From: Clostridia bacterium
GTDB taxonomy: Bacteria > Bacillota > Clostridia > Oscillospirales > Acutalibacteraceae
Assembly (NCBI GenBank): GCA_017517135.1
Contig: JAFXAK010000010.1
Location: 1 to 64,000 of the forward strand
Direction of reading: 5' to 3'
Length of the DNA stretch: 64,000 nucleotides
A program made the translations under genes and the position numbers. The notes under the pieces were generated by a model. It saw nothing but the letters and a program-made list of their open reading frames with translations, was not told where the DNA came from and ran no database searches. Numbering within the stretch: the first letter of the stretch is position 1; each line of letters starts with the position of its first letter. Shown in pieces: positions 1 through 64,000 of this stretch.

Positions 1-639
1 GTCACCAAAACCCGGAATGCTATAAATAAGCATACCATTCAGTTAATTCTCACTACGGAACACAGAGCGAAGCTCCCTGCTTGTATAATGCTTCTTGCAG
101 GGCTCAGACGAGGAGAACTCACTGCACTGACTTGGTTTGATATTGACTTCAAAAATAAAATCATTAATGTAAATAAATCCTATGATTTTAAGCAGTGCGA
201 GTTAAAAGAAACAAAAACGAAAGCGGGTATGAGAAAAATCCCGATGAATGATTTTCTTTGCAGTTTGCTTCTTGAAGCTAAAAAGCATTCTAAGGGCACT
301 TATGTCGTTCAGAAGGCATACGGAGGAAGAATGACGGAAACAGCTTGGAAACGCCTGTTTGAGAGTTATATGGAAGCGTTAAGGGTGGCCGACGGTACAG
401 TTGAGAACAGTCTTTGTTTTGCAGACGAGTATTTTGAAGAATTTACAGCACATCAGCTTCGTCACACTTACTGTTCAATGCTTCAATGGTCAGGTGTTGA
501 CATTAAAACGGCACAGGAGCTTATGGGACACAGCGAGTATGGTGTAACAGCAAATATTTACACTCATGTTGATGATGCTACCAAAAGCAATGCGGCTATG
601 CTGCAGGATAAATTCATCAAAGAAACTTTGGTTTCATAA
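1..639 (+). CDS. Tyrosine recombinase (integrase), C-terminal catalytic part
   Basis: The frame is open from base 1, so the gene starts before the window; 212 codons are visible. This is the catalytic domain of a phage or Tn916-type integrase, which cuts and joins DNA at attachment sites through a phosphotyrosine link. Visible catalytic residues are the first Arg in a GLRRGEL motif (about bases 103-123), a Lys-rich beta-hairpin segment near 216-245, HQLR followed by HTY from base 451, GHS near 526, and the Tyr nucleophile at 559-561 (IYTH). All the key residues are present, so the enzyme should be active if the unseen N-terminal arm-binding and core-binding domains are intact. It ends 377 bases before a tRNA-Trp gene, and it approaches from the tRNA 3' side, which is where integrases of this type usually sit after insertion into or near a tRNA gene. 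The identity of the element is unknown because it lies to the left. Confidence 0.93.
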   Translation, partial: VTKTRNAINKHTIQLILTTEHRAKLPACIMLLAGLRRGELTALTWFDIDFKNKIINVNKSYDFKQCELKETKTKAGMRKIPMNDFLCSLLLEAKKHSKGTYVVQKAYGGRMTETAWKRLFESYMEALRVADGTVENSLCFADEYFEEFTAHQLRHTYCSMLQWSGVDIKTAQELMGHSEYGVTANIYTHVDDATKSNAAMLQDKFIKETLVS

Positions 640-645
640 ATGAGT

Positions 646-686
646 ACGAGCAGAAAGATTTGAAGGTCTTTCTGCTCGTTTTTTTC
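646..686 (+). terminator. Rho-independent terminator after the integrase
   Basis: A perfect 13-base arm ACGAGCAGAAAGA (646-658) pairs with TCTTTCTGCTCGT (667-679), with an 8-base loop and a following run of seven or more T. It starts 7 bases after the integrase stop codon. Confidence 0.9.
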
Positions 687-737
687 TGTGTCGGTTTTAT
701 ATTTATTGATTACTTTCAACTCAAATATAATATATCA

Positions 738-772
738 TCATCAATCATTTATCAATAAGAAATGATTGATGA
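738..772. repeat. Perfect 13-bp inverted repeat, 9-base loop
   Basis: TCATCAATCATTT at 738-750 is the exact reverse complement of 760-772. There is no T-run on either side, so it does not look like a terminator. Its place between the integrase and the tRNA genes makes a protein-binding or recombination site possible; that is inference. Confidence 0.6.
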
Positions 773-879
773 AAACACTCATAATAGGGCACGCGGTAAA
801 AAACACCCACAAAAACACCGCTTTTAAATTTGCTCAGAAGTGTCAAATCCCTTATTTTATCTATACTCACAGTACTTAG

Positions 880-903
880 CGGGGGGCACATCGGGGGGCA
901 CAT
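880..903. repeat. 12-bp tandem duplication with G6 tracts
   Basis: CGGGGGGCACAT occurs twice head to tail (880-891, 892-903) in the gap between integrase and tRNA-Trp. It may be part of an attachment-site region or a simple replication slippage product. Confidence 0.6.
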
Positions 904-966
904 AACACTCGAAAATTAACGATATTTTACGGTAAAATGCGAAATGCGAAAAATAAATTTTTACAT

Positions 967-1006
967 AAAAAAAGCCCGAAACCCTAGTAAAATCAAGGGT
1001 TTCGGG
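967..1006 (-). terminator. Terminator of the tRNA operon
   Basis: Read on the minus strand, CCCGAAACCCT (1006-996) pairs with AGGGTTTCGGG (985-975 region), followed by C and a run of seven T. It lies 10 bases beyond the CCA end of tRNA-Trp and ends the two-tRNA transcript. Confidence 0.9.
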
Positions 1007-1015
1007 GATTTTCTT

Positions 1016-1091
1016 TGGCAGGGGCAGAAGGGCTCGAACCCTCGGCACGCGGTTTTGGAGACCGCTGCTCTACCAACTGAGCTATACCCCT
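1016..1091 (-). tRNA. tRNA-Trp (CCA anticodon)
   Basis: On the minus strand the cloverleaf has a 7-bp acceptor stem (AGGGGTA with TGCCCCT, including one G-U pair), a D arm, an anticodon stem GCGGT/ACCGC around loop CTCCAAA with anticodon CCA, and a T arm with GTTCGAG. Discriminator is G and CCA is encoded (1018-1016). It is the second gene of a tRNA operon transcribed from 1238 leftwards, and the nearest gene to the integrase. Confidence 0.96.
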
Positions 1092-1113
1092 ATATTCAAT
1101 TTTTGCAGTAACT

Positions 1114-1190
1114 TGGTGGGCCATCAGGGACTCGAACCCCGGACCAACCGGTTATGAGCCGGTTGCTCTAACCAACTGAGCTAATGGCCC
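1114..1190 (-). tRNA. tRNA with CAT anticodon (Ile2 or Met)
   Basis: On the minus strand the acceptor stem GGGCCAT pairs with ATGGCCC, the anticodon loop is CTCATAA (anticodon CAT), the T loop is GTTCGAG, and CCA is encoded. By memory the body resembles Firmicute tRNA-Ile2, whose C34 is changed to lysidine to read ATA, more than an elongator Met tRNA, but the two cannot be separated safely by eye. It is not the initiator: it lacks the three G-C pairs in the anticodon stem typical of initiators. First gene of the tRNA operon, 22 bases before tRNA-Trp. Confidence 0.93.
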
Positions 1191-1209
1191 GTTGTTAAAC
1201 TGCTTGATT

Positions 1210-1238
1210 ATTATATAAGTATTTTTCCTAAATGTCAA
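1210..1238 (-). promoter_or_regulatory. Promoter of the tRNA operon
   Basis: On the minus strand TTGACA (1238-1233) and TATAAT (1215-1210) are separated by exactly 17 bases, a consensus housekeeping promoter directly upstream of the tRNA with CAT anticodon. Confidence 0.88.
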
Positions 1239-1357
1239 GTCTTTTTTATCATAAAATGGGATTTGTTTTATATAGTTTTATATCATGTTTTATTGACAGT
1301 ATGTTTACGGTTATGCTAAAATTATATTGTATTAAATTTATGTGTCAGGAGGTTTGT

Positions 1358-2656
1358 ATGGCAGAAATTAAAACAAAAAAATATAAAATTTCCAATCCGT
1401 ATGAAAGTGTGGCACATCTGCTCGAGAATGCAGAAAATCACTATAAAACAAATCTGCACACTCATTCAACCTACAGCGATGCCGAGCTCAGTATGGCTGA
1501 AATGATAGAAGGCTTTTATGACAATGACTTCGATATTTTAGCATTTACCGACCACGGTGTTCTCGGAAAGGAATGGGATAAGGAGCCGAGAAAAGTTCCC
1601 TTGTTTTATTATCAGAGCTTACTTGGTAAAAAACGCCGTTGTCTTACAACTCAGCAGTACAGAGAAGTGCTTAGCGGAGAATACAAAACAACAGCAAATA
1701 AGCGAACAAAAAAACGCGGTATGCAATGTGTTCCTGATTGTATTGAGGCGAATATGCTTGTATATATGCTCAATCATGTAAACGGATTCTTTACCGATAC
1801 TTCCTGTGAAAATGTCTTCGGAAAGGAAAACGACTATGATGAGCCTCTTGCAAGAATAGAAGCAAGCGGAGGAATTTCTCACATAAATCATCCCACGGAT
1901 GTATTTCAGGCAAGGAACAATCCCGATTGCTGTGAAAAAAAAGAGAATGTTGAATTTTTTGCAAGGCTTTTCAGAAAATACAAATCCTGTGTCGGAATGG
2001 AAGTATTAAACACCTGCGATGTGTTCAGTCCGTGTGACCGTATTTTGTGGGATAAGCTTCTGCAGATTTTATTACCCGAAAGCAGGCGAATGGTCTGGGG
2101 CTTTTCAAACAGCGATGCACATAAGCTTTCTGAAATTGATGCTTCATTTATGGATTTTATTCTGCCTGAATATTCCCTTCAGAATCTGCGCTCAGCAATG
2201 GAAAACGGAACATTTTTTTCAATATCCCGTTATGCAAAAAACGAGCTCGGAAAGGATTTTGCCGGAAAGGGTGTCTATCCTTCAGTAAATTCAGTTGTTG
2301 TTGACAATGAAAACGGGACAATTACCGTAAGGGGTAAAAACTGTGATTCAGTCCAATGGATTTCAAACGGTGAAATAATACAGACAGACGATGAAAAGGA
2401 GAACGGAGAAATAAATTCAACAATATCTGTCAATAACTATAGTGATAAAATTACCTGTTATATCCGAGCACAGCTCAAAGGCCCGGGCGGTATATGCTTT
2501 ACTCAGCCTTTTATCTGCGATGACGGCAATATGGAAAGCTACCGACAGCCGCCCTTTGTTCCCGAAAAGCTGACAAAAAAAGAAAAGCGCCGTAAGGAAT
2601 TTTATAACACAAGAATCGGTGCTATAATTAATAAAAGGAAGATGAATAAGGTATGA
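1358..2656 (+). CDS. PHP-domain metal-dependent phosphoesterase
   Basis: This 432-residue cytoplasmic protein has the polymerase-and-histidinol-phosphatase (PHP) metal site: HTHS (residues 34-37, with Asp41), TDHG (64-67), a later HINHP (about 175-179) and NSDAH (251-255). PHP proteins hydrolyse phosphoesters with a di- or tri-metal centre; the substrate here cannot be told. Between the second and third motif there is an insertion of about 100 residues, and about 150 C-terminal residues form an extra, unrecognised domain. The frame is open further upstream (to 1232), but the start at 1358 has a perfect AGGAGG (1347-1352) at the right spacing, and the upstream extension is hydrophobic and covers promoter-like sequence. 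The stop overlaps the next start (ATGA), so it is translationally coupled to the reductase-like gene and co-transcribed with thioredoxin. Confidence 0.85.
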   Translation: MAEIKTKKYKISNPYESVAHLLENAENHYKTNLHTHSTYSDAELSMAEMIEGFYDNDFDILAFTDHGVLGKEWDKEPRKVPLFYYQSLLGKKRRCLTTQQYREVLSGEYKTTANKRTKKRGMQCVPDCIEANMLVYMLNHVNGFFTDTSCENVFGKENDYDEPLARIEASGGISHINHPTDVFQARNNPDCCEKKENVEFFARLFRKYKSCVGMEVLNTCDVFSPCDRILWDKLLQILLPESRRMVWGFSNSDAHKLSEIDASFMDFILPEYSLQNLRSAMENGTFFSISRYAKNELGKDFAGKGVYPSVNSVVVDNENGTITVRGKNCDSVQWISNGEIIQTDDEKENGEINSTISVNNYSDKITCYIRAQLKGPGGICFTQPFICDDGNMESYRQPPFVPEKLTKKEKRRKEFYNTRIGAIINKRKMNKV

Positions 2657-2850
2657 AAGTAAGATTTAACGAAAATGAAGAAGTAGTAAAATTGATAAAA
2701 GAAGGTCTTGAAAAGTCAGGCGGTTACTGTCCTTGCAGACGGGAGAAAACTGAGGAAAATAAATGCATCTGTAAGGAATTCAGAGAGCAGATAAAGGATC
2801 CCGATTTTGAGGGATACTGTCATTGTATGTTATATTATAAGGAGAAATAA
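2653..2850 (+). CDS. Ferredoxin:thioredoxin reductase catalytic-chain-like protein
   Basis: A 65-residue protein with six cysteines in three pairs: CPC (26-28), CIC (38-40) and CHC (56-58). This is the signature of the catalytic beta chain of ferredoxin:thioredoxin reductase (FTR), where four Cys hold a 4Fe-4S cluster and two form the redox-active disulfide that reduces thioredoxin with electrons from ferredoxin. It is shorter than plant and cyanobacterial chains (about 110 residues), as in the compact anaerobe versions. No variable alpha chain is seen nearby. The gene overlaps the PHP gene by four bases and is followed after two bases by thioredoxin, so the likely partner is encoded next door. 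Assignment by motif and neighbour; activity is inferred. Confidence 0.82.
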   Translation: MKVRFNENEEVVKLIKEGLEKSGGYCPCRREKTEENKCICKEFREQIKDPDFEGYCHCMLYYKEK

Positions 2851-2852
2851 AA

Positions 2853-3164
2853 ATGGCTGAAATTACAATTACCAAAGACAACTTTACAAAGGAAGTGCTT
2901 GAAGCTGATATTCCGGTTCTTGTTGATTTCTGGGCAACCTGGTGTGGTCCCTGCAGAATGATTGCCCCCTTTATTGAGGAAATTGCAAAGGAATATGAGG
3001 GTAAGGTCAAGGTAGGCAAAATCAATGTTGACGATGAGGGCGAGCTTGCCGTTAAGTTCGGAATAATGAGTATCCCTACCGTTATGGTGATAAAGGACGG
3101 TAAGGTTGTAAATACAGCGGTCGGCTACCGTTCAAAAGAACAGCTTGTTGATTTGCTTAAATAA
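2853..3164 (+). CDS. trxA: Thioredoxin
   Basis: A 103-residue classic thioredoxin. The active site WCGPC lies at residues 30-34 after a DFWATW strand, and the cis-Pro loop SIPTV follows near residue 74. It reduces cytoplasmic protein disulfides. An AAGGAG site lies before the start, only two bases after the FTR-like gene, so both are made from one transcript; this points to ferredoxin-linked rather than NADPH-linked reduction of this thioredoxin, which is inference. A strong terminator follows. Confidence 0.97.
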   Translation: MAEITITKDNFTKEVLEADIPVLVDFWATWCGPCRMIAPFIEEIAKEYEGKVKVGKINVDDEGELAVKFGIMSIPTVMVIKDGKVVNTAVGYRSKEQLVDLLK

Positions 3165-3171
3165 CAATATG

Positions 3172-3210
3172 AAAGAGGATGCAGCAAAAAAACTGCATCC
3201 TCTTTTTTCA
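3172..3210 (+). terminator. Terminator after the PHP-FTR-trxA operon
   Basis: AAAGAGGATGCAG (3172-3184) pairs perfectly with CTGCATCCTCTTT (3193-3205), then more T. Confidence 0.92.
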
Positions 3211-3456
3211 GGTATTCAGTAAAGCAATTTTATCCAAAGCCTTTTTGGTTATGAAATCGGAAATAATATCTGCAAAATGCACGGGGGAGATGTAGTCAGA
3301 GGACATCTGATTGACTAATTGTTCAACATCCTCTTTGTTTTCGGCAACACAATTATAACTGTATGTTTTACCGCTTGTGTCACTTATCTGCAAGCCGTAA
3401 AGGGTACGGTTATTTTTCTTTGTTTCAATGATGCTGTATTGTTGTTTCTGTTCCAT
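3208..3456 (-). CDS. Small conserved-looking protein of unknown function (DUF-like)
   Basis: An 82-residue polar protein with no recognised domain. The start chosen (MEQKQQYS) has an AAAGGGAG site ten bases upstream; an earlier in-frame ATG at 3546 would add a lysine-rich stretch reading through that site and is less likely. The first half predicts as beta strands around an ITDTSG-like turn (IETKKNNRTLYGLQISD), the second half as two helices (EDVEQLVNQMSS, HFADIISDFITKKALDKIA). Such small proteins are common in gut Clostridia, where they may be regulators or adaptors; no function is claimed. It lies between a terminator and an XRE regulator gene and is read alone. Confidence 0.6.
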   Translation of the reverse strand: MEQKQQYSIIETKKNNRTLYGLQISDTSGKTYSYNCVAENKEDVEQLVNQMSSDYISPVHFADIISDFITKKALDKIALLNT

Positions 3457-3653
3457 TGTTTTTTTGCTCCCTTTCTTTTTTTTGTTATCTACACTATATT
3501 CCATTATTTGCAATAAGTCAATAGAAAATGAGAGAAATTTATACATAAAATAAATAAATTTTGCAACAAATTAAAAATAATGTCGAAATAAAATGCAAAA
3601 TATCGAAGCAAACAGCAAAAACAAAAGGTAAAATATGGTATTTGTGCCGTGCG

Positions 3654-3697
3654 GCAAAAAAATAAGCCTTCGTTTTACCGTATACGGGAACGAAGGC
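3654..3697 (-). terminator. Terminator of the XRE regulator gene
   Basis: On the minus strand GCCTTCGTT (3697-3689) pairs with AACGAAGGC (3674-3666), followed by TTATTTTTTT. Confidence 0.85.
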
Positions 3698-3715
3698 CTG
3701 ACAGCTTACTTATAT

Positions 3716-4303
3716 TTATTTTTTGTTAAGTGTTTTTGCAATATCCTGTTTTATCAGCATTGAGGTGTGCTGCTTCAATGTGTTTATGCACAACGGGGGG
3801 GGGACAGCTTCTTCATTATCGTTTGCCGTAACAGTTTCGGTGTTATCCTTTTTTCTTTTGAATGCCATATTCATACTGATATCGCAGAAGGCAGACAGAC
3901 TTTGATTGTTGTCAGACATTGCCATATATTTTTCTATGCTCAATGAAAAGAAATCGTCAAAAAATACCTGCTGTTCTTCTCCCATAGCTTCTGATTGTGC
4001 GGATAAATACAGCATACACCTCAATAATGTTTTCGGATTTATTCTGTTATCGCTCAATAAATCCGTGCTTTCAAATATTTCATTGAAGCCCTGCTTTGTA
4101 TCGCTTAAGCCTAAGAGATAATCGGTTGTAACAGAATAATAAGCTGCTATTTTTCTCACAAAATCAAGGTTACATTCTCTGATTCCTTTTTCGTAGTGGG
4201 AAAGCAGAGCCTGAGAAATTTCTAAATCTTCCGCTGCCTTCTTCTGTGAAATACCTTTTTCTCTTCTTAATGCGGAAATTTTTGTTGAAAAGTCAAAATT
4301 CAT
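3716..4303 (-). CDS. XRE-family helix-turn-helix transcription regulator
   Basis: A 195-residue protein with an N-terminal helix-turn-helix of the Cro/C1 type (residues 5-62: LRREKGISQKKAAEDLEIS, then SHYEKGIREC, ending in TTDYLLGLSD). The C-terminal 130 residues are unrecognised and probably sense a signal or form dimers. Near residue 165 the gene crosses a run of nine C on the coding strand (plus-strand G9 near 3795-3803), read as Pro-Pro-Pro; slippage there would change the last 25 or so residues. It is divergent from the histidine phosphatase gene, with an inverted repeat in the shared upstream region that could be its operator. Confidence 0.88.
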   Translation of the reverse strand: MNFDFSTKISALRREKGISQKKAAEDLEISQALLSHYEKGIRECNLDFVRKIAAYYSVTTDYLLGLSDTKQGFNEIFESTDLLSDNRINPKTLLRCMLYLSAQSEAMGEEQQVFFDDFFSLSIEKYMAMSDNNQSLSAFCDISMNMAFKRKKDNTETVTANDNEEAVPPPLCINTLKQHTSMLIKQDIAKTLNKK

Positions 4304-4349
4304 ATTTTACCTCTTAAAATTATATTGCGGTATTGATTGTTTTATAAAA

Positions 4350-4401
4350 AGAGTATATAATAAACGATAGTTATAGTAAAAATTAAAGAAAAATATACTC
4401 T
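4350..4401. promoter_or_regulatory. Inverted repeat in the XRE/phosphatase divergent promoter region
   Basis: AGAGTATAT (4350-4358) is the exact reverse complement of ATATACTCT (4393-4401). The pair brackets an AT-rich stretch between the divergent XRE gene and histidine phosphatase gene and could bind the regulator on both sides of a promoter. AT-rich sequence makes chance matches easier. Confidence 0.35.
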
Positions 4402-4453
4402 CTGTATATTATATATCAAATTTTTCGGTTTGTAAATTAAGAAAGGTAAAATT

Positions 4454-5164
4454 ATGAAAACTTTTAAGATACATCTCATCCGTCACGCGCTCTCTGAGGG
4501 CAGTAATGAGGGGCAGTATATAGGTCATACCGATGTTTCTCTGACTGAGGAAGGCAAAAAGCAGCTGCGTGATATGATGGAGCAGTATGAATATCCCGTT
4601 GTAAGTGCGGTGATGACAAGTCCTTTGAACCGTTGTCTTGAAACGGCAAAGATACTTTATCCTAACTTGCAGCCGATGATATTTGATAATCTTATAGAAT
4701 ACGATTTCGGTGAATTTGAGGGAATGACCGCAGATGAGCTGAAAAACGAGAAAGAATTTGCCGAGTGGCTTGCGGGCGGTCCTGATGCCGAGGCACCCTT
4801 CGGGGAGAGCAATGCAAGATTTGCAAAGCGTGTGTGTATGTGCTTTAACGATATTGTTGAGGGAATAATAAAAGCCGGCGTGGATAATGTTGCAATAATC
4901 ACACACGGCGGTGTTATAATGACAATAATGCAGTATTTTGCCCTGCCGGAAGCGAGTATGCACGAATGGCTGACACCCAACGGCTGCGGATATACTCTGA
5001 ATGTTATGCCGTCAATATGGGCACAGATGAAAAAGGCTGAAGCAATAGCACAGATTCCTCTCAAGCCCTTTGAGGAAGAAAATGACGATGATAAAATAAA
5101 CTGGGATGAGCCGTTGAATCCTGACGATTTTATAGGCTTTTACAATCCCGAAAATGCAAATTGA
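4454..5164 (+). CDS. Histidine phosphatase family protein (phosphoglycerate mutase-like)
   Basis: A 236-residue member of the histidine phosphatase superfamily, which forms a phosphohistidine intermediate. The N-terminal catalytic motif LIRHALSEG puts the nucleophile at His11 after Arg10; the second catalytic His is in THGG (His151). An EYDFGEFEG segment (about 78-86) matches the usual Glu loop. The classical RHG is RHA here, seen in some family members. The substrate could be a sugar phosphate, a nucleotide or cobalamin precursor (CobC-like); no cobalamin genes are near. The C-terminal 40 residues are acidic. It has a GAAAGG site and is followed after nine bases by a DUF896 gene, probably in one transcript. 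Confidence 0.87.
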   Translation: MKTFKIHLIRHALSEGSNEGQYIGHTDVSLTEEGKKQLRDMMEQYEYPVVSAVMTSPLNRCLETAKILYPNLQPMIFDNLIEYDFGEFEGMTADELKNEKEFAEWLAGGPDAEAPFGESNARFAKRVCMCFNDIVEGIIKAGVDNVAIITHGGVIMTIMQYFALPEASMHEWLTPNGCGYTLNVMPSIWAQMKKAEAIAQIPLKPFEEENDDDKINWDEPLNPDDFIGFYNPENAN

Positions 5165-5173
5165 GGTAAAAAA

Positions 5174-5392
5174 ATGATAACACAGGAAAAGATAGACAGA
5201 ATAAACGCTCTCGCAAAAAAATCAAAAACAACCGGACTTACCCCGGCAGAGGCAGAGGAACAGCAGATTTTAAGAAAAGAATATATCGAGGCATACAGAG
5301 CATCTCTCAGAAGTGCTCTCGAAAACACAACCGTTGTCCGTCCCGACGGCACAAAGGAAAAGCTTTCCGATATGAAAAAGAAAATAAACTGA
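5174..5392 (+). CDS. DUF896 family protein (YnzC-like)
   Basis: A 72-residue protein that matches the DUF896/UPF0291 family: start ITQEKIDRINALAKKSK, the highly conserved GLTPAEAEEQQILRKEYI segment, and a C-terminal RPDGTKEKL. In Bacillus the homologue YnzC lies in an SOS-regulated operon, but its molecular role is not settled. It forms a helical hairpin. The gene follows the histidine phosphatase closely and ends at a terminator. Confidence 0.93.
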   Translation: MITQEKIDRINALAKKSKTTGLTPAEAEEQQILRKEYIEAYRASLRSALENTTVVRPDGTKEKLSDMKKKIN

Positions 5393-5410
5393 ACAAAAGA
5401 CGCATAAATT

Positions 5411-5459
5411 AATCCCCTTTAAGTATTTCTGATGCAAAAAACTTAAAGGGGATTTTTTT
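5411..5459 (+). terminator. Terminator after the DUF896 gene
   Basis: AATCCCCTTTAAGT (5411-5424) pairs with ACTTAAAGGGGATT (5441-5454), then six or more T. Confidence 0.9.
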
Positions 5460-5946
5460 ATTCAATATCAATATTTTTCAGCTTCATAAATGCTTCTTTG
5501 AATAAAATTATTTTTCTTGATGAAGCATAGATAACATAATTTTTATCACCGTGTTTTAATGTAACACGGTTTTTTGTTATATTATCAACATAATTAAGAT
5601 TGACAAGGTAGCTGTAGTGCGGCTGCATAAAAAATTTTTCACTGAGAACACTTTTCCAGAAGTTTATCGGATAAGGTGTCAGTATCTCTCTGTCGGTAAG
5701 ATGCAGGATTGTGTTTCTGCGTTCAATTGAAATATAAAGAATTTCATGCGGATAAATTCTGCAAACATCCTTTTCAGAGGTCAATACTGTTATTGCAGAG
5801 TCAATGCATTGCTGATTTTTAGTGTTCTGATTGAAGGTGATACAGATAGTGTCACAACCGTAAAAGTTTGTTTCGCAAAACTCAATCCCGTTTTTGTTCA
5901 GTAATTCAATAATCGCTGCTTTTGTTGCGTATTTATCACAAAACAT
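5458..5946 (-). CDS. LytTR-type DNA-binding protein
   Basis: A 162-residue protein whose C-terminal 100 residues fit the LytTR DNA-binding domain: IYPHEILYISIERRNTILHL, then FMQPHYSYLVNLNYVDNI and a final beta segment ending near residue 150. The N-terminal 60 residues are not a receiver domain: there is no Asp phosphorylation site. It is therefore a stand-alone LytTR regulator, a type seen next to exporters or quorum genes in Firmicutes, but none is beside it here. Its target is unknown. It is divergent from the small XRE gene at 6082. Confidence 0.85.
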   Translation of the reverse strand: MFCDKYATKAAIIELLNKNGIEFCETNFYGCDTICITFNQNTKNQQCIDSAITVLTSEKDVCRIYPHEILYISIERRNTILHLTDREILTPYPINFWKSVLSEKFFMQPHYSYLVNLNYVDNITKNRVTLKHGDKNYVIYASSRKIILFKEAFMKLKNIDIE

Positions 5947-6081
5947 AACCGAATCCTCTTTTCTGCTTCAATTATCATCATTATATCTCTGCTGATATTA
6001 AAAGTCAACTCTTTTGAGTTAAGTTTTTTTTGTGATATTACTTATAATATCTGTATAGATATCGTATAAAGGAGAAAATTA

Positions 6082-6324
6082 ATGACGATAGGTAATGCCG
6101 TGCGTTGTCGCTTACTTGAATTGTGTAATGAGCGAAATATCACAATAAATAAACTTTCTACTATGTGCGGAATTACACAATCCACACTGAATAATATTGT
6201 GTCCGGCAGAAATAACAGCACAACAGTGTCAACTATTCAGAAGATATGTGACGGTCTTGAAATTTCAATTACCGATTTTTTCTCTTCACCGATTTTTCTG
6301 AATCTTGAACAGGAAATAAATTAA
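6082..6324 (+). CDS. Small XRE-family helix-turn-helix regulator
   Basis: An 80-residue single-domain Cro/C1 repressor-like protein: helix 2-turn-helix 3 at about residues 20-45 (INKLSTMCGITQSTLNNIVSG), followed by the conserved TVSTIQKICDGLEISITDFF. AAGGAG lies eight bases before the start. Such one-domain proteins act alone or as partners of larger regulators. Codon use is like the neighbours. Confidence 0.9.
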   Translation: MTIGNAVRCRLLELCNERNITINKLSTMCGITQSTLNNIVSGRNNSTTVSTIQKICDGLEISITDFFSSPIFLNLEQEIN

Positions 6325-6358
6325 ACCAATCTCCGATAACAAGAGATTGGTTTTTTTT
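6324..6358 (+). terminator. Terminator after the small XRE gene
   Basis: AACCAATCTC (6324-6333 area) pairs with GAGATTGG (6343-6350), followed by eight T. Confidence 0.88.
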
Positions 6359-6730
6359 GCTTAATTTGTATGCTTTTAATCTCTGTCCCTTTCAGGAGGT
6401 TGCGTATTGCTGATATTCTTCTATAATATAAGTCTTGTTTTTTTTGAAAAGTAACATTAAAAAATTATAAATTTACTAAAAACAGCACAATTGACAAATA
6501 AAAGTATGAGAATTTGTGCAAGTATTATATTCTTTTTAATAACTTTCTCCGCCTTGGTTAAATACTTCAAAGTTCCGGGCACATTAACAGGGGTGGTGAG
6601 AGCAGACAGACTTTTTTTGTTGAACTGTACGCACAGTGGTGTGAGATTTTTGAGTTTTTATAATGGGAATTCTATCAGATGGTCTTTTATAATAAAAATA
6701 ACAAAAAAAATCAAATTTGATAAAGTTTTC
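6359..6730. other. Gene-free stretch upstream of the large secreted protein
   Basis: About 370 bases without a supportable gene. A frame at 6491-6739 would need a TTG start, has no ribosome binding site, reads as unlike any family, and runs through the downstream promoter. Nothing else was recognised; the region may hold upstream regulatory sites for the very large gene that follows. Confidence 0.45.
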
Positions 6731-6760
6731 TTGACTTGATTAACATAGAAAGTATATAAT
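6731..6760 (+). promoter_or_regulatory. Promoter of the large secreted protein gene
   Basis: TTGACT (6731-6736) and TATAAT (6755-6760) with 18 bases between them; the start codon follows 31 bases later with an AGGAAGGA site. Confidence 0.82.
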
Positions 6761-6790
6761 TAAATAAAATAAACAGGAAGGAATAATATT

Positions 6791-9700
6791 ATGAACAAGA
6801 AAAAAACATTTAAAGCAACCATCTCTTTTCTGTTGACAATGCTTATGGTGTTAACTGTGTTTTCACCTATTGCCTCGTTTGCAGTTTCAGTTGATGGCTC
6901 AAAACTCATTGAAGGTACTTATTTTACCTCAAAAACAGAGTATGCTGTTGCTCCCGGTATAACCGAAGCACACATCACAACCAATGACAGTACAGGTGTC
7001 AATCAGGTTGCAGCTTATGTGGTTGAAGTAGACCTGAGCAATCCCACAACATCCATCATTGCAGGTTATAAGGATTACAAAGGCAGCAATGTCGGTTTCC
7101 AGAAAGTCCGTGACCAGGCATATGCCGCAGAAGCCAAGAGAGGCATAAATGTTGTTGCCGGCATCAATGCAGACTTTTTTAACATGCAGACCGGTGAAAC
7201 AGCAGGTGCTCTTGTTATGAACGGCACAACATATCACTCTGCATCCGGCAGACCTTATTTCGGCATCACTGCATCCGGTGAAGCAGTTATCCGTACCGGT
7301 AAGCTCAAGGATGATATTGTGGAGGCTGTTGGTGGTCTTTGCCTGCTTGTTCAGAACGGCGAAATCACACAGGATGCACTCACCGCTGACCTTGGTTTCG
7401 AGCTTGCTCCCAGAACTGCAGTCGGTATTAAGGCAGACGGCAAGGTTCTTCTTTATGTTTGTGACGGCAGACAGGCACCCTATTCCAAAGGACAGTATTT
7501 TGATGAGTTGGCATATGAACTGATTGCCCTCGGTTGTGAAACTGCGCTGTGTCTTGACGGTGGCGGATCCACAACATTTATTTCTCAGCACGAAGGCTCT
7601 TCTGACCTCGTTTGCAGAAACTCTCCCTCGGACGGAACCGAAAGAACTGTTGCGTCAACACTTCTTGTTTGTTCTTCTGCAAAGCCCTCAGGAGTATTTG
7701 ATCATGCAACACTCTCTCCCAATAACAATATTTACACTCCCGAATCAACCGTAACATTCTCAGCAGTAGGTGTTGACTCTGCCGGTTACGAAGTTGCTTT
7801 GCCTGCAGACGGTATGTTTGCTCTTGCGGACAGCTCTTTCGGTACCATTACTGCTGACGGTGTGTTTACATCCAACGGCAAAACAGGTACTGTAACAGTA
7901 AATTATGTTTCCGACGGCGCTGTTTGCGGCAGTGTTTCCGTAGAAGTACAGATTCCCGATGAGCTGTATGTTGCAAATACCGAACAGGCTGTAGGTCCCG
8001 GTGTTAACACTGACTTCGGTATTATTGCAAAATATAAAGACAGAGAAGTCATTATGAAAGATGATGACATTGATTGGTCAATTGTTCAGCAGCCTGATGA
8101 AAACATCTGTTATGTATATTGTGAGCGTGAGCAATTTGATTCTAAATATCTCAAGGCAACTACTTACGGAAAATATAATTCAAATACATATAATAAAGTA
8201 AGTGTTGAAGAGTGGAATTCGACAGATGACCTTGTGGTTCTGAAAATCACAGCGCTGAATCCGGGCTATAACAGTAAGACAAAACTTACTTATGTTATTA
8301 AAAATGTAATAAATAAAATGCCCGGACTCGTTGAGGTTACATATGAGCCAAACCTTGACGGAATTGCAGGTGATTTTTCCGGACTTACCTTTACAGGTAC
8401 CGAAGAGGATGCATACAATGCATTCATCACGGCAACACTCAAGTGCAATACTGAACTTTCACAGAAGCTGACTGTTTTCATCGGTTCAAAGCAGATAAGT
8501 CTTTATGACTTTGAATATGTTACCGGTGAAGAAAATAAAGATGCCTCAAATTACATTCCGTCCTATTCAATTCCTGTTAACGGAGCAAAATGGCTTACTG
8601 CAAACGGCTACACCGGATACAGAACCAGAGCCGAAGAACTTTATGAAGAAGGCTATCCGTTCTTTATGTGGCCGAATGCTTCGGTTGCAGATAATGATTC
8701 TGTTTCTGCTGATATCGTTTCAGCTGAAGACGGTGCACCTGTTCGTTTCGGTGACAAATCTCTGCGAATTTCTTTTGACTATTCTTCTTATGACTTTTCC
8801 AAAAACTCAAACTTCTATATCCGTGCAACCTGCCCGTCTTATGCTTTTGAGGGTTCACCCACTTCAATGGGTGTATGGGTGTATGCTCCGGAAGGCACGG
8901 CAAACTATCACCTGTATCTGTGCTGCGCAAACGGAATGACTGTACAAGCTATAGAAAAAGGCATTGCGCATACAAATCAGTCTTATCAGCGCCTTACAGT
9001 TGAAGACGGAACTGACATCGGTATAAACTGGACCGGCTGGAAATATCTTGAATTTGACCTTACAGGTGAAAAGGGTTACACGGGAACTTCCAATGTTGGT
9101 AAATCATATATCCCTTACGGTCTGAATGCAGGTGCCAATCTGTTTTATATTTCCTATCAGCCCTCTGTTATGAATGAAACAACGGCAGATACAATTTATA
9201 TTGATGATATTGTTCTTATTTACGGTGCAAATACAGATGATACATTGAATCCCGTAGTAAATTACATAGGTGACTTGACCACCGCAATCACAGACGGCGA
9301 AACCATTTTTACCTCAAATACCAATACCTTCAAAGCAACTTATGCAGACACAGAAGATAAATATATGACCGATATTGATGATTCTGCAACAAAGATGTAC
9401 ATTGACGGTGTTGATGTGACAGATAAGTGCTACATCAATGAAGGTGACAATGAAATTTACTTCTATGATGCTGTTCTTGCAGACGGTGTTCATAATATCG
9501 AAATTGAAGTTGCTGACCTGTTCGGCAATAAAACGACCGATATGCGTTACTTCACTATTGACAGTGATTCCGAAGATACGGAAGTTGCATTTACGGCAGT
9601 GGATGAGGCCCCCGTTCTCGGTCAGGACTACACTCTTGCAATTACAACAAACAATGCTGCAGATGTTTTAGCAGCTGACATTACCGTTAAGATTCTTTCC

Positions 9701-12217
9701 GACTACAGATATTATTGGCATGATATAGCTGTTGAGCCTGCTGAAAACTATGAGCTTGACGGGGAAGCAGTTTTTGATGCTGTCAATCATGCTCTTTCAT
9801 TCAAGGTTGTCAGAAAGGCAGACGCTGCTGCTGAAAATGACACCGGTGTTATTGCCAATATTATAACAGCTGTTCCCACAAATGTTCCCGATTCTCTTGC
9901 TGTAACACACAGAATTGCCAAGGGTGCACTTACACTTGCAAGTGAGGCAGAAGCAAATTCCACATCTGCATTTTCCGGCAAGATCACAGCAACCACAATT
10001 TCTCCTTTTGTACTGAGCTCTGATGTTATGATTGTCGGTTCCGCCGGCGGTAATATCTATGTCAAGGATATCCAAGGCAATGCTGTTGCAGGTGCCAATA
10101 TTTACACTTCTGACGGAGCTTTGCTCGGTGTTACCGATGAAGACGGCAAAGTTTATACTGCAGATTATATTGCTGAACCTGTAAGCTTTTCTGTATATGC
10201 AGAAAAAGAAGGAGTACTGTCCTTTATTTATAAGTCACAGAGCTTCCTTACAGGTGCAGATGAAACAGGTGCTCCTACGAGTGTAATTCTCAATGCTTCA
10301 CAGGATGCTGCTACACAGCAGAATATTTCCTGGATGTCAAATCCGCTTACAAGTGCAGATAAGGCTATTGTAAAATATGCAACCAAGGCTGATTATGATG
10401 CAAACGGCGATGCAGCTTTGGTGGAATTTATCGGCAACAGCTATCTAGATACTGCTGCAGCTTCCGGTAACACAGCAACCAACTATGCAGTAAGATTCAA
10501 TTCTGCATTACTTGCAGACCTTGAAGAAGCTACTGAATATGTTTATATTGTAGGTGACGGTACAAATTGGTCAGAGCTTAAGACTTTTGCAACCGAAAGA
10601 GCAGGTGCAGATACCAACTTTATTGTTTTCGGTGATATGCAGAGTGAAGATACAACTAACACAAAGGCTGTTTTTGAACAGCTCGCAGCAAGCGGTGTTG
10701 ATTACACCTTCGGCATTCAGACAGGTGATGCCGTGGATAATGCAGGCTCTTATGCTTACTGGAAAGCTATAGGTAATGCATTCGCTGATGAATATGTAAG
10801 CACAATTGATTTTGTTCATGTTTTAGGTAACCATGAATATACAGGTAATGACACGGGCATCAATGCAGCGCATTACTTCAATCTTCCCGGCACAGCAGAT
10901 GAAGCACCTCTTGCTTATTCCGTAGAATACGGCAATGTTTATGTTGCAGTTCTTGACTACCTGGGAGCTGCTGATATGCAGGCAGCTGCTCAGTGGCTTG
11001 TTGAAGATGCTGCAGCTTCCAACGCAAACTGGAAGGTTCTCACCCTGCATCAGCCTCCGTATTTTACCAATGTCGGCGGCGGTTCCACAAGAGCTCAGAT
11101 GGATATTCTTGTAAATGCCATTGATACGGCAGGTATAGATGTTGTTTTCTCCGGTCACGACCACGCATATGCAAGATCTTATCCCGTAACAGCAGGTGAA
11201 CAGGCTGACGGTGGTACAGTTTACTTTATCTGTGCGGCAACATCACCTGAAAAAGACTATACTGTAACAACAAATCATAATATTCATCAGATTGCAACAA
11301 ATGACTATAATTCTGTTTATCTTACTGTCAGCACCACTGACACAAGCTTTGATGTGAATGTATGGAATTACGACGGTGAAAATCATAATCTCTTCGATAC
11401 CTGCACAATTACAAGAGAGGTTTCATGTTCCGAACTCGGCCATGACAATATGTATCAAAACGGTTATCTGACATGTAAGGTTTGCGGTTATACTCAGCCT
11501 GTCGGTACCTTCTCAGGTTTCGTAAGCAGTGCAACAAGCGGTAAGAATATGTATCTTATCGGTGGCACTGTACAGACCGGTTGGGTTGCTCTCGGTGAAG
11601 ATAACTACCTCTTTGATGAAAACGGCGAAGCTATGACAGGTTCCGTTGAATATGAAGGCTATACCTATGAATGTGATGAAAACGGTAAACTCACAATGGG
11701 TGCACTTGTTAAGAATTCAGACGGTTCACAGTCATACTACATCAACGGTGTTGCACAGCGAGGCTGGTTCTATCTGAATGACGGCTGGTATTATTTCAGC
11801 AGAACAAACGGATATAAGACACACAGAGGTGAAGTTACAATCAATAAAATGAAATATACTTTTGCTTCTGACGGCAGACTGACAAGAGGTGCACTTTATA
11901 AAGCAGGCAGCGGCACATCCTATTATTGGGGACCCCAGCCGGTAACCGGTCTGTTTGAAGTTGACGGTAAGCTGTACTATTTCAATCCTGAAAATACTTA
12001 CATGGTAAAAAATACTGAAGTTGAAATTGACGGTGTTGTTTATGCATTCGACCGTGACGGTATTTTCAGACACTATGATGCGCATTATGACGGCGACGGC
12101 AACGGATACTGTGACAATTGTCCTGATCAGGATTCATGGACTCGTTTCATAAGAATGATCAGAGATTTCTTCCAGCGTATCATTGATACTTTCAAAAATT
12201 TATTCGGTATTGACTGA
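6791..12217 (+). CDS. Giant secreted phosphodiester glycosidase / metallophosphatase with wall-binding repeats
   Basis: A 1808-residue secreted protein. A signal peptide (residues 1-31, cut after SFA) is followed by a phosphodiester glycosidase domain of the NAGPA family (about 60-300; AGINADFF near 121 and LCLDGGGST near 253), which in relatives removes sugar linked through phosphodiesters. Residues 300-1150 are beta-rich adhesion-like domains, including a carboxypeptidase-regulatory-like repeat (about 1087-1144). A fibronectin-like domain (1160-1267) leads to a calcineurin-like/purple-acid-type metallophosphatase (1277-1540) with FGDMQS, TGDAVD, GNHEY, and GHDHAYAR. A CxxC-bearing linker (near 1560-1570) and several choline-binding-like repeats (about 1595-1760; GW, YYF and FDENG units) should tether it to the cell wall. 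The last 25 residues form a basic aromatic amphipathic helix. It probably trims phosphorylated glycans or teichoic acids; the substrate is unknown. Confidence 0.88.
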   Translation: MNKKKTFKATISFLLTMLMVLTVFSPIASFAVSVDGSKLIEGTYFTSKTEYAVAPGITEAHITTNDSTGVNQVAAYVVEVDLSNPTTSIIAGYKDYKGSNVGFQKVRDQAYAAEAKRGINVVAGINADFFNMQTGETAGALVMNGTTYHSASGRPYFGITASGEAVIRTGKLKDDIVEAVGGLCLLVQNGEITQDALTADLGFELAPRTAVGIKADGKVLLYVCDGRQAPYSKGQYFDELAYELIALGCETALCLDGGGSTTFISQHEGSSDLVCRNSPSDGTERTVASTLLVCSSAKPSGVFDHATLSPNNNIYTPESTVTFSAVGVDSAGYEVALPADGMFALADSSFGTITADGVFTSNGKTGTVTVNYVSDGAVCGSVSVEVQIPDELYVANTEQAVGPGVNTDFGIIAKYKDREVIMKDDDIDWSIVQQPDENICYVYCEREQFDSKYLKATTYGKYNSNTYNKVSVEEWNSTDDLVVLKITALNPGYNSKTKLTYVIKNVINKMPGLVEVTYEPNLDGIAGDFSGLTFTGTEEDAYNAFITATLKCNTELSQKLTVFIGSKQISLYDFEYVTGEENKDASNYIPSYSIPVNGAKWLTANGYTGYRTRAEELYEEGYPFFMWPNASVADNDSVSADIVSAEDGAPVRFGDKSLRISFDYSSYDFSKNSNFYIRATCPSYAFEGSPTSMGVWVYAPEGTANYHLYLCCANGMTVQAIEKGIAHTNQSYQRLTVEDGTDIGINWTGWKYLEFDLTGEKGYTGTSNVGKSYIPYGLNAGANLFYISYQPSVMNETTADTIYIDDIVLIYGANTDDTLNPVVNYIGDLTTAITDGETIFTSNTNTFKATYADTEDKYMTDIDDSATKMYIDGVDVTDKCYINEGDNEIYFYDAVLADGVHNIEIEVADLFGNKTTDMRYFTIDSDSEDTEVAFTAVDEAPVLGQDYTLAITTNNAADVLAADITVKILSDYRYYWHDIAVEPAENYELDGEAVFDAVNHALSFKVVRKADAAAENDTGVIANIITAVPTNVPDSLAVTHRIAKGALTLASEAEANSTSAFSGKITATTISPFVLSSDVMIVGSAGGNIYVKDIQGNAVAGANIYTSDGALLGVTDEDGKVYTADYIAEPVSFSVYAEKEGVLSFIYKSQSFLTGADETGAPTSVILNASQDAATQQNISWMSNPLTSADKAIVKYATKADYDANGDAALVEFIGNSYLDTAAASGNTATNYAVRFNSALLADLEEATEYVYIVGDGTNWSELKTFATERAGADTNFIVFGDMQSEDTTNTKAVFEQLAASGVDYTFGIQTGDAVDNAGSYAYWKAIGNAFADEYVSTIDFVHVLGNHEYTGNDTGINAAHYFNLPGTADEAPLAYSVEYGNVYVAVLDYLGAADMQAAAQWLVEDAAASNANWKVLTLHQPPYFTNVGGGSTRAQMDILVNAIDTAGIDVVFSGHDHAYARSYPVTAGEQADGGTVYFICAATSPEKDYTVTTNHNIHQIATNDYNSVYLTVSTTDTSFDVNVWNYDGENHNLFDTCTITREVSCSELGHDNMYQNGYLTCKVCGYTQPVGTFSGFVSSATSGKNMYLIGGTVQTGWVALGEDNYLFDENGEAMTGSVEYEGYTYECDENGKLTMGALVKNSDGSQSYYINGVAQRGWFYLNDGWYYFSRTNGYKTHRGEVTINKMKYTFASDGRLTRGALYKAGSGTSYYWGPQPVTGLFEVDGKLYYFNPENTYMVKNTEVEIDGVVYAFDRDGIFRHYDAHYDGDGNGYCDNCPDQDSWTRFIRMIRDFFQRIIDTFKNLFGID

Positions 12218-12253
12218 TAGAATCTTCTGAAAAGCAAAATTGATTACATAATC

Positions 12254-12298
12254 AAAGGGATGCTGTACATCATTTCTGATGTGCAACATCCCTTTTTT
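12254..12298 (+). terminator. Terminator after the large secreted protein
   Basis: AAAGGGATG and an inner TACATCA arm pair with TGATGT and ACATCCCTTT, ending in a run of six T. Confidence 0.88.
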
Positions 12299-12368
12299 GT
12301 GTCTTCATTTGTGCCTACTCTTACTAAGGGGGAAGATAAAGTGTGCAAAAATTATACAAGCATTCTGC

Positions 12369-12845
12369 TTAGACTTTAATAACTTTCCAAGCATCAACTA
12401 ATCTTTCAAAGCTCCAGCCGGCATTAGCAGGGGAGGTTGACGGAAGACAGACCGCTTCTCTGCCAATGGCTTCACGGATATATTTGTTATAATACTTTTC
12501 CGCAGTTTTTCCGTTGACAAATATATACTTTATATCTGAATTTTTAATAATTTCGCTGATGTCATTCGGGACAACATCTTTAATTGAGCTGTCAGAGCTT
12601 CCTGTTATTTCGCAGGAGGCAATAACATCCCATAAGGCTATGTGATTATTTTTCAATAATTCTTTTTTTTCTTTGATTGTTACGGGAAGCTTGCTTTCGG
12701 TAACTGCGGCTATGACCTTCCAGAATCTGTTCTGTGGATGTCCGTAGAAAAACATCTGCTCACGGGATTTAACGGACGGAAAGCTGCCTAAAATAAGTAC
12801 TTTTGAATCTTTGTCAAAGAATGGAGGAAAAGGATGGGATATCAT
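12369..12845 (-). CDS. DNA-deoxyinosine glycosylase (UDG superfamily)
   Basis: A 158-residue protein of the uracil-DNA glycosylase superfamily. The opening ILGSFPSVKSREQMFFYGHP (about 19-38) followed by NRFWKV is the hallmark of the hypoxanthine-DNA glycosylase group, and the C-terminal LPSTSPANAGWSFERLVDAW holds the DNA-minor-groove loop. These enzymes remove deaminated bases such as hypoxanthine, the first step of base excision repair. The length is typical. It is transcribed alone, away from the convergent large secreted gene. Confidence 0.9.
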   Translation of the reverse strand: MISHPFPPFFDKDSKVLILGSFPSVKSREQMFFYGHPQNRFWKVIAAVTESKLPVTIKEKKELLKNNHIALWDVIASCEITGSSDSSIKDVVPNDISEIIKNSDIKYIFVNGKTAEKYYNKYIREAIGREAVCLPSTSPANAGWSFERLVDAWKVIKV

Positions 12846-12862
12846 AGATTTTCTCCTTTAGA

Positions 12863-12902
12863 ATAAAAGGGAGACAACATCTGCCTCGGTGTTGTCTCCC
12901 TT
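12863..12902 (-). terminator. Terminator of the metG-tatD operon
   Basis: AAGGGAGACAACA (12867-12879) pairs with TGTTGTCTCCCTT (12890-12902). On the minus strand the stem is followed by CCTTTTATTC, a fair T-run, so it ends transcription coming from the small gene at 12909. Confidence 0.8.
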
Positions 12903-12908
12903 GATTAA

Positions 12909-13097
12909 TTACAGCTTTTTTGTTCCCTTGAAATCGGGGATAAAATCATATACCTCGTTAAGACTGTTAAAATATACATCTTCATTTCCGATAGGTGTGG
13001 GAACAAATTCTGCGCTGTTTGCCGATTCGGTACCTGCGAGTGCAGGATCGGGCTTATCTGTTACATTCCGTTTTATTCCGGGCTTTCTTAATCTCAT
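12909..13097 (-). CDS. Small hypothetical protein downstream of tatD
   Basis: A 62-residue protein of unknown function: basic N-terminus (MRLRKPGIKRN), a Pro/Ala-rich middle and an acidic aromatic end (NEDVYFNSLNEVYDFIPDF). An ATG at 13097 has GGTGAT just upstream; an alternative GTG at 13106 would use that same site as codons. It lies 51 bases after the tatD stop, on the same strand, and is followed by the operon terminator, which supports its being a real gene. No domain recognised. Confidence 0.5.
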   Translation of the reverse strand: MRLRKPGIKRNVTDKPDPALAGTESANSAEFVPTPIGNEDVYFNSLNEVYDFIPDFKGTKKL

Positions 13098-13148
13098 ATA
13101 TATCACCGATATATATTATGTGAAAAAGAAAATTTATTATTCAGAAAA

Positions 13149-13919
13149 TTAATCTGAAATTGAAAATAATTTTTTTGCATTGTTGTTTGTTATGTCAATA
13201 AGCTGCTGAACATCAATATCTTTTACCTGTGCAATGGTCTGTGCTGTGTAGGGTATTAATGTTGAGTCGTTTCTTTTGCCTCTGAACGGAACGGGGGACA
13301 TATACGGACAGTCTGTTTCAAGCAGCAGCTTATCAGTTGGTACAAAGGCGGCAACCTCAAGCGGTTTTTTCGCATTCTTGAATGTTACAGCTCCTCCGAG
13401 TCCTATATACATTCCTAAAGCAACAACCTCTTTGGCAGTTTCAACGCTTCCCGAAAAGCAATGCACAACACCCTTGGGCTTGTATTTTTTTAATAAATTC
13501 ATTGTATCAGCGTGTGCTTCTCTGTCGTGTACTATAACAGGAAGATTATATTTGTTCGCTAAAATGAGCTGTTTTTCAAAAAAGTCAAGCTGAAGCTCTC
13601 TTGGTGAAAAATCATAGTGATAATCAAGACCTATTTCTCCGACAGCAACACATTTATTATGAGAAAGCAGCTTTTCTATCTGCTCCAACTCATCATTTTG
13701 TGCATCTGAACACTCGTGCGGATGCACACCGAGAGCAGTATAGATAAAGGGATATTTTTCACTCAGCTCAATGCATTTTTTTGCAGACGAAAGATTTGTT
13801 GCACAGTTTACTATGTGGCTGACACCTGCATTTTGTATATCAGCAAGAAGTGTGTGCAAATCTTCGCTGAAGCGTTCATCATCATAATGAGCGTGAGAAT
13901 CGAAAATGTTAGTGTACAT
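13149..13919 (-). CDS. tatD: TatD family metal-dependent DNase
   Basis: A 256-residue TatD-type hydrolase, a TIM-barrel nuclease with a two-metal centre. Visible ligands: FDSHAHYDD near the N-terminus, AVGEIGLDYHYD (the Glu ligand) in the middle, VIVHDREAH, VVHCFSGS, and LLETDCPYMSP near the C-terminus. Homologues act as 3'-5' exonucleases or in DNA repair. The frame extends upstream to 13958 into metG, but the start at 13919 immediately follows the metG stop with one base between, and gives the standard TatD beginning, so it was chosen. The metG-tatD order is common in Firmicutes. Confidence 0.95.
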   Translation of the reverse strand: MYTNIFDSHAHYDDERFSEDLHTLLADIQNAGVSHIVNCATNLSSAKKCIELSEKYPFIYTALGVHPHECSDAQNDELEQIEKLLSHNKCVAVGEIGLDYHYDFSPRELQLDFFEKQLILANKYNLPVIVHDREAHADTMNLLKKYKPKGVVHCFSGSVETAKEVVALGMYIGLGGAVTFKNAKKPLEVAAFVPTDKLLLETDCPYMSPVPFRGKRNDSTLIPYTAQTIAQVKDIDVQQLIDITNNNAKKLFSISD

Positions 13920-13920
13920 C

Positions 13921-15855
13921 TTATCTGACCTTTGAGCCTTCGGGCATACCGTCAACAAATATTACTCTTACATCCTCTTCACCGCAGTCGGCAGCGAGAA
14001 TCATTCCCTGACTTTCAACACCGCAAAGAACGGCGGGCTTTAAGTTGGAAACAAGGATAACACTCTTGCCTATAAGCTCTTCGGGCTTATACCATTTAGC
14101 AATACCTGAAGCTACGGTTCTCATTCCCGCACCGTCATTAAGTGTGAGCTTGAGAAGCTTTTTAGCCTTTTTCACAGGCTCACATTCAACTATCTTAGCA
14201 ACTCTTAAATCAACCTTTGCAAAATCCTCTATGCCGATTTTTGCAACACCCTCAATTTCCGCCTTTTTAGCTTCATCGAAAGCCTGAGCCTTTCTTTCTG
14301 CTTCAATTTCTTCAAGCATAGCCTTTGCATCAATTCTGTTGAAGAGGGGAGTTGCGGCATTTACCTTTGTGCCTACCTTGTAGGCACCGAAGGAAAGAAT
14401 GCTGTCATATGATTTTTCCTCGCAGTTAATCTGGCTGAGGATTGCTTCGGCAGTTTCGGGCATAAAGGGAACAAGCTCGGCTGCAATAATACGGATAGCT
14501 TCAAGAAGATTATAAAGAACTGTTGAAAGTCTGTCCTTTTTCTCTTCGTCCTTAGCAAGTGCCCATGGAGCTGTTTCGTCAATATACTTATTGCTTCTCT
14601 TTGCTGAATTTATAACTGCTTCAACAGCATCTGCAATACGGAAATCGTCAAAAGCCTTTTCCATTGCGGGAAGTGCAGAGAGAATATCAGCCTTGAAGGA
14701 AGCGTCGATTTCGTCTTCACAAGTGTTACAGGGTAAAACACCGTCAAAATACTTGTTAACCATTGCAACAGTTCTGTTTACAAGGTTGCCGAGAGTGTTT
14801 GCAAGGTCTGAATTGAAGCGTTCAATCATTGTTTCATAGGAAATAGAGCCGTCTGTTGCGTGAGGCATTTCGGAAAGAAGATAATATCTTACCGCATCAA
14901 CACCGAAACGCTTTGTAAGCTCATCGGCATAAATAACATTGCCCTTTGATTTGGACATCTTATCTGTGCCGAACAAAAGCCAAGGGTGTCCGTATACCTG
15001 CTCGGGCAGGGGCTCACCGAGAGCCATAAGCATAATCGGCCAGTAAATGGTGTGGAAACGGATAATATCCTTGCCGATGATATGCACATTTGCGGGCCAG
15101 TATTTTTTATACATTTCGGAGCTGCCGTCGGGATCGTAGCCTAAAGCTGTGATATAGTTTGAAAGCGCATCAATCCAGACATAGATAACATGTCTGTCAT
15201 CAAATGTTACGGGCACGCCCCACTTGAAGGCTGTTCTTGAAACGCAAAGGTCCTGAAGACCGGGTCTTATGAAGTTGTTGAGCATTTCATTCTTACGGCT
15301 TTCGGGATAGATGAAATTCGGATGCTCCTCAATGTGCTTTTCGAGCTGCTTCTGATACTTTGAAAGCTTTAAGAAATATGCTTCTTCCTTTGCAAGACGC
15401 ACTTCTCTGCCGCAATCGGGACATTTTCCGTCAACCAACTGTGCATCTGTAAAGAAGCTTTCGCAGGGAACGCAATAATGACCTTCATAAGAGCCTTTGT
15501 ATATGTCACCCTGGTCATAGAGCTTTTTGAAAATTTTCTGAACAGTTTTTTCGTGATAATCGTCAGTTGTTCTTATAAAGTGATCATAGGTTGTGTTGAG
15601 TAAATCACAGATATCCTTGATTTCTCCCGCAACCTTATCAACATGCTCCTTGGGAGTGATGCCTGCAGCTTTTGCAAGCTCTTCAATCTTCTGACCGTGC
15701 TCGTCTGTGCCTGTGCAGAAGAAAACATCATAACCCTGCATTCTTTTGAAACGGGCAATCGCATCGGTAAGCACTATTTCATATGAGTTGCCGATGTGCG
15801 GCTTTTTTGATGTATAGGCAATGGCTGTGGTAATGTAATATTTTCCTTTATCCAT
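13921..15855 (-). CDS. metG: Methionyl-tRNA synthetase
   Basis: A 644-residue class I synthetase that charges tRNA-Met. Signatures: KPHIGNSYE (HIGH motif, near residue 19), a zinc knuckle with CVPC and CPDC, KMSKSKGN (near residue 300), and the C-terminal tRNA-binding OB domain (about 540-644, DFAKVDLRVAKI), found in the dimeric long form. First gene of an operon with tatD and a 62-residue gene. AGGAGGT-like site GGAGG before the start. No T-box was found upstream, unlike ileS and pheS here. Confidence 0.97.
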   Translation of the reverse strand: MDKGKYYITTAIAYTSKKPHIGNSYEIVLTDAIARFKRMQGYDVFFCTGTDEHGQKIEELAKAAGITPKEHVDKVAGEIKDICDLLNTTYDHFIRTTDDYHEKTVQKIFKKLYDQGDIYKGSYEGHYCVPCESFFTDAQLVDGKCPDCGREVRLAKEEAYFLKLSKYQKQLEKHIEEHPNFIYPESRKNEMLNNFIRPGLQDLCVSRTAFKWGVPVTFDDRHVIYVWIDALSNYITALGYDPDGSSEMYKKYWPANVHIIGKDIIRFHTIYWPIMLMALGEPLPEQVYGHPWLLFGTDKMSKSKGNVIYADELTKRFGVDAVRYYLLSEMPHATDGSISYETMIERFNSDLANTLGNLVNRTVAMVNKYFDGVLPCNTCEDEIDASFKADILSALPAMEKAFDDFRIADAVEAVINSAKRSNKYIDETAPWALAKDEEKKDRLSTVLYNLLEAIRIIAAELVPFMPETAEAILSQINCEEKSYDSILSFGAYKVGTKVNAATPLFNRIDAKAMLEEIEAERKAQAFDEAKKAEIEGVAKIGIEDFAKVDLRVAKIVECEPVKKAKKLLKLTLNDGAGMRTVASGIAKWYKPEELIGKSVILVSNLKPAVLCGVESQGMILAADCGEEDVRVIFVDGMPEGSKVR

Positions 15856-15891
15856 ATTTAACCTCCGTATGTTTTAAATTATATCCATTAT

Positions 15892-15919
15892 ATTATACAC
15901 TATTTTCCTTTTTTTTCAA
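15892..15919 (-). promoter_or_regulatory. Promoter of the metG operon
   Basis: On the minus strand TTGAAA (15919-15914) and TATAAT (15897-15892) with 16 bases between, 37 bases before the metG start. Confidence 0.7.
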
Positions 15920-16009
15920 GATATTGTTTTCAGCAAAAAAACATTCTTTACTTTTGCTCTTTAATGTGTTAATATAAAACAGACATAACCATAAAAGGAA
16001 GGTTTAATT

Positions 16010-16294
16010 ATGGAAAGCAGAATTAAAGACGAAAATACGGATTTTTTGTTTGACGCTATTCTTAAATTGAAAAACAGGGAAGAGTGTTATCAGTTTTTTG
16101 AGGATCTCTGCACTATTCCCGAAATCAAGGCTATGGCACAGAGAATAGTTGTTGCAAAGCTGTTGTCCGAAAAAGTAGTTTATAATGATATAGTTGCAAA
16201 AACAGGTGCTTCAACGGCAACAATAAGCCGTGTAAACCGTTCTCTTGCATACGGCACGGGCGGATATGCCACAGTATTCAACAGGGAAAAATAA
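16010..16294 (+). CDS. yerC: YerC/YecD family TrpR-like protein
   Basis: A 94-residue protein of the TrpR-related YerC/YecD family. It has the Trp-repressor-like helix-turn-helix: LCTIPEIKAMAQRIVVAKLL, then YNDIVAKTGASTATISRVNR, ending in the conserved YGTGGY. The family is common in Firmicutes, with a DNA-binding role inferred from structure; the regulon is unknown. AAGGAAGG lies before the start. Two bases separate it from the methyltransferase, so they share a transcript with hslO. Confidence 0.94.
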   Translation: MESRIKDENTDFLFDAILKLKNREECYQFFEDLCTIPEIKAMAQRIVVAKLLSEKVVYNDIVAKTGASTATISRVNRSLAYGTGGYATVFNREK

Positions 16295-16296
16295 TA

Positions 16297-17043
16297 ATGG
16301 CATATTTTGAAGCATTTGCCTCGGTTTACGATATTTTCACCGAAGGTGTGGATTATAAAACAAGGGCAGAATATATTTTATCGTTGTTGAAACACAGCGG
16401 GACAGAAAAAGGGACTTTGCTTGACCTGGCATGCGGTACGGGAACTCTGACTGTTGAATTCTGTAAAAAGGGCTTTGAAGTGATAGCAGTTGACTTATCG
16501 GAGGATATGTTACTTTCCGCAAGAGAAAAGCTTGCCCCTTTCGGAGATAAAGCTCTGATTTTATGTCAGGATATGTGTGAGCTTGATTTGTTCGGCACCG
16601 TGAATTGTGCGGTCTGTTCGCTTGACAGTATAAATCACCTTGATAATATCAAAGAGGTGAAAACGGCATTTGAAAAGGTTTCTCTTTTTATGGAGCCGGG
16701 CGGAGTATTTGTTTTCGATGTGAACACATTGTATAAGCACTCAGATGTTCTTGCAGACAATACCTTTGTGTATGAATGTGCGGATGCATTTCTTGTATGG
16801 CAGAATTCTTTACAGAAAAACGGCAGAAGTGTTGATATAATGCTTGATATTTTCACTCAGAACGAAAACGGCTTGTATGAACGGGAAAGTGAAGATTTTA
16901 CCGAAACGGCATACAGTGAAGACGAAATAAAAGAAGCTCTTTTGCAGGCAGGCTTTACGGATATTGAAATGTTTGACGATTTGTCTTTTGATAAGCCTAC
17001 GGAAAAATCAGAGCGGATATATTTTACAGCAAAGAAAAAATAA
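16297..17043 (+). CDS. Class I SAM-dependent methyltransferase
   Basis: A 248-residue Rossmann-fold methyltransferase. Motif I LLDLACGTGT lies at residues 41-50, the acidic strand-2 end VIAVDLSEDML near 60-70, and motif II/III regions CQDMCELDL and VNCAVCSLDSINHL follow. This family in Firmicutes (YqeM-like) has unknown small-molecule or RNA substrates. It starts with FEAFASVYD, a common opening for this group. It sits between yerC and hslO with very short gaps, but this gives no clear hint of substrate. Confidence 0.88.
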   Translation: MAYFEAFASVYDIFTEGVDYKTRAEYILSLLKHSGTEKGTLLDLACGTGTLTVEFCKKGFEVIAVDLSEDMLLSAREKLAPFGDKALILCQDMCELDLFGTVNCAVCSLDSINHLDNIKEVKTAFEKVSLFMEPGGVFVFDVNTLYKHSDVLADNTFVYECADAFLVWQNSLQKNGRSVDIMLDIFTQNENGLYERESEDFTETAYSEDEIKEALLQAGFTDIEMFDDLSFDKPTEKSERIYFTAKKK

Positions 17044-17055
17044 CAGAGGTATATT

Positions 17056-17937
17056 ATGGCACATATAACAAGATGTATTTCAGATGACGGCTGTGTTGTT
17101 GTTTTAGCGGCAGACACAACCGATATAGTTGAATATGCAAGACAGATAAATAATTCTTCGAAGGTCTGCACCGCTGCTCTCGGCAGACTTCTTACAGGCG
17201 CTTCTCTGATGGGAGTAATGCTTAAAACAGAGGAAAGCTCCGTAACACTGCGAGTAAACGGCGGCGGCGAAACAGGCTCCGTTATAGCTGTTTCAGATTC
17301 GCACGGCAATGTAAGAGGATATATGATGAATTCTTCCGTTGAGCTTCCCTTGAATGATAAGGGTAAGCTTGATGTCGGCGGAGCAGTAGGGAAGGACGGT
17401 TTTCTGAACGTTGTCAAGGATTTCGGTCTGAAGGAGCCCACTATAGGTCAGGTTCCCCTTGTTTCCGGTGAAATTGCTGAGGATATCACATCATATTTTG
17501 CAGCGAGTGAACAGATTCCCTCTGTTTGTGCATTGGGTGTGCTTGTAAATCCCGATAAAACAGTTGCTGTTGCAGGAGGATTTTTAATTCAGCTTCTTCC
17601 CACTTCGGATGATGAAATAATTACAAGAGTTGAAAACGGACTTAAAAATATATCTTCCGTAACAACAATGCTGGCTCAGGGCAAAACACCCTTTGAAATC
17701 TGCAAAACAGTTCTGCCTGAATTCAATGTTGAAATACTTGATGAATCAGACTGCGAATATAAGTGCAACTGTTCCAGACAAAGAGTTGAAGCCGCCCTCA
17801 TAAGCACGGGTGCAGACAGCCTCAACGAAATGGCAAACGACAGCGTTACACAGGTAAAATGCCATTTCTGTCCTGCAGTATATGAATTTACTTCAGCGGA
17901 TATCAAAAGGCTTATAAAATCAGCAAAAGAAAACTGA
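17056..17937 (+). CDS. hslO: Hsp33 redox-regulated chaperone
   Basis: A 293-residue Hsp33. Its C-terminal zinc switch is intact: CxC at residues 237-239 and CxxC at 269-272, 29 residues apart, as in the family. Under oxidative stress these cysteines form disulfides, zinc leaves, and the protein becomes an active holdase that binds unfolding proteins. The N-terminal domain is also typical (ALGRLLTGASLMGVMLK; GKLDVGGAVGKDG). Last gene of the yerC operon. Confidence 0.96.
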   Translation: MAHITRCISDDGCVVVLAADTTDIVEYARQINNSSKVCTAALGRLLTGASLMGVMLKTEESSVTLRVNGGGETGSVIAVSDSHGNVRGYMMNSSVELPLNDKGKLDVGGAVGKDGFLNVVKDFGLKEPTIGQVPLVSGEIAEDITSYFAASEQIPSVCALGVLVNPDKTVAVAGGFLIQLLPTSDDEIITRVENGLKNISSVTTMLAQGKTPFEICKTVLPEFNVEILDESDCEYKCNCSRQRVEAALISTGADSLNEMANDSVTQVKCHFCPAVYEFTSADIKRLIKSAKEN

Positions 17938-18092
17938 TGTCGGAAAATGTAAAAAAGCACATACTTATAAATCAAGGGGTTCTTGCTAAGTTATCGGCAA
18001 GAACACCTTAAATAATTTTAAATGCAAAGACCTTGCGGAAGTCAGTGTATTTATTTTGTGCTTTATTATATTTGAAAGCTTGTTGATTGGCG

Positions 18093-18131
18093 AAAAAAAA
18101 CGGTGCTGTAAAACTTGTTTTACAGCACCGT
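18093..18131 (-). terminator. Terminator of the secreted hydrolase gene
   Basis: ACGGTGCTGTAAAAC (18100-18114) pairs with TTTTACAGCACCGT (18118-18131); on the minus strand eight T follow. Confidence 0.92.
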
Positions 18132-18160
18132 AAATCTATTAAAATAAAATGTTGGAAAAA

Positions 18161-19816
18161 TTAAAACTTTCCCTGTATAAGAGCCTTCAGAATATCGAAG
18201 AATATTGTGAAGAATCGGAATATAGCAGTAATCCTTGTTATAAATGTAGGTTCTTCGGTAGGATCGGAAAGCCACTCATAGTCCTCGCAGTTATCTTTTG
18301 TAAGAGGCTCTAATGCACCTGACTGATCCTTTTTTTCGTAATATCTCATAAACTGAGGATATTTTTCGGGATCAGTATCAATTGTAACATTTGTACCGTT
18401 AAGGAACCATCTTGCAATTTCATCACCGGGACGGAAGAAGCCGTGGTGTGAATTTTTGATAATCCATGTCGTATCAGGGAAGATACAGGTAGATGCATCA
18501 ACCACCTTGTCAACGGAAATATACTTACCTTTTCCTAAAGCCACACGCTCGGCAATATATTCTTCTGAAAGAGTTTTACCCACGCGGGCGGCAGTTGTTT
18601 TGTAGGCAGCATCCTCAAGTGCTACAGAAGTGTCACCCGTTTTGTTTGCATCTTCAGTAAGGGGAAGATCCATATAACCGTATTTTGCCTGGAAGCCTAC
18701 ATGAATACCGTACTCTGTTGTGTACTTGATATAAAGCTTATCAAGGTTCTTTGTAACATGATCTCTGTAATATTCAATCTTGTCAATAAGGCCTTTATAC
18801 TTTGTGCGAAGCTCAGAGCCTTCCTGACCGTATATAAGGTTAAGAGCTTCATCGAAATCCTCTTCATATACCATTGACCAATAATTTACCTGAGAAGCTA
18901 TGCCGGAAGCGTGAAGAAGAGAGGGCATAAGAGCCTTGTAAAGTCTATTGTAAAGCCTTTCAACGCTGTTCAGAGCAATGTCTGTAATATATACCTGGTT
19001 GAAGAATTCCATTGTTTTGTAAACGATTTCATACACAACATCGGTGATTTCAATACCGCCCTTGCCTATTTCATTAAGATGCTTGAGCTGACCTATATAT
19101 CTTTCGATTTCTGTTGCACTGAAATTAATTTTACCGCTCAATGCTTTACTTGCAAGAGTCTTACCGTTTGAAAGTGTATCACAGAACATTACATTCTTTA
19201 CTTTTTTCTTGCTACCGTGTTCCTCAAGGTAAGCCATAAGAAGGCTGCCGCCCATACATCTGGCAAAGATATTTACCTTACGAGCACCGGAGGAAGCGAT
19301 AATATCATCAATAAAGTCATCAAGTCTGTCAACATTGTCATAGGGAGAAAGACGCCAGTCGTAGATAAAATCATATTCTCCATAGATGCTTGCGTGTTTT
19401 GCATTGTATTCAGATTCAGCAAGGAGTTGTTGTGAAACAGTTACGCCGTTTTTTGAATTACCGTTTTCATCAAGGAATGCAGTCTCAAACAAGGGGGAAA
19501 TTTCGTCGTAAATAGCCTTACCGTAATTATCCCAGTTATCGAAAAGCATACCTTCGAGAACAAATGGCTTGAGGATGTTTACAACGGTTTCAACAATAAC
19601 ATCCTTGTCAATGCCACTATCATCACCGCCGAGACTGATATCGTTAATTTCAGCTGCAACGGGATTGCCGTCAGCATCGTAAAGCTTCTCACCGTTACCG
19701 CGGATATATATTATAGGAAGTCTTTCCTCTACATAAGTATCCGCTGCTGAAACGGCGGGAGCCATAATAGTCAGAAGCATAATTGCAGCAAGTACTACAG
19801 AAACAAGTTTCTTCAT
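18161..19816 (-). CDS. Secreted alpha/beta-hydrolase-like protein with Cys nucleophile elbow
   Basis: A 551-residue exported protein: signal peptide MKKLVSVVLAAIMLLTIM with cleavage after VSA (about residue 24). The first strand IIYIRGNGEKLYDADG and the later FIYDWRLSPYDN followed by KVNIFARCMGGSLLMAYL (181-198) look like a lipase of the LCAT/esterase type, where the nucleophile elbow is G-x-S-x-G. Here it reads A-R-C-M-G, so Cys187 would replace Ser, as in dienelactone hydrolases. A HHGFFRPGDEIARW segment near the C-terminus could supply the His. The last 25 residues are a hydrophobic aromatic amphipathic segment like the tail of the 1808-residue protein. Function is not established; substrate may be a lipid or polyester. 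Transcribed alone. Confidence 0.78.
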   Translation of the reverse strand: MKKLVSVVLAAIMLLTIMAPAVSAADTYVEERLPIIYIRGNGEKLYDADGNPVAAEINDISLGGDDSGIDKDVIVETVVNILKPFVLEGMLFDNWDNYGKAIYDEISPLFETAFLDENGNSKNGVTVSQQLLAESEYNAKHASIYGEYDFIYDWRLSPYDNVDRLDDFIDDIIASSGARKVNIFARCMGGSLLMAYLEEHGSKKKVKNVMFCDTLSNGKTLASKALSGKINFSATEIERYIGQLKHLNEIGKGGIEITDVVYEIVYKTMEFFNQVYITDIALNSVERLYNRLYKALMPSLLHASGIASQVNYWSMVYEEDFDEALNLIYGQEGSELRTKYKGLIDKIEYYRDHVTKNLDKLYIKYTTEYGIHVGFQAKYGYMDLPLTEDANKTGDTSVALEDAAYKTTAARVGKTLSEEYIAERVALGKGKYISVDKVVDASTCIFPDTTWIIKNSHHGFFRPGDEIARWFLNGTNVTIDTDPEKYPQFMRYYEKKDQSGALEPLTKDNCEDYEWLSDPTEEPTFITRITAIFRFFTIFFDILKALIQGKF

Positions 19817-19959
19817 TATTTAACTACCTTTCCAATTTTTTTGTTAATAAAAGGTTAACATTTTTAACTGTTTTTGTCAATCGAATATTTTAAATATAAT
19901 AGAAAATATATATAACGGCTTATTTTAAAATTTTTTTCAACTTTTTGATAAAAAAAGGC

Positions 19960-19988
19960 TTGACATTTTAAATCCATAGTGCTATAAT
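19960..19988 (+). promoter_or_regulatory. Promoter of tRNA-Leu
   Basis: TTGACA (19960-19965) and TATAAT (19983-19988), 17 bases apart, 31 bases upstream of the tRNA. Confidence 0.92.
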
Positions 19989-20018
19989 TCCTTTTGTTCC
20001 GATGAGGAATACATATTT

Positions 20019-20102
20019 GCGAGAGTGGCGGAATCGGCAGACGCGCACGTTTGAGGGGCGTGTGGTAATCCCGTATGGGTTCAAGTCCCATCTCTCGCAC
20101 CA
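20019..20102 (+). tRNA. tRNA-Leu (GAG anticodon)
   Basis: An 84-base class II tRNA with acceptor stem GCGAGAG/CTCTCGC, anticodon stem CACGT/GCGTG around loop TTGAGGG (anticodon GAG), a short variable arm (TGGTAATCCCGTA), T loop GTTCAAG, discriminator A, and encoded CCA. It has its own promoter and terminator. Confidence 0.95.
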
Positions 20103-20103
20103 G

Positions 20104-20133
20104 AAAAAAGCACTTCTTCGGAAGTGCTTTTTT
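20104..20133 (+). terminator. Terminator of tRNA-Leu
   Basis: AAAAAAGCACTTC pairs with GAAGTGCTTTTTT around loop TTCG, directly after the CCA end. Confidence 0.93.
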
Positions 20134-20136
20134 CAA

Positions 20137-20311
20137 TGAAATAAATCCCTTACGGGATTTGTGAAATATGCTGTCGCATATGAAATAGCTTACGCTATGA
20201 AATACGCTGCGGCGTATCGGGGATTTATTTTATTTCACATTTTGTCGTTAAGACAAAATATTTCATAATCCGCAGGATTATTTCATATTTTCCGTGAGAA
20301 AAATATTTCAT
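20137..20311. repeat. Array of short palindromes separated by TGAAAT / ATTTCA spacers
   Basis: Seven or so small hairpins follow each other: AAATCCC/GGGATTT, ATGC/GCAT, AGC/GCT, ACGC/GCGT, then TTTTGTC/GACAAAA, AATCC/GGATT and ATTTT/AAAAT. In the first half every hairpin is preceded by TGAAAT; in the second half every hairpin is followed by ATTTCA, the reverse complement, so the array is mirror-symmetric around about 20222. AAATAAATCC near 20140 also pairs with GGATTTATTT at 20221. There is no open frame. It resembles an extragenic palindromic repeat element, not a CRISPR array. Confidence 0.75.
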
Positions 20312-20342
20312 TAAAACAAATAAAAATAATATGATGAAAAAG

Positions 20343-20368
20343 AACTTGCAACAGCAAGTCTTTTTTTG
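20343..20368 (+). terminator. Terminator-like hairpin inside the palindrome region
   Basis: GAACTTGC pairs with GCAAGTC around ACA, followed by seven T. No gene ends here, so it may be the end of a small transcript or part of the repeat element. Confidence 0.55.
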
Positions 20369-20379
20369 TTGGTGCAGCT

Positions 20380-20500
20380 AAATCCGTATTCCGACGGAAT
20401 AAATCCCACTATCATGGAATGAAATCACTTGCGTGTCGAAATCCGACTTAGTCGGGAGAAAAGACGGATTTAATTTCATCTGCGAAGCAGATTTCATCAT
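20380..20500. repeat. Second palindrome array, related to the one at 20137
   Basis: Contains ATTCCG/CGGAAT, AATCCGACTTA/GTCGG, an outer AAATCCG with CGGATTT, and ATCTGC/GCAGAT, again separated by GAAAT on the left and ATTTCAT on the right. Same architecture as the first array with different hairpin sequences. Confidence 0.65.
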
Positions 20501-20567
20501 TCTTTTGCTATTATAAAACTTTCTTTTTTATTTTCAGTTCAATATATCTTAAAAAATTATAAAAAAG

Positions 20568-20596
20568 TTGATTTTATTTTTTAAAGTACATATAAT
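20568..20596 (+). promoter_or_regulatory. Promoter of the MATE gene
   Basis: TTGATT (20568-20573) and TATAAT (20591-20596), 17 bases apart, 32 bases before the start codon. Confidence 0.75.
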
Positions 20597-20628
20597 CTTT
20601 GTATTAATCAAAAAAGAGGAATGAGCAT

Positions 20629-21999
20629 ATGAATAAGGATAAAGAAGCTTTGGGAAGTGCGCCTATAGGTAAACTGCTGTTTAGATTGTCTGTTCCCACA
20701 GTTGTTGCGCAAATAATAAATATGCTGTATAACATTGTTGACCGTATTTATATCGGACATATCCCGGAGGATGGTAGTCTTGCTTTGACGGGAGTCGGAG
20801 TATGTATGCCTATAATAATGATAGTTTCTGCTTTTGCTGCGTTGATAAGCTCCGGCGGAGCTCCGCGTGCATCAATTTTTATGGGCAAAAAAGATACTTT
20901 CTCTGCCGAAAAGATTCTCGGAGGATGCTTTACACTCCAGATAATTGTTTCAATTATTCTTACCGCTATATTGTTAATATGGAATGAAGATTTGCTGCTG
21001 ATGTTCGGCGCAAGCTCGAATACTATAAAATACGCTGTCGATTATATGAATATCTATGCGTTGGGTACATTTTTTGTTCAGCTGACTCTCGGTATGAATG
21101 CTTTTATCACAGCTCAGGGGTTCACAACCATATCAATGGTTTCAATAATTATCGGTGCGGTATGTAACATTGTATTAGACCCCATATTTATATTTGTTTT
21201 TGATATGGGTGTCAGCGGCGCAGCACTTGCAACGGTTATTTCACAGGCAGTTTCGTGTGTCTGGGTAGTAGGTTTTCTTTGCTCCGGAAAAACATTGCTT
21301 AAGCTAAAAAAATGTAATTTAAGATTATCACCAAAAATTGTTTTGCCCTGTATAGCATTAGGTACAGCAGCGTTTATTATGCAGTCAAGCGAAAGTGTTA
21401 TTTCTGTTTGCTTTAATTCTTCATTGCTGCATTATGGCGGAGATATTGCAGTTGGTGCAATGACAATATTAACCAGCGTTATGCAGCTTGCAATGCTGCC
21501 GCTCCAGGGAATTGCACAGGGTGCACAGCCGATATTGAGCTATAATTACGGTGCAAAAAATACCGTAAGAGTAAAGAAAACTTTTCGTCTGCTGCTGACA
21601 ACCTGTCTTATATATTCCGTAACATTATGGGTTGCAGTAATGCTTATGCCGGAAGTCTTTGTCGGAATATTTACTCCGGATAGTGCTTTGCTGGAATTTG
21701 CCGCTCGAGCACTTCGGATTTATCTTGCAGGTATATTGCTTTTCGGTATACAGATTGCGTGTCAGATGACTTTTACCTCCCTCGGAAAAGCACTCAACTC
21801 AATAATTGTGGCAGTTGTGCGGAAGTTTATTTTGCTTATACCGCTTATTTATATTGTTCCGCACTTGGTTTCCGAACCGACTATCGGAGTTTATATGGCA
21901 GAGCCCGTTGCCGATATAATTGCAGTAACATTCACAGCAATACTTTTCACTTTTCAATTCAAAAAAACTATTAAAGTGCTGGAAAATCCGATGTTATAA
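20629..21999 (+). CDS. MATE family efflux transporter
   Basis: A 456-residue inner-membrane protein with about twelve membrane spans in two MatE repeats. The first repeat opens IGKLLFRLSVPTVVAQIINM and carries DRIYIGHI; the second includes PLQGIAQGAQPILSYNYGAK, a well conserved MATE segment. Members export cationic drugs, flavins or signalling molecules in exchange for Na+ or H+. The substrate is unknown and there is no regulator next to it. GAGGA lies before the start. Alone between a palindrome array and a terminator. Confidence 0.94.
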   Translation: MNKDKEALGSAPIGKLLFRLSVPTVVAQIINMLYNIVDRIYIGHIPEDGSLALTGVGVCMPIIMIVSAFAALISSGGAPRASIFMGKKDTFSAEKILGGCFTLQIIVSIILTAILLIWNEDLLLMFGASSNTIKYAVDYMNIYALGTFFVQLTLGMNAFITAQGFTTISMVSIIIGAVCNIVLDPIFIFVFDMGVSGAALATVISQAVSCVWVVGFLCSGKTLLKLKKCNLRLSPKIVLPCIALGTAAFIMQSSESVISVCFNSSLLHYGGDIAVGAMTILTSVMQLAMLPLQGIAQGAQPILSYNYGAKNTVRVKKTFRLLLTTCLIYSVTLWVAVMLMPEVFVGIFTPDSALLEFAARALRIYLAGILLFGIQIACQMTFTSLGKALNSIIVAVVRKFILLIPLIYIVPHLVSEPTIGVYMAEPVADIIAVTFTAILFTFQFKKTIKVLENPML

Positions 22000-22015
22000 A
22001 ACTGAAAAAAGTAAT

Positions 22016-22055
22016 AAAAACCGTGTTTCTGCTGATTTGAGAAACACGGTTTTTG
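22016..22055. terminator. Bidirectional terminator between MATE and secreted glycosidase genes
   Basis: AAAAACCGTGTTTCT (22016-22030) pairs with AGAAACACGGTTTTT (22040-22054), with A and T runs on the two sides, so it can serve both convergent genes. Confidence 0.88.
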
Positions 22056-22134
22056 TGCGCGGAAAGAAAATTGATAATTTGTATAATACTACATACATCA
22101 TTTTTACAAGTTGATGCAATTAATTTTTTTTGAA

Positions 22135-24027
22135 TCAGAACATGAACATAAATCTTCCGCCGGGGGCAACATCGCCGCTGAGGTAGAAGTCAAGAATATC
22201 ACCGTCTGTCTGCATATTATCAGATAATTTGAAATTGAAGCTGACCTCATTTTGTAAGCCGAGTGCTTGTCGGGGAATTTGTAAATACATTACATTTTTA
22301 TTTATATTGTATTCGCCTTTGCCGGTTTCTTCGAAATTCCAACCGCCTGTGCTCTTTTCTATAATAACCTGATTTTCTGTTGCATTTTCTCTGTTGATAA
22401 CATATTCAAAGCCTTCCCAGTTATCGCTTTTTCCTGTAGAGTCTGTGTCAATAAACAAGCGCATCCAGGCGTTATCCTTGTAAGAGGTTATATCGTTTAC
22501 GGTTTCAATACGGAAATACACATTTTCTGTATCGTATGTAACCTTTACCGTCTTAAAATCGTTTCGCATAGTGTCACTTTCATAGTGAACATCTTGCCAG
22601 GAGTCAGCATTTCTGGCTCTTGTGCTGTTTATGTAATGCTTATATTCATTTGTTACACTGTTCCATTGGGAATCATCACCGAAAATATCAATAGTTGTGT
22701 TTACTGTTTCAATATTTTCAGCACTGCTCATACCTTTAAATCTTCTTATATTTGCAACAAGCTGATAATAATAGTGGTCTTTGAGTATTCCTTTTGCAGG
22801 TTCAATATCGCGGGAGTATTCGTCGCTGAACTGATCGGGGAATGCATTTTCCGTGCCGCCCCATTCGCTCCATCTGCCGGCAAGCCATTCATTCCAACCT
22901 GTTACAAATATAAATTCAGGATCACATTCAATAGCGTAGTCCCATTGCTGCTGGAAATTAAGACCGTAAAGAAGTGAAGCTTCTGTTGTAGAATCAACTG
23001 TTACGAGCTCGTCACCTTTTTTGTAGGTATATGAATATTCACCCTCGGTATAGCTTCTGCCCTGAACATTTCCACCGGAATTCATTGCAACCAGTTGACC
23101 GTCTGCCGCATTCTGTGCAACAGAAACGCACATCTGCTCTATACCGTCAAAAAGAGTTTTTCCGAATTTTGTCTGAGGATTAGCACTGCACCAACCCCAT
23201 GTTTCTTCGCTTAAGTATGAATCACTTGCAAAATATGTAGGTTCATTTCTGCGGAATGTAAAGAAACCAAGAATTTCTTTTTCGTCTTCTTTTTCGCTGT
23301 CAAGAGCATCGGAATGTGCCATAATTAAAGGTTTACCGTCCCAGAAGAACCACAAATCCTCATATCTGCCCTTTGAGTATATATTGTTATAGAGGTTATG
23401 AAGTGATATGTTTGCATCTTCACTTGAAGAAAACGGTAACATAAAAGCAATTTGGGGTACATTTACACCCTCAGAGCGTGCTTCCTCAAAAATTTTGAAA
23501 AGAACCTCGTAGCCCTCTTCCCATATTTGTGTACCGTTTGTGCAGTCAAAAATTATAACATCAACACCTGCATCGGCTATTAATTCCGCGTGTTTTCTCA
23601 CAACATATTCGTCAAGATTTGTGTAATAACCGAAAAGCGGTTCGTTCCAATAGTGGGGGCAGCCGTCTTCGGTATCTGTCCAGACGGGATTGTCAAAATC
23701 TCTCACAGCATCAGGAGCTTTAAGAAGCATCTGGCTAATATTTCTTGCAGGACGGTTTTGTGAATGGTGATAGTGCCAGGTCCAATAAAATAAACCCACA
23801 AATTTTTCCTGATTTTTTTCACCTGCTTCTTCATAGGAGGGTAGAGTTCTGCCCAGACCGTCAACGGCAGTCCATGTGTCAGGATTTATTTCGCCGTAAG
23901 TACTATTATTTATATTCTCAATACCGTTTCCGAAAATATCTTCTCGGAAATATGCCACAAGGGATATTGCGGTAAGCACAAGTACTGCGCAAAAAACAGG
24001 AACTGCAATTTTTATAAATTTTTTCAT
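22135..24027 (-). CDS. Membrane-anchored glycoside-hydrolase-like protein with CBM9-like domain
   Basis: A 630-residue exported protein. An N-terminal hydrophobic signal or anchor (residues 7-28) is followed by a TIM-barrel-like region (about 70-420) with FVGLFYWTWHYHH, ADAGVDVIIFDCTNG, and FVTGWNEWLAGRWSEWGG, reminding of GH99/GH71-like enzymes; candidate acids are the Asp in IFDCTN and the Glu in WNEW. Residues 450-630 resemble a family 9 carbohydrate-binding domain (VKVTYDTENVYFRIET; RLFIDTDSTGKS; YVINRE). It probably binds and cuts an external polysaccharide, but the family could not be fixed by eye. No binding-protein or transporter genes are adjacent. Confidence 0.68.
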   Translation of the reverse strand: MKKFIKIAVPVFCAVLVLTAISLVAYFREDIFGNGIENINNSTYGEINPDTWTAVDGLGRTLPSYEEAGEKNQEKFVGLFYWTWHYHHSQNRPARNISQMLLKAPDAVRDFDNPVWTDTEDGCPHYWNEPLFGYYTNLDEYVVRKHAELIADAGVDVIIFDCTNGTQIWEEGYEVLFKIFEEARSEGVNVPQIAFMLPFSSSEDANISLHNLYNNIYSKGRYEDLWFFWDGKPLIMAHSDALDSEKEDEKEILGFFTFRRNEPTYFASDSYLSEETWGWCSANPQTKFGKTLFDGIEQMCVSVAQNAADGQLVAMNSGGNVQGRSYTEGEYSYTYKKGDELVTVDSTTEASLLYGLNFQQQWDYAIECDPEFIFVTGWNEWLAGRWSEWGGTENAFPDQFSDEYSRDIEPAKGILKDHYYYQLVANIRRFKGMSSAENIETVNTTIDIFGDDSQWNSVTNEYKHYINSTRARNADSWQDVHYESDTMRNDFKTVKVTYDTENVYFRIETVNDITSYKDNAWMRLFIDTDSTGKSDNWEGFEYVINRENATENQVIIEKSTGGWNFEETGKGEYNINKNVMYLQIPRQALGLQNEVSFNFKLSDNMQTDGDILDFYLSGDVAPGGRFMFMF

Positions 24028-24200
24028 ACAAACACCTCATTTTATCTAAAGTATACGATAAATAACAAAAAAAATCAAATTATATTTAATTAAATATTTT
24101 ACTATGTTTTTGCAATGAAATTTTTATTAAAATTTGACTTGAATACATAAGCAATATGTTATATATTACATTTAACTGTAATTATTGTGAGGTAACACAT

Positions 24201-25340
24201 ATGCGTGTGGTAGTGGCTATTGATTCTTTTAAGGGAAGTTTGTCTTCTTTGCAAGCAGGAAGTGCCGTAAAAGAAGCGGTATTAAAAGTAAATAAAGAAA
24301 ATGATGTTATAGTCTGTCCTCTTGCAGACGGAGGAGAGGGAAGTGTTGATGCTCTGGCTTCAGGTCTTAACGGTAATCTCGTTGAGGTTAATGCTACGGG
24401 CCCGAATTACAAGCAAGTGACGGCAGAATACTGTATTCTTGAAAATAATACTGCTGTTATCGAAATGGCAGCCGCAGCAGGACTTACATTGCTGTCCGCC
24501 GAAGAAAGAAACCCTATGAACACTACCACCTATGGTGTGGGAGAAATTATAAAAGATGCTGTTTCTCGCGGCTGCAGACATTTTATAGTCGGTATAGGCG
24601 GCAGTGCCACAAATGACGGCGGTATCGGGATGCTCGGTGCATTGGGTTTTGATTTTCTCGATATTGACGGAAATAAAGTCCCCTTGTGTGCAAAAGGCCT
24701 GGAGCATTTACATATTATTTCAACTGAAAATGTTTTGCCCGAGTTAAAGTATTGTACTTTCCGTGTTGCCTGCGATGTTGATAATCCTCTTTGCGGTGAA
24801 TTCGGATGCTCAAAGATTTTTGCCCCTCAGAAAGGTGCAACAAAGGAAGATATAACAAAAATGGACGAATGGCTTAAAAAGTACGCTTCTATTACTCAGA
24901 AAATCTCATTAAAAGCGGATATGAACTGCCCCGGAGCAGGTGCTGCAGGCGGACTCGGTTTTGCATTTTTAAGCTTTCTGAATGCTTCTTTGGAGTCGGG
25001 TGTGAAGATAATAATTGAGGAAACAAGACTTGAAGAATATATAAAGACAGCGGATATAGTTGTAACGGGAGAGGGCAGACTTGATTCACAGACTGTTATG
25101 GGAAAAGCCCCGATTGGCGTTGCAGGACTTGCGAAAAAATACGGTAAAAAGGTTATCGCCTTTGCCGGCTGTGTAAGCGAAGATGCCGAAATATGTAATG
25201 TGCACGGTATTGATGCATATTTCCCGATCTTGCGTAAGGTAGGAACACTTGAAGAAGCTCTCAATGCGGAAAATGCATATGATAATCTGAAGGCTGCAGT
25301 ATATCAGGTTTTCAGGCTTATTGATTCAAAAAAATATTAA
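24201..25340 (+). CDS. Glycerate kinase (GarK/GlxK family)
   Basis: A 379-residue kinase that phosphorylates glycerate to phosphoglycerate. Features: VVVAIDSFKGSLSS at the N-terminus, CPLADGGEGSVDAL (about 44-57), GIGGSATNDGGIGML (about 132-146), CPGAGAAGGLGFA and TGEGRLDSQT, all classic for family 1. The frame is open from 24156, but ATG at 24201 has GTGAGGT upstream and gives the standard start. It precedes an aldolase-like gene by 72 bases. The nearby hexuronate genes are 21 kb away, so direct pathway linkage is uncertain. Confidence 0.95.
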   Translation: MRVVVAIDSFKGSLSSLQAGSAVKEAVLKVNKENDVIVCPLADGGEGSVDALASGLNGNLVEVNATGPNYKQVTAEYCILENNTAVIEMAAAAGLTLLSAEERNPMNTTTYGVGEIIKDAVSRGCRHFIVGIGGSATNDGGIGMLGALGFDFLDIDGNKVPLCAKGLEHLHIISTENVLPELKYCTFRVACDVDNPLCGEFGCSKIFAPQKGATKEDITKMDEWLKKYASITQKISLKADMNCPGAGAAGGLGFAFLSFLNASLESGVKIIIEETRLEEYIKTADIVVTGEGRLDSQTVMGKAPIGVAGLAKKYGKKVIAFAGCVSEDAEICNVHGIDAYFPILRKVGTLEEALNAENAYDNLKAAVYQVFRLIDSKKY

Positions 25341-25412
25341 ATGTTTTTTTGTATTGTCTTTTTGTAAATTGTATGTTAGAATTAGTCATTATTTTTTTGG
25401 AGTGTAAAAGAA

Positions 25413-26387
25413 ATGGGCAGAAGAGGTACGCTTTTAAGTGTCCGTGACGATATAAAGGTTGTGGATGTTACCATCCGTGACGGCGGACTTTGTAATAATT
25501 TTGAATTCAGCGATGAATTTGTAAAAGAGCTTTATAAGACGAACATAAACAGCGGTGTTGACTATATGGAATTCGGTTATAAGGCAAGCAGAAAAATGTT
25601 CAACGAAGCTGAATTCGGAAAATGGAAATTCTGTAAGGAAGAGGATTTGCGGGCAGTTGTAGGAGAAAATAAAACAGATCTTAAAATAGCCGTTATGGCA
25701 GATGTCGGCAGATGCGATTATAAAACAGACTTTTTGCCGAAAGAAGAAAGTGTTATAGATATGGTACGGGTTGCGTGCTATATTCATCAGATTCCCGCTG
25801 CCATTGAAATGATTGAATATTTCCATTCTCTGGGATATGAAACCAGCTGCAATATTATGGCAATTTCACAGGTTCCCAATGAGCAGATTCTGCAGGGACT
25901 TGAAATGCTTTCACACTGTAGTGTTGATGTTATTTACCTTGTGGATTCCTTCGGCTCGCTTTATCCCGAGAATGCAGGAGTATTCGCTCAGCAGTATATG
26001 GAAATTGCAGATAAATATCATAAGATAATCGGCTTTCATGCTCACAATAACCAGAATCTTGCATTTGCAAATACCATTGAAACATTGTCTTACGGTATTT
26101 CGTATCTTGATGCCTCCGTTCTCGGTATGGGCAGGGGAGCAGGTAACTGCTCGATGGAGCTGCTGCTCGGTTTTCTGAGAAATCCTAAATACAGTGTTTA
26201 TAATCTTTTGGGCTTTATAGAAAACTATATGCTTCCTTTGAAAGAACAGGGAGTCAGCTGGGGATATGATATTCCCTATATGCTCACAGGGCAGTTCAAC
26301 CGCCATCCCCGTTCGGCAATAGAATTTACGGCAGACAAAAAAACCAATTATTCCGATTTCTATAAATCATTGATAGAACATGATTAA
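25413..26387 (+). CDS. DRE-TIM metallolyase, aldolase-type (HMG-CoA lyase-like superfamily)
   Basis: A 324-residue TIM-barrel protein. VVDVTIRDGG at residues 19-28 carries the metal Asp and catalytic Arg, and FHAHNNQNLAFANT (about 208-221) supplies two metal His. LGMGRGAGNCSMELL (about 235) is the typical C-terminal loop with the catalytic Cys. The nearest relatives are 4-hydroxy-2-oxovalerate aldolases and citramalate/isopropylmalate synthases, which make or break C-C bonds of 2-oxo acids. The lack of a regulatory domain and of a partner aldehyde dehydrogenase leaves the substrate open; versions of this protein occur beside polysaccharide genes. GGAG ribosome site; likely co-transcribed with glycerate kinase. 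Confidence 0.85.
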   Translation: MGRRGTLLSVRDDIKVVDVTIRDGGLCNNFEFSDEFVKELYKTNINSGVDYMEFGYKASRKMFNEAEFGKWKFCKEEDLRAVVGENKTDLKIAVMADVGRCDYKTDFLPKEESVIDMVRVACYIHQIPAAIEMIEYFHSLGYETSCNIMAISQVPNEQILQGLEMLSHCSVDVIYLVDSFGSLYPENAGVFAQQYMEIADKYHKIIGFHAHNNQNLAFANTIETLSYGISYLDASVLGMGRGAGNCSMELLLGFLRNPKYSVYNLLGFIENYMLPLKEQGVSWGYDIPYMLTGQFNRHPRSAIEFTADKKTNYSDFYKSLIEHD

Positions 26388-26393
26388 ATAACA

Positions 26394-26432
26394 AGCACCC
26401 CTGTTTCTCTTAGTTTAGGCACAGGGGTGTTG
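26394..26432 (+). terminator. Terminator-like hairpin after the aldolase gene
   Basis: GCACCCCTGT pairs with ACAGGGGTG(T). The T-run is poor (TGTTGTTG). It also lies just after the convergent small Asn-rich gene. Confidence 0.5.
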
Positions 26433-26438
26433 TTGCGT

Positions 26439-26594
26439 TTATTTTGCGTTGCGGTTGTTCTGAGCGTTTGAATTGTTCATATTGTTCATATTGTTGTTTG
26501 CATTCTGCTCGTTCATATTGTTCATATTGTTCTGCTGTGTGTTCTTTTGCTTTGAGTTAGCTTTTTTCTGATTTTTCATATCTTTTTTAGCCAT
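26439..26594 (-). CDS. Asn/Gln-rich 51-residue protein
   Basis: Too short for ordinary gene calling but well supported. On the minus strand GAGGTGAG lies four bases before ATG (26594), followed by 51 codons and TAA. The protein starts with a Lys-rich part (MAKKDMKNQKKANSKQK) and then is almost only Asn, Gln and Met, with NNMNNMN occurring twice. About one third of residues are Asn. It has no hydrophobic core and should be disordered. Small Asn-rich proteins of this look occur in spore-forming Clostridia, and the window contains sporulation genes, but a spore role is only a guess. Confidence 0.72.
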   Translation of the reverse strand: MAKKDMKNQKKANSKQKNTQQNNMNNMNEQNANNNMNNMNNSNAQNNRNAK

Positions 26595-26637
26595 TGTTCT
26601 CACCTCGTTAATAGTATTGACTGAAAATGTGCAAATA

Positions 26638-27936
26638 TTAATGCTTCAGATTTCCGTTTGCGGGATTATCTAAAACATTTCCGCTCTCGTCAAATCTTGA
26701 GCCGTGACACGGGCAGTCCCAGGAATGTTCGGCTTTATTCCATTTGAGCGCACAGCCTAAATGCGGACATCTTTTCCCTGAAAAGGTCAATAGGCTTTTT
26801 ATGCTTTCCGCTCCGTTTATAAACAGTTGAGGTGTTAAAATGCTTCTTGAGGTATTAAAGATATCCGCATATATATTCTTTTTACCGAGAACTAAGTCTG
26901 TAAGCAGTATTGCAGAGAGCATAGCTGAAGTCATACCCCATTTGTTAAAGCCGCTTGCAGCATATAAATTCGGGGTGTTCTTTGAATAGACACCTATATA
27001 CGGCATTGTGTCAAGGCTCATACAGTCCTGTGCCGCCCAGCAAAGCACTTCCTTTGCATCGGGATAATTTACTGCGGCAAATTGCCGAAGCTCCTGCCAA
27101 TTTCCGCCCTTTTGTCCTGTGCGGTGTGCCCCGCCGCCAAGTAAAAGCAGATTTTTATAATTTCTGAAGGATAAGCCCTTTTCATCAGAATCAAGATACA
27201 TTCCGTCAAGCTCAGGAGCGTTTTGGAGTGCCGTTACATAAGAACGGTTCTGATAAAGCTTCAGAGAAAAAAGTCCGTGCTTGTTTATAAAAGGGAAGTG
27301 AGTTGTAACTATCACATTTTTTGCTGAAATCCTGCAGTTATCGGTAACTGCCGTGTTTCCGATCATCTCTTTTACAAAGGTGTTTTCGTATATATTAAGA
27401 TCATTGCAGATTGAAGACACAAATTTAAGCGGGTGGAACTGTGCCTGATTAGGAAAACAGACAGCCCCCGAGGTCTTTATCGGCAAGGGTAAATTTTCCT
27501 TGAAAAGTGCGGAAAATCCGATTTTATTGAGAGCGGTAAGCTCTTCTTCAAGCCCTTTTGTTGTTTTTGTGCTGTATATAAAATTATCCTTTGTTTCAAA
27601 ATCACAATCCGCGGTATTGCAGATTTTACAAAGAGCATCAAAAGCCAGCATATTTGCTTTGAGATATCCCTGTGCAATTTCCGTGCCTTTGTTTTTCAAT
27701 AACTTACTGTATATAAGCCCGTGCTGATATGTGATTTTTGCTGTGGTGTTCTGAGTAGTCCGGCTGCATATTCCGGTTTTTTCAACGAGTACATAATCAA
27801 TATTGTTTTTTGAAAGCAGATATGCAGTAAGAATACCCGCCATTCCGCCGCCGATTATAAGCACATCTGTTTTTATGTCTTTTTCGAGCTTAGGGAAGGA
27901 TTTTATTTTTATATTTTCAGTCCATACAGATTTCAT
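26638..27936 (-). CDS. FAD-dependent oxidoreductase with C-terminal Rieske domain
   Basis: A 432-residue protein. Residues 22-50 form the FAD-binding Rossmann motif (DVLIIGGGMAGILTAYLL), the body is of the D-amino-acid oxidase/glycine oxidase type (NLYAASGFNKWGMTSAM near 330), and the end carries a Rieske 2Fe-2S site: CPHLGC and CPCHGSRF. The two halves suggest electron flow between flavin and cluster; relatives are often annotated as DAO-Rieske proteins of unknown substrate. The frame extends upstream to 27993 with a Phe run; the start at 27936 has AAAGGTGA and is preferred. Unusual for an anaerobe, perhaps part of oxygen defence; no partner genes are adjacent. Confidence 0.92.
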   Translation of the reverse strand: MKSVWTENIKIKSFPKLEKDIKTDVLIIGGGMAGILTAYLLSKNNIDYVLVEKTGICSRTTQNTTAKITYQHGLIYSKLLKNKGTEIAQGYLKANMLAFDALCKICNTADCDFETKDNFIYSTKTTKGLEEELTALNKIGFSALFKENLPLPIKTSGAVCFPNQAQFHPLKFVSSICNDLNIYENTFVKEMIGNTAVTDNCRISAKNVIVTTHFPFINKHGLFSLKLYQNRSYVTALQNAPELDGMYLDSDEKGLSFRNYKNLLLLGGGAHRTGQKGGNWQELRQFAAVNYPDAKEVLCWAAQDCMSLDTMPYIGVYSKNTPNLYAASGFNKWGMTSAMLSAILLTDLVLGKKNIYADIFNTSRSILTPQLFINGAESIKSLLTFSGKRCPHLGCALKWNKAEHSWDCPCHGSRFDESGNVLDNPANGNLKH

Positions 27937-28098
27937 TTTTTTATTCACCTTTTTATATTCTGTGCAAAAAAAGAAGAAAAAAACGACCGTCATATTGTTA
28001 ATAAACTGTAAACTGATTATGAACTGAAAATTAACACTTTTTTAACAAAAAATGTATAAAAGTGCTTTTTTTTGTACAAAAGTGGCGATGATTGTATC

Positions 28099-28127
28099 TT
28101 GAAATGATAATCGAAGTGTGTTAAAAT
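28099..28127 (+). promoter_or_regulatory. Promoter of the condensation-adenylation-carrier operon
   Basis: TTGAAA (28099-28104) and TAAAAT (28122-28127), 17 bases apart, 31 bases upstream of the start at 28159. Confidence 0.68.
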
Positions 28128-28158
28128 GAATTCATAATGATGTAAAGAAGGTAAAAAA

Positions 28159-29541
28159 ATGGGTAACACCTACGAGCTTATTCCCTCTCAGCAAACTATG
28201 TATCTTATGGTTAAGTACAGTCTGCATAAGCAGATAACACAGATACCGACCTCCATTTCCGTAGATTTTGATATTGACTTTAATCTGCTTACAAAAGCGC
28301 TCAATGTTGAATTTGAAAGAAATGATGCTCTGCGTCTTCGTTTCTTCAAAGAGGATAAGGTTGTAAAACAGAAATTTATTGATGAATACAAGGTTGATTC
28401 CGTGCCGGTTATGACCTTTAAGACTAAGGAAGAGCAGGATGCCTTTTTCGGCAAGGATGCTCAGAAGCCTGTGAAATTCCTTAAAGGCGAATGCTACAGA
28501 ATTATTTTCTTTAATGCATATAACGGTCAGAAGGGTATTTATCTGAATGTATGTCATCTTAATCTTGATGCAATAGGCATTCTCGTTTTCTATGTGGATC
28601 TGATGAGAGTGTATAAGGCACTTGCCGCGGGTGAAGAAATGCCGCCTGCTCTTAATAAGTATGAGGATTACCTTATCAAGGAATTGGCAAATCTTGCAAA
28701 TGAGAAAAAGCAGCAGAAGGCTGAAAAATTCTATAACGAATATTTCAGAAGGGGCGGTGAGCCCATTTATGCGGGTGTTCACGGTCCGGCATTCCTTGAA
28801 GCTGAAAGAAAGAAAAAGAAAAATCCCGATTTGCGTGTGCCTTCAGCATATAATCCCTTGCACGATAAGGCAGATTATATAACAAAGAAAATCCCTTCTG
28901 AGGATGCTAAGAAAATTCTTGAATTCTGCAAGGCAAACAGCACAGCCCCCGAATCTCTGCTTCTTATGGGCTACAGAACATATGCATCAAAGATAAACTA
29001 CAGAACTCCCGATGTGTTTATGCAGCTTATGTGCAGCAAGAGAATTACTTACAAGGATATGCAGACGGGCGGTTGTATGGCACAGCCCTTGCAGGTGCGT
29101 ACCATTATTGAGGAGAACAAAACCTTCAGTCAGGCTCTTGACGAGTTCCTTTCTGTAAGAACTCAGCTGTACAGACATTTATCATATCCCTATATTGCGG
29201 CAAGAGATTTGTCGAGAGATATTTTCGGATATGGACTGATTCAGGGCCCTGCCTGTATGATGTTCTCATGGCTTCCTATCCCCGTGGATACATTCAGAGA
29301 AATGAATCTTAAATTTGATTATAAGTTCTATAATCTCGGCAGATATTTCACTCCCTTGTATGCAATATGTCATCCCGATCCCGAAGATCTTGCATTGACC
29401 TGTAATTATATGTACAGAACAAAGCTTGTGAGTGCCGAAGATATTGAGGCTTTGCACACTAATGCGGTTAAGGTAATTCTCAAGGGTATTGAAAATCCCG
29501 ATATCACCGTCGGAGAATTGCTTGATATGGTTGACAGATAA
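28159..29541 (+). CDS. Free-standing condensation-domain protein
   Basis: A 460-residue protein of the chloramphenicol acetyltransferase/condensation fold. Residues 1-60 (LIPSQQTMYLMVKYSLHKQ, then LTKALNVEFERNDALRLRF) match the start of nonribosomal peptide synthetase C domains, and the active-site HHxxxDG appears as CHLNLDA at 132-138, keeping the second, catalytic His133 and Asp137 but with Gly changed to Ala. A mid-latch SKRITY / GGCMAQPL region lies near 295-315. Such a domain joins a carrier-bound acyl or aminoacyl group to a nucleophile. It stands alone rather than fused, and the next two genes encode an adenylating enzyme and a carrier protein, 23 and 18 bases apart, so the three should work as a dissociated one-module assembly line. 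Substrates are unknown. Confidence 0.82.
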   Translation: MGNTYELIPSQQTMYLMVKYSLHKQITQIPTSISVDFDIDFNLLTKALNVEFERNDALRLRFFKEDKVVKQKFIDEYKVDSVPVMTFKTKEEQDAFFGKDAQKPVKFLKGECYRIIFFNAYNGQKGIYLNVCHLNLDAIGILVFYVDLMRVYKALAAGEEMPPALNKYEDYLIKELANLANEKKQQKAEKFYNEYFRRGGEPIYAGVHGPAFLEAERKKKKNPDLRVPSAYNPLHDKADYITKKIPSEDAKKILEFCKANSTAPESLLLMGYRTYASKINYRTPDVFMQLMCSKRITYKDMQTGGCMAQPLQVRTIIEENKTFSQALDEFLSVRTQLYRHLSYPYIAARDLSRDIFGYGLIQGPACMMFSWLPIPVDTFREMNLKFDYKFYNLGRYFTPLYAICHPDPEDLALTCNYMYRTKLVSAEDIEALHTNAVKVILKGIENPDITVGELLDMVDR

Positions 29542-29564
29542 AATATTTTACAGAGGTATTTATA

Positions 29565-31313
29565 ATGGACAAAAAAGAAAAGCTGTATATAGATAACTTG
29601 CGTCACGATATTCATATGTTAGGTGATCTGCAGACGCTCAGAATGATTCTTGAAAGAATGGAAAATTACGGTGAGCGTCTTTGCATGGTTGAAAAGCACA
29701 AGGATAAGATTATTGAGCATTCCGTAAAGGATTTCAGAGAAGATGTATATGCTCTGGGAACAGCGCTGCTTTCAATGGGCTATAAGGGAAAGCATATTGC
29801 AATCTGCAGCGAGAACTCCTATTATTGGGTTGTTACTTTCTTTGCGGTTGCCTGCGGTGTAGGTATAAGCGTTCCCGTTGACAAGGAGCTTACCGATGAA
29901 GAAATCAGTGCTTTATTCACAAAAGCAGATGCCCAAGCAGTATTTTTCAGCAGAACATATTATAAAACCGTGCAGAAGCATATGGCTGCCGACGAAAGAT
30001 GCAAGTTAGGTGTTTGTCTTAATAAGGAATATGACGATGAAAACATCACAACAATAGAAAAGCTTATAGAAAAAGGCAAGCAGCTCATAAAGAACGGTGA
30101 CAGAGCTTATCTTGACGCAACTGTAGACAAGGATGATCTTGCAGCTATTGTTTTTACATCCGGTACAACGGGTGCAAACAAAGGTGTAATGCTTTCTCAC
30201 TATAATTTCTCCGTTACCGTAGACGGTGTACTCGAAACTATTGATCCCGATCAGTACAGCTCAATTTCGCTGCTTCCTATGAACCATGTTTACGAGTTTA
30301 CCTGTAATATCCTTACGGCTCTTTATATGAACTGTGTTATTTATGTCAATGATTCCCTTAAAAACTTTATGGCTAATGTTCAGCTTTTCAAGCCCGATGC
30401 ATTTGCTATAGTTCCTCTTGTAATTGACACAATGTACACAACAATATGGAATACAGCAGAAAAGAGCGGTAAGGCACCTATTCTCAGAAAGCTTCTTAAA
30501 TTCAGTAACTTCCTTATGGATCACGGTATAGATATCCGTCACATCTTATTCAAGACCATAAGCGACAAGTTCGGCGGAAAATTCCCCACCTTGTCCTGCG
30601 GCGGCGCTCCCTCAAGAACTGAGTATGTCAAGTGTCTTTGCGATATGGGCTTCAATATCTATAACGGCTACGGTCTTACTGAATCCTCACCCGTTGTTAC
30701 ACTTAATATGGACCTGAGAAATAAGCCTGACTGTGCAGGTAAGGCTTTCCCGAAGGCACAGTTCAAGATTGATTCTCCCGATGCAGACGGTGTCGGTGAA
30801 ATCTGGCTCAAGGGTGACAATGTTACCAGAGGCTACTATAAGGACGAAGCCGCAACAGCAGCATCCTTTGAGGACGGCTGGTTCAAGACAGGCGACTACG
30901 GCAGAGTTGACGAAGAAGGCTTGCTTTATATTGTGGGAAGAAAGAAAAATCTTATCATTCTTGATAACGGTAAAAACATATTCCCCGAGGATATAGAAGC
31001 ATTCTTTATGGAGAATATTGACTATATTACTGAGGTTGTTGTTTTTGAAGCAGAAAAGCAGGTCAACGGCAGACCTCAGAAGTTAATAGCTTCGGCATTT
31101 TATGTAAATCCCGAAAATGTTGAGAACAAAACTGAAGCCGAGATTTCAGAAATGCTCAACAAGGATGTTGAAAGAGTAAATAAAATGCTTCCTGCTTATA
31201 AGAGAACACAGGATATAATGCTGTCAACAACTGAGTTTGAAATAAACTCAACAAGAAAGGTCATAAGAAGCAAGGTTGTTGAGAGATATTATAAAAATTT
31301 AGAAAATGCTTAA
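29565..31313 (+). CDS. AMP-forming acyl/aminoacyl-activating enzyme (ANL superfamily)
   Basis: A 582-residue adenylating enzyme. Core motifs are present: IVFTSGTTGANKGVMLSH (A3, about 194-211), NGYGLTESSP (A5, about 366), GWFKTGDYGRVDEEG (A7, about 438) followed by GRKKNLIIL (A8), and a C-terminal NSTRKVIRSK with the catalytic Lys. Similarity is closest to long-chain acyl-CoA/acyl-ACP ligases, so the activated substrate is more likely a fatty or aryl acid than an amino acid, but this is not certain. It lies between the condensation protein and the carrier protein and should load the latter. GAGGT-type ribosome site. Confidence 0.93.
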   Translation: MDKKEKLYIDNLRHDIHMLGDLQTLRMILERMENYGERLCMVEKHKDKIIEHSVKDFREDVYALGTALLSMGYKGKHIAICSENSYYWVVTFFAVACGVGISVPVDKELTDEEISALFTKADAQAVFFSRTYYKTVQKHMAADERCKLGVCLNKEYDDENITTIEKLIEKGKQLIKNGDRAYLDATVDKDDLAAIVFTSGTTGANKGVMLSHYNFSVTVDGVLETIDPDQYSSISLLPMNHVYEFTCNILTALYMNCVIYVNDSLKNFMANVQLFKPDAFAIVPLVIDTMYTTIWNTAEKSGKAPILRKLLKFSNFLMDHGIDIRHILFKTISDKFGGKFPTLSCGGAPSRTEYVKCLCDMGFNIYNGYGLTESSPVVTLNMDLRNKPDCAGKAFPKAQFKIDSPDADGVGEIWLKGDNVTRGYYKDEAATAASFEDGWFKTGDYGRVDEEGLLYIVGRKKNLIILDNGKNIFPEDIEAFFMENIDYITEVVVFEAEKQVNGRPQKLIASAFYVNPENVENKTEAEISEMLNKDVERVNKMLPAYKRTQDIMLSTTEFEINSTRKVIRSKVVERYYKNLENA

Positions 31314-31331
31314 AATTGGGAGGAAAAGTAA

Positions 31332-31559
31332 ATGCTTGATAAAATCAGAAACATAATCTGTGAATTCGTAGATATGAAGCCCGAAGATATCACGCTTGAA
31401 ACAAACATCAGAACAGATCTCGGGCTCAATTCTCTTGAGCTTGTAAACCTTGCTGTTGAGATTGAGGAAGAGTTTGATGTTGAAATCCCCGACAGAGAAG
31501 CTATGGGACTGGAAACAGTTGCAGATGCTATCAAAATAATCGAGGAATATATGGATTGA
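31332..31559 (+). CDS. Acyl/peptidyl carrier protein
   Basis: A 75-residue four-helix carrier. The phosphopantetheine attachment Ser is Ser34 in the motif DLGLNSLELVNL, with NSL in place of the more common DSL. Acidic throughout, as in fatty-acid ACPs. It is the third gene of the operon and is followed by a terminator, so it is dedicated to this pathway rather than to the fab cluster. Its 4'-phosphopantetheine arm would be fitted by the transferase at 31676. Confidence 0.95.
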   Translation: MLDKIRNIICEFVDMKPEDITLETNIRTDLGLNSLELVNLAVEIEEEFDVEIPDREAMGLETVADAIKIIEEYMD

Positions 31560-31579
31560 TTTTCCGTATAAACACTTTT

Positions 31580-31613
31580 CAGAACCCGCTTTGACAGTGG
31601 GTTCTGTTTTTTT
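31580..31613 (+). terminator. Terminator after the carrier protein gene
   Basis: CAGAACCC (31580-31587) pairs with GGGTTCTG (31599-31606), followed by seven T. Confidence 0.92.
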
Positions 31614-31675
31614 GATTGAATTATATTTTTGTTTAAGGTATAATACTTTACAATAAGAAAAAAGACGGGAGTACG

Positions 31676-32290
31676 ATGATGGATTGTGTTTTCTCTGATG
31701 CTTCAATGCGGATATACAGGCTTAATATTTCAGATTTGTCGGATGAGGACTATACAAACGCTTTTTTTGATATGTCCTGTGAAAGACAAAAGAAATGTAA
31801 AGGCTACCGCTTTGCCGACGATAAAAAAAGATGCATAGCCGCAGATTTTTTAGTAAGAAAAATGCTTTGCGAAAGCCTTGATAAAAACACGGATGAAATT
31901 GAAATTTATACCGATGAGAACGGCAAGCCTTATGTGAATGAAAGTATATATTTTAATCTGAGCCATTCCGATAAATATGTTGCGGCGGTTGTTGCGGATA
32001 AGCCTGTTGGTATTGATATTGAAAAGATAAAATCCGTTAAATCAAATATGCTTGATTATTTTTGTTCCGAAAAAGACAAAAAATATATTCTCGGTGAAGA
32101 AAAAAGCGTATGCGAAGATGTACCTGAGAATGCACTCGAACGCTTTTTTGAGGTCTGGACCTTCAAGGAGGCATATCTGAAATGTACGGGAGAGGGAATA
32201 TCAAAAAAAGCCGCTGTTATAGATTTTGAAGCTTATGAAAAGTATCAGACTGTCTTTGACGGCTTCGTGCTTTGTGTTTTTTCGGAGTGA
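31676..32290 (+). CDS. Sfp-type 4'-phosphopantetheinyl transferase
   Basis: A 204-residue transferase that moves phosphopantetheine from coenzyme A to the Ser of carrier proteins. Conserved motifs: FNLSHSDKYVAAVV (about 92-105), VGIDIEKI (about 112-119) with the Mg-binding Asp and Glu, and WTFKEAYLKCTGEGI (about 160-174). The Sfp type is broad-range and is normally found with secondary-metabolite synthases rather than the AcpS of primary metabolism. A second ATG follows the first directly; the exact start is within one codon. It lies 116 bases after the carrier protein, behind a terminator and a TATAAT at 31639, so it is probably read from its own promoter. Confidence 0.93.
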   Translation: MMDCVFSDASMRIYRLNISDLSDEDYTNAFFDMSCERQKKCKGYRFADDKKRCIAADFLVRKMLCESLDKNTDEIEIYTDENGKPYVNESIYFNLSHSDKYVAAVVADKPVGIDIEKIKSVKSNMLDYFCSEKDKKYILGEEKSVCEDVPENALERFFEVWTFKEAYLKCTGEGISKKAAVIDFEAYEKYQTVFDGFVLCVFSE

Positions 32291-32325
32291 AATAAATACT
32301 GATGGTGAAAATATATAAAAAATAA

Positions 32326-32353
32326 TTGACAAAGCGTTAAAAAAATGTATAAT
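32326..32353 (+). promoter_or_regulatory. Promoter of the M28 peptidase gene
   Basis: TTGACA (32326-32331) and TATAAT (32348-32353), 16 bases apart; the GTG start is 64 bases further on. Confidence 0.85.
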
Positions 32354-32416
32354 AGTTGTTAAAACTTTGTGTTTTTTGTGTAAAACACGGTTTTTCAGAT
32401 TTAAGGGGGAGTTTTT

Positions 32417-33694
32417 GTGAATTTAAAGAAAAATGCAAAAGATAATCTGGAGTATATGATTGACGGCATCAAATATGTGTGCGAGCACTATAAAAACCGA
32501 GCACCCGGCTCACAGTCCGAAAGAGATGCACAGGAATTTTTTAAGAAAGAATTGGGAAAGTATTCGGATGAAGTTATAATGGAAGATTTTGAGCTTCATC
32601 CCAAGGCATTTATGGGCTTTATTCCCTTTGCTGCCATTCTTGTAATTCTGTCTGTTGCCGCTTACTGGTTAGCTCCCGTTGTCGGAAGCTGGTTGGTTAT
32701 TCCTGCTGTTATTTTTACCTTGTTCGCGGTTCTTATGTTTATTTTTGAGTTTATGTTTTACGGTGAATTTGTTGATTTTCTTTTCCCTAAAAAGGTTTCA
32801 AGAAATGTTTATGCCGCAAGAAAGCCCAAAGGCGAGGTAAAAAGACGCATAATCTTCGGCGGTCATGCCGATGTTTCAGCAGAATGGACATATTCTTATA
32901 TCGGTGAATTAAAAGCACTTGCCCCCGTTATGGCAGGCGGAATTATAGGAATGTTTGTTGTCTTTTTCACAAATGTTGCATATCTTATAAAAACAATAAG
33001 CGTAGGAATGCAGCCCGTTGAGCTGGTTGGAGTCTGGAAGGTTCTCGGTATTGTTATGTTTGTTTTCCTTCCCTTTGTTGCCGGTTTTATCTTTTTCATA
33101 AACTGGCGTATTTATGTTGACGGTGCAAATGATAACCTCTCAGCCTGTTATATTGCTGCTGCAGTTCTTAAAGCAATGTCCGATAATGATATCCGCTTCG
33201 AAAATACCGAAGTCGGTTGCTTTATTTCAGGTGCGGAGGAAGCTGGTATAAGAGGTGCGAGAGCCTTTGCAAGAAAGCACAAAAAGGAATTGCAGGATGT
33301 TGAATCCGTGCTGATTGCAATGGACACAATGCGAGAAATTGAACAGCTTCAGATATACAATATCGGCTGTACGGGTACTGTACATAGCAGTAAGGCTGTT
33401 GGTGATCTTATTCACGAGGCAGGAATAAATTGCGGTATTGATATGCCCAGAGCACAGCTTTATCCCGGTGCTATAGATTCCGATGCATGGGCACAGGAAG
33501 GTCTTACTGCAGCAGGCTTCTGCGGAGTAAACCACGATCCCAAGAGATATTACCACACCCGTCAGGATACGGCTGATAATATTTCTCCCGAATGTATTGA
33601 ATTATCTTTGGAAATCTGTCTTGAAATTGCAGAGCTTTATGACAAAAACGGCGGCATAAAGCATTATGAAGAGGCAAGAAAAAACAAGAAATAA
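32417..33694 (+). CDS. Membrane-bound M28 family zinc aminopeptidase
   Basis: A 425-residue protein starting at GTG with AAGGGGGA seven bases upstream. Zinc-peptidase motifs of family M28: GGHAD (148-152), DGANDN (235-240), GAEEAG (272-277), an Asp near 303 (AMDTM) and YYHTR with His380. Two membrane spans (about 64-84 and 91-114) precede the first motif, and two more (about 168-194 and 207-231) fall between the HAD and DGAND ligands, so a membrane hairpin is inserted inside the catalytic domain. All soluble parts lie on the same side of the membrane. It probably trims peptides at the membrane surface; a role in the neighbouring assembly-line pathway is possible but it has its own promoter. 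Confidence 0.88.
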   Translation: MNLKKNAKDNLEYMIDGIKYVCEHYKNRAPGSQSERDAQEFFKKELGKYSDEVIMEDFELHPKAFMGFIPFAAILVILSVAAYWLAPVVGSWLVIPAVIFTLFAVLMFIFEFMFYGEFVDFLFPKKVSRNVYAARKPKGEVKRRIIFGGHADVSAEWTYSYIGELKALAPVMAGGIIGMFVVFFTNVAYLIKTISVGMQPVELVGVWKVLGIVMFVFLPFVAGFIFFINWRIYVDGANDNLSACYIAAAVLKAMSDNDIRFENTEVGCFISGAEEAGIRGARAFARKHKKELQDVESVLIAMDTMREIEQLQIYNIGCTGTVHSSKAVGDLIHEAGINCGIDMPRAQLYPGAIDSDAWAQEGLTAAGFCGVNHDPKRYYHTRQDTADNISPECIELSLEICLEIAELYDKNGGIKHYEEARKNKK

Positions 33695-33714
33695 GAAAAA
33701 ATCTTACGCTTTAT

Positions 33715-33790
33715 CAACCCCCTGCCCCCACTCTTGGGGGAAAGGTGTTTCTTGATATAAGCTAAATTGCTCACTTCGCGAGCAATTTCC
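33715..33790. repeat. Two small palindromes after the M28 peptidase gene
   Basis: CCCCCACTCTTGGGGG and ATTGCTC/GAGCAAT form two hairpins before the bidirectional terminator. They recall the palindromes at 20137 but lack the TGAAAT spacers. Confidence 0.4.
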
Positions 33791-33802
33791 TATATATTAA
33801 AT

Positions 33803-33854
33803 AAAAAAACAAATCCCGATTGCATTTCGGTAATTGATGCAATCGGGATTTTTT
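33803..33854. terminator. Bidirectional terminator
   Basis: AAATCCCGATTGCAT (33811-33825) pairs with ATGCAATCGGGATTT (33837-33851), with an A-run before and T-run after, between two convergent genes. Confidence 0.9.
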
Positions 33855-34449
33855 ATGTCTGTCGGGGCTTTTTTTCGTCTCCTGCGAATTTGAGCAACTC
33901 AATCATTGTCATATAAATAAAGAAAACTGCTATAAAGCCGCAAATCATACCTGCTGTGTTTGATATGTAGTCGGTTGAAAAAATACTTATACTGAAAATG
34001 GATGACAGCAAAGCTAAAACTACACTTGTGAGTGTCAGCGCGATGCAGAATACTCTCAGGATAATATCGCTTATTTTTTTTAATTTACCTGTTGCGGCAG
34101 ATATGCTGAACATTGCATAAGGGATAAGCTCCAGCAGAATAATAAAAGGATAGGTGTCTTCAACTCCGACCTCTACACGGATAAGCTGATTTATTAAAAG
34201 CGAGGTAAAATAAACGGTCGGAGGACACACAAGAATTATCGGGCGATCTAATGCCATGGTTATTGCATAACAGGCAAAAACAACAGCACCCGAAAACGGA
34301 ATAATTATATCAAAAAGAATATTCAACGGACTTTTTGTCATAAACAACAGCTGTATGAACAGAAACACACAGGTTGTTGATGAGTAAAGCACAGCATTTC
34401 GCGCATTTTTATGTGTAGAAAGAAATGCCGGCATATCTTTGATAGGCAT
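33853..34449 (-). CDS. Hypothetical integral membrane protein
   Basis: A 198-residue protein with about five or six hydrophobic spans (roughly 20-40, 45-66, 72-90, 98-116, 131-152 and 162-188) separated by short loops, and no recognised motif. It is divergent from the penicillin-binding protein gene and read alone. Such small polytopic proteins are common near cell-envelope genes; no function is claimed. Confidence 0.75.
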   Translation of the reverse strand: MPIKDMPAFLSTHKNARNAVLYSSTTCVFLFIQLLFMTKSPLNILFDIIIPFSGAVVFACYAITMALDRPIILVCPPTVYFTSLLINQLIRVEVGVEDTYPFIILLELIPYAMFSISAATGKLKKISDIILRVFCIALTLTSVVLALLSSIFSISIFSTDYISNTAGMICGFIAVFFIYMTMIELLKFAGDEKKPRQT

Positions 34450-34562
34450 AAAAAAACTTCCTTAAAAGAGTTGTTAAATAAATTATACATATGTGTTAAA
34501 AATAATTCAAGTTACAATATATTAATTTTTTCATTTTGTCAATAATGTAAGCGGTGATAACA

Positions 34563-36200
34563 ATGAAAAAACATAAATATATGAAGCGGACAGTAGCCTT
34601 ATTCTGTTCGGTTTGTATTCTGTTTGCCGCCTTGCTCGGCAGAATAGCATATCTGCAGAACAGCTCTCTGCGTTCGGTTGCGGATACGGTGGGAGAAAAA
34701 ACAATTGAAATAGGAGAAAGCAGAGGATATATATACGACAGAAATTATGTTCCGCTTGTAAATAACAGTAAGCTGAATTTCGCGGTTGTTGTGTCGGGTG
34801 CCGAAACTGCGGATATTGTGCGTGAGCTTCTGAATGAAAATTCAACAGACGGTATATCAGACGGCTTTTTTATTGTAACGCAGACAGAAACACCTGTCAG
34901 AGAAACAAAATGGTCTCAGAATATTGAAATAATACAAAGATATTCAGATAATGTTATGTTACCGCACATCATAGGCTATCTTGATTATGAGGGAAACGGT
35001 GTTTGCGGTATTGAAAAATCCTTCAATAAAATTCTTGATTCCCACTCGGGAAAATTAAAAATATCATATACCGTTGATGCAAGACAGCAGGCTGTTGCCG
35101 GTGACGGTGTGAAAATCATCAATGAAAACTATGATTCTCCGGGCGGTATTGTGCTTACTGCAGACAGCGAAATACAGCAGATTGCCGAAGAGGCACTCGC
35201 TGACGGCGGTATTGAAACGGGCTGTGCAATAGTGCTTGATGTTGCTTCTTCGCAGATACTTGCACTTGTAAGCCTGCCTGAATATGATATAAACAATCTT
35301 TCGGATGCGCTGAATGACAGCAACAGACCTTTCCTGAACAGAGCATTTTCCGCTTATCCTGCCGGTTCTGTTTTCAAGCCGATTGTAGCGGCTGCAGCAT
35401 TGGAAAACGGTATTATGACGAAAAGCGATTTTTCGTGTGCAGGTACTATGAATATAAACGGACAGATTTTCAGTTGCTACAATAAAACTGCACATTCGCA
35501 AGAGAATCTTTCAGATGCTGTATGTAATTCCTGTAATACCTATTTTATAGAATTAGGGCTTCGTACAGGCAAGGAAAAAATATGCGATATATGTAAAAAA
35601 TTCGGTTTCGGCACAAGCATAGCGCTTACAAGCGAGCTTGTTTCCGTTGCGGGCAATCTTCCCTTATCGGATGAAATTATAAGTGATGCACAGCTTGCAA
35701 ATATGTGCTTCGGACAAGGAGAGCTGCTTGTAACCCCCTTGCAGCTTGCCGCGGCTTATTGTGTTTTTGCAAATCACGGAGTGTATACCGAGCCTTATAT
35801 TCTCAAGGAATTGGTAAATGATGCGGGGGAGAAATATGCTTATTATAAATCAGAGGTGCAATATCAGGCAGTATCGGACGATGTATGTACAATTATAAAT
35901 GAGTGCCTGTATAAGAATATGCTTGACGGGATAAGCCAAGACGGCAATCCATCTTACACGACGGCAGCGGGAAAAACGGGAACCGCACAGACAGGAGACT
36001 TCAGCAATAACGGTGAAGAACGCTTATGCACATGGTTTGCGGGATTTTTTCCTTATGAAAATCCGCAGTATGTTGTTGTGGTATTTAATGAAAACGGAAG
36101 CACAGGCTCAAAGGACTGTGCTCCCGTATTTCGTCAGATAGCAGATAATATTACAAAACTCCGAGGTGTTCAAGAAGAATTTTCAGACCTAAAAGAATAA
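34563..36200 (+). CDS. Class B penicillin-binding protein (transpeptidase)
   Basis: A 545-residue membrane-anchored transpeptidase (one N-terminal span, residues 10-30) that crosslinks peptidoglycan. The active-site set is complete: SVFK with nucleophile Ser269, SCN at 323-325 and KTG at 471-473. The N-terminal GYIYDRN (about 54) is the usual class B beginning. There is no PASTA domain. It is short and resembles the PBP2/SpoVD-FtsI group; in a spore former a sporulation-specific role is possible, but no divisome genes are adjacent. A GTG nine bases upstream is in frame; ATG at 34563 has GGTGAT just before it and was chosen. Its last 50 bases overlap the end of the convergent mntP. Confidence 0.92.
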   Translation: MKKHKYMKRTVALFCSVCILFAALLGRIAYLQNSSLRSVADTVGEKTIEIGESRGYIYDRNYVPLVNNSKLNFAVVVSGAETADIVRELLNENSTDGISDGFFIVTQTETPVRETKWSQNIEIIQRYSDNVMLPHIIGYLDYEGNGVCGIEKSFNKILDSHSGKLKISYTVDARQQAVAGDGVKIINENYDSPGGIVLTADSEIQQIAEEALADGGIETGCAIVLDVASSQILALVSLPEYDINNLSDALNDSNRPFLNRAFSAYPAGSVFKPIVAAAALENGIMTKSDFSCAGTMNINGQIFSCYNKTAHSQENLSDAVCNSCNTYFIELGLRTGKEKICDICKKFGFGTSIALTSELVSVAGNLPLSDEIISDAQLANMCFGQGELLVTPLQLAAAYCVFANHGVYTEPYILKELVNDAGEKYAYYKSEVQYQAVSDDVCTIINECLYKNMLDGISQDGNPSYTTAAGKTGTAQTGDFSNNGEERLCTWFAGFFPYENPQYVVVVFNENGSTGSKDCAPVFRQIADNITKLRGVQEEFSDLKE

Positions 36201-36717
36201 GTATAACGCCGCCGGCAATTTCTGCCTTTGATTTGTATTTTGCACCGAAGATATTTCCGATTTTTATTCCTGCCGCGGAAAGAAGGAAAGTGATCACACC
36301 TATACAAGCAACAGCACCCCATATGTTTGTGTTTGCATCCATTGCAAGTGCTATGCCTCCTGCGAGAGCATCAATGCTTGTTGCTATTGCCATAATGAGC
36401 ATTGTTTTGACTCCGAAGGACGCGTCAGCGGGTTTTTCTTCTTCCTTGGAAAAGGCCTCTCTGAGCATATTTGCACCGATTAATGCAAGCAGAACAAATG
36501 CAACCCAATGATCAAATTTTTCTATGTATGAATTAAATGCTGAGCCGAGGAAATAACCTATCAGCGGCATTAATGCCTGAAAACCGCCGAACCACGCACC
36601 GGCTATAAGCATCTGTGATATTTTAGCCTTTTTAACTGCAAGTCCCTTGCAGACTGCAACGGCAAAGGCATCCATTGAAAGTCCCAGCCCGAGAAGAAAA
36701 GTTGATGCTAAATTCAA
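36151..36717 (-). CDS. mntP: Manganese efflux pump MntP
   Basis: A 188-residue inner-membrane protein with six spans in two repeats, each starting with a conserved Asp motif: SMDAFAVAVCKG (residues 14-25) and SIDALAGGIALAM (about 110). These Asp residues bind Mn2+. The family exports manganese and protects against excess. Its 3' end overlaps the penicillin-binding protein gene on the other strand by 50 bases. The 5' leader is short and no yybP-ykoY manganese riboswitch was seen. Confidence 0.95.
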   Translation of the reverse strand: MNLASTFLLGLGLSMDAFAVAVCKGLAVKKAKISQMLIAGAWFGGFQALMPLIGYFLGSAFNSYIEKFDHWVAFVLLALIGANMLREAFSKEEEKPADASFGVKTMLIMAIATSIDALAGGIALAMDANTNIWGAVACIGVITFLLSAAGIKIGNIFGAKYKSKAEIAGGVILILLGLKILLEHLGVL

Positions 36718-36868
36718 AATATATCCACATCCTTTTGTGTTGTCCGTATATATTATTATAACAGATGAACAAAGTCAATGTTTTTTTTGATAAATTTTTA
36801 TGATTGCTATTGCGTTGATTTTATGCTTTTGTTAAAATATACAAAAAGCTTTTTACGGAGGAAAGTTT

Positions 36869-37654
36869 ATGCGTTACGGTGTTTGTATCGGACTTGATAA
36901 TTGCGATAAAGTCAGAATTGCGGCTAACAGCGGTTTTGATTATATTGAATGCGGCTTCGGCACATTGGCAAGGTGCTCGGATGAGGAATTTGAGCTTTAT
37001 AAAAAAGTGCTTGATGAAAAAAATATCAGGGTTGAGGCGGCAAACGGTTTTTTACCGGGAGAGCTCAAGGTCTGCGGTGAAAATGTGGATTCCGATGCTC
37101 TTTGTGCCTACATAGAAAAAGGTATGCAAAGAGGACATCAGATAGGACTGAAAACTGTTGTTTTCGGCTCAGGCGGTGCACGCAGTCTGCCCGACGGATG
37201 GGACTATAGGGACGGATTTTTACAGCTTGCTGAGTTTCTGAGAGACATTGCAGGTCCCATCGCGGCAAAATACGGTATCCGCATAGTAATGGAGCCGCTG
37301 AGAAGAAAAGAATGTAATATTATAAATACAGTAAAAGAGGGTGTGATGTTAGCCGCTTGCTCGGAGAGAGAAAATGTCGGCGGACTTGCCGATTTGTTTC
37401 ATATGGTTGAGGAAGGGGACACAACCGAGGATATAAAGGACCTCAAAGGCTACTTATGGCATGCACACATCTCCAATCCCGTAAAACGCGAAAATGCAAA
37501 CCGCATTTATCCTCTGGGTGAGAACGAGTTTGACTATAAGTCTTTTATTGAAGCATTGGAATATTCAGGCTGTGAGCGTTGCTCAATAGAAGCCGCCTGC
37601 TTTGATTTTGAAAAGGAAGCTCCCGTTGCGGCACAGCTGCTTAAAAGAATATAA
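36869..37654 (+). CDS. Sugar phosphate isomerase/epimerase (xylose isomerase-like TIM barrel)
   Basis: A 261-residue AP-endonuclease-2-type TIM barrel. Typical segments are GFDYIECGFGTL, VVFGSGGAR, IVMEPLRRKECN with the metal-binding Glu, LADLFHMVEEG with Asp and His, and LWHAHISNP, ending with SIEAACFDFEKE. This family isomerises or epimerises sugars and inositols; the exact sugar is not clear. Alone with GGAGG before the start and a terminator after it. A second, different member is encoded at 49834. Confidence 0.88.
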   Translation: MRYGVCIGLDNCDKVRIAANSGFDYIECGFGTLARCSDEEFELYKKVLDEKNIRVEAANGFLPGELKVCGENVDSDALCAYIEKGMQRGHQIGLKTVVFGSGGARSLPDGWDYRDGFLQLAEFLRDIAGPIAAKYGIRIVMEPLRRKECNIINTVKEGVMLAACSERENVGGLADLFHMVEEGDTTEDIKDLKGYLWHAHISNPVKRENANRIYPLGENEFDYKSFIEALEYSGCERCSIEAACFDFEKEAPVAAQLLKRI

Positions 37655-37658
37655 TTAT

Positions 37659-37705
37659 AAACACTTCTGAGTTCTTTTTTCAAAAAGCTCAGAAGTGTTT
37701 TTTTT
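37659..37705. terminator. Bidirectional terminator between isomerase and dpaB
   Basis: AAACACTTCTGAG (37659-37671) pairs with CTCAGAAGTGTTT (37688-37700), then eight T. Confidence 0.88.
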
Positions 37706-37708
37706 GCT

Positions 37709-38287
37709 TTATCGGTCACATATCAACGGTTGAAGCTGCTGTCCTTCAAGGGCTTTGTACATAGCCTCCTTTGTTTTTGAAAAGTCCGCAACAAGGGAAG
37801 TAGGCTTCCCTGAAGAATCGTCCTGACGGTAGGGAATAAAGTAGTAATTCTTGTAGTTCAGAAGCTGTCCTATGTTTTTTGAAGCACCCGCCAAGGCATC
37901 GTTTGTTGACACGGCAATAAGCACGGGACGCGAATTTCTCAGATGCGATTTTGCCGCAAGAGTTACGGGAGTATCTGCAATGGAATTTGCAAGCTTTGCA
38001 AGGGTGTTTCCCGTACACGGCTCAATAATAAGGATATCCAACAGCTTCCTCGGGCCTATAGGCTCGGCATCTGCTATTGATGATATTATTCTGTTTGCAC
38101 AAATAGCTTCAATTCTGTCCTTATGCTCCTGAGCTTTCCCGAAGCGGGTATCTGTCGAATATGCATTGTAGCTCATTATCGGAATTATATTATGTCCGTC
38201 TTTTGCTAAAGCTTCCAGTTGTTCAATCGCTTTTTTGAATGTACAGAAGGAACCGCACAGGGCAAATCCGATGTTTAATTTATCCAT
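37709..38287 (-). CDS. dpaB: Dipicolinate synthase subunit B
   Basis: A 192-residue flavoprotein-like subunit (SpoVFB). The start LNIGFALCGSFCTFKKAI and the middle IEPCTGNTLAKLANSIADTP and AAKSHLRNSRPVLIAVSTND are characteristic. With DpaA it oxidises dihydrodipicolinate from the lysine pathway to dipicolinic acid, the Ca2+ chelator that fills the spore core. Made in the mother cell. Two bases separate it from dpaA. Confidence 0.96.
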   Translation of the reverse strand: MDKLNIGFALCGSFCTFKKAIEQLEALAKDGHNIIPIMSYNAYSTDTRFGKAQEHKDRIEAICANRIISSIADAEPIGPRKLLDILIIEPCTGNTLAKLANSIADTPVTLAAKSHLRNSRPVLIAVSTNDALAGASKNIGQLLNYKNYYFIPYRQDDSSGKPTSLVADFSKTKEAMYKALEGQQLQPLICDR

Positions 38288-38289
38288 TT

Positions 38290-39156
38290 TTACACCTCCT
38301 TCAACAGCTGTTCAATAGTCTGAGCAATAATAATTCCTGCTGTTTTCGGGGCAGTTTTGCCGGGAAGAGAAAAAGCCTTGTGAAGTGCTCTGCCTGAATT
38401 TTCCGCCGCAATAAAATCAATGCCGTAGGGTGCACTTGCTGTTTCAACAAGGAAAACATCGGTTTTTGTATGCTTTATTATGTCGTCACTTATTATTAAC
38501 GCAGGAACAGTATTTATTATACAATCAAATGTGTTTGCATAATAAATGAGGTCGCTTAAGCGGTGAGCTTTAAGTCCTGAGTTTTCCGCCTTTGTGAGTG
38601 CAACGGGATTTCTTGCAAAAATACTGACCTCTGCCCCTAATTGCTTTAATTTCTGTGCGGTGTATTCTGCAATTCTTCCGTAGCCCGTTATTGCAATATT
38701 CATTCCGAAAATTGTTGACGGGATTTTTTCGAGAAGCACAGATAGAATTCCTTCCGAGGTTAAAAGGGCATTTTTCAGTGTAAATTCTTCTTTTTCAAAA
38801 TAGTCCTCACAAACAGCTCCCTTGCCCTGAAATTCCCGTAAAATATTTTTTTGTGCCATTCCGAGGAATATTTTATGGCTTTCGGTAGTGAGCTTTATAA
38901 TGTCTTCGAGTAAAATATTGTTTTTTGCAAAGGCAGTATTCAACACTTTTTTGTTTTTTGTGACAGGCAGAGGGAGAATTATTATTTCATTTTTCATAGC
39001 CTCCTGAAGAGAGCTGCTTTGCTTCAGTTCCTTTACTTTTGTTGAATGTTCAAAGCCGAAAACACTCACATTGTATTTTTTTTCGGATAAATATAAGGCG
39101 GTATAAATCTGACGAGTATCACCGCCGATAACTGATATATTTTTTGCTGTTGACAT
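38290..39156 (-). CDS. dpaA: Dipicolinate synthase subunit A
   Basis: A 288-residue NAD(P)-binding subunit (SpoVFA). It opens with ISVIGGDTRQIYTALYLSEK and has a second Rossmann motif MNIAITGYGRIAEYTAQKLK (about 150-169). With DpaB it makes dipicolinic acid during sporulation. AGGAGGT lies before the start. The upstream region carries a good match to a SigK promoter, as expected for a late mother-cell gene. Confidence 0.96.
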   Translation of the reverse strand: MSTAKNISVIGGDTRQIYTALYLSEKKYNVSVFGFEHSTKVKELKQSSSLQEAMKNEIIILPLPVTKNKKVLNTAFAKNNILLEDIIKLTTESHKIFLGMAQKNILREFQGKGAVCEDYFEKEEFTLKNALLTSEGILSVLLEKIPSTIFGMNIAITGYGRIAEYTAQKLKQLGAEVSIFARNPVALTKAENSGLKAHRLSDLIYYANTFDCIINTVPALIISDDIIKHTKTDVFLVETASAPYGIDFIAAENSGRALHKAFSLPGKTAPKTAGIIIAQTIEQLLKEV

Positions 39157-39176
39157 TTTTAGTTACCTCCTCGCTT

Positions 39177-39203
39177 TATATTATGTTTGTTTCTTTTGTG
39201 AGT
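39177..39203 (-). promoter_or_regulatory. SigK-type sporulation promoter of dpaA-dpaB
   Basis: On the minus strand AC (39203-39202), 16 bases, then CATAATATA (39185-39177), which fits the SigK consensus AC-N16/17-CATANNNTA exactly. It lies just upstream of the ribosome site of dpaA. The consensus is known from Bacillus; use here is inferred. Confidence 0.68.
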
Positions 39204-39236
39204 GCAAAAGATTTGTCTTAAAAATGGGTAAATCTC

Positions 39237-39265
39237 TTGACAAATTTATGTTTTTATTTTAATAT
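39237..39265 (+). promoter_or_regulatory. Promoter of the ileS T-box transcript
   Basis: TTGACA (39237-39242) and TAATAT (39260-39265), 17 bases apart, just before the T-box leader. Confidence 0.75.
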
Positions 39266-39269
39266 GTTA

Positions 39270-39520
39270 TGTGATAAAGACTGTGAAAAAGACAGTAGGT
39301 ATCCGAACAAAGTCAAAGAGAGCGAAGAAAAGGTGAGAGCTTCGTACGAGTAGCGGATATTGAAGATCACTTTGGAGTTGCTGACCTGAAACAGAGTAGG
39401 GGCAGACGGGGGTTCACCGTTATATGAACGGCATATTTTCGTATGTTTATAGGTGGTATAACGATTGTAAAATACAGACCTTCGTCCTATTAATGCGGCG
39501 GTGGTCTTTTTCTATTTTTT
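39270..39520 (+). ncRNA. T-box leader (isoleucine) controlling ileS
   Basis: The leader has a long stem I (TATCCG with CGGATA), an AGAGCGAAG/GAGCTTCG inner stem, a specifier ATC at 39366-39368 in the context GAAG-ATC-ACTT, and the antiterminator: AGG plus bulge TGGTATA plus ACGA (39451-39464) pairing with TCGTCCT (39482-39488). The competing terminator is AGACC (39476-39480) with GGTCT (39503-39507) followed by T-rich sequence. Uncharged tRNA-Ile would pair its NCCA end with TGGT and allow ileS transcription. The layout around the specifier is the same as in the pheS T-box. Confidence 0.9.
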
Positions 39521-39534
39521 AGGAGGTAATGTTG

Positions 39535-42500
39535 ATGTACGAGAAAGTATCAACAAATCTTAATTTCGTTGAGAGAGAAAAGAAGGTTGAGCAGTATTGG
39601 CGTGATAACCTTATTTTCGAAAAGAGCATGAAGTCCCGTGAGGACGGTCCGTCCTATGTTTTCTATGACGGCCCTCCCACAGCAAACGGAAAGCCCCATA
39701 TCGGACATGTGCTTACACGAGTAATCAAGGATATGATTCCCCGTTACCGCACAATGAAGGGCTGTATGGTTCCCAGAAAAGCCGGCTGGGATACACACGG
39801 ACTTCCCGTTGAAATCGAGGTTGAAAAGCTTTTAGGCCTTGACGGCAAGGAGCAGATTGAAAAATACGGACTTGCTCCCTTTATTGATAAATGTAAGGAA
39901 AGCGTATGGAAGTATAAGGGAATGTGGGAGGATTTCTCCAACACAGTCGGCTTCTGGGCAGATATGGACGATCCTTATGTTACATATGATAATAACTTTA
40001 TTGAATCTGAGTGGTGGGCGCTCAAAACAATCTGGGAAAAGGATTTGCTTTATAAGGGCTTCAAGATAGTTCCTTATTGCCCCCGCTGCGGTACTCCCTT
40101 GTCCTCTCACGAGGTAGCACAGGGCTATAAGTGTGTCAAGGAGCGTTCTGCAGTTGTCCGCTTCAAGGTTATAGGAGAGGATGCATATTTCCTCGCTTGG
40201 ACAACAACTCCCTGGACTCTTCCTTCAAATGTTGCTCTTTGTGTAAATCCCGAAAATGAATACTGCAAGGTTAAGGCTTGTGACGGCTACACATATTATA
40301 TGGCAACAGCTTTGCTTGATAAGGTTCTCTCGCCTTTGGCAAAAGACGGTGAGAAGCCATATGAAATTCTTGAAACCTTCCCCGGTACAGCACTTGAAAG
40401 AAAAGAATATGAGCCTTTGTTTGAGTGCACGGGTAAGGCCGTTGAAAAGCAGAAGATTAAAGGCCATTATGTAACCTGCGATAATTATGTAACTCTTTCT
40501 GACGGTACAGGTATAGTTCATATTGCTCCCGCATTCGGTGAAGACGATGCAAATGTAGGCAGAAAATACTCTCTTCCCTTTGTGCAGTTTGTAGATTCAA
40601 AGGGTGAAATGACACAGGAAACTCCTTATGCAGGTCTTTTCGTAAAGGATGCAGACAGACCTATCCTTGTTGACCTTGAAAAGAACGGTCTTCTCTTTGA
40701 TGCACCTAAGTTTGAGCACGATTATCCCCATTGCTGGAGATGTGATACTCCTCTTATCTATTATGCAAGAGAATCCTGGTTCATCAAAATGACAGCCGTT
40801 AAGGATGACCTTGTAAGAAACAACAACACAATCAACTGGATGCCCGAAAGCATAGGTAAGGGCAGATTCGGTAATTTCATTGAGAATGTTCAGGACTGGG
40901 GACTTTCCCGTAACCGTTACTGGGGTACTCCTCTTAATATCTGGGAATGTGAATGCGGTCACAGACATTGCATCGGCTCTATTGCTGAGCTTAAGGAAAT
41001 GTCCGATAACTGTCCCGATGAAATAGAGCTTCACCGTCCCTATATTGACGCTGTTACAATCAAGTGTCCTCATTGCGGACAGCAGATGAAGCGTGTGCCT
41101 GAAGTTATCGACTGTTGGTTTGACTCAGGCTCAATGCCCTTTGCACAGCATCATTATCCCTTTGAAAATAAAGAGCTCTTTGAAAGTCAGTTCCCCGCAG
41201 ATTTCATTTCCGAGGCTGTTGACCAGACAAGAGGCTGGTTCTATTCACTTCTTGCAATTTCTACTCTTATATTCAATAAAGCACCCTATAAGAATGTTAT
41301 AGTTTTAGGTCATGTTCAGGATGAAAACGGACAGAAGATGTCAAAATCAAAGGGTAATGCAGTTGATCCTTTTGAAGCACTCGAGACCTACGGTGCAGAT
41401 GCTATCCGCTGGTATTTCTATACAAATTCTGCTCCCTGGCTTCCCAACAGATTCTACGGTAAGGCAGTACAGGAGGGCCAGCGTAAGTTTATGGGTACGC
41501 TGTGGAACACATACGCATTCTTTGTGCTTTATGCTAATATAGACAAATTTGATGCAACAAAGTATGCACTCGAATACGATAAGCTCTCCGTAATGGATAA
41601 ATGGCTTCTTTCAAAGCTCAATTCAACCGTAAAGACTGTTGATGACCACCTTGATAATTACAGAATTCCCGAGGCAGCCAAAACACTCGATAACTTTGTT
41701 GATGAGCTTTCCAACTGGTATGTCCGCCGCGGCAGAGAGCGTTATTGGGTACAGGGCTTGGAGCAGGATAAGATCAACGCTTATATGACTCTTTATACAG
41801 CACTTGTAACCCTCGCAAAGATTTCAGCTCCCATGATTCCCTTTATGGCAGAGGATATATACAGAAACCTTGTCTGTTCTCTTGATAAGGATGCCCCCGA
41901 AAGCGTACATCTCTGTGATTTCCCCGAGGTAAAGGAAGAATGGATAAATGCAGAGCTTGAAAGCTCAATGGACGAGGTTCTTAAAATAGTTGTTCTCGGC
42001 AGAGCTGCAAGAAACGGTGCAAACATCAAAAACCGTCAGCCTCTCGGTGAAATTACCGTTGTTGCCGAAAAGAAGCTCGGTGAAATGTATGCAGAAATTA
42101 TCCGTGAAGAGCTTAACATAAAGAATGTTGTTTTTGCAGATAATGTTGACGGTCTTGTTTCATATACCTTCAAGCCCCAGCTTAAAACACTCGGACCTAA
42201 GTACGGTAAGCAGTTGGGCGAAATTCGCACACTTCTTTCCGAGCTTGACGGTATCGCAGCAAAGAAGGAGCTTGACACAAACGGATATATCACCCTGAAT
42301 ATTTCAATAGGTGAAATTAAGCTTTGTGCAGACGATCTTCTTATTTCCGCAGAGCAGATAAAGAATTCATATTCACTTTCTGATAACGGTGTTACCGTTG
42401 CTCTTGACACAACTCTTACTGATGAGCTTATAGCAGAAGGCTTTGTGAGAGAGCTTATATCCAAAATCCAGACTATGAGAAAGGATTCCGACTTTAATGT

Positions 42501-42693
42501 AACAGACCATATTATGGTTGGTATCAGCGGCAGCGAAAAGCTTGTAAAGGTAGTAGGTGACTATGCTGACGAAATTGCGGGAGATGTTCTTGCAGATAAG
42601 GTAAGCACCGAGGAAAGCTTTGAAATTTCCAAGGAATGGGATATTAACGGAGAAAAAGCTGTTATCAGCGTTCAGGTCTTGAAAAATTCCTGA
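39535..42693 (+). CDS. ileS: Isoleucyl-tRNA synthetase, long (eukaryote-like, IleRS2) form
   Basis: A 1052-residue class I synthetase: PHIGH at 54-58, the CP1 editing domain with WTTTPWTLPSN (about 222), and QKMSKSKGN with KMSKS at 601-605. Length over 1000, the segment GLPVEIEVEKLLG near residue 83, CECGHRHCIGSI in the connective region and the absence of the C-terminal zinc finger of standard bacterial enzymes all point to the second form, IleRS2, often linked to mupirocin resistance. The first ATG (39529) is one base from AGGAGGT; the second (39535) has proper spacing and was chosen. Under T-box control. Confidence 0.95.
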   Translation: MYEKVSTNLNFVEREKKVEQYWRDNLIFEKSMKSREDGPSYVFYDGPPTANGKPHIGHVLTRVIKDMIPRYRTMKGCMVPRKAGWDTHGLPVEIEVEKLLGLDGKEQIEKYGLAPFIDKCKESVWKYKGMWEDFSNTVGFWADMDDPYVTYDNNFIESEWWALKTIWEKDLLYKGFKIVPYCPRCGTPLSSHEVAQGYKCVKERSAVVRFKVIGEDAYFLAWTTTPWTLPSNVALCVNPENEYCKVKACDGYTYYMATALLDKVLSPLAKDGEKPYEILETFPGTALERKEYEPLFECTGKAVEKQKIKGHYVTCDNYVTLSDGTGIVHIAPAFGEDDANVGRKYSLPFVQFVDSKGEMTQETPYAGLFVKDADRPILVDLEKNGLLFDAPKFEHDYPHCWRCDTPLIYYARESWFIKMTAVKDDLVRNNNTINWMPESIGKGRFGNFIENVQDWGLSRNRYWGTPLNIWECECGHRHCIGSIAELKEMSDNCPDEIELHRPYIDAVTIKCPHCGQQMKRVPEVIDCWFDSGSMPFAQHHYPFENKELFESQFPADFISEAVDQTRGWFYSLLAISTLIFNKAPYKNVIVLGHVQDENGQKMSKSKGNAVDPFEALETYGADAIRWYFYTNSAPWLPNRFYGKAVQEGQRKFMGTLWNTYAFFVLYANIDKFDATKYALEYDKLSVMDKWLLSKLNSTVKTVDDHLDNYRIPEAAKTLDNFVDELSNWYVRRGRERYWVQGLEQDKINAYMTLYTALVTLAKISAPMIPFMAEDIYRNLVCSLDKDAPESVHLCDFPEVKEEWINAELESSMDEVLKIVVLGRAARNGANIKNRQPLGEITVVAEKKLGEMYAEIIREELNIKNVVFADNVDGLVSYTFKPQLKTLGPKYGKQLGEIRTLLSELDGIAAKKELDTNGYITLNISIGEIKLCADDLLISAEQIKNSYSLSDNGVTVALDTTLTDELIAEGFVRELISKIQTMRKDSDFNVTDHIMVGISGSEKLVKVVGDYADEIAGDVLADKVSTEESFEISKEWDINGEKAVISVQVLKNS

Positions 42694-42744
42694 AATATGT
42701 CGATTTAGCACTTGAAAAAGACTGAAAAAAGTGTAAAATATACT

Positions 42745-42781
42745 TATGTGGTTTCACAGTACGATTATCTGTGAAACCACT
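42745..42781 (+). terminator. Hairpin between ileS and prs, probable weak terminator
   Basis: GTGGTTTCACAG pairs perfectly with CTGTGAAACCAC (42749-42780 region). There is no T-run, so it may attenuate or protect transcript ends rather than stop transcription. Confidence 0.45.
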
Positions 42782-42812
42782 GCAAATTCTAAATGCTGCA
42801 AGGAGAAAAGTT

Positions 42813-44009
42813 ATGCCGATTTATACTGATGACTTCTCAACCGTCCCCTACGGAACTCTCGGAATACTTGCCCTTCCCGGATGTGAAGAGCTTGGTCGCA
42901 AGATTGATTCGTATCTTGTAAAATGGAGAGATAAAAGGGAAAGTGAACACAAATCCACTATTGCTTTTGCAGGATATGAAAGAGATTCATATCTTCTCAA
43001 TGCAACCTTCCCGAGATTCGGCACAGGCGAAGCAAAGTGTATGCTTAAAGAATCCGTAAGAGGATACGATGTGTTTATTCTTTGTGACTGCTTTAATTAC
43101 GGTATTACCCACGAAATTTACGGTCGCACGGTTCCTTACAGTCCTGATGAGCATTATGCTAACCTCAAGAGAGCAATTGCCGCCATGGCAGGTAAAGCCC
43201 GCAGAATAACAGTTATTATGCCTATGCTTTATGAAGGCAGACAGCATAAGAGAGGTGCAAGAGAATCTCTTGACTGTGCTCTGGCTTTACAGGAGCTTTG
43301 TGAGTTTATGGGGGTTGACAATATTATCACCTTTGATGCTCACGATCCCAGAGTTATGAATGCAATTCCTCTCAAAGGCTTTGAAAATGTATACACAACA
43401 TATCAGATGATCAAAGCAATGGTGCTTAACATTCCCGAGCTTAAGATAGATAAAGAAAATCTTATGATAATTTCACCCGACGAGGGCGGTGTGAACAGAG
43501 GTGTTTATTATTCCTCCATTCTCGGCCTTGATCTCGGTATGTTCTATAAGCGCCGTGACTATTCACGGGTTGTTAAGGGCAGAAATCCCATTATCGCACA
43601 CGAGTTCCTCGGTTCAAATGTTGAAAACAAGGATGTTATTGTTATTGACGATATGATTTCTTCGGGTGAATCAATGCTCGATGTTGCAAAGCGTCTGAAA
43701 TCAATGAATGCCCGTAATATCTATGTATGCAGCGCATTCGGTCTTTTCTGCAACGGTCTTGAGGATTTTGATAAAGCATATGAAGAGGGCTACATAAGCA
43801 AGGTATTCACAACAAACCTTATTTACCGTATGCCTGAGCTCAAAACAAGAGAATGGTATTGTGAGGTTGACCTTTCAAAGTACATTTCTCTTCTTATCGA
43901 TGCTCTTAACCACGATATGTCAATAAGCACACTTCTTAATCACGCACAGCGTATCAAGCCCTTCCTTGAGGAACACGGCTTTAATATTGTTATTAACAGT
44001 GATAACTAA
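42813..44009 (+). CDS. prs: Ribose-phosphate pyrophosphokinase, divergent form
   Basis: A 398-residue PRPP synthetase-like protein, about 80 residues longer than the common Prs. Family features: FDAHDPRVMNAI (about 182-193, the metal-binding His), ISPDEGGVNRG (about 222), and the PRPP-binding loop VIVIDDMISSGESML (about 277-291). It should join ATP and ribose-5-phosphate to give PRPP for nucleotide, His and Trp synthesis. The extra N-terminal 40 residues and a long C-terminal helix set it apart; it may be a second PRPP synthetase rather than the housekeeping one. The frame is open from 42771, but ATG 42813 has AAGGAGA. Confidence 0.88.
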   Translation: MPIYTDDFSTVPYGTLGILALPGCEELGRKIDSYLVKWRDKRESEHKSTIAFAGYERDSYLLNATFPRFGTGEAKCMLKESVRGYDVFILCDCFNYGITHEIYGRTVPYSPDEHYANLKRAIAAMAGKARRITVIMPMLYEGRQHKRGARESLDCALALQELCEFMGVDNIITFDAHDPRVMNAIPLKGFENVYTTYQMIKAMVLNIPELKIDKENLMIISPDEGGVNRGVYYSSILGLDLGMFYKRRDYSRVVKGRNPIIAHEFLGSNVENKDVIVIDDMISSGESMLDVAKRLKSMNARNIYVCSAFGLFCNGLEDFDKAYEEGYISKVFTTNLIYRMPELKTREWYCEVDLSKYISLLIDALNHDMSISTLLNHAQRIKPFLEEHGFNIVINSDN

Positions 44010-44012
44010 AAC

Positions 44013-44042
44013 AAAAAGTCCGGCGCAAACCGGACTTTTTTT
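44013..44042 (+). terminator. Terminator after prs
   Basis: AAAAAGTCCGG pairs with CCGGACTTTTT, followed by further T; it lies just before the GH92 start. Confidence 0.9.
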
Positions 44043-44058
44043 CAAAAGAGGTAATAAT

Positions 44059-46104
44059 ATGAATTATGCACAATATGTAAATATCAAACAGGGCAGTGCT
44101 TCGGTACACCGTTTTTCAAACGGAAACACTCTTCCTCTGATTCAGCGTCCCTTTGCTATGACAGCATTTGCACCTCAGACATCAAGCGAGTCGAGCTGGT
44201 TTTTCCATCCTCAGGCAAGAAGCCTTGAGGGTGTCAGAATAACGCATCAGCCCAGTCCTTGGATTGCGGATTACGGTACGCTTGTTTTTATGCCGCAGAA
44301 GTTCAATCCCCGTTTTTCGGCGGGTGCGAGATGGTCGGGCTACAGACCTCAGGAAGCAGTACTTACCCCCTCATATATGAAGCTTCGTTTTCTTAAAAGC
44401 AGAGCAGATTTTGAGCTTACGCCTACCCAAAGAGGCGGTGCAATAAGAGTTACCTTCAGCGATGAAAAGGATAACTGGTTTTCCGTGCTTCCTTTCAGAG
44501 ATGATGCACGGTATGAATATAAGCCCCATGAAAACACCCTTTACGGCTATGTTACAAACTGCTGTGACGATGATGCCGTCAACTTCAAAATGTATTTTGT
44601 TGTAAGCTTCAAAGACGGACAGGTTTCGGCTGATGAAAATATTGTCGGTGGAGATGATGTCCATAGCATTGCAAATAATATTTCTGGTGAAATGGCAGGT
44701 ATACATCTTAAGGTTCTCGGGGATAAGGTGGATGCCTTTGTTGCTACCTCATATATAAGCCTTGAACAGGCAAAGCTCAATCTTTTGCAGGATACAGACG
44801 GCAAGAATTTTGAAACAATAAAAAAAGAAGCCCGGGATATCTGGGAAGAATATCTCTCCCGTATAGAAATTGAAACAGACTGTGAAAAACAGTTGAAAAC
44901 CTTTTATTCCTGTATGTACAGAGCCTTTCTTTATCCTCATAAATGCTATGAAATAAACGAAAACGGAGAAGCCATACATTATTCTCCCTATGACGGAAAA
45001 ATCCGCAAGGGTGTCCGTTATACAGACAATGGCTTCTGGGATACCTACAGGACCTGTTATCCCTTCTATTCTCTTGTTGCAAAAGATGAATACAAGGAAA
45101 TGTGTCGTGCATTTGTAAATGATTATCTCGAATGCGGCTGGCTGCCCCGTTGGCCCTCAATAGGGGAGAGAGGCTGTATGCCAAGCACCCTGCTCGATGC
45201 AGTTCTGTGTGATGCCGCAGTCAAGGGGATTACGGATAAGGAAACAACAGAGCAGGCTTTGGAGGGTATGATAAAGCACGCAGCAACCAATTCCGCAAAT
45301 GACGATTACGGCAGAAGCGGTGCGGAAAGCTACTGTAAGTACGGATATGTGCCGATTGAGGTGCATAAGGAGAGTGTAAACCTCACTCTTGATGCCGCTT
45401 ACGGAGACTGGTGTATAGCTCAGATTGCAAAAATTCTCGGTAAAGAGGATATTGTAAAAGAGTTCTCCCGCAGAGCAGATAACTATAAAAATCTTTTTGA
45501 TGCCGAAACGGGCTTTATGAGAGCTAAATATATGAACGGTGAATTCCGCCCCGATTTTTCTCCCACATCCTGGGGCAGGGATTATACGGAGGGCAGCGCA
45601 TGGCAGAACAGCTTTGCAGTACCTCACGATATGGAAGGTCTTTCTGAGCTTTACGGCGGCAAGGAAAAGCTGATAGAAAAAATTGACGAGCTTTTTGCCA
45701 CTCCTCCCGTTTATGAGGTAACAGGCTACGGCTGTGAAATTCACGAAATGACGGAAATGGCTGCTGCTGATTTCGGTCAGTGTGCTATCTCCAATCAGCC
45801 GAGCTTCCATATTCCTTATATCTATTCAGAACTCGGTGAAGTGGAAAAAACTTCATATTGGGTAGAAAAAATGTGCAATGAAGTGTTCTCATATGAGGAT
45901 GACGGCTTCCCCGGAGATGAAGACAACGGCTCAATGGCTCTTTGGTATGTTTTTTCAAATATCGGTATTTATCCTTTCTGCCCGGGTAAAAAAGAATTTG
46001 TCCGCACAAAGAAATTAGTCAAAAATGTTAAAATTTTAGGCAAAGATTTTGATGCAGATAAATTTACTGGAAATAAGATAGCATACGAAGATATTGTCAA
46101 ATAA
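44059..46104 (+). CDS. Glycoside hydrolase family 92 (alpha-mannosidase)
   Basis: A 681-residue GH92 enzyme. The family hydrolyses alpha-mannosides with Ca2+ and inversion. Visible landmarks: FFHPQARSLEGVRITHQPSP (about 51-70), a long beta-sandwich, then the alpha/alpha barrel with YSCMYRAFLYPHKCYE, DNGFWDTYRTCYPFYSL (the typical WDTYR), and EVTGYGCEIHEMTEMA with an acid Glu, ending in FPGDEDNGSMALWY. There is no signal peptide, so it acts in the cytoplasm on imported manno-oligosaccharides. The frame is open from 43966, but ATG 44059 has AGAGGT. It is followed by a terminator shared with the hexuronate operon coming from the other side. Confidence 0.93.
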   Translation: MNYAQYVNIKQGSASVHRFSNGNTLPLIQRPFAMTAFAPQTSSESSWFFHPQARSLEGVRITHQPSPWIADYGTLVFMPQKFNPRFSAGARWSGYRPQEAVLTPSYMKLRFLKSRADFELTPTQRGGAIRVTFSDEKDNWFSVLPFRDDARYEYKPHENTLYGYVTNCCDDDAVNFKMYFVVSFKDGQVSADENIVGGDDVHSIANNISGEMAGIHLKVLGDKVDAFVATSYISLEQAKLNLLQDTDGKNFETIKKEARDIWEEYLSRIEIETDCEKQLKTFYSCMYRAFLYPHKCYEINENGEAIHYSPYDGKIRKGVRYTDNGFWDTYRTCYPFYSLVAKDEYKEMCRAFVNDYLECGWLPRWPSIGERGCMPSTLLDAVLCDAAVKGITDKETTEQALEGMIKHAATNSANDDYGRSGAESYCKYGYVPIEVHKESVNLTLDAAYGDWCIAQIAKILGKEDIVKEFSRRADNYKNLFDAETGFMRAKYMNGEFRPDFSPTSWGRDYTEGSAWQNSFAVPHDMEGLSELYGGKEKLIEKIDELFATPPVYEVTGYGCEIHEMTEMAAADFGQCAISNQPSFHIPYIYSELGEVEKTSYWVEKMCNEVFSYEDDGFPGDEDNGSMALWYVFSNIGIYPFCPGKKEFVRTKKLVKNVKILGKDFDADKFTGNKIAYEDIVK

Positions 46105-46111
46105 GCAAAAT

Positions 46112-46159
46112 TAAAAAATGTACATTCGGTAAGTTTTTTACCTGATGTACATTTTTTTT
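46112..46159. terminator. Bidirectional terminator between GH92 and eda
   Basis: AAAAAATGTACAT (46113-46125) pairs with ATGTACATTTTTT (46145-46157), with an inner TAA/TTA extension and T-runs for both strands. Confidence 0.88.
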
Positions 46160-46173
46160 GATATTATTATATT

Positions 46174-46788
46174 TTATTTTGCACTTTTTGCAATTTCAAC
46201 TGCTTTTTTGCACTTGTCTGCAATTTCCTCGGGAGAGCCTTTCATCATCCAGCTGCCTCCAACTGCAAAAATCTTTTCCCAGGAGAGATATTCAGCGAGG
46301 TTTTCGTCTGAAATACCGCCTGTGGGTAAGAATTTAACTGCGGGGAATGCAGCTGCAAGAGCCTTCATTGTTGAAAGACCGCCGTAATTTGAGCAAGGGA
46401 AGAATTTGATTATTTTAAGCCCGTAGCTAAGAGCCTTCATAACCTCTGTGGGGGTTACACAGCCGCCGAGGTAGGGAACACCTCTTTCAACGCAAACCTT
46501 TGCAACCTCATCGGAAAAACCGGGGGATACGATGAATTTTGCACCGTAGGAAAGTGCCTCTTCGCATTGCTCCTTGTTGATAACCGTACCTGCACCTACA
46601 AGCATTTCGGGGAATTCTTCAACCGCTGTCTTTATAGCTTCACCTGCACACGCTGTACGGTAGGTAATTTCAGCAATCGGAAGACCGCCTTTTACCATTG
46701 CGGAGAGCTTCGGACGAACTTCGTCCATTGAGTTAAAAACAACAACGGGAACAACCTTGTATTGAGATATAAATTCATTGACATTCAT
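46174..46788 (-). CDS. eda: KDPG aldolase (2-dehydro-3-deoxy-phosphogluconate aldolase)
   Basis: A 204-residue class I aldolase that splits KDPG into pyruvate and glyceraldehyde-3-phosphate. Features: LPIAEITYRT (Glu about 45), VGAGTV, FIVSPGF, the Schiff-base Lys in IIKFFPCSNYGG (about 137) and LPTGGIS. Last gene of the five-gene hexuronate operon, 29 bases after the SDR gene. Confidence 0.97.
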   Translation of the reverse strand: MNVNEFISQYKVVPVVVFNSMDEVRPKLSAMVKGGLPIAEITYRTACAGEAIKTAVEEFPEMLVGAGTVINKEQCEEALSYGAKFIVSPGFSDEVAKVCVERGVPYLGGCVTPTEVMKALSYGLKIIKFFPCSNYGGLSTMKALAAAFPAVKFLPTGGISDENLAEYLSWEKIFAVGGSWMMKGSPEEIADKCKKAVEIAKSAK

Positions 46789-46817
46789 ATTTTTCGTCCC
46801 CCTTAAATGTTGGTCGC

Positions 46818-47651
46818 TTAAACTCCGCTATAGGCATTAAAGCCGCCGTCTACGGGGATAACAGCACCGGTGATAAATCCGCTTGCATTGTCGTCTGCAA
46901 GGAAAAGAAGTGTTCCGATAAGCTCATGAGCTTCACCAAAACGGTTCATAGGTGTGGCAGCAAGAATTTTGTGTGTTCTGGGAGTGGGATTTCCGTCTTT
47001 ATCAAACAGAAGACCTCTGTTCTGATTGCCCACAAAGAAGCCGGGAGCGATGGCATTACAGCGAATACCAACGGGAGCAAAATGAACTGCAAGCCATTCC
47101 GTGAAATTTGAAATACCTGCCTTTGCTGCTGAATATGCGGGGATCTTTGTGAGGGGATGATAAGCGTTCATAGAGGAGATATTGATGATATTACCGCCTG
47201 TTTCAAGCATATCCTGTGCAAATACCTGAGTAACAAGAAAAGCGGAGGTGATATTGATATCGAAAACGAATTTAAGACCAGCCTCATCAAGGTCAAAGAA
47301 GGTTTTGATTTCACTTGCCGTGTCGGGTGTCATATATTCGTTGTCTGTTGTAGCCTTGGGATTGTTTCCGCCTGCACCGTTTACAAGGAAATTTACCTTG
47401 CCGAACTTTTCATTGATAAGTGCCTTTGCCGCTGTGATTGATGCCTTGTCGAGTGCATTTGTTTCAACTGCAAGAGCATTTTCGCCGATTTCATCAGCAA
47501 CTGCTTTTGCTGCAGCATAGTTTATGTCAAGAAGTGCAACCTTTGCACCGCACTGTGCGAGCGCTTTGGCAAATTCACTTATAAGCACACCGCCGGCACC
47601 CGTAAGGGCAATAACTTTATCGGATAAATCAACATTAAAGGGAAGTTTCAT
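46818..47651 (-). CDS. SDR family mannonate/fructuronate oxidoreductase
   Basis: A 277-residue short-chain dehydrogenase with the NAD(P) motif TGAGGVLISEFA (about 18-29), NGAGGNNP, the catalytic Ser (NISSMN) and YSAAK. In Firmicutes this type does the fructuronate-to-mannonate reduction done by UxuB in E. coli. The start overlaps the uxuA stop (TAATG), a clear sign of a shared pathway. The cofactor choice cannot be read with confidence. Confidence 0.93.
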   Translation of the reverse strand: MKLPFNVDLSDKVIALTGAGGVLISEFAKALAQCGAKVALLDINYAAAKAVADEIGENALAVETNALDKASITAAKALINEKFGKVNFLVNGAGGNNPKATTDNEYMTPDTASEIKTFFDLDEAGLKFVFDINITSAFLVTQVFAQDMLETGGNIINISSMNAYHPLTKIPAYSAAKAGISNFTEWLAVHFAPVGIRCNAIAPGFFVGNQNRGLLFDKDGNPTPRTHKILAATPMNRFGEAHELIGTLLFLADDNASGFITGAVIPVDGGFNAYSGV

Positions 47652-48694
47652 TATTTATTTGCTCCTTTTTCTATAGCTTCAAAAAGACCGTTGAGATAAC
47701 AAGCACCCAAGGCTCTGTCAAAAAGACCGTAGCCGGGCTTTGCATCCTCGCCCCATATATTTCTGCCGTGGTCGGGACGGACATATCCTGTGAATCCGCC
47801 GTCACACAAAGCCTTTGTGATACCGTAGATATCAAGGCTTCCCGCCTCGGTAAGGTGAGCAACCTCTCTGAAATCACATTCACCCGAATAAGCAATATTT
47901 CTTATGTGAGCAAAATGGATTTTGCCTCTCTTTGAATATTCATAAGCCATTTTTATGAGGTCATTATTTCTGCCGGCACCAAGAGAGCCTGTGCAGAAGG
48001 TTATACCGTTGCAGTTGCTGGGAACTGCGGCAAAAAGCTTTTCATAGTCTGCTTCAGAGCATATGATTCTGGGAAGACCGAAAACATCCCACGGCGGATC
48101 ATCGGGATGAATAGCCATATTGATGCCGACCTCTTCACATACGGGAATGATTTTGTTGAGGAAGTATACAAGATTATCAAAAAGCTGCTCTCTTGAAATA
48201 TCCTTATAGCTTTCGAGCAATGCATTAAGCTCGTCGGATGTATAGCTTTCGTCCCAACCGGGGAGAGATAATTTTTTAGGATCGAGTGCGAGTATTTCTT
48301 CGTGGTTATAAGACAAGCTGTTTGAGCCGTCTGCTGCAACTGTGTGCAGATTTGTTCTCAGCCAGTCAAAAACAGGCATAAAGTTGTAGCATATACATTT
48401 AACGCCGACCTCAGCGAGTCTTCTGATGTTTTCGCAATAATTTTCTATATATTCGTCTCTGTTTCCTCTTCCGAGCTTTATATCCTCGTGAACGGGAACA
48501 CTTTCAATAACTTCCATTTCAAGTGAATTTTTATCACATTCCGCTTTGAGTGTTGCTATTGTTTCTCTGCTCCAGACGCTTCCTACGGGTGTATCGTAAA
48601 CCGCAGTTACAACGCCTGTCATTCCGGGTATCTGCTTAATTGTCTGCAGGGAAATGCAGTCATTAAGACCGTACCATCTGAAAGTCATTTTCAT
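47651..48694 (-). CDS. uxuA: Mannonate dehydratase
   Basis: A 347-residue TIM-barrel dehydratase, which turns D-mannonate into 2-keto-3-deoxygluconate. Landmarks: MTFRWYGLNDCISLQTIKQI at the N-terminus, MAIHPDDPPWDVFGLPRI (about 200, with metal His), FCTGSLGAG, HFAHIRNI and YVRPDHGR. The length is typical. It is 19 bases after kdgK and overlaps the SDR gene. Confidence 0.97.
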   Translation of the reverse strand: MKMTFRWYGLNDCISLQTIKQIPGMTGVVTAVYDTPVGSVWSRETIATLKAECDKNSLEMEVIESVPVHEDIKLGRGNRDEYIENYCENIRRLAEVGVKCICYNFMPVFDWLRTNLHTVAADGSNSLSYNHEEILALDPKKLSLPGWDESYTSDELNALLESYKDISREQLFDNLVYFLNKIIPVCEEVGINMAIHPDDPPWDVFGLPRIICSEADYEKLFAAVPSNCNGITFCTGSLGAGRNNDLIKMAYEYSKRGKIHFAHIRNIAYSGECDFREVAHLTEAGSLDIYGITKALCDGGFTGYVRPDHGRNIWGEDAKPGYGLFDRALGACYLNGLFEAIEKGANK

Positions 48695-48713
48695 TAGCTT
48701 TTCCTCCGTTTTT

Positions 48714-49811
48714 TTATCTGTTTACTCTTGCACCTGCACCGCCGATAATATTTTCAACCTCTTTGAGAACAGCAGTTGATGTGTCGCCGGGGGTAGTCAT
48801 AGCCAATGCACCGTGGGCAATACCGTAGTTTACTGCTTTCTTGGCATCATCATATGCCATAAGACCGTAAATAAGTCCCGAGGCAAAGGAGTCGCCGCCG
48901 CCTACACGGTCATAAATTTCAAGGGCATTGAGCTCCATTCCCTTGTAAACCTCACCGTTTGCGTATACCATAGCACTCCAGTCATTTACTGTTGCTGTGC
49001 GGACGGTACGAAGAGTTGTTGCAATAACCTTGAAGTTAGGATATACCTTAACAACCTCACCGAGCATTTTTACATAGCCGTCAAGATTGAGTTCCTTGAG
49101 ATTTTCGTCGTTGCCTTCGATTTCAAAGCCGAGACAAGCGGTAAAATCTTCTTCGTTACCTATCATAACATCAATATAGGGAGCTATTTTTTTGTTTATT
49201 TCCTGAGCCTTAGCCTTGCCGCCGATAGCTTTCCAGAGTGAGGGACGGTAGTTAAGGTCATAAGAAACTATTGTACCGTACTTCTTAGCGGTTTTAACTG
49301 CTTCAATAACAACCTCAGCCGTGCTTTCGGAGAGAGCGGCAAAAATACCGCCTGTGTGAAGCCATCTTACACCGAGTGTGCCGAAAATGTATTCCCAGTC
49401 AATGTCACCCGGCTTCAACTGTGAAATTGCAGTATTTCCTCTGTCTGAAACGCTGCTTGCACCTCTGATACCGAAGCCTCTTTCAACAAAGTTAAGCCCG
49501 TTTCTTACTGTTCTGCCAACACCGTCAAAGGGGAACCACTTTATGAGCGAGGTGTCAACACCGCCCTGCATAATGAAATCCTCAACAAGTCTGCCCACAT
49601 CATTATCGGCAAAAGCGGTTACAACGGATGTTTTCATCCCGAAGCATCTTTTAAGTCCTCTTGCAACATTATATTCTCCGCCGCCTTCCCACGCACGGAA
49701 AGTTCTTGCGTTGCGTACTCTCATATCACCCGGATCAAGGCGGAGCATAACTTCACCTAATGCGAGCATATCAAATGCACAATCTTCTTTTTTTCTTAAT
49801 TCAATAAGCAT
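48714..49811 (-). CDS. kdgK: 2-keto-3-deoxygluconate kinase (PfkB family)
   Basis: A 365-residue sugar kinase. The N-terminal FDMLALGEVMLRLDPGD and the C-terminal RVGGGDSFASGLIYGLM (catalytic Asp near 310) mark the ribokinase/PfkB fold. In this operon it would phosphorylate KDG to KDPG, between uxuA and eda. The frame starts at 49844, but ATG 49811 has AAAGGA upstream and gives the usual length. Confidence 0.93.
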   Translation of the reverse strand: MLIELRKKEDCAFDMLALGEVMLRLDPGDMRVRNARTFRAWEGGGEYNVARGLKRCFGMKTSVVTAFADNDVGRLVEDFIMQGGVDTSLIKWFPFDGVGRTVRNGLNFVERGFGIRGASSVSDRGNTAISQLKPGDIDWEYIFGTLGVRWLHTGGIFAALSESTAEVVIEAVKTAKKYGTIVSYDLNYRPSLWKAIGGKAKAQEINKKIAPYIDVMIGNEEDFTACLGFEIEGNDENLKELNLDGYVKMLGEVVKVYPNFKVIATTLRTVRTATVNDWSAMVYANGEVYKGMELNALEIYDRVGGGDSFASGLIYGLMAYDDAKKAVNYGIAHGALAMTTPGDTSTAVLKEVENIIGGAGARVNR

Positions 49812-49833
49812 ATATACTGTCCTTTCTGTTAAT

Positions 49834-50628
49834 TTAATTGTCAATCATATCTCTCAGGCGGCAGATCGCCTTGTATGCTTTGTCTGTAAACTTTTCCATC
49901 GATAAATCCGAATATTTCGGGCTGCCCTCGTGCGGCTCATCAATTTCGAGCATCAATGTGCCTTTATAGTCATATTTTTTCAAAAGCTCGGCAGTACGCG
50001 AATAATTTATTGAGCCGTCAAAGGGGAGTAAATGCTCGTCTTCATCCGGCTTTTCAAAGTTATCGTGTATATGTGTAAACACAAGTCTGTCTCCGAACAG
50101 CGGCATATATTCCATTGAATTTGCAAAGCATTTTTCGTGCCCCACATCCCAGCAAAATCCTACATTGGTGTCTTTGCCGTATAGCTCGAACATCATTGCA
50201 AGATTTGCAAGCTTTCTCTGATTTTCAAATGCTATTGTAACATTTTTCTTTGCAGCTTCATTTATAAGTGTGTCAAAACGCCTAAGCCCCGCATCACTTA
50301 CAGGAACGGTTTTCGCACCGGAGCTTAAATGGCATACAACTATCGGAATGTTATATGAGTGTGCAAGATTTACGCTGAGAAGAAAATCATCAAGCATTTT
50401 ACTGCCGTTTGAGCCCTCTAACCATATATCATTTATGTTGCTGAAGGGAGCGTGCAGACTTTCATAAAAAAGTCGGGTTTGCTGACATTTTTTGCTTGTC
50501 AGTTCAATAAGCTTTTCGTCGTTGCCGAAGGTGAATGTGCTGTTGAAGCCTTTGGCTGCAATACATTCAATAAAAGCCCCGGCACCGTAGACAATATTTG
50601 AGCGGACATTTATACCGATGTTTCTCAT
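49834..50628 (-). CDS. TIM-barrel sugar isomerase/epimerase, first gene of hexuronate operon
   Basis: A 264-residue xylose-isomerase-like TIM barrel: IPIVVCHLSSG (about 93), VTIAFENQRK with the metal Glu, VGFCWDVGHEKCF, RLVFTHIHDNF (metal His) and GTLMLEIDEPHEGS. It is the first gene of the operon that ends with eda, 22 bases from kdgK. The operon lacks the uronate isomerase UxaC, so this protein could supply an isomerase or epimerase step that feeds fructuronate or tagaturonate; that is a hypothesis. AGATGATT precedes the start. Confidence 0.86.
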   Translation of the reverse strand: MRNIGINVRSNIVYGAGAFIECIAAKGFNSTFTFGNDEKLIELTSKKCQQTRLFYESLHAPFSNINDIWLEGSNGSKMLDDFLLSVNLAHSYNIPIVVCHLSSGAKTVPVSDAGLRRFDTLINEAAKKNVTIAFENQRKLANLAMMFELYGKDTNVGFCWDVGHEKCFANSMEYMPLFGDRLVFTHIHDNFEKPDEDEHLLPFDGSINYSRTAELLKKYDYKGTLMLEIDEPHEGSPKYSDLSMEKFTDKAYKAICRLRDMIDN

Positions 50629-50648
50629 AGAATCATCTCCAATATGAA

Positions 50649-50677
50649 ATTATATTATATTTTCATTGAAAAGTCTA
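50649..50677 (-). promoter_or_regulatory. Probable promoter of the hexuronate operon
   Basis: On the minus strand TAGACT (50677-50672) and TATAAT (50654-50649), 17 bases apart, 20 bases upstream of the first start codon. The -35 is poor, which would fit an activated promoter. Confidence 0.5.
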
Positions 50678-50720
50678 TAATTATATTTAATATTATAACC
50701 TGATTTAATAAAAATTTGCA

Positions 50721-50763
50721 AAAAAATAACCTCAGAATATGCTTGAAACATATCTGAGGTTAT
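50721..50763 (-). terminator. Terminator of the ireB operon
   Basis: On the minus strand ATAACCTCAGATATG pairs with CATATTCTGAGGTTAT with one extra base, followed by six T. Confidence 0.88.
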
Positions 50764-50785
50764 CTTTGATTTTTTTGGTGTCAGA

Positions 50786-51079
50786 TTACTGTGCCTTGCG
50801 GGAATTAGCTCTTTCAAGCCAGATTGTTGCAATATCCATTGCCGCATAAAGTCCCTTTTTTTCACTTTTCTTGACTATTCTGTCTCTCGGTCTGACATCG
50901 GGATCGGTGTTGAGAAGCTGAACGAGAACTTTATCAGCAATTTCCATTTCACCGACCTTTTTTGTTGTTGCAATCTGAATCATTATGATGAACGGATCGT
51001 AACTGTTGCCGTAATAGATTGTTTTGTCTGAACGAACAAGGGGATAGCCCTTGTAGGTGAGAAATTCTTTCTTTGCCAT
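50786..51079 (-). CDS. Hypothetical 97-residue protein in the ireB operon
   Basis: A small soluble protein of unknown function. It starts with a basic MAKKEFLTYKGYPLVR, has a beta-like centre (DKTIYYGNSYDPFIIMIQI), a helix (EIADKVLVQLLN), the motif DPDVRPRDRIVKKSEK and a C-terminal helix (LYAAMDIATIWLERA). It follows ireB by 27 bases on one transcript and precedes the terminator, so it may take part in the same IreK/IreB-type envelope signalling. In other Firmicutes ruvX usually takes this place. The pattern of conserved charges suggests a real, widely conserved gene. Confidence 0.7.
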   Translation of the reverse strand: MAKKEFLTYKGYPLVRSDKTIYYGNSYDPFIIMIQIATTKKVGEMEIADKVLVQLLNTDPDVRPRDRIVKKSEKKGLYAAMDIATIWLERANSRKAQ

Positions 51080-51106
51080 TGGTCTGAAGCCCTTTCTTTT
51101 CTCTTC

Positions 51107-51361
51107 TTAGTTTTCAGAATTGTTGATATACTCTTTAAGCAGAATCTGCAGAAGCTCAAAACGGTCTATGCGTCTGATAAGGCTTCTTGCATTGTTATGA
51201 GTTGTAATATAAGTGGGATCTTCAGAAAGAATATATCCGACAATCTGACTGATAGGGTTATATCCCTTTTCTACCAGAGAGTTATATATTGTCAATATAA
51301 CTTTTCTGATTTCCTCTTCATTCTGATTGCCTATGTTGAACTGCCGTGTTTTGTCACTCAT
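51107..51361 (-). CDS. ireB: IreB family regulatory phosphoprotein (DUF965)
   Basis: An 84-residue homologue of IreB, a small protein phosphorylated by the PASTA-domain kinase IreK that controls cephalosporin tolerance and cell-envelope stress in enterococci. The family signature is clear: TRQFNIGNQNEEEIRKVI, then LVEKGYNPISQIVGYILS and EDPTYITTHNNARSLIRR. GGAGGTG is six bases before the start. No kinase or phosphatase gene is in the window. Followed by a 97-residue hypothetical gene. Confidence 0.93.
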   Translation of the reverse strand: MSDKTRQFNIGNQNEEEIRKVILTIYNSLVEKGYNPISQIVGYILSEDPTYITTHNNARSLIRRIDRFELLQILLKEYINNSEN

Positions 51362-51459
51362 ATAAACACCTCCGAATAGTTATACTACCACATTTATTAA
51401 TTTATTATATACAATGCAAAGCAAAAAAACAAGTGTTATTTTAAAATATTTACATTTTT

Positions 51460-51515
51460 GTTCAAAAAAAGCCGTGGCTGTAAAAAACGAAAGTTTTTTT
51501 ACAGCCACGGCTTTT
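51460..51515 (-). terminator. Strong terminator of the pheS-pheT transcript
   Basis: AAGCCGTGGCTGTAAAAAAC (51469-51488) pairs with its near-perfect complement (51493-51513, one extra T) around loop GAAA; on the minus strand seven T follow. This is about 180 bases after the pheT stop. Confidence 0.9.
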
Positions 51516-51690
51516 AGGGGGCAGGAAAAAATGCGCAGAATGAGTAAACCGAGCAAAAACAACACAAAAGTGTTGTTTTTGGTTTCCCCGACAGCGTACA
51601 AAGGTACGCCGAGGGAAAGGTTGTCTTATAGCATAAAACTTGTTTTATGCGGTCTGCACTTTTTTTACAACCCCATAAAAACAAGGATAA
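51516..51690 (-). ncRNA. Structured 3' region after pheT (candidate small RNA or repeat element)
   Basis: Between the pheT stop and the terminator lie three further stem-loops: AAAAACAACAC/GTGTTGTTTTT with an outer AAACC/GGTTT (51546-51585), GCGTAC/GTACGC (near 51594-51609) and GCATAAAAC/GTTTTATGC (51631-51650) inside an outer GGTTGT/ACAACC (51619-51676). No frame of useful size is present on either strand. It could be a 3'-derived small RNA or a dispersed palindromic element. Confidence 0.5.
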
Positions 51691-51695
51691 TTTAA

Positions 51696-54083
51696 TCAGC
51701 TTCTTAATACTGCACCTATTGCAGCGAGAGCCTTGATGGATTTTTTGACAGCGGAATCAGCTTCTTCATCGGTAAGAGTTCTGTCTGCCGCACGAAGCTT
51801 CAGGCTGAAAGCAACGCTCTTTTTGTCTGCAGCTATCTGCTCACCCTGATATACATCGAACAGCTCAATGCTTTCAAGATTTTTGCCGATAGCACCCGAA
51901 ATGAGCTTTTCGAGCTTGAGTACGGGAACTGCTCTGTCACAAACGAAAGCAAGGTCACGGGTAAGAGCGGGATATTTGGGAAGCTGCTTATAAAGTCTTA
52001 CTGTATTCTTGATTTTATAGAGAGCATCAAAATCAATAAGAGCAACATAAACCTTTGTGCCGAGAGAATAGTTTTCTGCAACATCGGGATGGATTTCACC
52101 GAGAAGAGCAAATTCCTTGCCCTCAAGAGAAATGACGGCAGTTCTTCCGGGGTGGAAGGAGGGATTGTCTGTTACAGCCTCAACATCAACATTGCTGATA
52201 CCTGCTATTGCAAATATTTCTTCAAGCTTTCCTTTGAGTGTAAAATAGTCACAGCCGTCACCGTACATAGCCAGGGTAAGATAACGCTTTTCTTCGGGAA
52301 GAGTGTTTTCGTCCTTGGGGGAGAAAACCTTTGCAAGCTCGAAGAAGGATGCTGAAAGGTTACGGTTATTATAGTTTCTTGAAACAACCTCAAGCATTGA
52401 GGGAAGAGCGGTTGTTCTCATAACACTTGTATCCTCACCGAGGGGATTGGTGATAACAATGCTGTTTCTGAGAGCACTGTTTTCGGGAAGACAGATTTTG
52501 TCATATGCCTTGGGGCTCATAAATGAATATGTGTATATTTCAGAGAAGCCGAGAGAAACAACGGTTGAAGTGATAAGATTTTCGAATTTCTGTGCTGCGG
52601 AGAAGCCGCCCTCTGCAACACCTGAAAGGGGCTTTGTATCGATTTTGTCAAAGCCGTAGAAGCGGGCAACTTCCTCAGAAAGGTCAGCCTTGTGTTCAAC
52701 ATCGCTTCTGAAGGAGGGTACATAAACCTTACCGTCTTCAACCTTGAAATCCAGCTTTTCAAATATTTTTATCTGCTCCTTGGCTGAAACATTTATACCG
52801 ATGAAATTGTTTATCCAATCGGGGCAGAAATCAAGCACTGTCTGCTTTTGGGGGTTGGGGTATACATCAATAACACCGTCAACGATATCACCGGCATCAA
52901 GCATTTCAACAAGCTGTAATGCACGGGTAAGAGAATCCATACAGCCGTCGGGTGAGAGACCTTTTTCAAATCTTGCGGAAGCTTCTGTTCTCATACCGAG
53001 CTTTTTAGCCGTGATTCTTACTGAGGGACCGTTGAAGCAGGCTGATTCGAAAACAATAGTTGTTGTATCATCCATAATTCCCGAGAACTCGCCGCCCATA
53101 ACACCGGCAACAGCAACGGGCTTGTTTTCGTCTGCAATAACAAGCATATCGGGAGAGAGTGTACGCTCAGAGCCGTCAAGAGTTGTTATTGTTTCGTTTT
53201 CCTTTGCGTTTCTTACAATAACCTTGCCGCCGTCGAGATATCTTAAATCGAAGGCGTGCATAGGCTGACCGTATTCGAGCATAACAAAGTTTGTGATATC
53301 AACAATGTTGTTTATGGGACGAACACCCGAAGCACGAAGTCTCTCTCTGAGCCATCTGGGAGATGTCTTGATTTTTACATTCTTAACAACAGCACCTGCA
53401 TATCTGTAGCACTTGTCGGGAGCTTCGATTGTAACGGAATGAAGCAGGTCTGTTACATTGCCGCCGCAGGATTTGTATTCGTTTGAGGGGAGAGAAAGCT
53501 CTCTGTCAAATGTAACGGCAGCTTCTCTTGCAAGACCTGTAACTGAAAGACAGTCAGGTCTGTTGGGAGTGATTTCAAATTCGGTTACCGTATCGTTAAG
53601 ACCGATAGCTTCCTTTATATCCATGCCGGGAGTGAGGTCACAATCCTCGCCGAGAACAAAGATACCGTCTTCTATAGCATAGGGGAAATCGTGGAGAGTG
53701 AGTCCCAGCTCTTCAAGTGAGCAAAGCATACCGCAGCTGAGAACACCTCTTAATTTACCTGCCTTGATTTTCTTGCCGCCTGCAACAACAGAGTTGTCCA
53801 ATGCAGCGGGAACAAAGTCACCGACTTTAAGATTCTGTGCGCCTGTAACAATCTGTACAGGTTCATCCTTGCCAACGCAGACCTGACAAATCCACATATG
53901 GTCTGAATCGGGGTGTCTTTCAAGGGAAAGAATTTTACCTACTACGATATTGTTAAGCTCAGCAGCTTCTTTTTCGTAGCATTCAACCTTTGAGCCCGAA
54001 AGAGTCATGGTATCTGCAAATTCTTTATCTGAAATGCCGTTAATATCAACATAATCAAGCAGCCATCTTCTTGATAAATTCAT
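51696..54083 (-). CDS. pheT: Phenylalanyl-tRNA synthetase beta chain
   Basis: A 795-residue subunit. Domains in order: N-terminal EMAP-like tRNA-binding fold (about 40-150, LERHPDSDHMWICQV), B3/B4 editing domain (about 205-370, with RPINNIVDITNFVMLEYGQPMHAFD), B5 (about 400-470), catalytic-like core, and the C-terminal FDX-ACB anticodon-binding domain (about 700-795, LPKYPALTRDLAFVCD). It pairs with PheS as an alpha2-beta2 enzyme. 14 bases after pheS; followed by a structured 3' region and terminator. Confidence 0.97.
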   Translation of the reverse strand: MNLSRRWLLDYVDINGISDKEFADTMTLSGSKVECYEKEAAELNNIVVGKILSLERHPDSDHMWICQVCVGKDEPVQIVTGAQNLKVGDFVPAALDNSVVAGGKKIKAGKLRGVLSCGMLCSLEELGLTLHDFPYAIEDGIFVLGEDCDLTPGMDIKEAIGLNDTVTEFEITPNRPDCLSVTGLAREAAVTFDRELSLPSNEYKSCGGNVTDLLHSVTIEAPDKCYRYAGAVVKNVKIKTSPRWLRERLRASGVRPINNIVDITNFVMLEYGQPMHAFDLRYLDGGKVIVRNAKENETITTLDGSERTLSPDMLVIADENKPVAVAGVMGGEFSGIMDDTTTIVFESACFNGPSVRITAKKLGMRTEASARFEKGLSPDGCMDSLTRALQLVEMLDAGDIVDGVIDVYPNPQKQTVLDFCPDWINNFIGINVSAKEQIKIFEKLDFKVEDGKVYVPSFRSDVEHKADLSEEVARFYGFDKIDTKPLSGVAEGGFSAAQKFENLITSTVVSLGFSEIYTYSFMSPKAYDKICLPENSALRNSIVITNPLGEDTSVMRTTALPSMLEVVSRNYNNRNLSASFFELAKVFSPKDENTLPEEKRYLTLAMYGDGCDYFTLKGKLEEIFAIAGISNVDVEAVTDNPSFHPGRTAVISLEGKEFALLGEIHPDVAENYSLGTKVYVALIDFDALYKIKNTVRLYKQLPKYPALTRDLAFVCDRAVPVLKLEKLISGAIGKNLESIELFDVYQGEQIAADKKSVAFSLKLRAADRTLTDEEADSAVKKSIKALAAIGAVLRS

Positions 54084-54097
54084 TTTTTCGCTCCTCC

Positions 54098-55117
54098 TTA
54101 AAACTGTTCAAGAAATCTTTTGTCGTTGTCGTAGAACAAACGAAGGTCATCAACGGAGAAACGGAACATAACAAGTCTTTCAAGTCCCATTCCGAATGCA
54201 AAGCCGCTGTATTCCTCGGGATCAATGCCGCCTCTTTCGAGAACCTTGGGATGTACCATACCTGCACCGAGAATTTCAATCCAACCCTCACCCTTGCACA
54301 TAGGACAGCCCTTGCCGCCGCAACGGAAGCAGGATACATCAATTTCACAGGAGGGCTCTGTGAACGGGAAATGGTGGGGACGAAGACGGATTTTTGTGTC
54401 TTCACCGTAAAGCTTTTTAGCAAGAGCAAGAAGGTTGCCCTTGAGATCTGCCATAGTGATGTTCTTGTCAACAACAAGACCTTCAATCTGATGGAAAACA
54501 GGGGAGTGAGTTGCATCAACAGGGTCTGAACGGTAAACTCTGCCGGGGGCGATAACTCTGATGGGGGGCTTCTGATTTTCCATAACTCTTATCTGTACGG
54601 GAGAGGTCTGTGTACGGAGAAGCATTTTTTCTGTGATGTAGAAGGTGTCCTGAGTATCTCTTGCAGGATGGCCTTCAGGAATGTTAAGAGCTTCAAAGTT
54701 GTAGTAATCCCATTCAACCTCGGGACCTGTTGCAATTTGGAAGCCCATACCTATAAAAATATCTTTTACTTCGTCAAGAACGATTGAAAGAGGGTGTTTA
54801 TGACCTATTTCATTCTTTTTTCCGGGCATAGTTACATCAATGGTTTCGTTGAGAAGCTGTTTTGCTTTTTCCTGTGCCTTGAGTGTTGCTTCAACGCAAG
54901 CGATTTCTTCTTCAATGGTTGCTCTGACTTCATTTGCAAGCTGTCCCATAACAGGTCTTTCTTCGGGGGTAAGCTTACCCATCTGCTTCAGAATAGCAGT
55001 AACTTCACCCTTTTTGCCGAGATACTTTACTCTGAGTGTATCAAGAGCAGAAAGTGAATCCACAGCTTTGATTTCTTCAAGAGCCGCTTTGCGTATTGTT
55101 TCAAGCTGTTCTCTCAT
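54098..55117 (-). CDS. pheS: Phenylalanyl-tRNA synthetase alpha chain
   Basis: A 339-residue catalytic subunit. Class II motifs are visible: [36 protein letters not shown] (motif 2 region), a TSPVQIRVM strand, [20 protein letters not shown] and the C-terminal [15 protein letters not shown] (motif 3). A pair of CxxC-like clusters (CFRCGG and CPMCKG) lies near 270-285. ATG at 55117 has AAAGGATGAT; an upstream extension to 55219 runs through the T-box terminator and was rejected. Controlled by a Phe T-box. Confidence 0.97.
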
Positions 55118-55136
55118 AAAATTTATCATCCTTTCA

Positions 55137-55395
55137 ATAATATACAAAAAGTCCTCCGTCCGAAAAAGGGACGAAGGACTGAACTTCCGCGGTACCACCC
55201 TAATTTTTACCGAAAACAATTATTACTCATCGGTAAACTCTCTGAAATCCTTTAACGGTGATTAACCGATACCGCCTACTGATTGTTTCAGCGGACCGCT
55301 CCCAAGTGAACTTCTGATATCTGCTTTTAAGCGTGTTCCAGCACATGCACGCTCTCTCTGAAAAAACGGGATATCATACTCTCTTGTTCTCAGCG
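55137..55395 (-). ncRNA. T-box leader (phenylalanine) controlling pheS-pheT
   Basis: On the minus strand the canonical T-box AGGGTGGTACCGCGG occurs at 55201-55187, followed by the terminator AGTCCTTCGTCC / GGACGGAGGACT with T-run (55180-55142). The specifier codon TTC is at 55310-55308 in the context GAAG-TTC-ACTT, matching the ileS leader layout. Uncharged tRNA-Phe should favour the antiterminator. Confidence 0.95.
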
Positions 55396-55403
55396 TTTAG
55401 CAT

Positions 55404-55432
55404 ATATTATCATATGTATAACCATAAATCAA
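55404..55432 (-). promoter_or_regulatory. Promoter of the pheS T-box transcript
   Basis: On the minus strand TTGATT (55432-55427) and TAATAT (55409-55404), 17 bases apart, immediately before the T-box. Confidence 0.7.
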
Positions 55433-55534
55433 GAAGAAAAATAAATTTTTTGTATCTAAAATATCAAATTCTATTGCATTTTTTTTAATTCTGTCTTATC
55501 ATAAATGTTAAAGTATATTGAAATGAGGTTTGTT

Positions 55535-56326
55535 ATGAGTTCGGCAGATATGTTATCCGATATAAAATGCTTTATCGTTGATATGGACGGAACATTTTAT
55601 CTCGGTGATGAACTTATTGAGGGAGCTCTCGATTTTGCGAAGGCTGTTGAAGAAAAGGGCAAAAGATTTTTCTTTTTTACAAACAATTCCTCGCACGATG
55701 AGGCTGAATGTCTTGAAAAGCTGCACCGTATAGGCTACCCTGCAAAAGAGGGAAATGTTATAATTTCTTCTCATGTAACAATAGATTTTCTAAAAAGAAA
55801 CCGAGCAGGAAAAAGTGTTTATCTTTTAGGCAATGAAAGACTTACTGCTGATTTTGTAAAAGCGGGAATCCCTATGACAGACGAAAACCCCGATATCGTT
55901 GTGCTCGGCTTTGACACAACTCTTAACTATGAAAAAATAAACAAAGCGGCTAATTTTTTAGCGGCAGGAGCAGAGTATATTGCAACTCATCCCGATAAAA
56001 ACTGTCCGCTTGCAAACGGCTTTATGCCCGATACAGGCTCTATGATAGCTCTTTTTGAGGCATCCACGGGCCGCACTCCCGACCTGATTATGGGTAAGCC
56101 CTACGGCTTTACTGTTGATTATGTTACAAATAAAATCGGCTGTAAGCGGGAGGAAATTGCCTTTGTCGGCGACAGACTTGAAACAGATATTGCAATAGGT
56201 GTAAAAAACGGATTGAAGGCTGTGCTTGTATATTCGGGTGTAACAACTCCCGAAATGTATGCGGCATCTGATATTAAAGCAACCGTTGCATATAAAAATC
56301 TTGGCGAATTAAGTAAAAACATATAA
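55535..56326 (+). CDS. HAD-family sugar or nucleotide phosphatase (NagD-like)
   Basis: A 263-residue HAD hydrolase of the NagD/p-nitrophenylphosphatase group. The nucleophile and acid Asp lie in FIVDMDGTFYLG (about 18-29); FFTNNSS (about 50) is motif II; GKPYGF with Lys is motif III; AFVGDRLETDIAIG (about 210) is motif IV. The large cap between motifs II and III is typical of class IIA. ATG at 55535 has GAGGT; the frame is open ten codons further upstream. It starts a four-gene operon with GH13, a hydrolase and a membrane protein. Confidence 0.92.
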   Translation: MSSADMLSDIKCFIVDMDGTFYLGDELIEGALDFAKAVEEKGKRFFFFTNNSSHDEAECLEKLHRIGYPAKEGNVIISSHVTIDFLKRNRAGKSVYLLGNERLTADFVKAGIPMTDENPDIVVLGFDTTLNYEKINKAANFLAAGAEYIATHPDKNCPLANGFMPDTGSMIALFEASTGRTPDLIMGKPYGFTVDYVTNKIGCKREEIAFVGDRLETDIAIGVKNGLKAVLVYSGVTTPEMYAASDIKATVAYKNLGELSKNI

Positions 56327-56343
56327 TTTTCGGAGGTAGTAAA

Positions 56344-58029
56344 ATGGCAACAGAAATTAAAAAATCATGGTACAAGGAAATGAGCGTATATCAGATCTGG
56401 CCCCGCAGCTTCTGTGACGGTGACGGTGACGGTATAGGCGACCTTAAGGGTGTTCTTTCCAAGCTTGATTATATTAAAAGTCTCGGAGTAGACGCTATAT
56501 GGTTTTCGCCTCTCTATAAGTCCCCGCAGAAGGACTACGGCTATGATATCGCAGATTACCGCAGCATAAATCCCGAATACGGTACACTTGAAGAATTCAA
56601 GACGGTTCTTGACGAGGCACACAAAAGAGGTCTGAGAGTTATTATGGACCTTGTTGTCAATCATACCTCCAATGAGCACGAATGGTTCCTTGAGAGTAAA
56701 AAAGGTCACGATAATCCTTATCACGATTATTATTACTGGAAGAAAGGCCGTTTCGGCGGTAAGCGTCCTCCCAACAACTGGATGTCAACCTTTGCAGGCA
56801 GAGCGTGGGAGTATGACAAGGACCTTGATGAATACTATCTTCACCTTTTTGCGGTTGAACAGCCCGACCTTAATATGGATAACCCCAAGGTGCGTCAGGA
56901 AGTAAAGGATATTATGAAATTCTGGCTTGATATGGGTGTTGACGGCTTCAGAGAGGATGTTATCACATTCATATCCAAGAAGGAAGGTCTTCCCTCAAGT
57001 CCCTATTGGATTCCCGTTGCAACAGGTATTGAAAACTATATGCACGGTCCCCACCTTGATGAATACCTTATGGAATTCAAAAACGAGGTGCTTTCAAAGT
57101 ATGACTGTATGACAGTAGGCGAAGCACCTATGATGACAACAAAGCGTGCATTGAAGCACATAACAGAGGGCGAAAATCAGCAGCTCAATATGATGTTCCA
57201 TTTCGAGCATATGGGTGCGGACTGCCTTTTCTACAGCTGGATGAAAACAGGCTTCCAGCTTAAGAGACTTAAAAAAGTTTACACAAGATGGCAGAAGGAC
57301 CTTTACGGCAAGGCATGGAACGCTCTGTATATAGAAAACCACGACCAGCCCCGTATCATCAACCGTTACGGCTCTGTTGAATACAGAGTTGAAAGTGCAA
57401 AGATGCTTGCAACAATGTATATCTGCCAGAGCGGTACACCTTTCATTTATCAGGGACAGGAAATCGGTATGCTCAACTATCCCTTTGAAAGCATTGACCA
57501 GTTTACCGATGTTTCCACAATAAATAATTACGGTGTTGCTAAGGCATTACTCGGTGAAAAGAATGCAATGAGCCTTGCAAACTATGCTTCAAGAGATAAT
57601 GCAAGAACTCCCGTTCAGTGGAATGATTCCAAGAATGCAGGCTTCACAACAGCTGATGAGCCTTGGTTTGTTATTAACCCCAACTATAAGGAAATCAATG
57701 TTGAGGCAGCAGATAAGGATCCAAATTCCATACTTAACTATTACAGAAAGCTGCTTAAATTCAGAAAAGAAAACGAAATCGTTATCTACGGCTCATATGA
57801 AGAGCACTATGCAAGCAGCAAGAATATGTTTGTATATTCAAGACATCTTGACGGCAAGAAGATGCTTGTTATAAACTCCTTCACAGATAAGGCAGTTGCA
57901 TTCAAGGCTCCCGAGGGCTTTGACCTTACTCAGGGCAAGCTTATGCTTTCAAACTATGATGTCTGCGGTGTTGTCAACAACGGCTTCACATTAAGACCTT
58001 ATGAAACAAGAGTATATCTTTGGGAATAA
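56344..58029 (+). CDS. GH13 alpha-glucosidase (oligo-1,6-glucosidase type)
   Basis: A 561-residue cytoplasmic GH13_31-type enzyme that cleaves alpha-glucosidic bonds of short oligosaccharides. Conserved regions: VYQIWPRSFCDGDGDGIGDL at the start, VMDLVVNHTS (about 99), GFREDVI with nucleophile Asp205, GEAP with acid Glu260, and ENHDQPR with Asp334. No signal peptide. It starts 17 bases after the HAD gene with GGAGGT and is followed closely by the alpha/beta hydrolase, so sugars released here could be dephosphorylated or exchanged by its neighbours, but the operon logic is unclear. Confidence 0.94.
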   Translation: MATEIKKSWYKEMSVYQIWPRSFCDGDGDGIGDLKGVLSKLDYIKSLGVDAIWFSPLYKSPQKDYGYDIADYRSINPEYGTLEEFKTVLDEAHKRGLRVIMDLVVNHTSNEHEWFLESKKGHDNPYHDYYYWKKGRFGGKRPPNNWMSTFAGRAWEYDKDLDEYYLHLFAVEQPDLNMDNPKVRQEVKDIMKFWLDMGVDGFREDVITFISKKEGLPSSPYWIPVATGIENYMHGPHLDEYLMEFKNEVLSKYDCMTVGEAPMMTTKRALKHITEGENQQLNMMFHFEHMGADCLFYSWMKTGFQLKRLKKVYTRWQKDLYGKAWNALYIENHDQPRIINRYGSVEYRVESAKMLATMYICQSGTPFIYQGQEIGMLNYPFESIDQFTDVSTINNYGVAKALLGEKNAMSLANYASRDNARTPVQWNDSKNAGFTTADEPWFVINPNYKEINVEAADKDPNSILNYYRKLLKFRKENEIVIYGSYEEHYASSKNMFVYSRHLDGKKMLVINSFTDKAVAFKAPEGFDLTQGKLMLSNYDVCGVVNNGFTLRPYETRVYLWE

Positions 58030-58043
58030 TCGGAGGAAACAAA

Positions 58044-58976
58044 GTGGCTATTGAAAAAAGGGAGGCGTATTTTACCTCCTCAAACGGTATCAATAAGGTC
58101 AGAACTCTTATATGGGAGGAGAAGGACAAAAAGGCAGTTGGTATAGTACAGATTGCCCACGGTCTTTCCGAGCATATCGGCAGATATGATGAATTTGCCC
58201 GTTTTCTTGCAGCAAAAGGCTTTATTGTATGCGGAAATGACCATTTAGGTCACGGAAAAACCGCAGTTGGCTTTTCACCGCTCGGATATGTTGAACGCGG
58301 TGACCATGTGAATATGGTAAGAGATATGAATACGCTTCATAATATAATGGTAAAGCGTTATCCTGAATTGCCGTATTTTATCTTCGGTCATTCAATGGGC
58401 TCTCTGCTTGCAAGAATATACTGCTCGGCTTTCGGAGATACTTTGTCGGGTGCCGTTTTCTGTGCAACTCTGCAGCTTCCCGAGGCTATGCTTCTGTTTG
58501 AAAATCCCGTTGAAAAGATACTTTCTCTGTTGCCCGAGGAGGATACCTCTGTAAACATACTCAACGAGCTTTTCGGCAAGGCTACAAAATGGTATTATAA
58601 GGGAATCAGCGATTATTCCTGGCTTTCCGAAAATGAAGAAAATATAGCAGCCTTTATAAGTGATCCTCTGTGCGGTGCACCCGTGAGCAGTGCACTCGCA
58701 AGAGAGCTTGTGACAATGGCAGTCAAGGTAAGCTCACACGACTGGGCACAAAAAATACCTTCCGATTTGCCTGTGCTGCTCATTTCCGGTGCAAAGGATG
58801 CAGTAGGCTTCTTCGGCAGAGGTGTTGTTGCCGTTGAAGATGCACTCAAGGCAGCGGGGGTTGAGACCGAAATGTATCTCTATCCCGCAAGCCGTCACGA
58901 AATTCTTAACGAAGACAGCAGGGAAAAAGTATTTGAGGATGTATACGATTTTCTTGAGGATATAATTGATGACTGA
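58044..58976 (+). CDS. Alpha/beta hydrolase (monoacylglycerol lipase-like)
   Basis: A 310-residue serine hydrolase of the lysophospholipase/monoglyceride lipase type. VQIAHGLSEHIGRYDEFAR (about 37-55) is the usual oxyanion region, and FGHSMG puts the nucleophile at Ser117; PVLLISGAKDAVG carries the Asp region and a SRHEILNE segment near 290 carries the catalytic His. GTG at 58044 has GGAGG at seven bases, so it was chosen over an earlier in-frame start that overlaps the GH13 gene. It overlaps the next gene by eight bases. Confidence 0.9.
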   Translation: MAIEKREAYFTSSNGINKVRTLIWEEKDKKAVGIVQIAHGLSEHIGRYDEFARFLAAKGFIVCGNDHLGHGKTAVGFSPLGYVERGDHVNMVRDMNTLHNIMVKRYPELPYFIFGHSMGSLLARIYCSAFGDTLSGAVFCATLQLPEAMLLFENPVEKILSLLPEEDTSVNILNELFGKATKWYYKGISDYSWLSENEENIAAFISDPLCGAPVSSALARELVTMAVKVSSHDWAQKIPSDLPVLLISGAKDAVGFFGRGVVAVEDALKAAGVETEMYLYPASRHEILNEDSREKVFEDVYDFLEDIIDD

Positions 58977-59739
58977 TAATCTCTCTGAAAGAAAACGCTA
59001 TTATTTGCTTGACTCTGTAAGAGGCTTGTGTATTCTGGGTATGATTTTATATCATACCCTTTTTGATGTTGTGATGATGTTCGGCTTTGATTACGAATCA
59101 CAGTTTATGCAGATTGTCAATATTATAAGAGATTTCGGGGCTTGCTGTTTTATTTTCCTTTCGGGAATGTGCTTTCATTTCGGTAAGCATCATCTCAAAC
59201 GCTCTTTATTGATTTTTATATGCGGACTTATTGTTACCGGAGTGACATATATCGTAATGCCCGAAACACCCGTATTGTTCGGTATACTGACTTTTATGGG
59301 CACAGCGGGGCTTCTTATGATACCTTTGTCAAAAATATTAAGTAAGGTTCCGCCCGTTTTTGGAGCTGTGCTGTCTTTTGTTGCATTTATGCTGTTTTTC
59401 GGAGTGAACTATGCATATATAGGTTATTACAATATTATAATCTGTACTCTGCCGCATACCCTGTATCAGAATCTGTTTACCGCCTTTTTAGGCTTTCCGT
59501 ATGAGGGCTTTTCTTCATCGGATTATTATTCACTCCTGCCGTGGATATTTATGTATTTCTGCGGATATTTTTCATGGAAGCTGTTTTCAAAAAGCGAAAA
59601 AATACTCAGAATTCTTGAATACAGAATCCCTTTCCTCGAGAAGACAGGCAAGTGGAGTCTGTGGATATATATGGGGCATCAGCCGGTTGTTCTCGGTATT
59701 GTTATGTCGGCATATATACTTATAAATAAATTTTCATAA
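58969..59739 (+). CDS. DUF1624 family membrane protein (acyltransferase-like)
   Basis: A 256-residue protein with about seven membrane spans. The start RYYLLDSVRGLCILGMILYHTLFD and the LSGMCFHFGK loop resemble the heparan-alpha-glucosaminide N-acetyltransferase-like DUF1624 group, which transfer acyl groups across the membrane. The C-terminal WSLWIYMGHQPVVLGI is also typical. The gene is coupled to the preceding hydrolase by overlap. Substrate unknown; a wall or lipid glycan is likely for this family. Confidence 0.85.
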   Translation: MTDNLSERKRYYLLDSVRGLCILGMILYHTLFDVVMMFGFDYESQFMQIVNIIRDFGACCFIFLSGMCFHFGKHHLKRSLLIFICGLIVTGVTYIVMPETPVLFGILTFMGTAGLLMIPLSKILSKVPPVFGAVLSFVAFMLFFGVNYAYIGYYNIIICTLPHTLYQNLFTAFLGFPYEGFSSSDYYSLLPWIFMYFCGYFSWKLFSKSEKILRILEYRIPFLEKTGKWSLWIYMGHQPVVLGIVMSAYILINKFS

Positions 59740-59754
59740 AAAAGAAAAAAGTGC

Positions 59755-59783
59755 TTGACAAACTTAAAATTAACTGATACAAT
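59755..59783 (+). promoter_or_regulatory. Promoter of the rpsF-ssb-rpsR operon
   Basis: TTGACA (59755-59760) and TACAAT (59778-59783), 17 bases apart. Confidence 0.85.
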
Positions 59784-59865
59784 GCTTAATTGTTGTATTG
59801 CGATTACAACAACTATTCCTTGCTCCGGGAAAAACGGGGCCAAAGTCCAGAAGGAGGTGCATTTT
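59784..59865 (+). ncRNA. rpsF leader, probable S6:S18 binding site
   Basis: The 80-base leader forms a stem TTGTTGTA/TACAACAA and a second helix with CCG next to GGGAAAAACGG, as in the known S6:S18 leader motif, in which an S6-S18 complex binds a CCG-containing bulge to repress the operon. The match was judged by eye. Confidence 0.55.
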
Positions 59866-60144
59866 ATGTCTAAGTATGAAACCGTAGCAGTTTTCTCTCT
59901 TAAAGAAGGAGAAGAAAAGGCTAAAGAGCTCGTTGAAAAGTTCAAGGCTCTTATTGAAGCAAACGGTACAATGGAGGCAGTAGATGAGTGGGGTAACCGT
60001 AAGCTTGCTTATCCTATCAACTACGAAACAGAAGGTTACTATGTGCTTTACACATATGAAGCCGGTGTTGATTTCCCCGCTGAGCTTGACCGTATATTCA
60101 ACATTACAGACGGCGTTCTTCGTTCACTTATCGTAGCAAGATAA
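59866..60144 (+). CDS. rpsF: 30S ribosomal protein S6
   Basis: A 92-residue S6: KYETVAVFSLKEGEEKAKEL at the start, WGNRKLAYPIN in the centre and a final RIFNITDGVLRSLIVAR. It binds 16S rRNA with S18 in the small subunit platform. The frame is open from 59755, but ATG at 59866 has AAGGAGGTG. First gene of the rpsF-ssb-rpsR operon. Confidence 0.97.
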   Translation: MSKYETVAVFSLKEGEEKAKELVEKFKALIEANGTMEAVDEWGNRKLAYPINYETEGYYVLYTYEAGVDFPAELDRIFNITDGVLRSLIVAR

Positions 60145-60160
60145 TCGGAGGTACAAAAAA

Positions 60161-60586
60161 ATGTTGAATTCAATTGTTATTATGGGCAGACTCGTAGCCG
60201 ATCCCGAGCTTCGCACAACTGCATCAGGACTTTCCGTAACATCATTCACAGTTGCGGTTGACCGTTCTTTTGCAAGAGCAGGCGAGGAGAGACAGACAGA
60301 TTTCATTCCTGTTGTTGCATGGCGCAGCACAGCTGATTTTGTCACAAGATATTTCCACAAGGGTTCTATGATTGCTGTTCAGGGATCACTTCAGTCCCGC
60401 AATTTTGAAGACAAGAACGGAAACAAGCGCACAGCTTATGAGATTGTTGCAAGTGAGGTAAGCTTCTGCGGTTCAAAAGCAGAAACAGGCACAGCAGGTG
60501 TACCTGCAGCCGCTCCCGCAGCATATTCCAACAGTACTGCTGATGATTTTTCAACAGTAGTAGAAGATGATGATTTACCGTTCTGA
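60161..60586 (+). CDS. ssb: Single-stranded DNA-binding protein
   Basis: A 141-residue SSB with an OB-fold (about 1-105: LNSIVIMGRLVADPELRTT, FIPVVAWRSTADFVTRYF, GSLQSRNFEDKNGNKRTAYE) and the conserved acidic C-terminal tip DDDLPF that recruits replication and repair partners. Lies between S6 and S18 genes, as in most Firmicutes. Confidence 0.97.
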   Translation: MLNSIVIMGRLVADPELRTTASGLSVTSFTVAVDRSFARAGEERQTDFIPVVAWRSTADFVTRYFHKGSMIAVQGSLQSRNFEDKNGNKRTAYEIVASEVSFCGSKAETGTAGVPAAAPAAYSNSTADDFSTVVEDDDLPF

Positions 60587-60620
60587 TTTCTTTTTCTTAA
60601 ATTAATAGGAGGATATTGTC

Positions 60621-60878
60621 ATGGCTTTCGATAAGAAGGATAATAAGGGCGCTCGCCCCATGAACAGAAAGGGCCGTAAAAAGGTTTGCACTTTCTGTGT
60701 TGAAAAGTCTGAGTTCATCGATTACAAGGATACTCAGAAGCTTCGTCGTTTTATCTCTGAAAGAGCTAAAATTCTGCCCCGCAGAGTAACAGGCACATGT
60801 GCTGCTCACCAGAGAGAACTCACAGTTGCTATCAAGCGTGCTCGTCACGTTGCTCTTCTTCCCTACATCAGCGACTGA
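60621..60878 (+). CDS. rpsR: 30S ribosomal protein S18
   Basis: An 85-residue S18. Central region [21 protein letters not shown] followed by [26 protein letters not shown] is diagnostic. The N-terminus contains CTFC, so it is probably the zinc-containing form. AGGAGGA before the start; terminator after it. Confidence 0.97.
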
Positions 60879-60891
60879 TAAAATTTGATAT

Positions 60892-60938
60892 AAAAGATTG
60901 CAAATGCTCTTTTCTGAGTGATTGCAATCTTTTTTTTA
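60892..60938 (+). terminator. Terminator after rpsR
   Basis: AAAGATTGCAA (60893-60903) pairs with TTGCAATCTTT (60922-60932), then a long T-run. Confidence 0.9.
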
Positions 60939-61029
60939 TTTAAAAATTTATTATATATATAATAAAAATATTGCTCTTGCCTTAAAAATATGTTATACTA
61001 TTATGAATTATAATGCGGAGTGATATTGT

Positions 61030-61530
61030 GTGATTATTTTAGGTATCGATCCGGGCTATGCTATCGTGGGTTACGGAATAATCAGATATGAAAAAAACAA
61101 ATTCACGGTGCTTGATTTCGGTGCAATAACAACACCGGCAAAGGTTGATTTTTCAGATCGTATAATGTCAATTTATGCTGACCTTGAATATCTTTTTCAG
61201 AAATATAAGCCTGATGCCATGGCAATTGAAAAGCTCTTTTTCAACACAAACAAAAAGACTGCCGTTGATGTTGCACAGGCAAGAGGAGTAATACTGCTTG
61301 CCGCCAGGAAAAACGGTGCGCAATGCTTTGAGTATACGCCCTTACAGGTAAAGCAAAGTGTTGTCGGCTACGGCAGGGCAGAAAAAAAACAGGTTCAGGA
61401 AATGACGAGACAGCTGTTGGGATTAAGTGCCGTTCCCAAGCCTGATGATACGGCAGATGCACTTGCAATGGCAATCTGCCACGCACACTCAAGCGGCTCA
61501 AGCTTTTCTCTTTTGAAGAATATCAGATAA
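61030..61530 (+). CDS. ruvC: Holliday junction endonuclease RuvC
   Basis: A 166-residue RuvC starting at GTG with GGAGTGAT upstream. Catalytic acids: Asp in ILGIDPGYAIVGYG (Asp6), AIEKLFFNTN with Glu near 66, and DDTADALAMAICH (about 136-148) with two Asp. It cuts four-way junctions moved by RuvAB. It starts the ruvC-ruvA-ruvB-glmM operon. Confidence 0.97.
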   Translation: MIILGIDPGYAIVGYGIIRYEKNKFTVLDFGAITTPAKVDFSDRIMSIYADLEYLFQKYKPDAMAIEKLFFNTNKKTAVDVAQARGVILLAARKNGAQCFEYTPLQVKQSVVGYGRAEKKQVQEMTRQLLGLSAVPKPDDTADALAMAICHAHSSGSSFSLLKNIR

Positions 61531-61545
61531 AATACGGGGGAAGAT

Positions 61546-62154
61546 ATGTTTTACAGTTTAACGGGTAAAATTATATATACAGACGCTTCAACTGTTGCCG
61601 TTGAATGCGGTGGTGTTGCTTTCAGGTGCACAACATCAATCAATACTTTGCAGAAAACGGGCGGTGCGGGTAATACTGTTACCTTGTACACCTATCTGCA
61701 TATCCGTGAGGATGCTATGGAGCTGTTCGGCTTCTATGACAACGAGGAGCTTGAAAGCTTCAGGCTGCTTATAAGTGTTTCGGGTGTAGGGCCGAAGGCG
61801 GCTATTGCGATTCTTTCGGTGCTCACTCCCTCTGCACTCGCTGTCTGTGTAACCTCAGGCGATGCAAAAACAATAACAAAGGCACAAGGCGTTGGTGCTA
61901 AGATTGCACAGAGAATAGTGCTTGAATTAAAGGATAAGCTTTCAAAGACGGTTCCGTCACAGATTGCCGTTTCCGAATTTTCGTCAATGGGTTTAAGTTC
62001 GTCAAATGCAAACAAATCAGAAGCCGTAAGTGCCTTGGCTGCTCTCGGATATACACACTCTGATGCTTCTTCGGTTATTGCAAAGCTTGACGATTCGCTG
62101 AGTGTTCAGGAGCTTATAAAGCAGGGCTTGAAATTACTCTCAAGGGGGATATAA
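61546..62154 (+). CDS. ruvA: Holliday junction DNA helicase subunit RuvA
   Basis: A 202-residue RuvA. The N-terminal OB domain begins with MFYSLTGKIIYTD; two helix-hairpin-helix motifs follow (FRLLISVSGVGPKAAIAILS and VGAKIAQRIVLELKDKL), and the C-terminal domain (AVSALAALGYTHSDA) contacts RuvB. The tetramer binds the junction. Fifteen bases after ruvC. Confidence 0.97.
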   Translation: MFYSLTGKIIYTDASTVAVECGGVAFRCTTSINTLQKTGGAGNTVTLYTYLHIREDAMELFGFYDNEELESFRLLISVSGVGPKAAIAILSVLTPSALAVCVTSGDAKTITKAQGVGAKIAQRIVLELKDKLSKTVPSQIAVSEFSSMGLSSSNANKSEAVSALAALGYTHSDASSVIAKLDDSLSVQELIKQGLKLLSRGI

Positions 62155-62157
62155 AAA

Positions 62158-63210
62158 ATGGCTATAAATTCTTATGAAGAAAATAATTTCCGTTTGGCTT
62201 CTCCCGAATTCGGAGCAATAGACAGTGATATTGAAATTTCTTTAAGACCGAAAACTCTCGATGAATACATCGGTCAGGAAAAGGTAAAGGATAATCTTGA
62301 TATATATATGCAGGCTGCACTTAACCGCAGTGAACCCCTTGACCATGTACTGCTTTACGGTCCTCCGGGGCTTGGCAAAACAACGCTTGCGGGAATTATT
62401 GCAAACACTATGGGGACACAGATCAGAATAACCTCGGGGCCCGCAATAGAAAAACCGGGCGATCTTGCAGCATTGCTTACTAATCTTAACGAAGGCGACA
62501 TATTATTTATAGACGAAATTCACCGTTTATCAAGAAGTGTTGAGGAAGTTCTTTATCCCGCAATGGAGGATAATGCAATAGATATTATCATCGGCAAGGG
62601 TCCGTCTGCCCGTTCTATAAGGCTTGATTTACAGCCGTTCACACTTGTTGCGGCAACAACGAGAGCAGGACAGCTGAGTGCTCCTCTGAGAGACCGTTTC
62701 GGAGTTGTGCTTCGTCTGGAGCTTTATAATCCGCAGGAATTAGCACAGATAGTCAAGAGAAGCTCTGCAATTTTAGGTGTTGATATAGACGACGAGGGAG
62801 CTTTGGAGATTGCCTCCCGTTCAAGAGGCACACCGAGAATTGCCAACAGACTGCTTCGCAGAGCAAGAGATTTTGCTCAGGTCATAGGCAGCGGAACAAT
62901 AACTCTCAATGATGCACAGACGGCTTTGAAGCGAATGGATATAGACGAGCTCGGGCTTGATAATATAGACCGTCTTATCCTCACAACAATGATAAATAAT
63001 TACGGCGGCGGCCCTGTAGGGCTTGACACAATAGCCGCGGCAATAGGTGAAGAATCTGTCACAATAGAGGATGTATATGAGCCTTATCTTATGCAGATAG
63101 GCTTCCTTGCAAGAACACCGAGAGGAAGAACCGTAACAAAGGCGGCATATACACATCTCGGGCTTTCAGTCCCCCGGACTGCAGATAATTTACAAAGGAG
63201 CTTGTTTTAA
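62158..63210 (+). CDS. ruvB: Holliday junction branch migration ATPase RuvB
   Basis: A 350-residue AAA+ motor. Walker [13 protein letters not shown] (about 65-76), Walker [12 protein letters not shown], sensor 1 [17 protein letters not shown], sensor 2 [13 protein letters not shown] and a C-terminal winged helix (about 270-345). Hexameric rings pump DNA through RuvA. Three bases after ruvA; its stop shares a base with the glmM start. Confidence 0.97.
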
Positions 63211-64000
63211 TGGGCAGATTGTTTGGCACAGACGGTGCGAGAGGTATAGCAAATACCGAAATCAGTTGTGAGCTTGCTATGAAAATCGCAAGAGCAACCG
63301 CACTTGTGCTTTCCGAAAACAATGAAAACAAAAAACTCAGAATTTTAATAGGCACGGATACGAGAAAATCGGCAGATATGTTAAGCAGTGCAATAGCAGC
63401 GGGCTTTTGCTCCGTAGGCTGTAATGTTTTGCTCTTAGGTGTTGTTCCCACTCCGGCGGTTGCTTTCCTTGTGAGAGAGTATTCCTACGATGCGGGTGTG
63501 ATGATATCTGCTTCACATAATCCGTGTGAATATAACGGAATAAAAATCTTCCGTTCAAACGGTTATAAGCTTCCCGATGAAATGGAAGAAAAAATAGAAG
63601 CAATAATACTTGACGAGATTGTTCCTGTACCGCTTAAAGTAGGCGGTGAGGTCGGATGTATAATGTCGGGTAAAAATGCTGTTGAGGATTATATCAATCA
63701 TATTGAAAGAACGGCAAATTCCCGTTTTTACGGAATGAAAATAGCTCTTGACTGTGCAAACGGCTCGGCAAGTAAAACTGCAAATGAGCTTTTCCGCAGA
63801 CTCGGCGCTGAATGTTCGCTTATAAATACTTCTCCCGACGGAACGAATATCAATAAGGATTGCGGCTCAACGCACATTGAGAGTCTGCAGACCTTTGTTG
63901 CACAAAACGGATTTGAACTCGGATTTGCCTTTGACGGAGATGCCGACAGACTTCTGTGTGTTGATTCGGACGGTACTCTGGTTGACGGTGACAAGATTCT
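63210..64000 (+). CDS. glmM: Phosphoglucosamine mutase (3' end outside the window)
   Basis: The first 263 codons are seen; the gene runs past the window end. It starts at the ATG of a TAATG overlap with ruvB, with AAAGGAG upstream. [15 protein letters not shown] is the standard start. The catalytic Ser is in MISASHNPCEYNGIK (about 100), and the Mg loop FDGDADRLL lies near 243-251. GlmM turns glucosamine-6-phosphate to glucosamine-1-phosphate for UDP-GlcNAc and peptidoglycan. It needs phosphorylation of that Ser. No frameshift in the visible part. Confidence 0.97.
   Translation, partial: MGRLFGTDGARGIANTEISCELAMKIARATALVLSENNENKKLRILIGTDTRKSADMLSSAIAAGFCSVGCNVLLLGVVPTPAVAFLVREYSYDAGVMISASHNPCEYNGIKIFRSNGYKLPDEMEEKIEAIILDEIVPVPLKVGGEVGCIMSGKNAVEDYINHIERTANSRFYGMKIALDCANGSASKTANELFRRLGAECSLINTSPDGTNINKDCGSTHIESLQTFVAQNGFELGFAFDGDADRLLCVDSDGTLVDGDKI

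Follow-up and report, generated by a model that had tools for sequence, protein, structure and literature searches.

Free-standing condensation proteins of a distinct clostridial branch, related to OaaC and probably serving N-acyl amide formation

Fatty Acid Amide Cassettes in Gut Bacteria

Host receptors respond to N-acyl amides made by gut bacteria, and gut Clostridia have reportedly been found, in work by Chang et al. from 2021, to make fatty acid amides (FAA) by means of separate condensation (C), activating (A) and carrier (T) proteins. A preprint describes OaaC, the C protein of the OaaC/OaaA/OaaACP cluster of Coprococcus eutactus, as making FAA in vitro with separate A and acyl carrier protein partners (PMC13142362). 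The same preprint gives the motif of the FAA C domains as (D/H)HxxxDS, with alanine as the last motif residue in 36% of the published set, and names starter condensation domains as the class of nonribosomal peptide synthetase (NRPS) domains nearest to them (PMC13142362). For Blautia and other Lachnospiraceae, a second preprint describes a CTA operon, where the carrier gene lies between those for C and A; with an identity cut-off of 70% it was located in 36 species, every one a member of the Lachnospiraceae (PMC13060934). Live bacteria with this system are stated to make acyl amines from fatty acids and amines, with more acyl amines in CTA-positive than in CTA-negative Blautia, and under fatty acid stress some amines rescue growth (PMC13060934). 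The producers described in these two preprints are human-gut Lachnospiraceae (PMC13142362, PMC13060934). Among the listed hits of the literature searches, judged by titles and abstract openings, none besides PMC13142362 seemed to concern such cassettes, and the branch described below may still have been reported.

The locus considered here lies in a window of 64,000 nucleotides, the whole stretch analysed, from a Clostridia bacterium of the Acutalibacteraceae (positions 1 to 64,000 of contig JAFXAK010000010.1, assembly GCA_017517135.1). Like the FAA clusters, it combines a free-standing C, a fatty-acyl type A and a carrier; its C is homologous to OaaC over nearly the whole length, with the motif His and Asp kept, and an offloading domain is lacking in both. 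It differs in that its C belongs to a separate clade, 22-30% identical to the OaaC-like relatives, and in that the motif starts with C (S, H, C, T, I or F in the branch) and ends with A or N. The FAA clusters have the order C-T-A, whereas the window has C-A-T and its branch C-A-T or A-C-T, and the genomes carrying the C branch show no beta-ketoacyl synthase. The CTA operon is built of the same three parts, and the window proteins would probably fail the 70% identity cut-off used to delimit it (PMC13060934). An acyl donor is a feature in common with the starter condensation domains of lipopeptide NRPSs; these work in a synthetase on carrier-bound amino acids, whereas the window C stands alone, and the C, A and T of a canonical NRPS module share one protein rather than being encoded by separate genes. 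The window C is nearer to the FAA C domain OaaC than to the solved NRPS C domains. An earlier note on this DNA had described the locus as a dissociated one-module assembly line; it is no unrecognised kind, since such cassettes are already in print. The architecture is known, and what is new is a distinct, supported C branch with its own motif and gene order.

Organization of the Cassette

The four genes of the locus were all called on the + strand. The C gene (460 aa; 28159..29541) is followed after 23 bases, from stop to start, by the gene for an AMP-forming acyl-activating enzyme of fatty-acyl type (582 aa; 29565..31313), and this after 18 bases by the gene for a 75 aa acyl carrier protein (31332..31559) with a GLNSLEL phosphopantetheine site, whose Ser34 was assigned by eye. 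Just 3′ of the carrier gene, an intrinsic terminator-like hairpin (31580..31606, + strand) with an 11-pair stem leads into a T run, and an Sfp-type 4′-phosphopantetheinyl transferase (PPTase) of 204 aa is encoded at 31676..32290. This layout of separate genes, spacers and hairpin, already described in the earlier note, is borne out by the open reading frames, Pfam and the terminator scan; the scan alone is weak, since the scanned stretch yields four terminator-like sites where chance would give 2.8. Promoter-like sites, drawn from a consensus scan alone that gave 23 sites against 14.3 expected by chance, precede C (TTGAAA-17-TAAAAT, 28099..28127, + strand) and the PPTase gene (TTGAAT-17-TATAAT, 31616..31644, + strand). 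Among the window's open reading frames, no thioesterase or reductase gene occurs between C and the terminator, in agreement with the earlier statement that the operon has no offloading gene.

The Condensation Protein

The window C matches the Pfam Condensation family over residues 3-454 (2.5e-30, above the curated cut-off), and its AlphaFold2 model is confident (pLDDT 94.5). In place of the canonical NRPS motif HHxxxDG it has CHLNLDA, at residues 132-138 (about 28552-28572). The catalytic His had been said to survive this replacement, and indeed the second His of the motif (His133) and the Asp (Asp137) are conserved in each of the 79 relatives aligned at this point, the remaining one of the 80 sequences being truncated there. 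The branch motif reads [SHCTIF]HxxxD[AN] in all 79, the first residue being S in 42, H in 12, C in 10, T in 9, I in 5 and F in 1, and the last A in 67 and N in 12.

Among solved structures, the window C is matched best by PDB 12KH, confirmed to be OaaC (4.2e-46 over residues 5-457), and the next PDB chain reaches 1.4e-6. When the predicted fold was compared by Foldseek, its best PDB matches were NRPS C domains, and 12KH is absent among the 50 matches listed from a PDB copy extending to 8 April 2026. In a tree of 48 rows, of which only two are NRPS comparison rows, on long branches, and none is a starter domain, the window C lies in a supported separate clade of 23 rows (99/97), and OaaC groups outside it with the C-T-A loci L064 and L065 (96/89). 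The earlier note had raised a grouping with unrelated acyltransferases; the nearest solved protein is OaaC, an FAA C protein, though in a separate branch.

Activating Enzyme, Carrier and Transferase

The A enzyme matches Pfam AMP-binding (1.6e-55, above the curated cut-off). Among NCBIfam models it scores best with a long-chain fatty-acid CoA ligase (1e-61; 208.8 bits, where the cut-off is 476), while the model of the amino-acid adenylation domain reaches 1.2e-31; both scores lie below the respective cut-offs. The FDxSVWE stretch is absent from the window A when aligned with the A domain of the same genome's own NRPS, which has it. The closer resemblance to fatty-acyl ligases than to amino acid A domains, noticed earlier, stands. 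The accompanying proposal for donor and product stands in part: an acyl amide is the likely product, while an aminoacyl donor is unlikely.

The carrier is a Pfam PP-binding match (2e-16, above the curated cut-off), one of 7 in its own genome. The PPTase matches Pfam ACPS (3.1e-15, likewise above the curated cut-off) and is the sole PF01648 match in its assembly. A PF01648 match was found in 18 of 20 genomes tested, with an open reading frame of at least 200 aa at the match in 14 of those 18, including two of the five genomes chosen as cassette-free; genome G148 (99% complete), which carries the C branch, gave none. The PPTase adjoins the cassette in 4 of 80 loci, all four among the six closest. 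Its standing as a pathway-specific gene, and with it the earlier view of Sfp-type enzymes as markers of specialised pathways, is weakened by its being the only such match, by the presence of the family in some cassette-free genomes and by this rare adjacency.

Distribution and Gene Order of the Branch

The window C branch is present in 17 of 200 genomes of the family, and in a draw of 391 genomes from the class a C more than 30% identical to the window C was found only in its own genome, which has four free-standing C proteins matching it. Where contig titles name a host (40 of 80 loci), it is always a herbivore. Forty loci were fetched, and gene orders were counted in the 20 that belong to the window C branch: C-A-T in 10, A-C-T in 7, and C-T, GH3-C and C alone in one each. 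The carrier adjoins C in 18 of the 20, and C, A and T are kept together in many relatives; the conservation of order that had been proposed as a check is thus found, as is the trans-acting set of separate C, A and T proteins. The three-part scheme is not obligatory, since several branch cassettes have no A or no carrier next to C. Elsewhere in the window, outside the cassette and on the - strand (18161..19816), lies a gene for a secreted, possibly lipase-like protein with a signal peptide seen by eye, a distant relative (27-29% identity) of a protein encoded 3′ of the carrier in the A-less C-T cassettes of relatives.

GH3 amido synthetases were considered as a standing partner of C. They occur in 13 of 17 C-branch genomes and 10 of 183 others (Fisher 2.5e-11, kinship uncontrolled), share a gene run with C in 6 of the 80 contig loci, and lie beside C in L009, L051, L050 and L075, partly on the same contigs. 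This role was rejected; no C was labelled in 20 other fetched GH3 stretches. Several of these end at contig ends, one (L211) has a weak carrier match, and the set left out four C-adjacent places (C30 of the window's own genome, G138 C18, G056 C12 and G133 C17).

Fatty Acid Synthesis and Proposed Function

The genome itself (94% complete) gave no match to beta-ketoacyl synthase (PF00109), with 14 of 14 controls positive, and the FabH C-terminal domain was found in none of the 10 C-branch genomes tested, this one included (controls 11 of 14 positive). A synthase match occurs in 0 of 17 C-branch genomes versus 72 of 183 non-carrier genomes (Fisher 0.0004), or by genus in 0 of 11 with the branch versus 53 of 124 without (Fisher 0.0035); relatedness is uncontrolled in both tests, and a few of the 72 matches are weak (down to 4.2e-5) and may be other thiolase-fold enzymes. 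Among genomes with only an OaaC-like C, 10 of 14 have a synthase match. C-branch genomes seem to lack fatty acid synthesis of their own. The absence is not a mark specific to them, since most non-carrier genomes (111 of 183) likewise have no synthase match. The earlier note had also asked whether the carrier might be the only fatty-acid carrier of the genome; a role in fatty acid synthesis was rejected, because it is one of seven PP-binding matches in a genome with neither beta-ketoacyl synthase nor FabH C-terminal domain.

The cassette probably joins a fatty acid, acquired by import, to a small free amine, giving an N-acyl amide. The Sfp-type enzyme would place phosphopantetheine on Ser34 of the carrier, and A would turn a free fatty acid into an acyl-AMP before loading the carrier with it. 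C would then bind the acyl carrier, and with the help of His133 an amine arriving by diffusion would attack the thioester; the step that forms the amide would also release the product. All biochemical steps of this route are inferred, and so are the identity of the donor as a fatty acyl group and of the acceptor as an amine, and the import of the fatty acid.

Supply of membrane lipid offers another, rather improbable, account, in which A, carrier and PPTase of a bacterium lacking fatty acid synthesis would make acyl carrier for membrane lipids from imported fatty acids, and C would form an amide-linked structural lipid in place of a small amide that is set free. The absence of synthase matches from all 17 C-branch genomes fits it, as does a PPTase with no second match in the assembly, and four free-standing C proteins in one genome would exceed the need of a single signalling product. 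Against this, OaaC, the nearest solved relative, makes released amides, and the C branch is no required replacement of the synthase, because 111 of the 183 non-carrier genomes of the family have neither a synthase match nor a C of this branch. Enzymes of the C fold can form esters, and C might accordingly move the fatty acyl group onto an alcohol instead of an amine. In L050, GH3 and an A-T-reductase-alcohol dehydrogenase fusion (at least 1271 aa) precede the cassette in the same operon, and this fused acid reductase/alcohol dehydrogenase could supply an alcohol acceptor; such a neighbour is present in only 1 of 20 fetched branch loci and OaaC forms amides, which leaves ester formation a poor prospect. 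A further alternative, an ordinary NRPS module divided among three genes with a peptide or aminoacyl amide as product, would account for C, A and T as module parts, but is rejected as very improbable given the fatty-acyl type of A, its missing FDxSVWE stretch, the lack of a thioesterase or reductase gene from C to the terminator, and a C to which OaaC is much closer than all other solved C domains are.

If N-acyl amides are the product, the cell is likely to benefit by getting rid of fatty acids or capturing them, and perhaps also through signalling. A broader scheme can be put forward tentatively, although as a whole it is unlikely. In herbivore-gut Clostridia without fatty acid synthesis, the separate free-standing C branch, with several members per genome in some, would handle imported fatty acids with an exchangeable activating partner: this could be an AMP-forming ligase of either of two classes or a GH3-type acyl-amido synthetase, or it could be missing, with a secreted, possibly lipase-like protein instead. 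The products may then serve the cells as main lipids or as a sink for fatty acids, not as trace signals.

With a separate branch in bacteria that seemingly cannot make fatty acids, producers would extend beyond those described so far. Such a branch would tie the products to fatty acids from the diet, the host or neighbouring organisms, and would make a role in fatty acid disposal testable in organisms without fatty acid synthesis of their own.

Organization of the Cassette

Four separate genes are encoded in the window, as the earlier note had claimed, and each has a Pfam match: a free-standing condensation protein (C) of 460 amino acids (28159–29541), an AMP-forming activating enzyme (A; 29565–31313), a carrier (T; 31332–31559) and an Sfp-type transferase (PPTase; 31676–32290). 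Tight spacers of 23 and 18 bases separate C from A and A from the carrier, with a terminator-like hairpin at 31580–31606, and the 116-base gap between carrier and transferase holds a promoter-like site found by a consensus scan alone, in a count barely above chance. Upstream of C lies a divergent gene for an FAD-dependent oxidoreductase with a C-terminal Rieske domain (26638–27993).

A Separate Branch of Condensation Proteins

Among solved structures, the window C best matches PDB 12KH (E 4.2e-46, over residues 5–457 of 460), and the second-ranked chain reaches 1.4e-6. PDB 12KH is OaaC, described in PMC13142362 as a free-standing C of Coprococcus eutactus that transfers carrier-borne acyl groups to small amines. 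An AlphaFold2 model built with 16 relatives (pLDDT 94.5, pTM 0.91) retrieved in Foldseek mostly NRPS C domains among the 50 matches listed, at query TM-scores of 0.68–0.80; the model thus shows the fold of C, not its substrate. A draw of 200 genomes from the family of the window yielded C matches at 1e-10 or better in 31 genomes, where 23 matches from 17 genomes (hereafter carrier genomes) share at least 35% identity with the window C and the remainder at most 31%. In a tree of 48 C proteins, these 23 are united in one clade (99/97) and OaaC is placed elsewhere with C-T-A loci (96/89), the deeper branching order being unsure because two NRPS rows join between both groups on long branches. A class-wide draw (391 genomes, threshold 1e-20) returned 20 matching genomes including the window's own, and no other genome exceeded 30% identity.

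A wider survey covered the best 80 of 90 confirmed contig loci, which represent fewer than 80 organisms, as some genomes gave two loci, and overlap with 20 loci of the branch taken from a fetched set of 40. The motif His and Asp are kept in all 79 aligned proteins (one is truncated at the motif), the first residue being S in 42, H in 12, C in 10, T in 9, I in 5 and F in 1, and the last A in 67 and N in 12. According to contig titles, the sole basis for taxonomy here, all 80 derive from metagenome-assembled or uncultured genomes; a host is named in 40, a herbivore in every case (goat 18, sheep 9, roe deer 5, water deer 2, buffalo 2, dairy cattle 2, yak 1, horse 1), and the other 40 name none.

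Gene Order and Neighboring Genes

Gene order is kept among relatives, as C-A-T occurs in 10 of the 20 branch loci (A-C-T 7, C-T 1, GH3-C 1, C alone 1) and in 22 of the 80 contig loci. The latter also include A-C-T (18), C-T (12), C alone (8), C-A (5), C-A-T-PPTase (3), GH3-C (3), ABC-C-A-T (2), C-T-GH3 (2) and five singletons, counted as automatically labelled same-strand runs, some of which end at a contig edge; at least one carrier was missed under a longer overlapping ORF (L110), where separate locus analysis revealed it on the same contig. These data indicate that the window cassette is a real, conserved unit.

All but one of the 12 C-T loci encode, 3′ of the carrier, related proteins that have a signal-like start and are possibly lipase-like; 8 loci have two of them and the others one. 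Four were scanned, with a sub-threshold LCAT match in one and fibronectin-type and other minor domains only in one; few show a catalytic-serine pattern. A secreted-looking distant relative is encoded at 18161–19816 of the window, with several paralogues in the genome.

Further arrangements occur in the same genome. On contig C30, a GH3 acyl-amido synthetase adjoins a C 53% identical to that of the window (L009:3027–6162), with no carrier or A found next to it at that locus, a pair also seen in L051 and in three of the 80 contig loci (one being the L051 contig), and another branch C lies in an A-C-T cassette (L010:6276–9448). Contig C5 holds an A1-C-T-A2 set (L008:472–5310) whose two activating enzymes differ and whose C is OaaC-like (motif HHLAFDG), an arrangement repeated in L072 and L074. 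On contig C3, an NRPS C-A-T protein stands beside a stand-alone AMP-binding enzyme, with ABC exporters recognized by eye (L011:123–5766). Elsewhere, an operon combines a fused A-T-reductase-iron alcohol dehydrogenase with GH3, C, A and T (L050:3020–11999), and the fused protein could be a source of fatty alcohol.

Activating Enzyme, Carriers and Transferase

The window A is 41–68% identical to the A of the other ten C-A-T loci, 29–31% to that of seven C-T-A loci and only 25–28% to that of A-C-T loci, so that one C branch stands beside two ligase classes. The proposal that A is nearer fatty-acyl ligases than amino acid A domains is borne out by its best family models (fatty-acyl ligases, every one below its cut-off), by its best PDB matches (fatty-acyl and related CoA ligases) and by an alignment in which the amino-acid A-domain stretch was not found. 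A would presumably load a fatty acid onto the carrier. Two loci of the genome encode AMP-binding and carrier-reductase proteins (L226:1375–5498, L225:187–2736), which by eye resemble split acid reductases.

Seven PP-binding matches occur in the genome besides the divergent L008 carrier; the window carrier thus has others beside it, and the possibility that it is the sole ACP does not hold. By eye, the PP-binding protein of contig C25 sits between ftsZ and proS.

The transferase had been assigned to a specialised pathway, a view that is weakened: it is the sole PF01648 (ACPS/PPTase) match of the assembly, a PPTase adjoins the cassette in 4 of the 80 contig loci, and most family genomes have a single match (16 of the 18 matching among 20 tested). 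It thus probably serves the cell as its general PPTase. In 14 of these 18 genomes the matching open frame spans at least 200 amino acids, and in the other 4 it spans 128–153. Two genomes gave no match, G131 and the carrier genome G148 (99% complete).

Relation to Known Amide Cassettes

Chang et al. in 2021 reportedly discovered clusters of this kind. PMC13142362 likewise credits them with the FAA-type (fatty acid amide) clusters. In PMC13060934 the same three-part set is termed the CTA operon; its carrier gene sits between those for C and A, it is placed in 36 species, all Lachnospiraceae, and rescue of Blautia from fatty acid toxicity by amines is described. The window cassette differs from these cassettes in three descriptive marks, as its C falls outside the OaaC clade, the first motif residue is unlike the family mark and the order is C-A-T instead of C-T-A, and it is therefore regarded as a variant. 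It is likely that the cassette acts as the FAA and CTA systems do, its predicted function.

Fatty Acid Supply

Beta-ketoacyl synthase (PF00109) has no match in the window's own assembly (94% complete), with 14 of 14 controls matching. It was found in none of the 17 carrier genomes compared to 72 of 183 non-carriers, relatedness not being corrected, with 111 non-carriers lacking it; of genomes with only an OaaC-like C, 10 of 14 have it. Across the family draw, 128 of 200 genomes gave no PF00109 match, and a widespread loss of fatty acid synthesis in the family is suggested. The FabH C-terminal domain was likewise found in none of the 10 carrier genomes tested (controls 11 of 14). Taking into account the lack of matches to both domains, fatty acids, if used by the cassette, would probably be imported from outside the cell.
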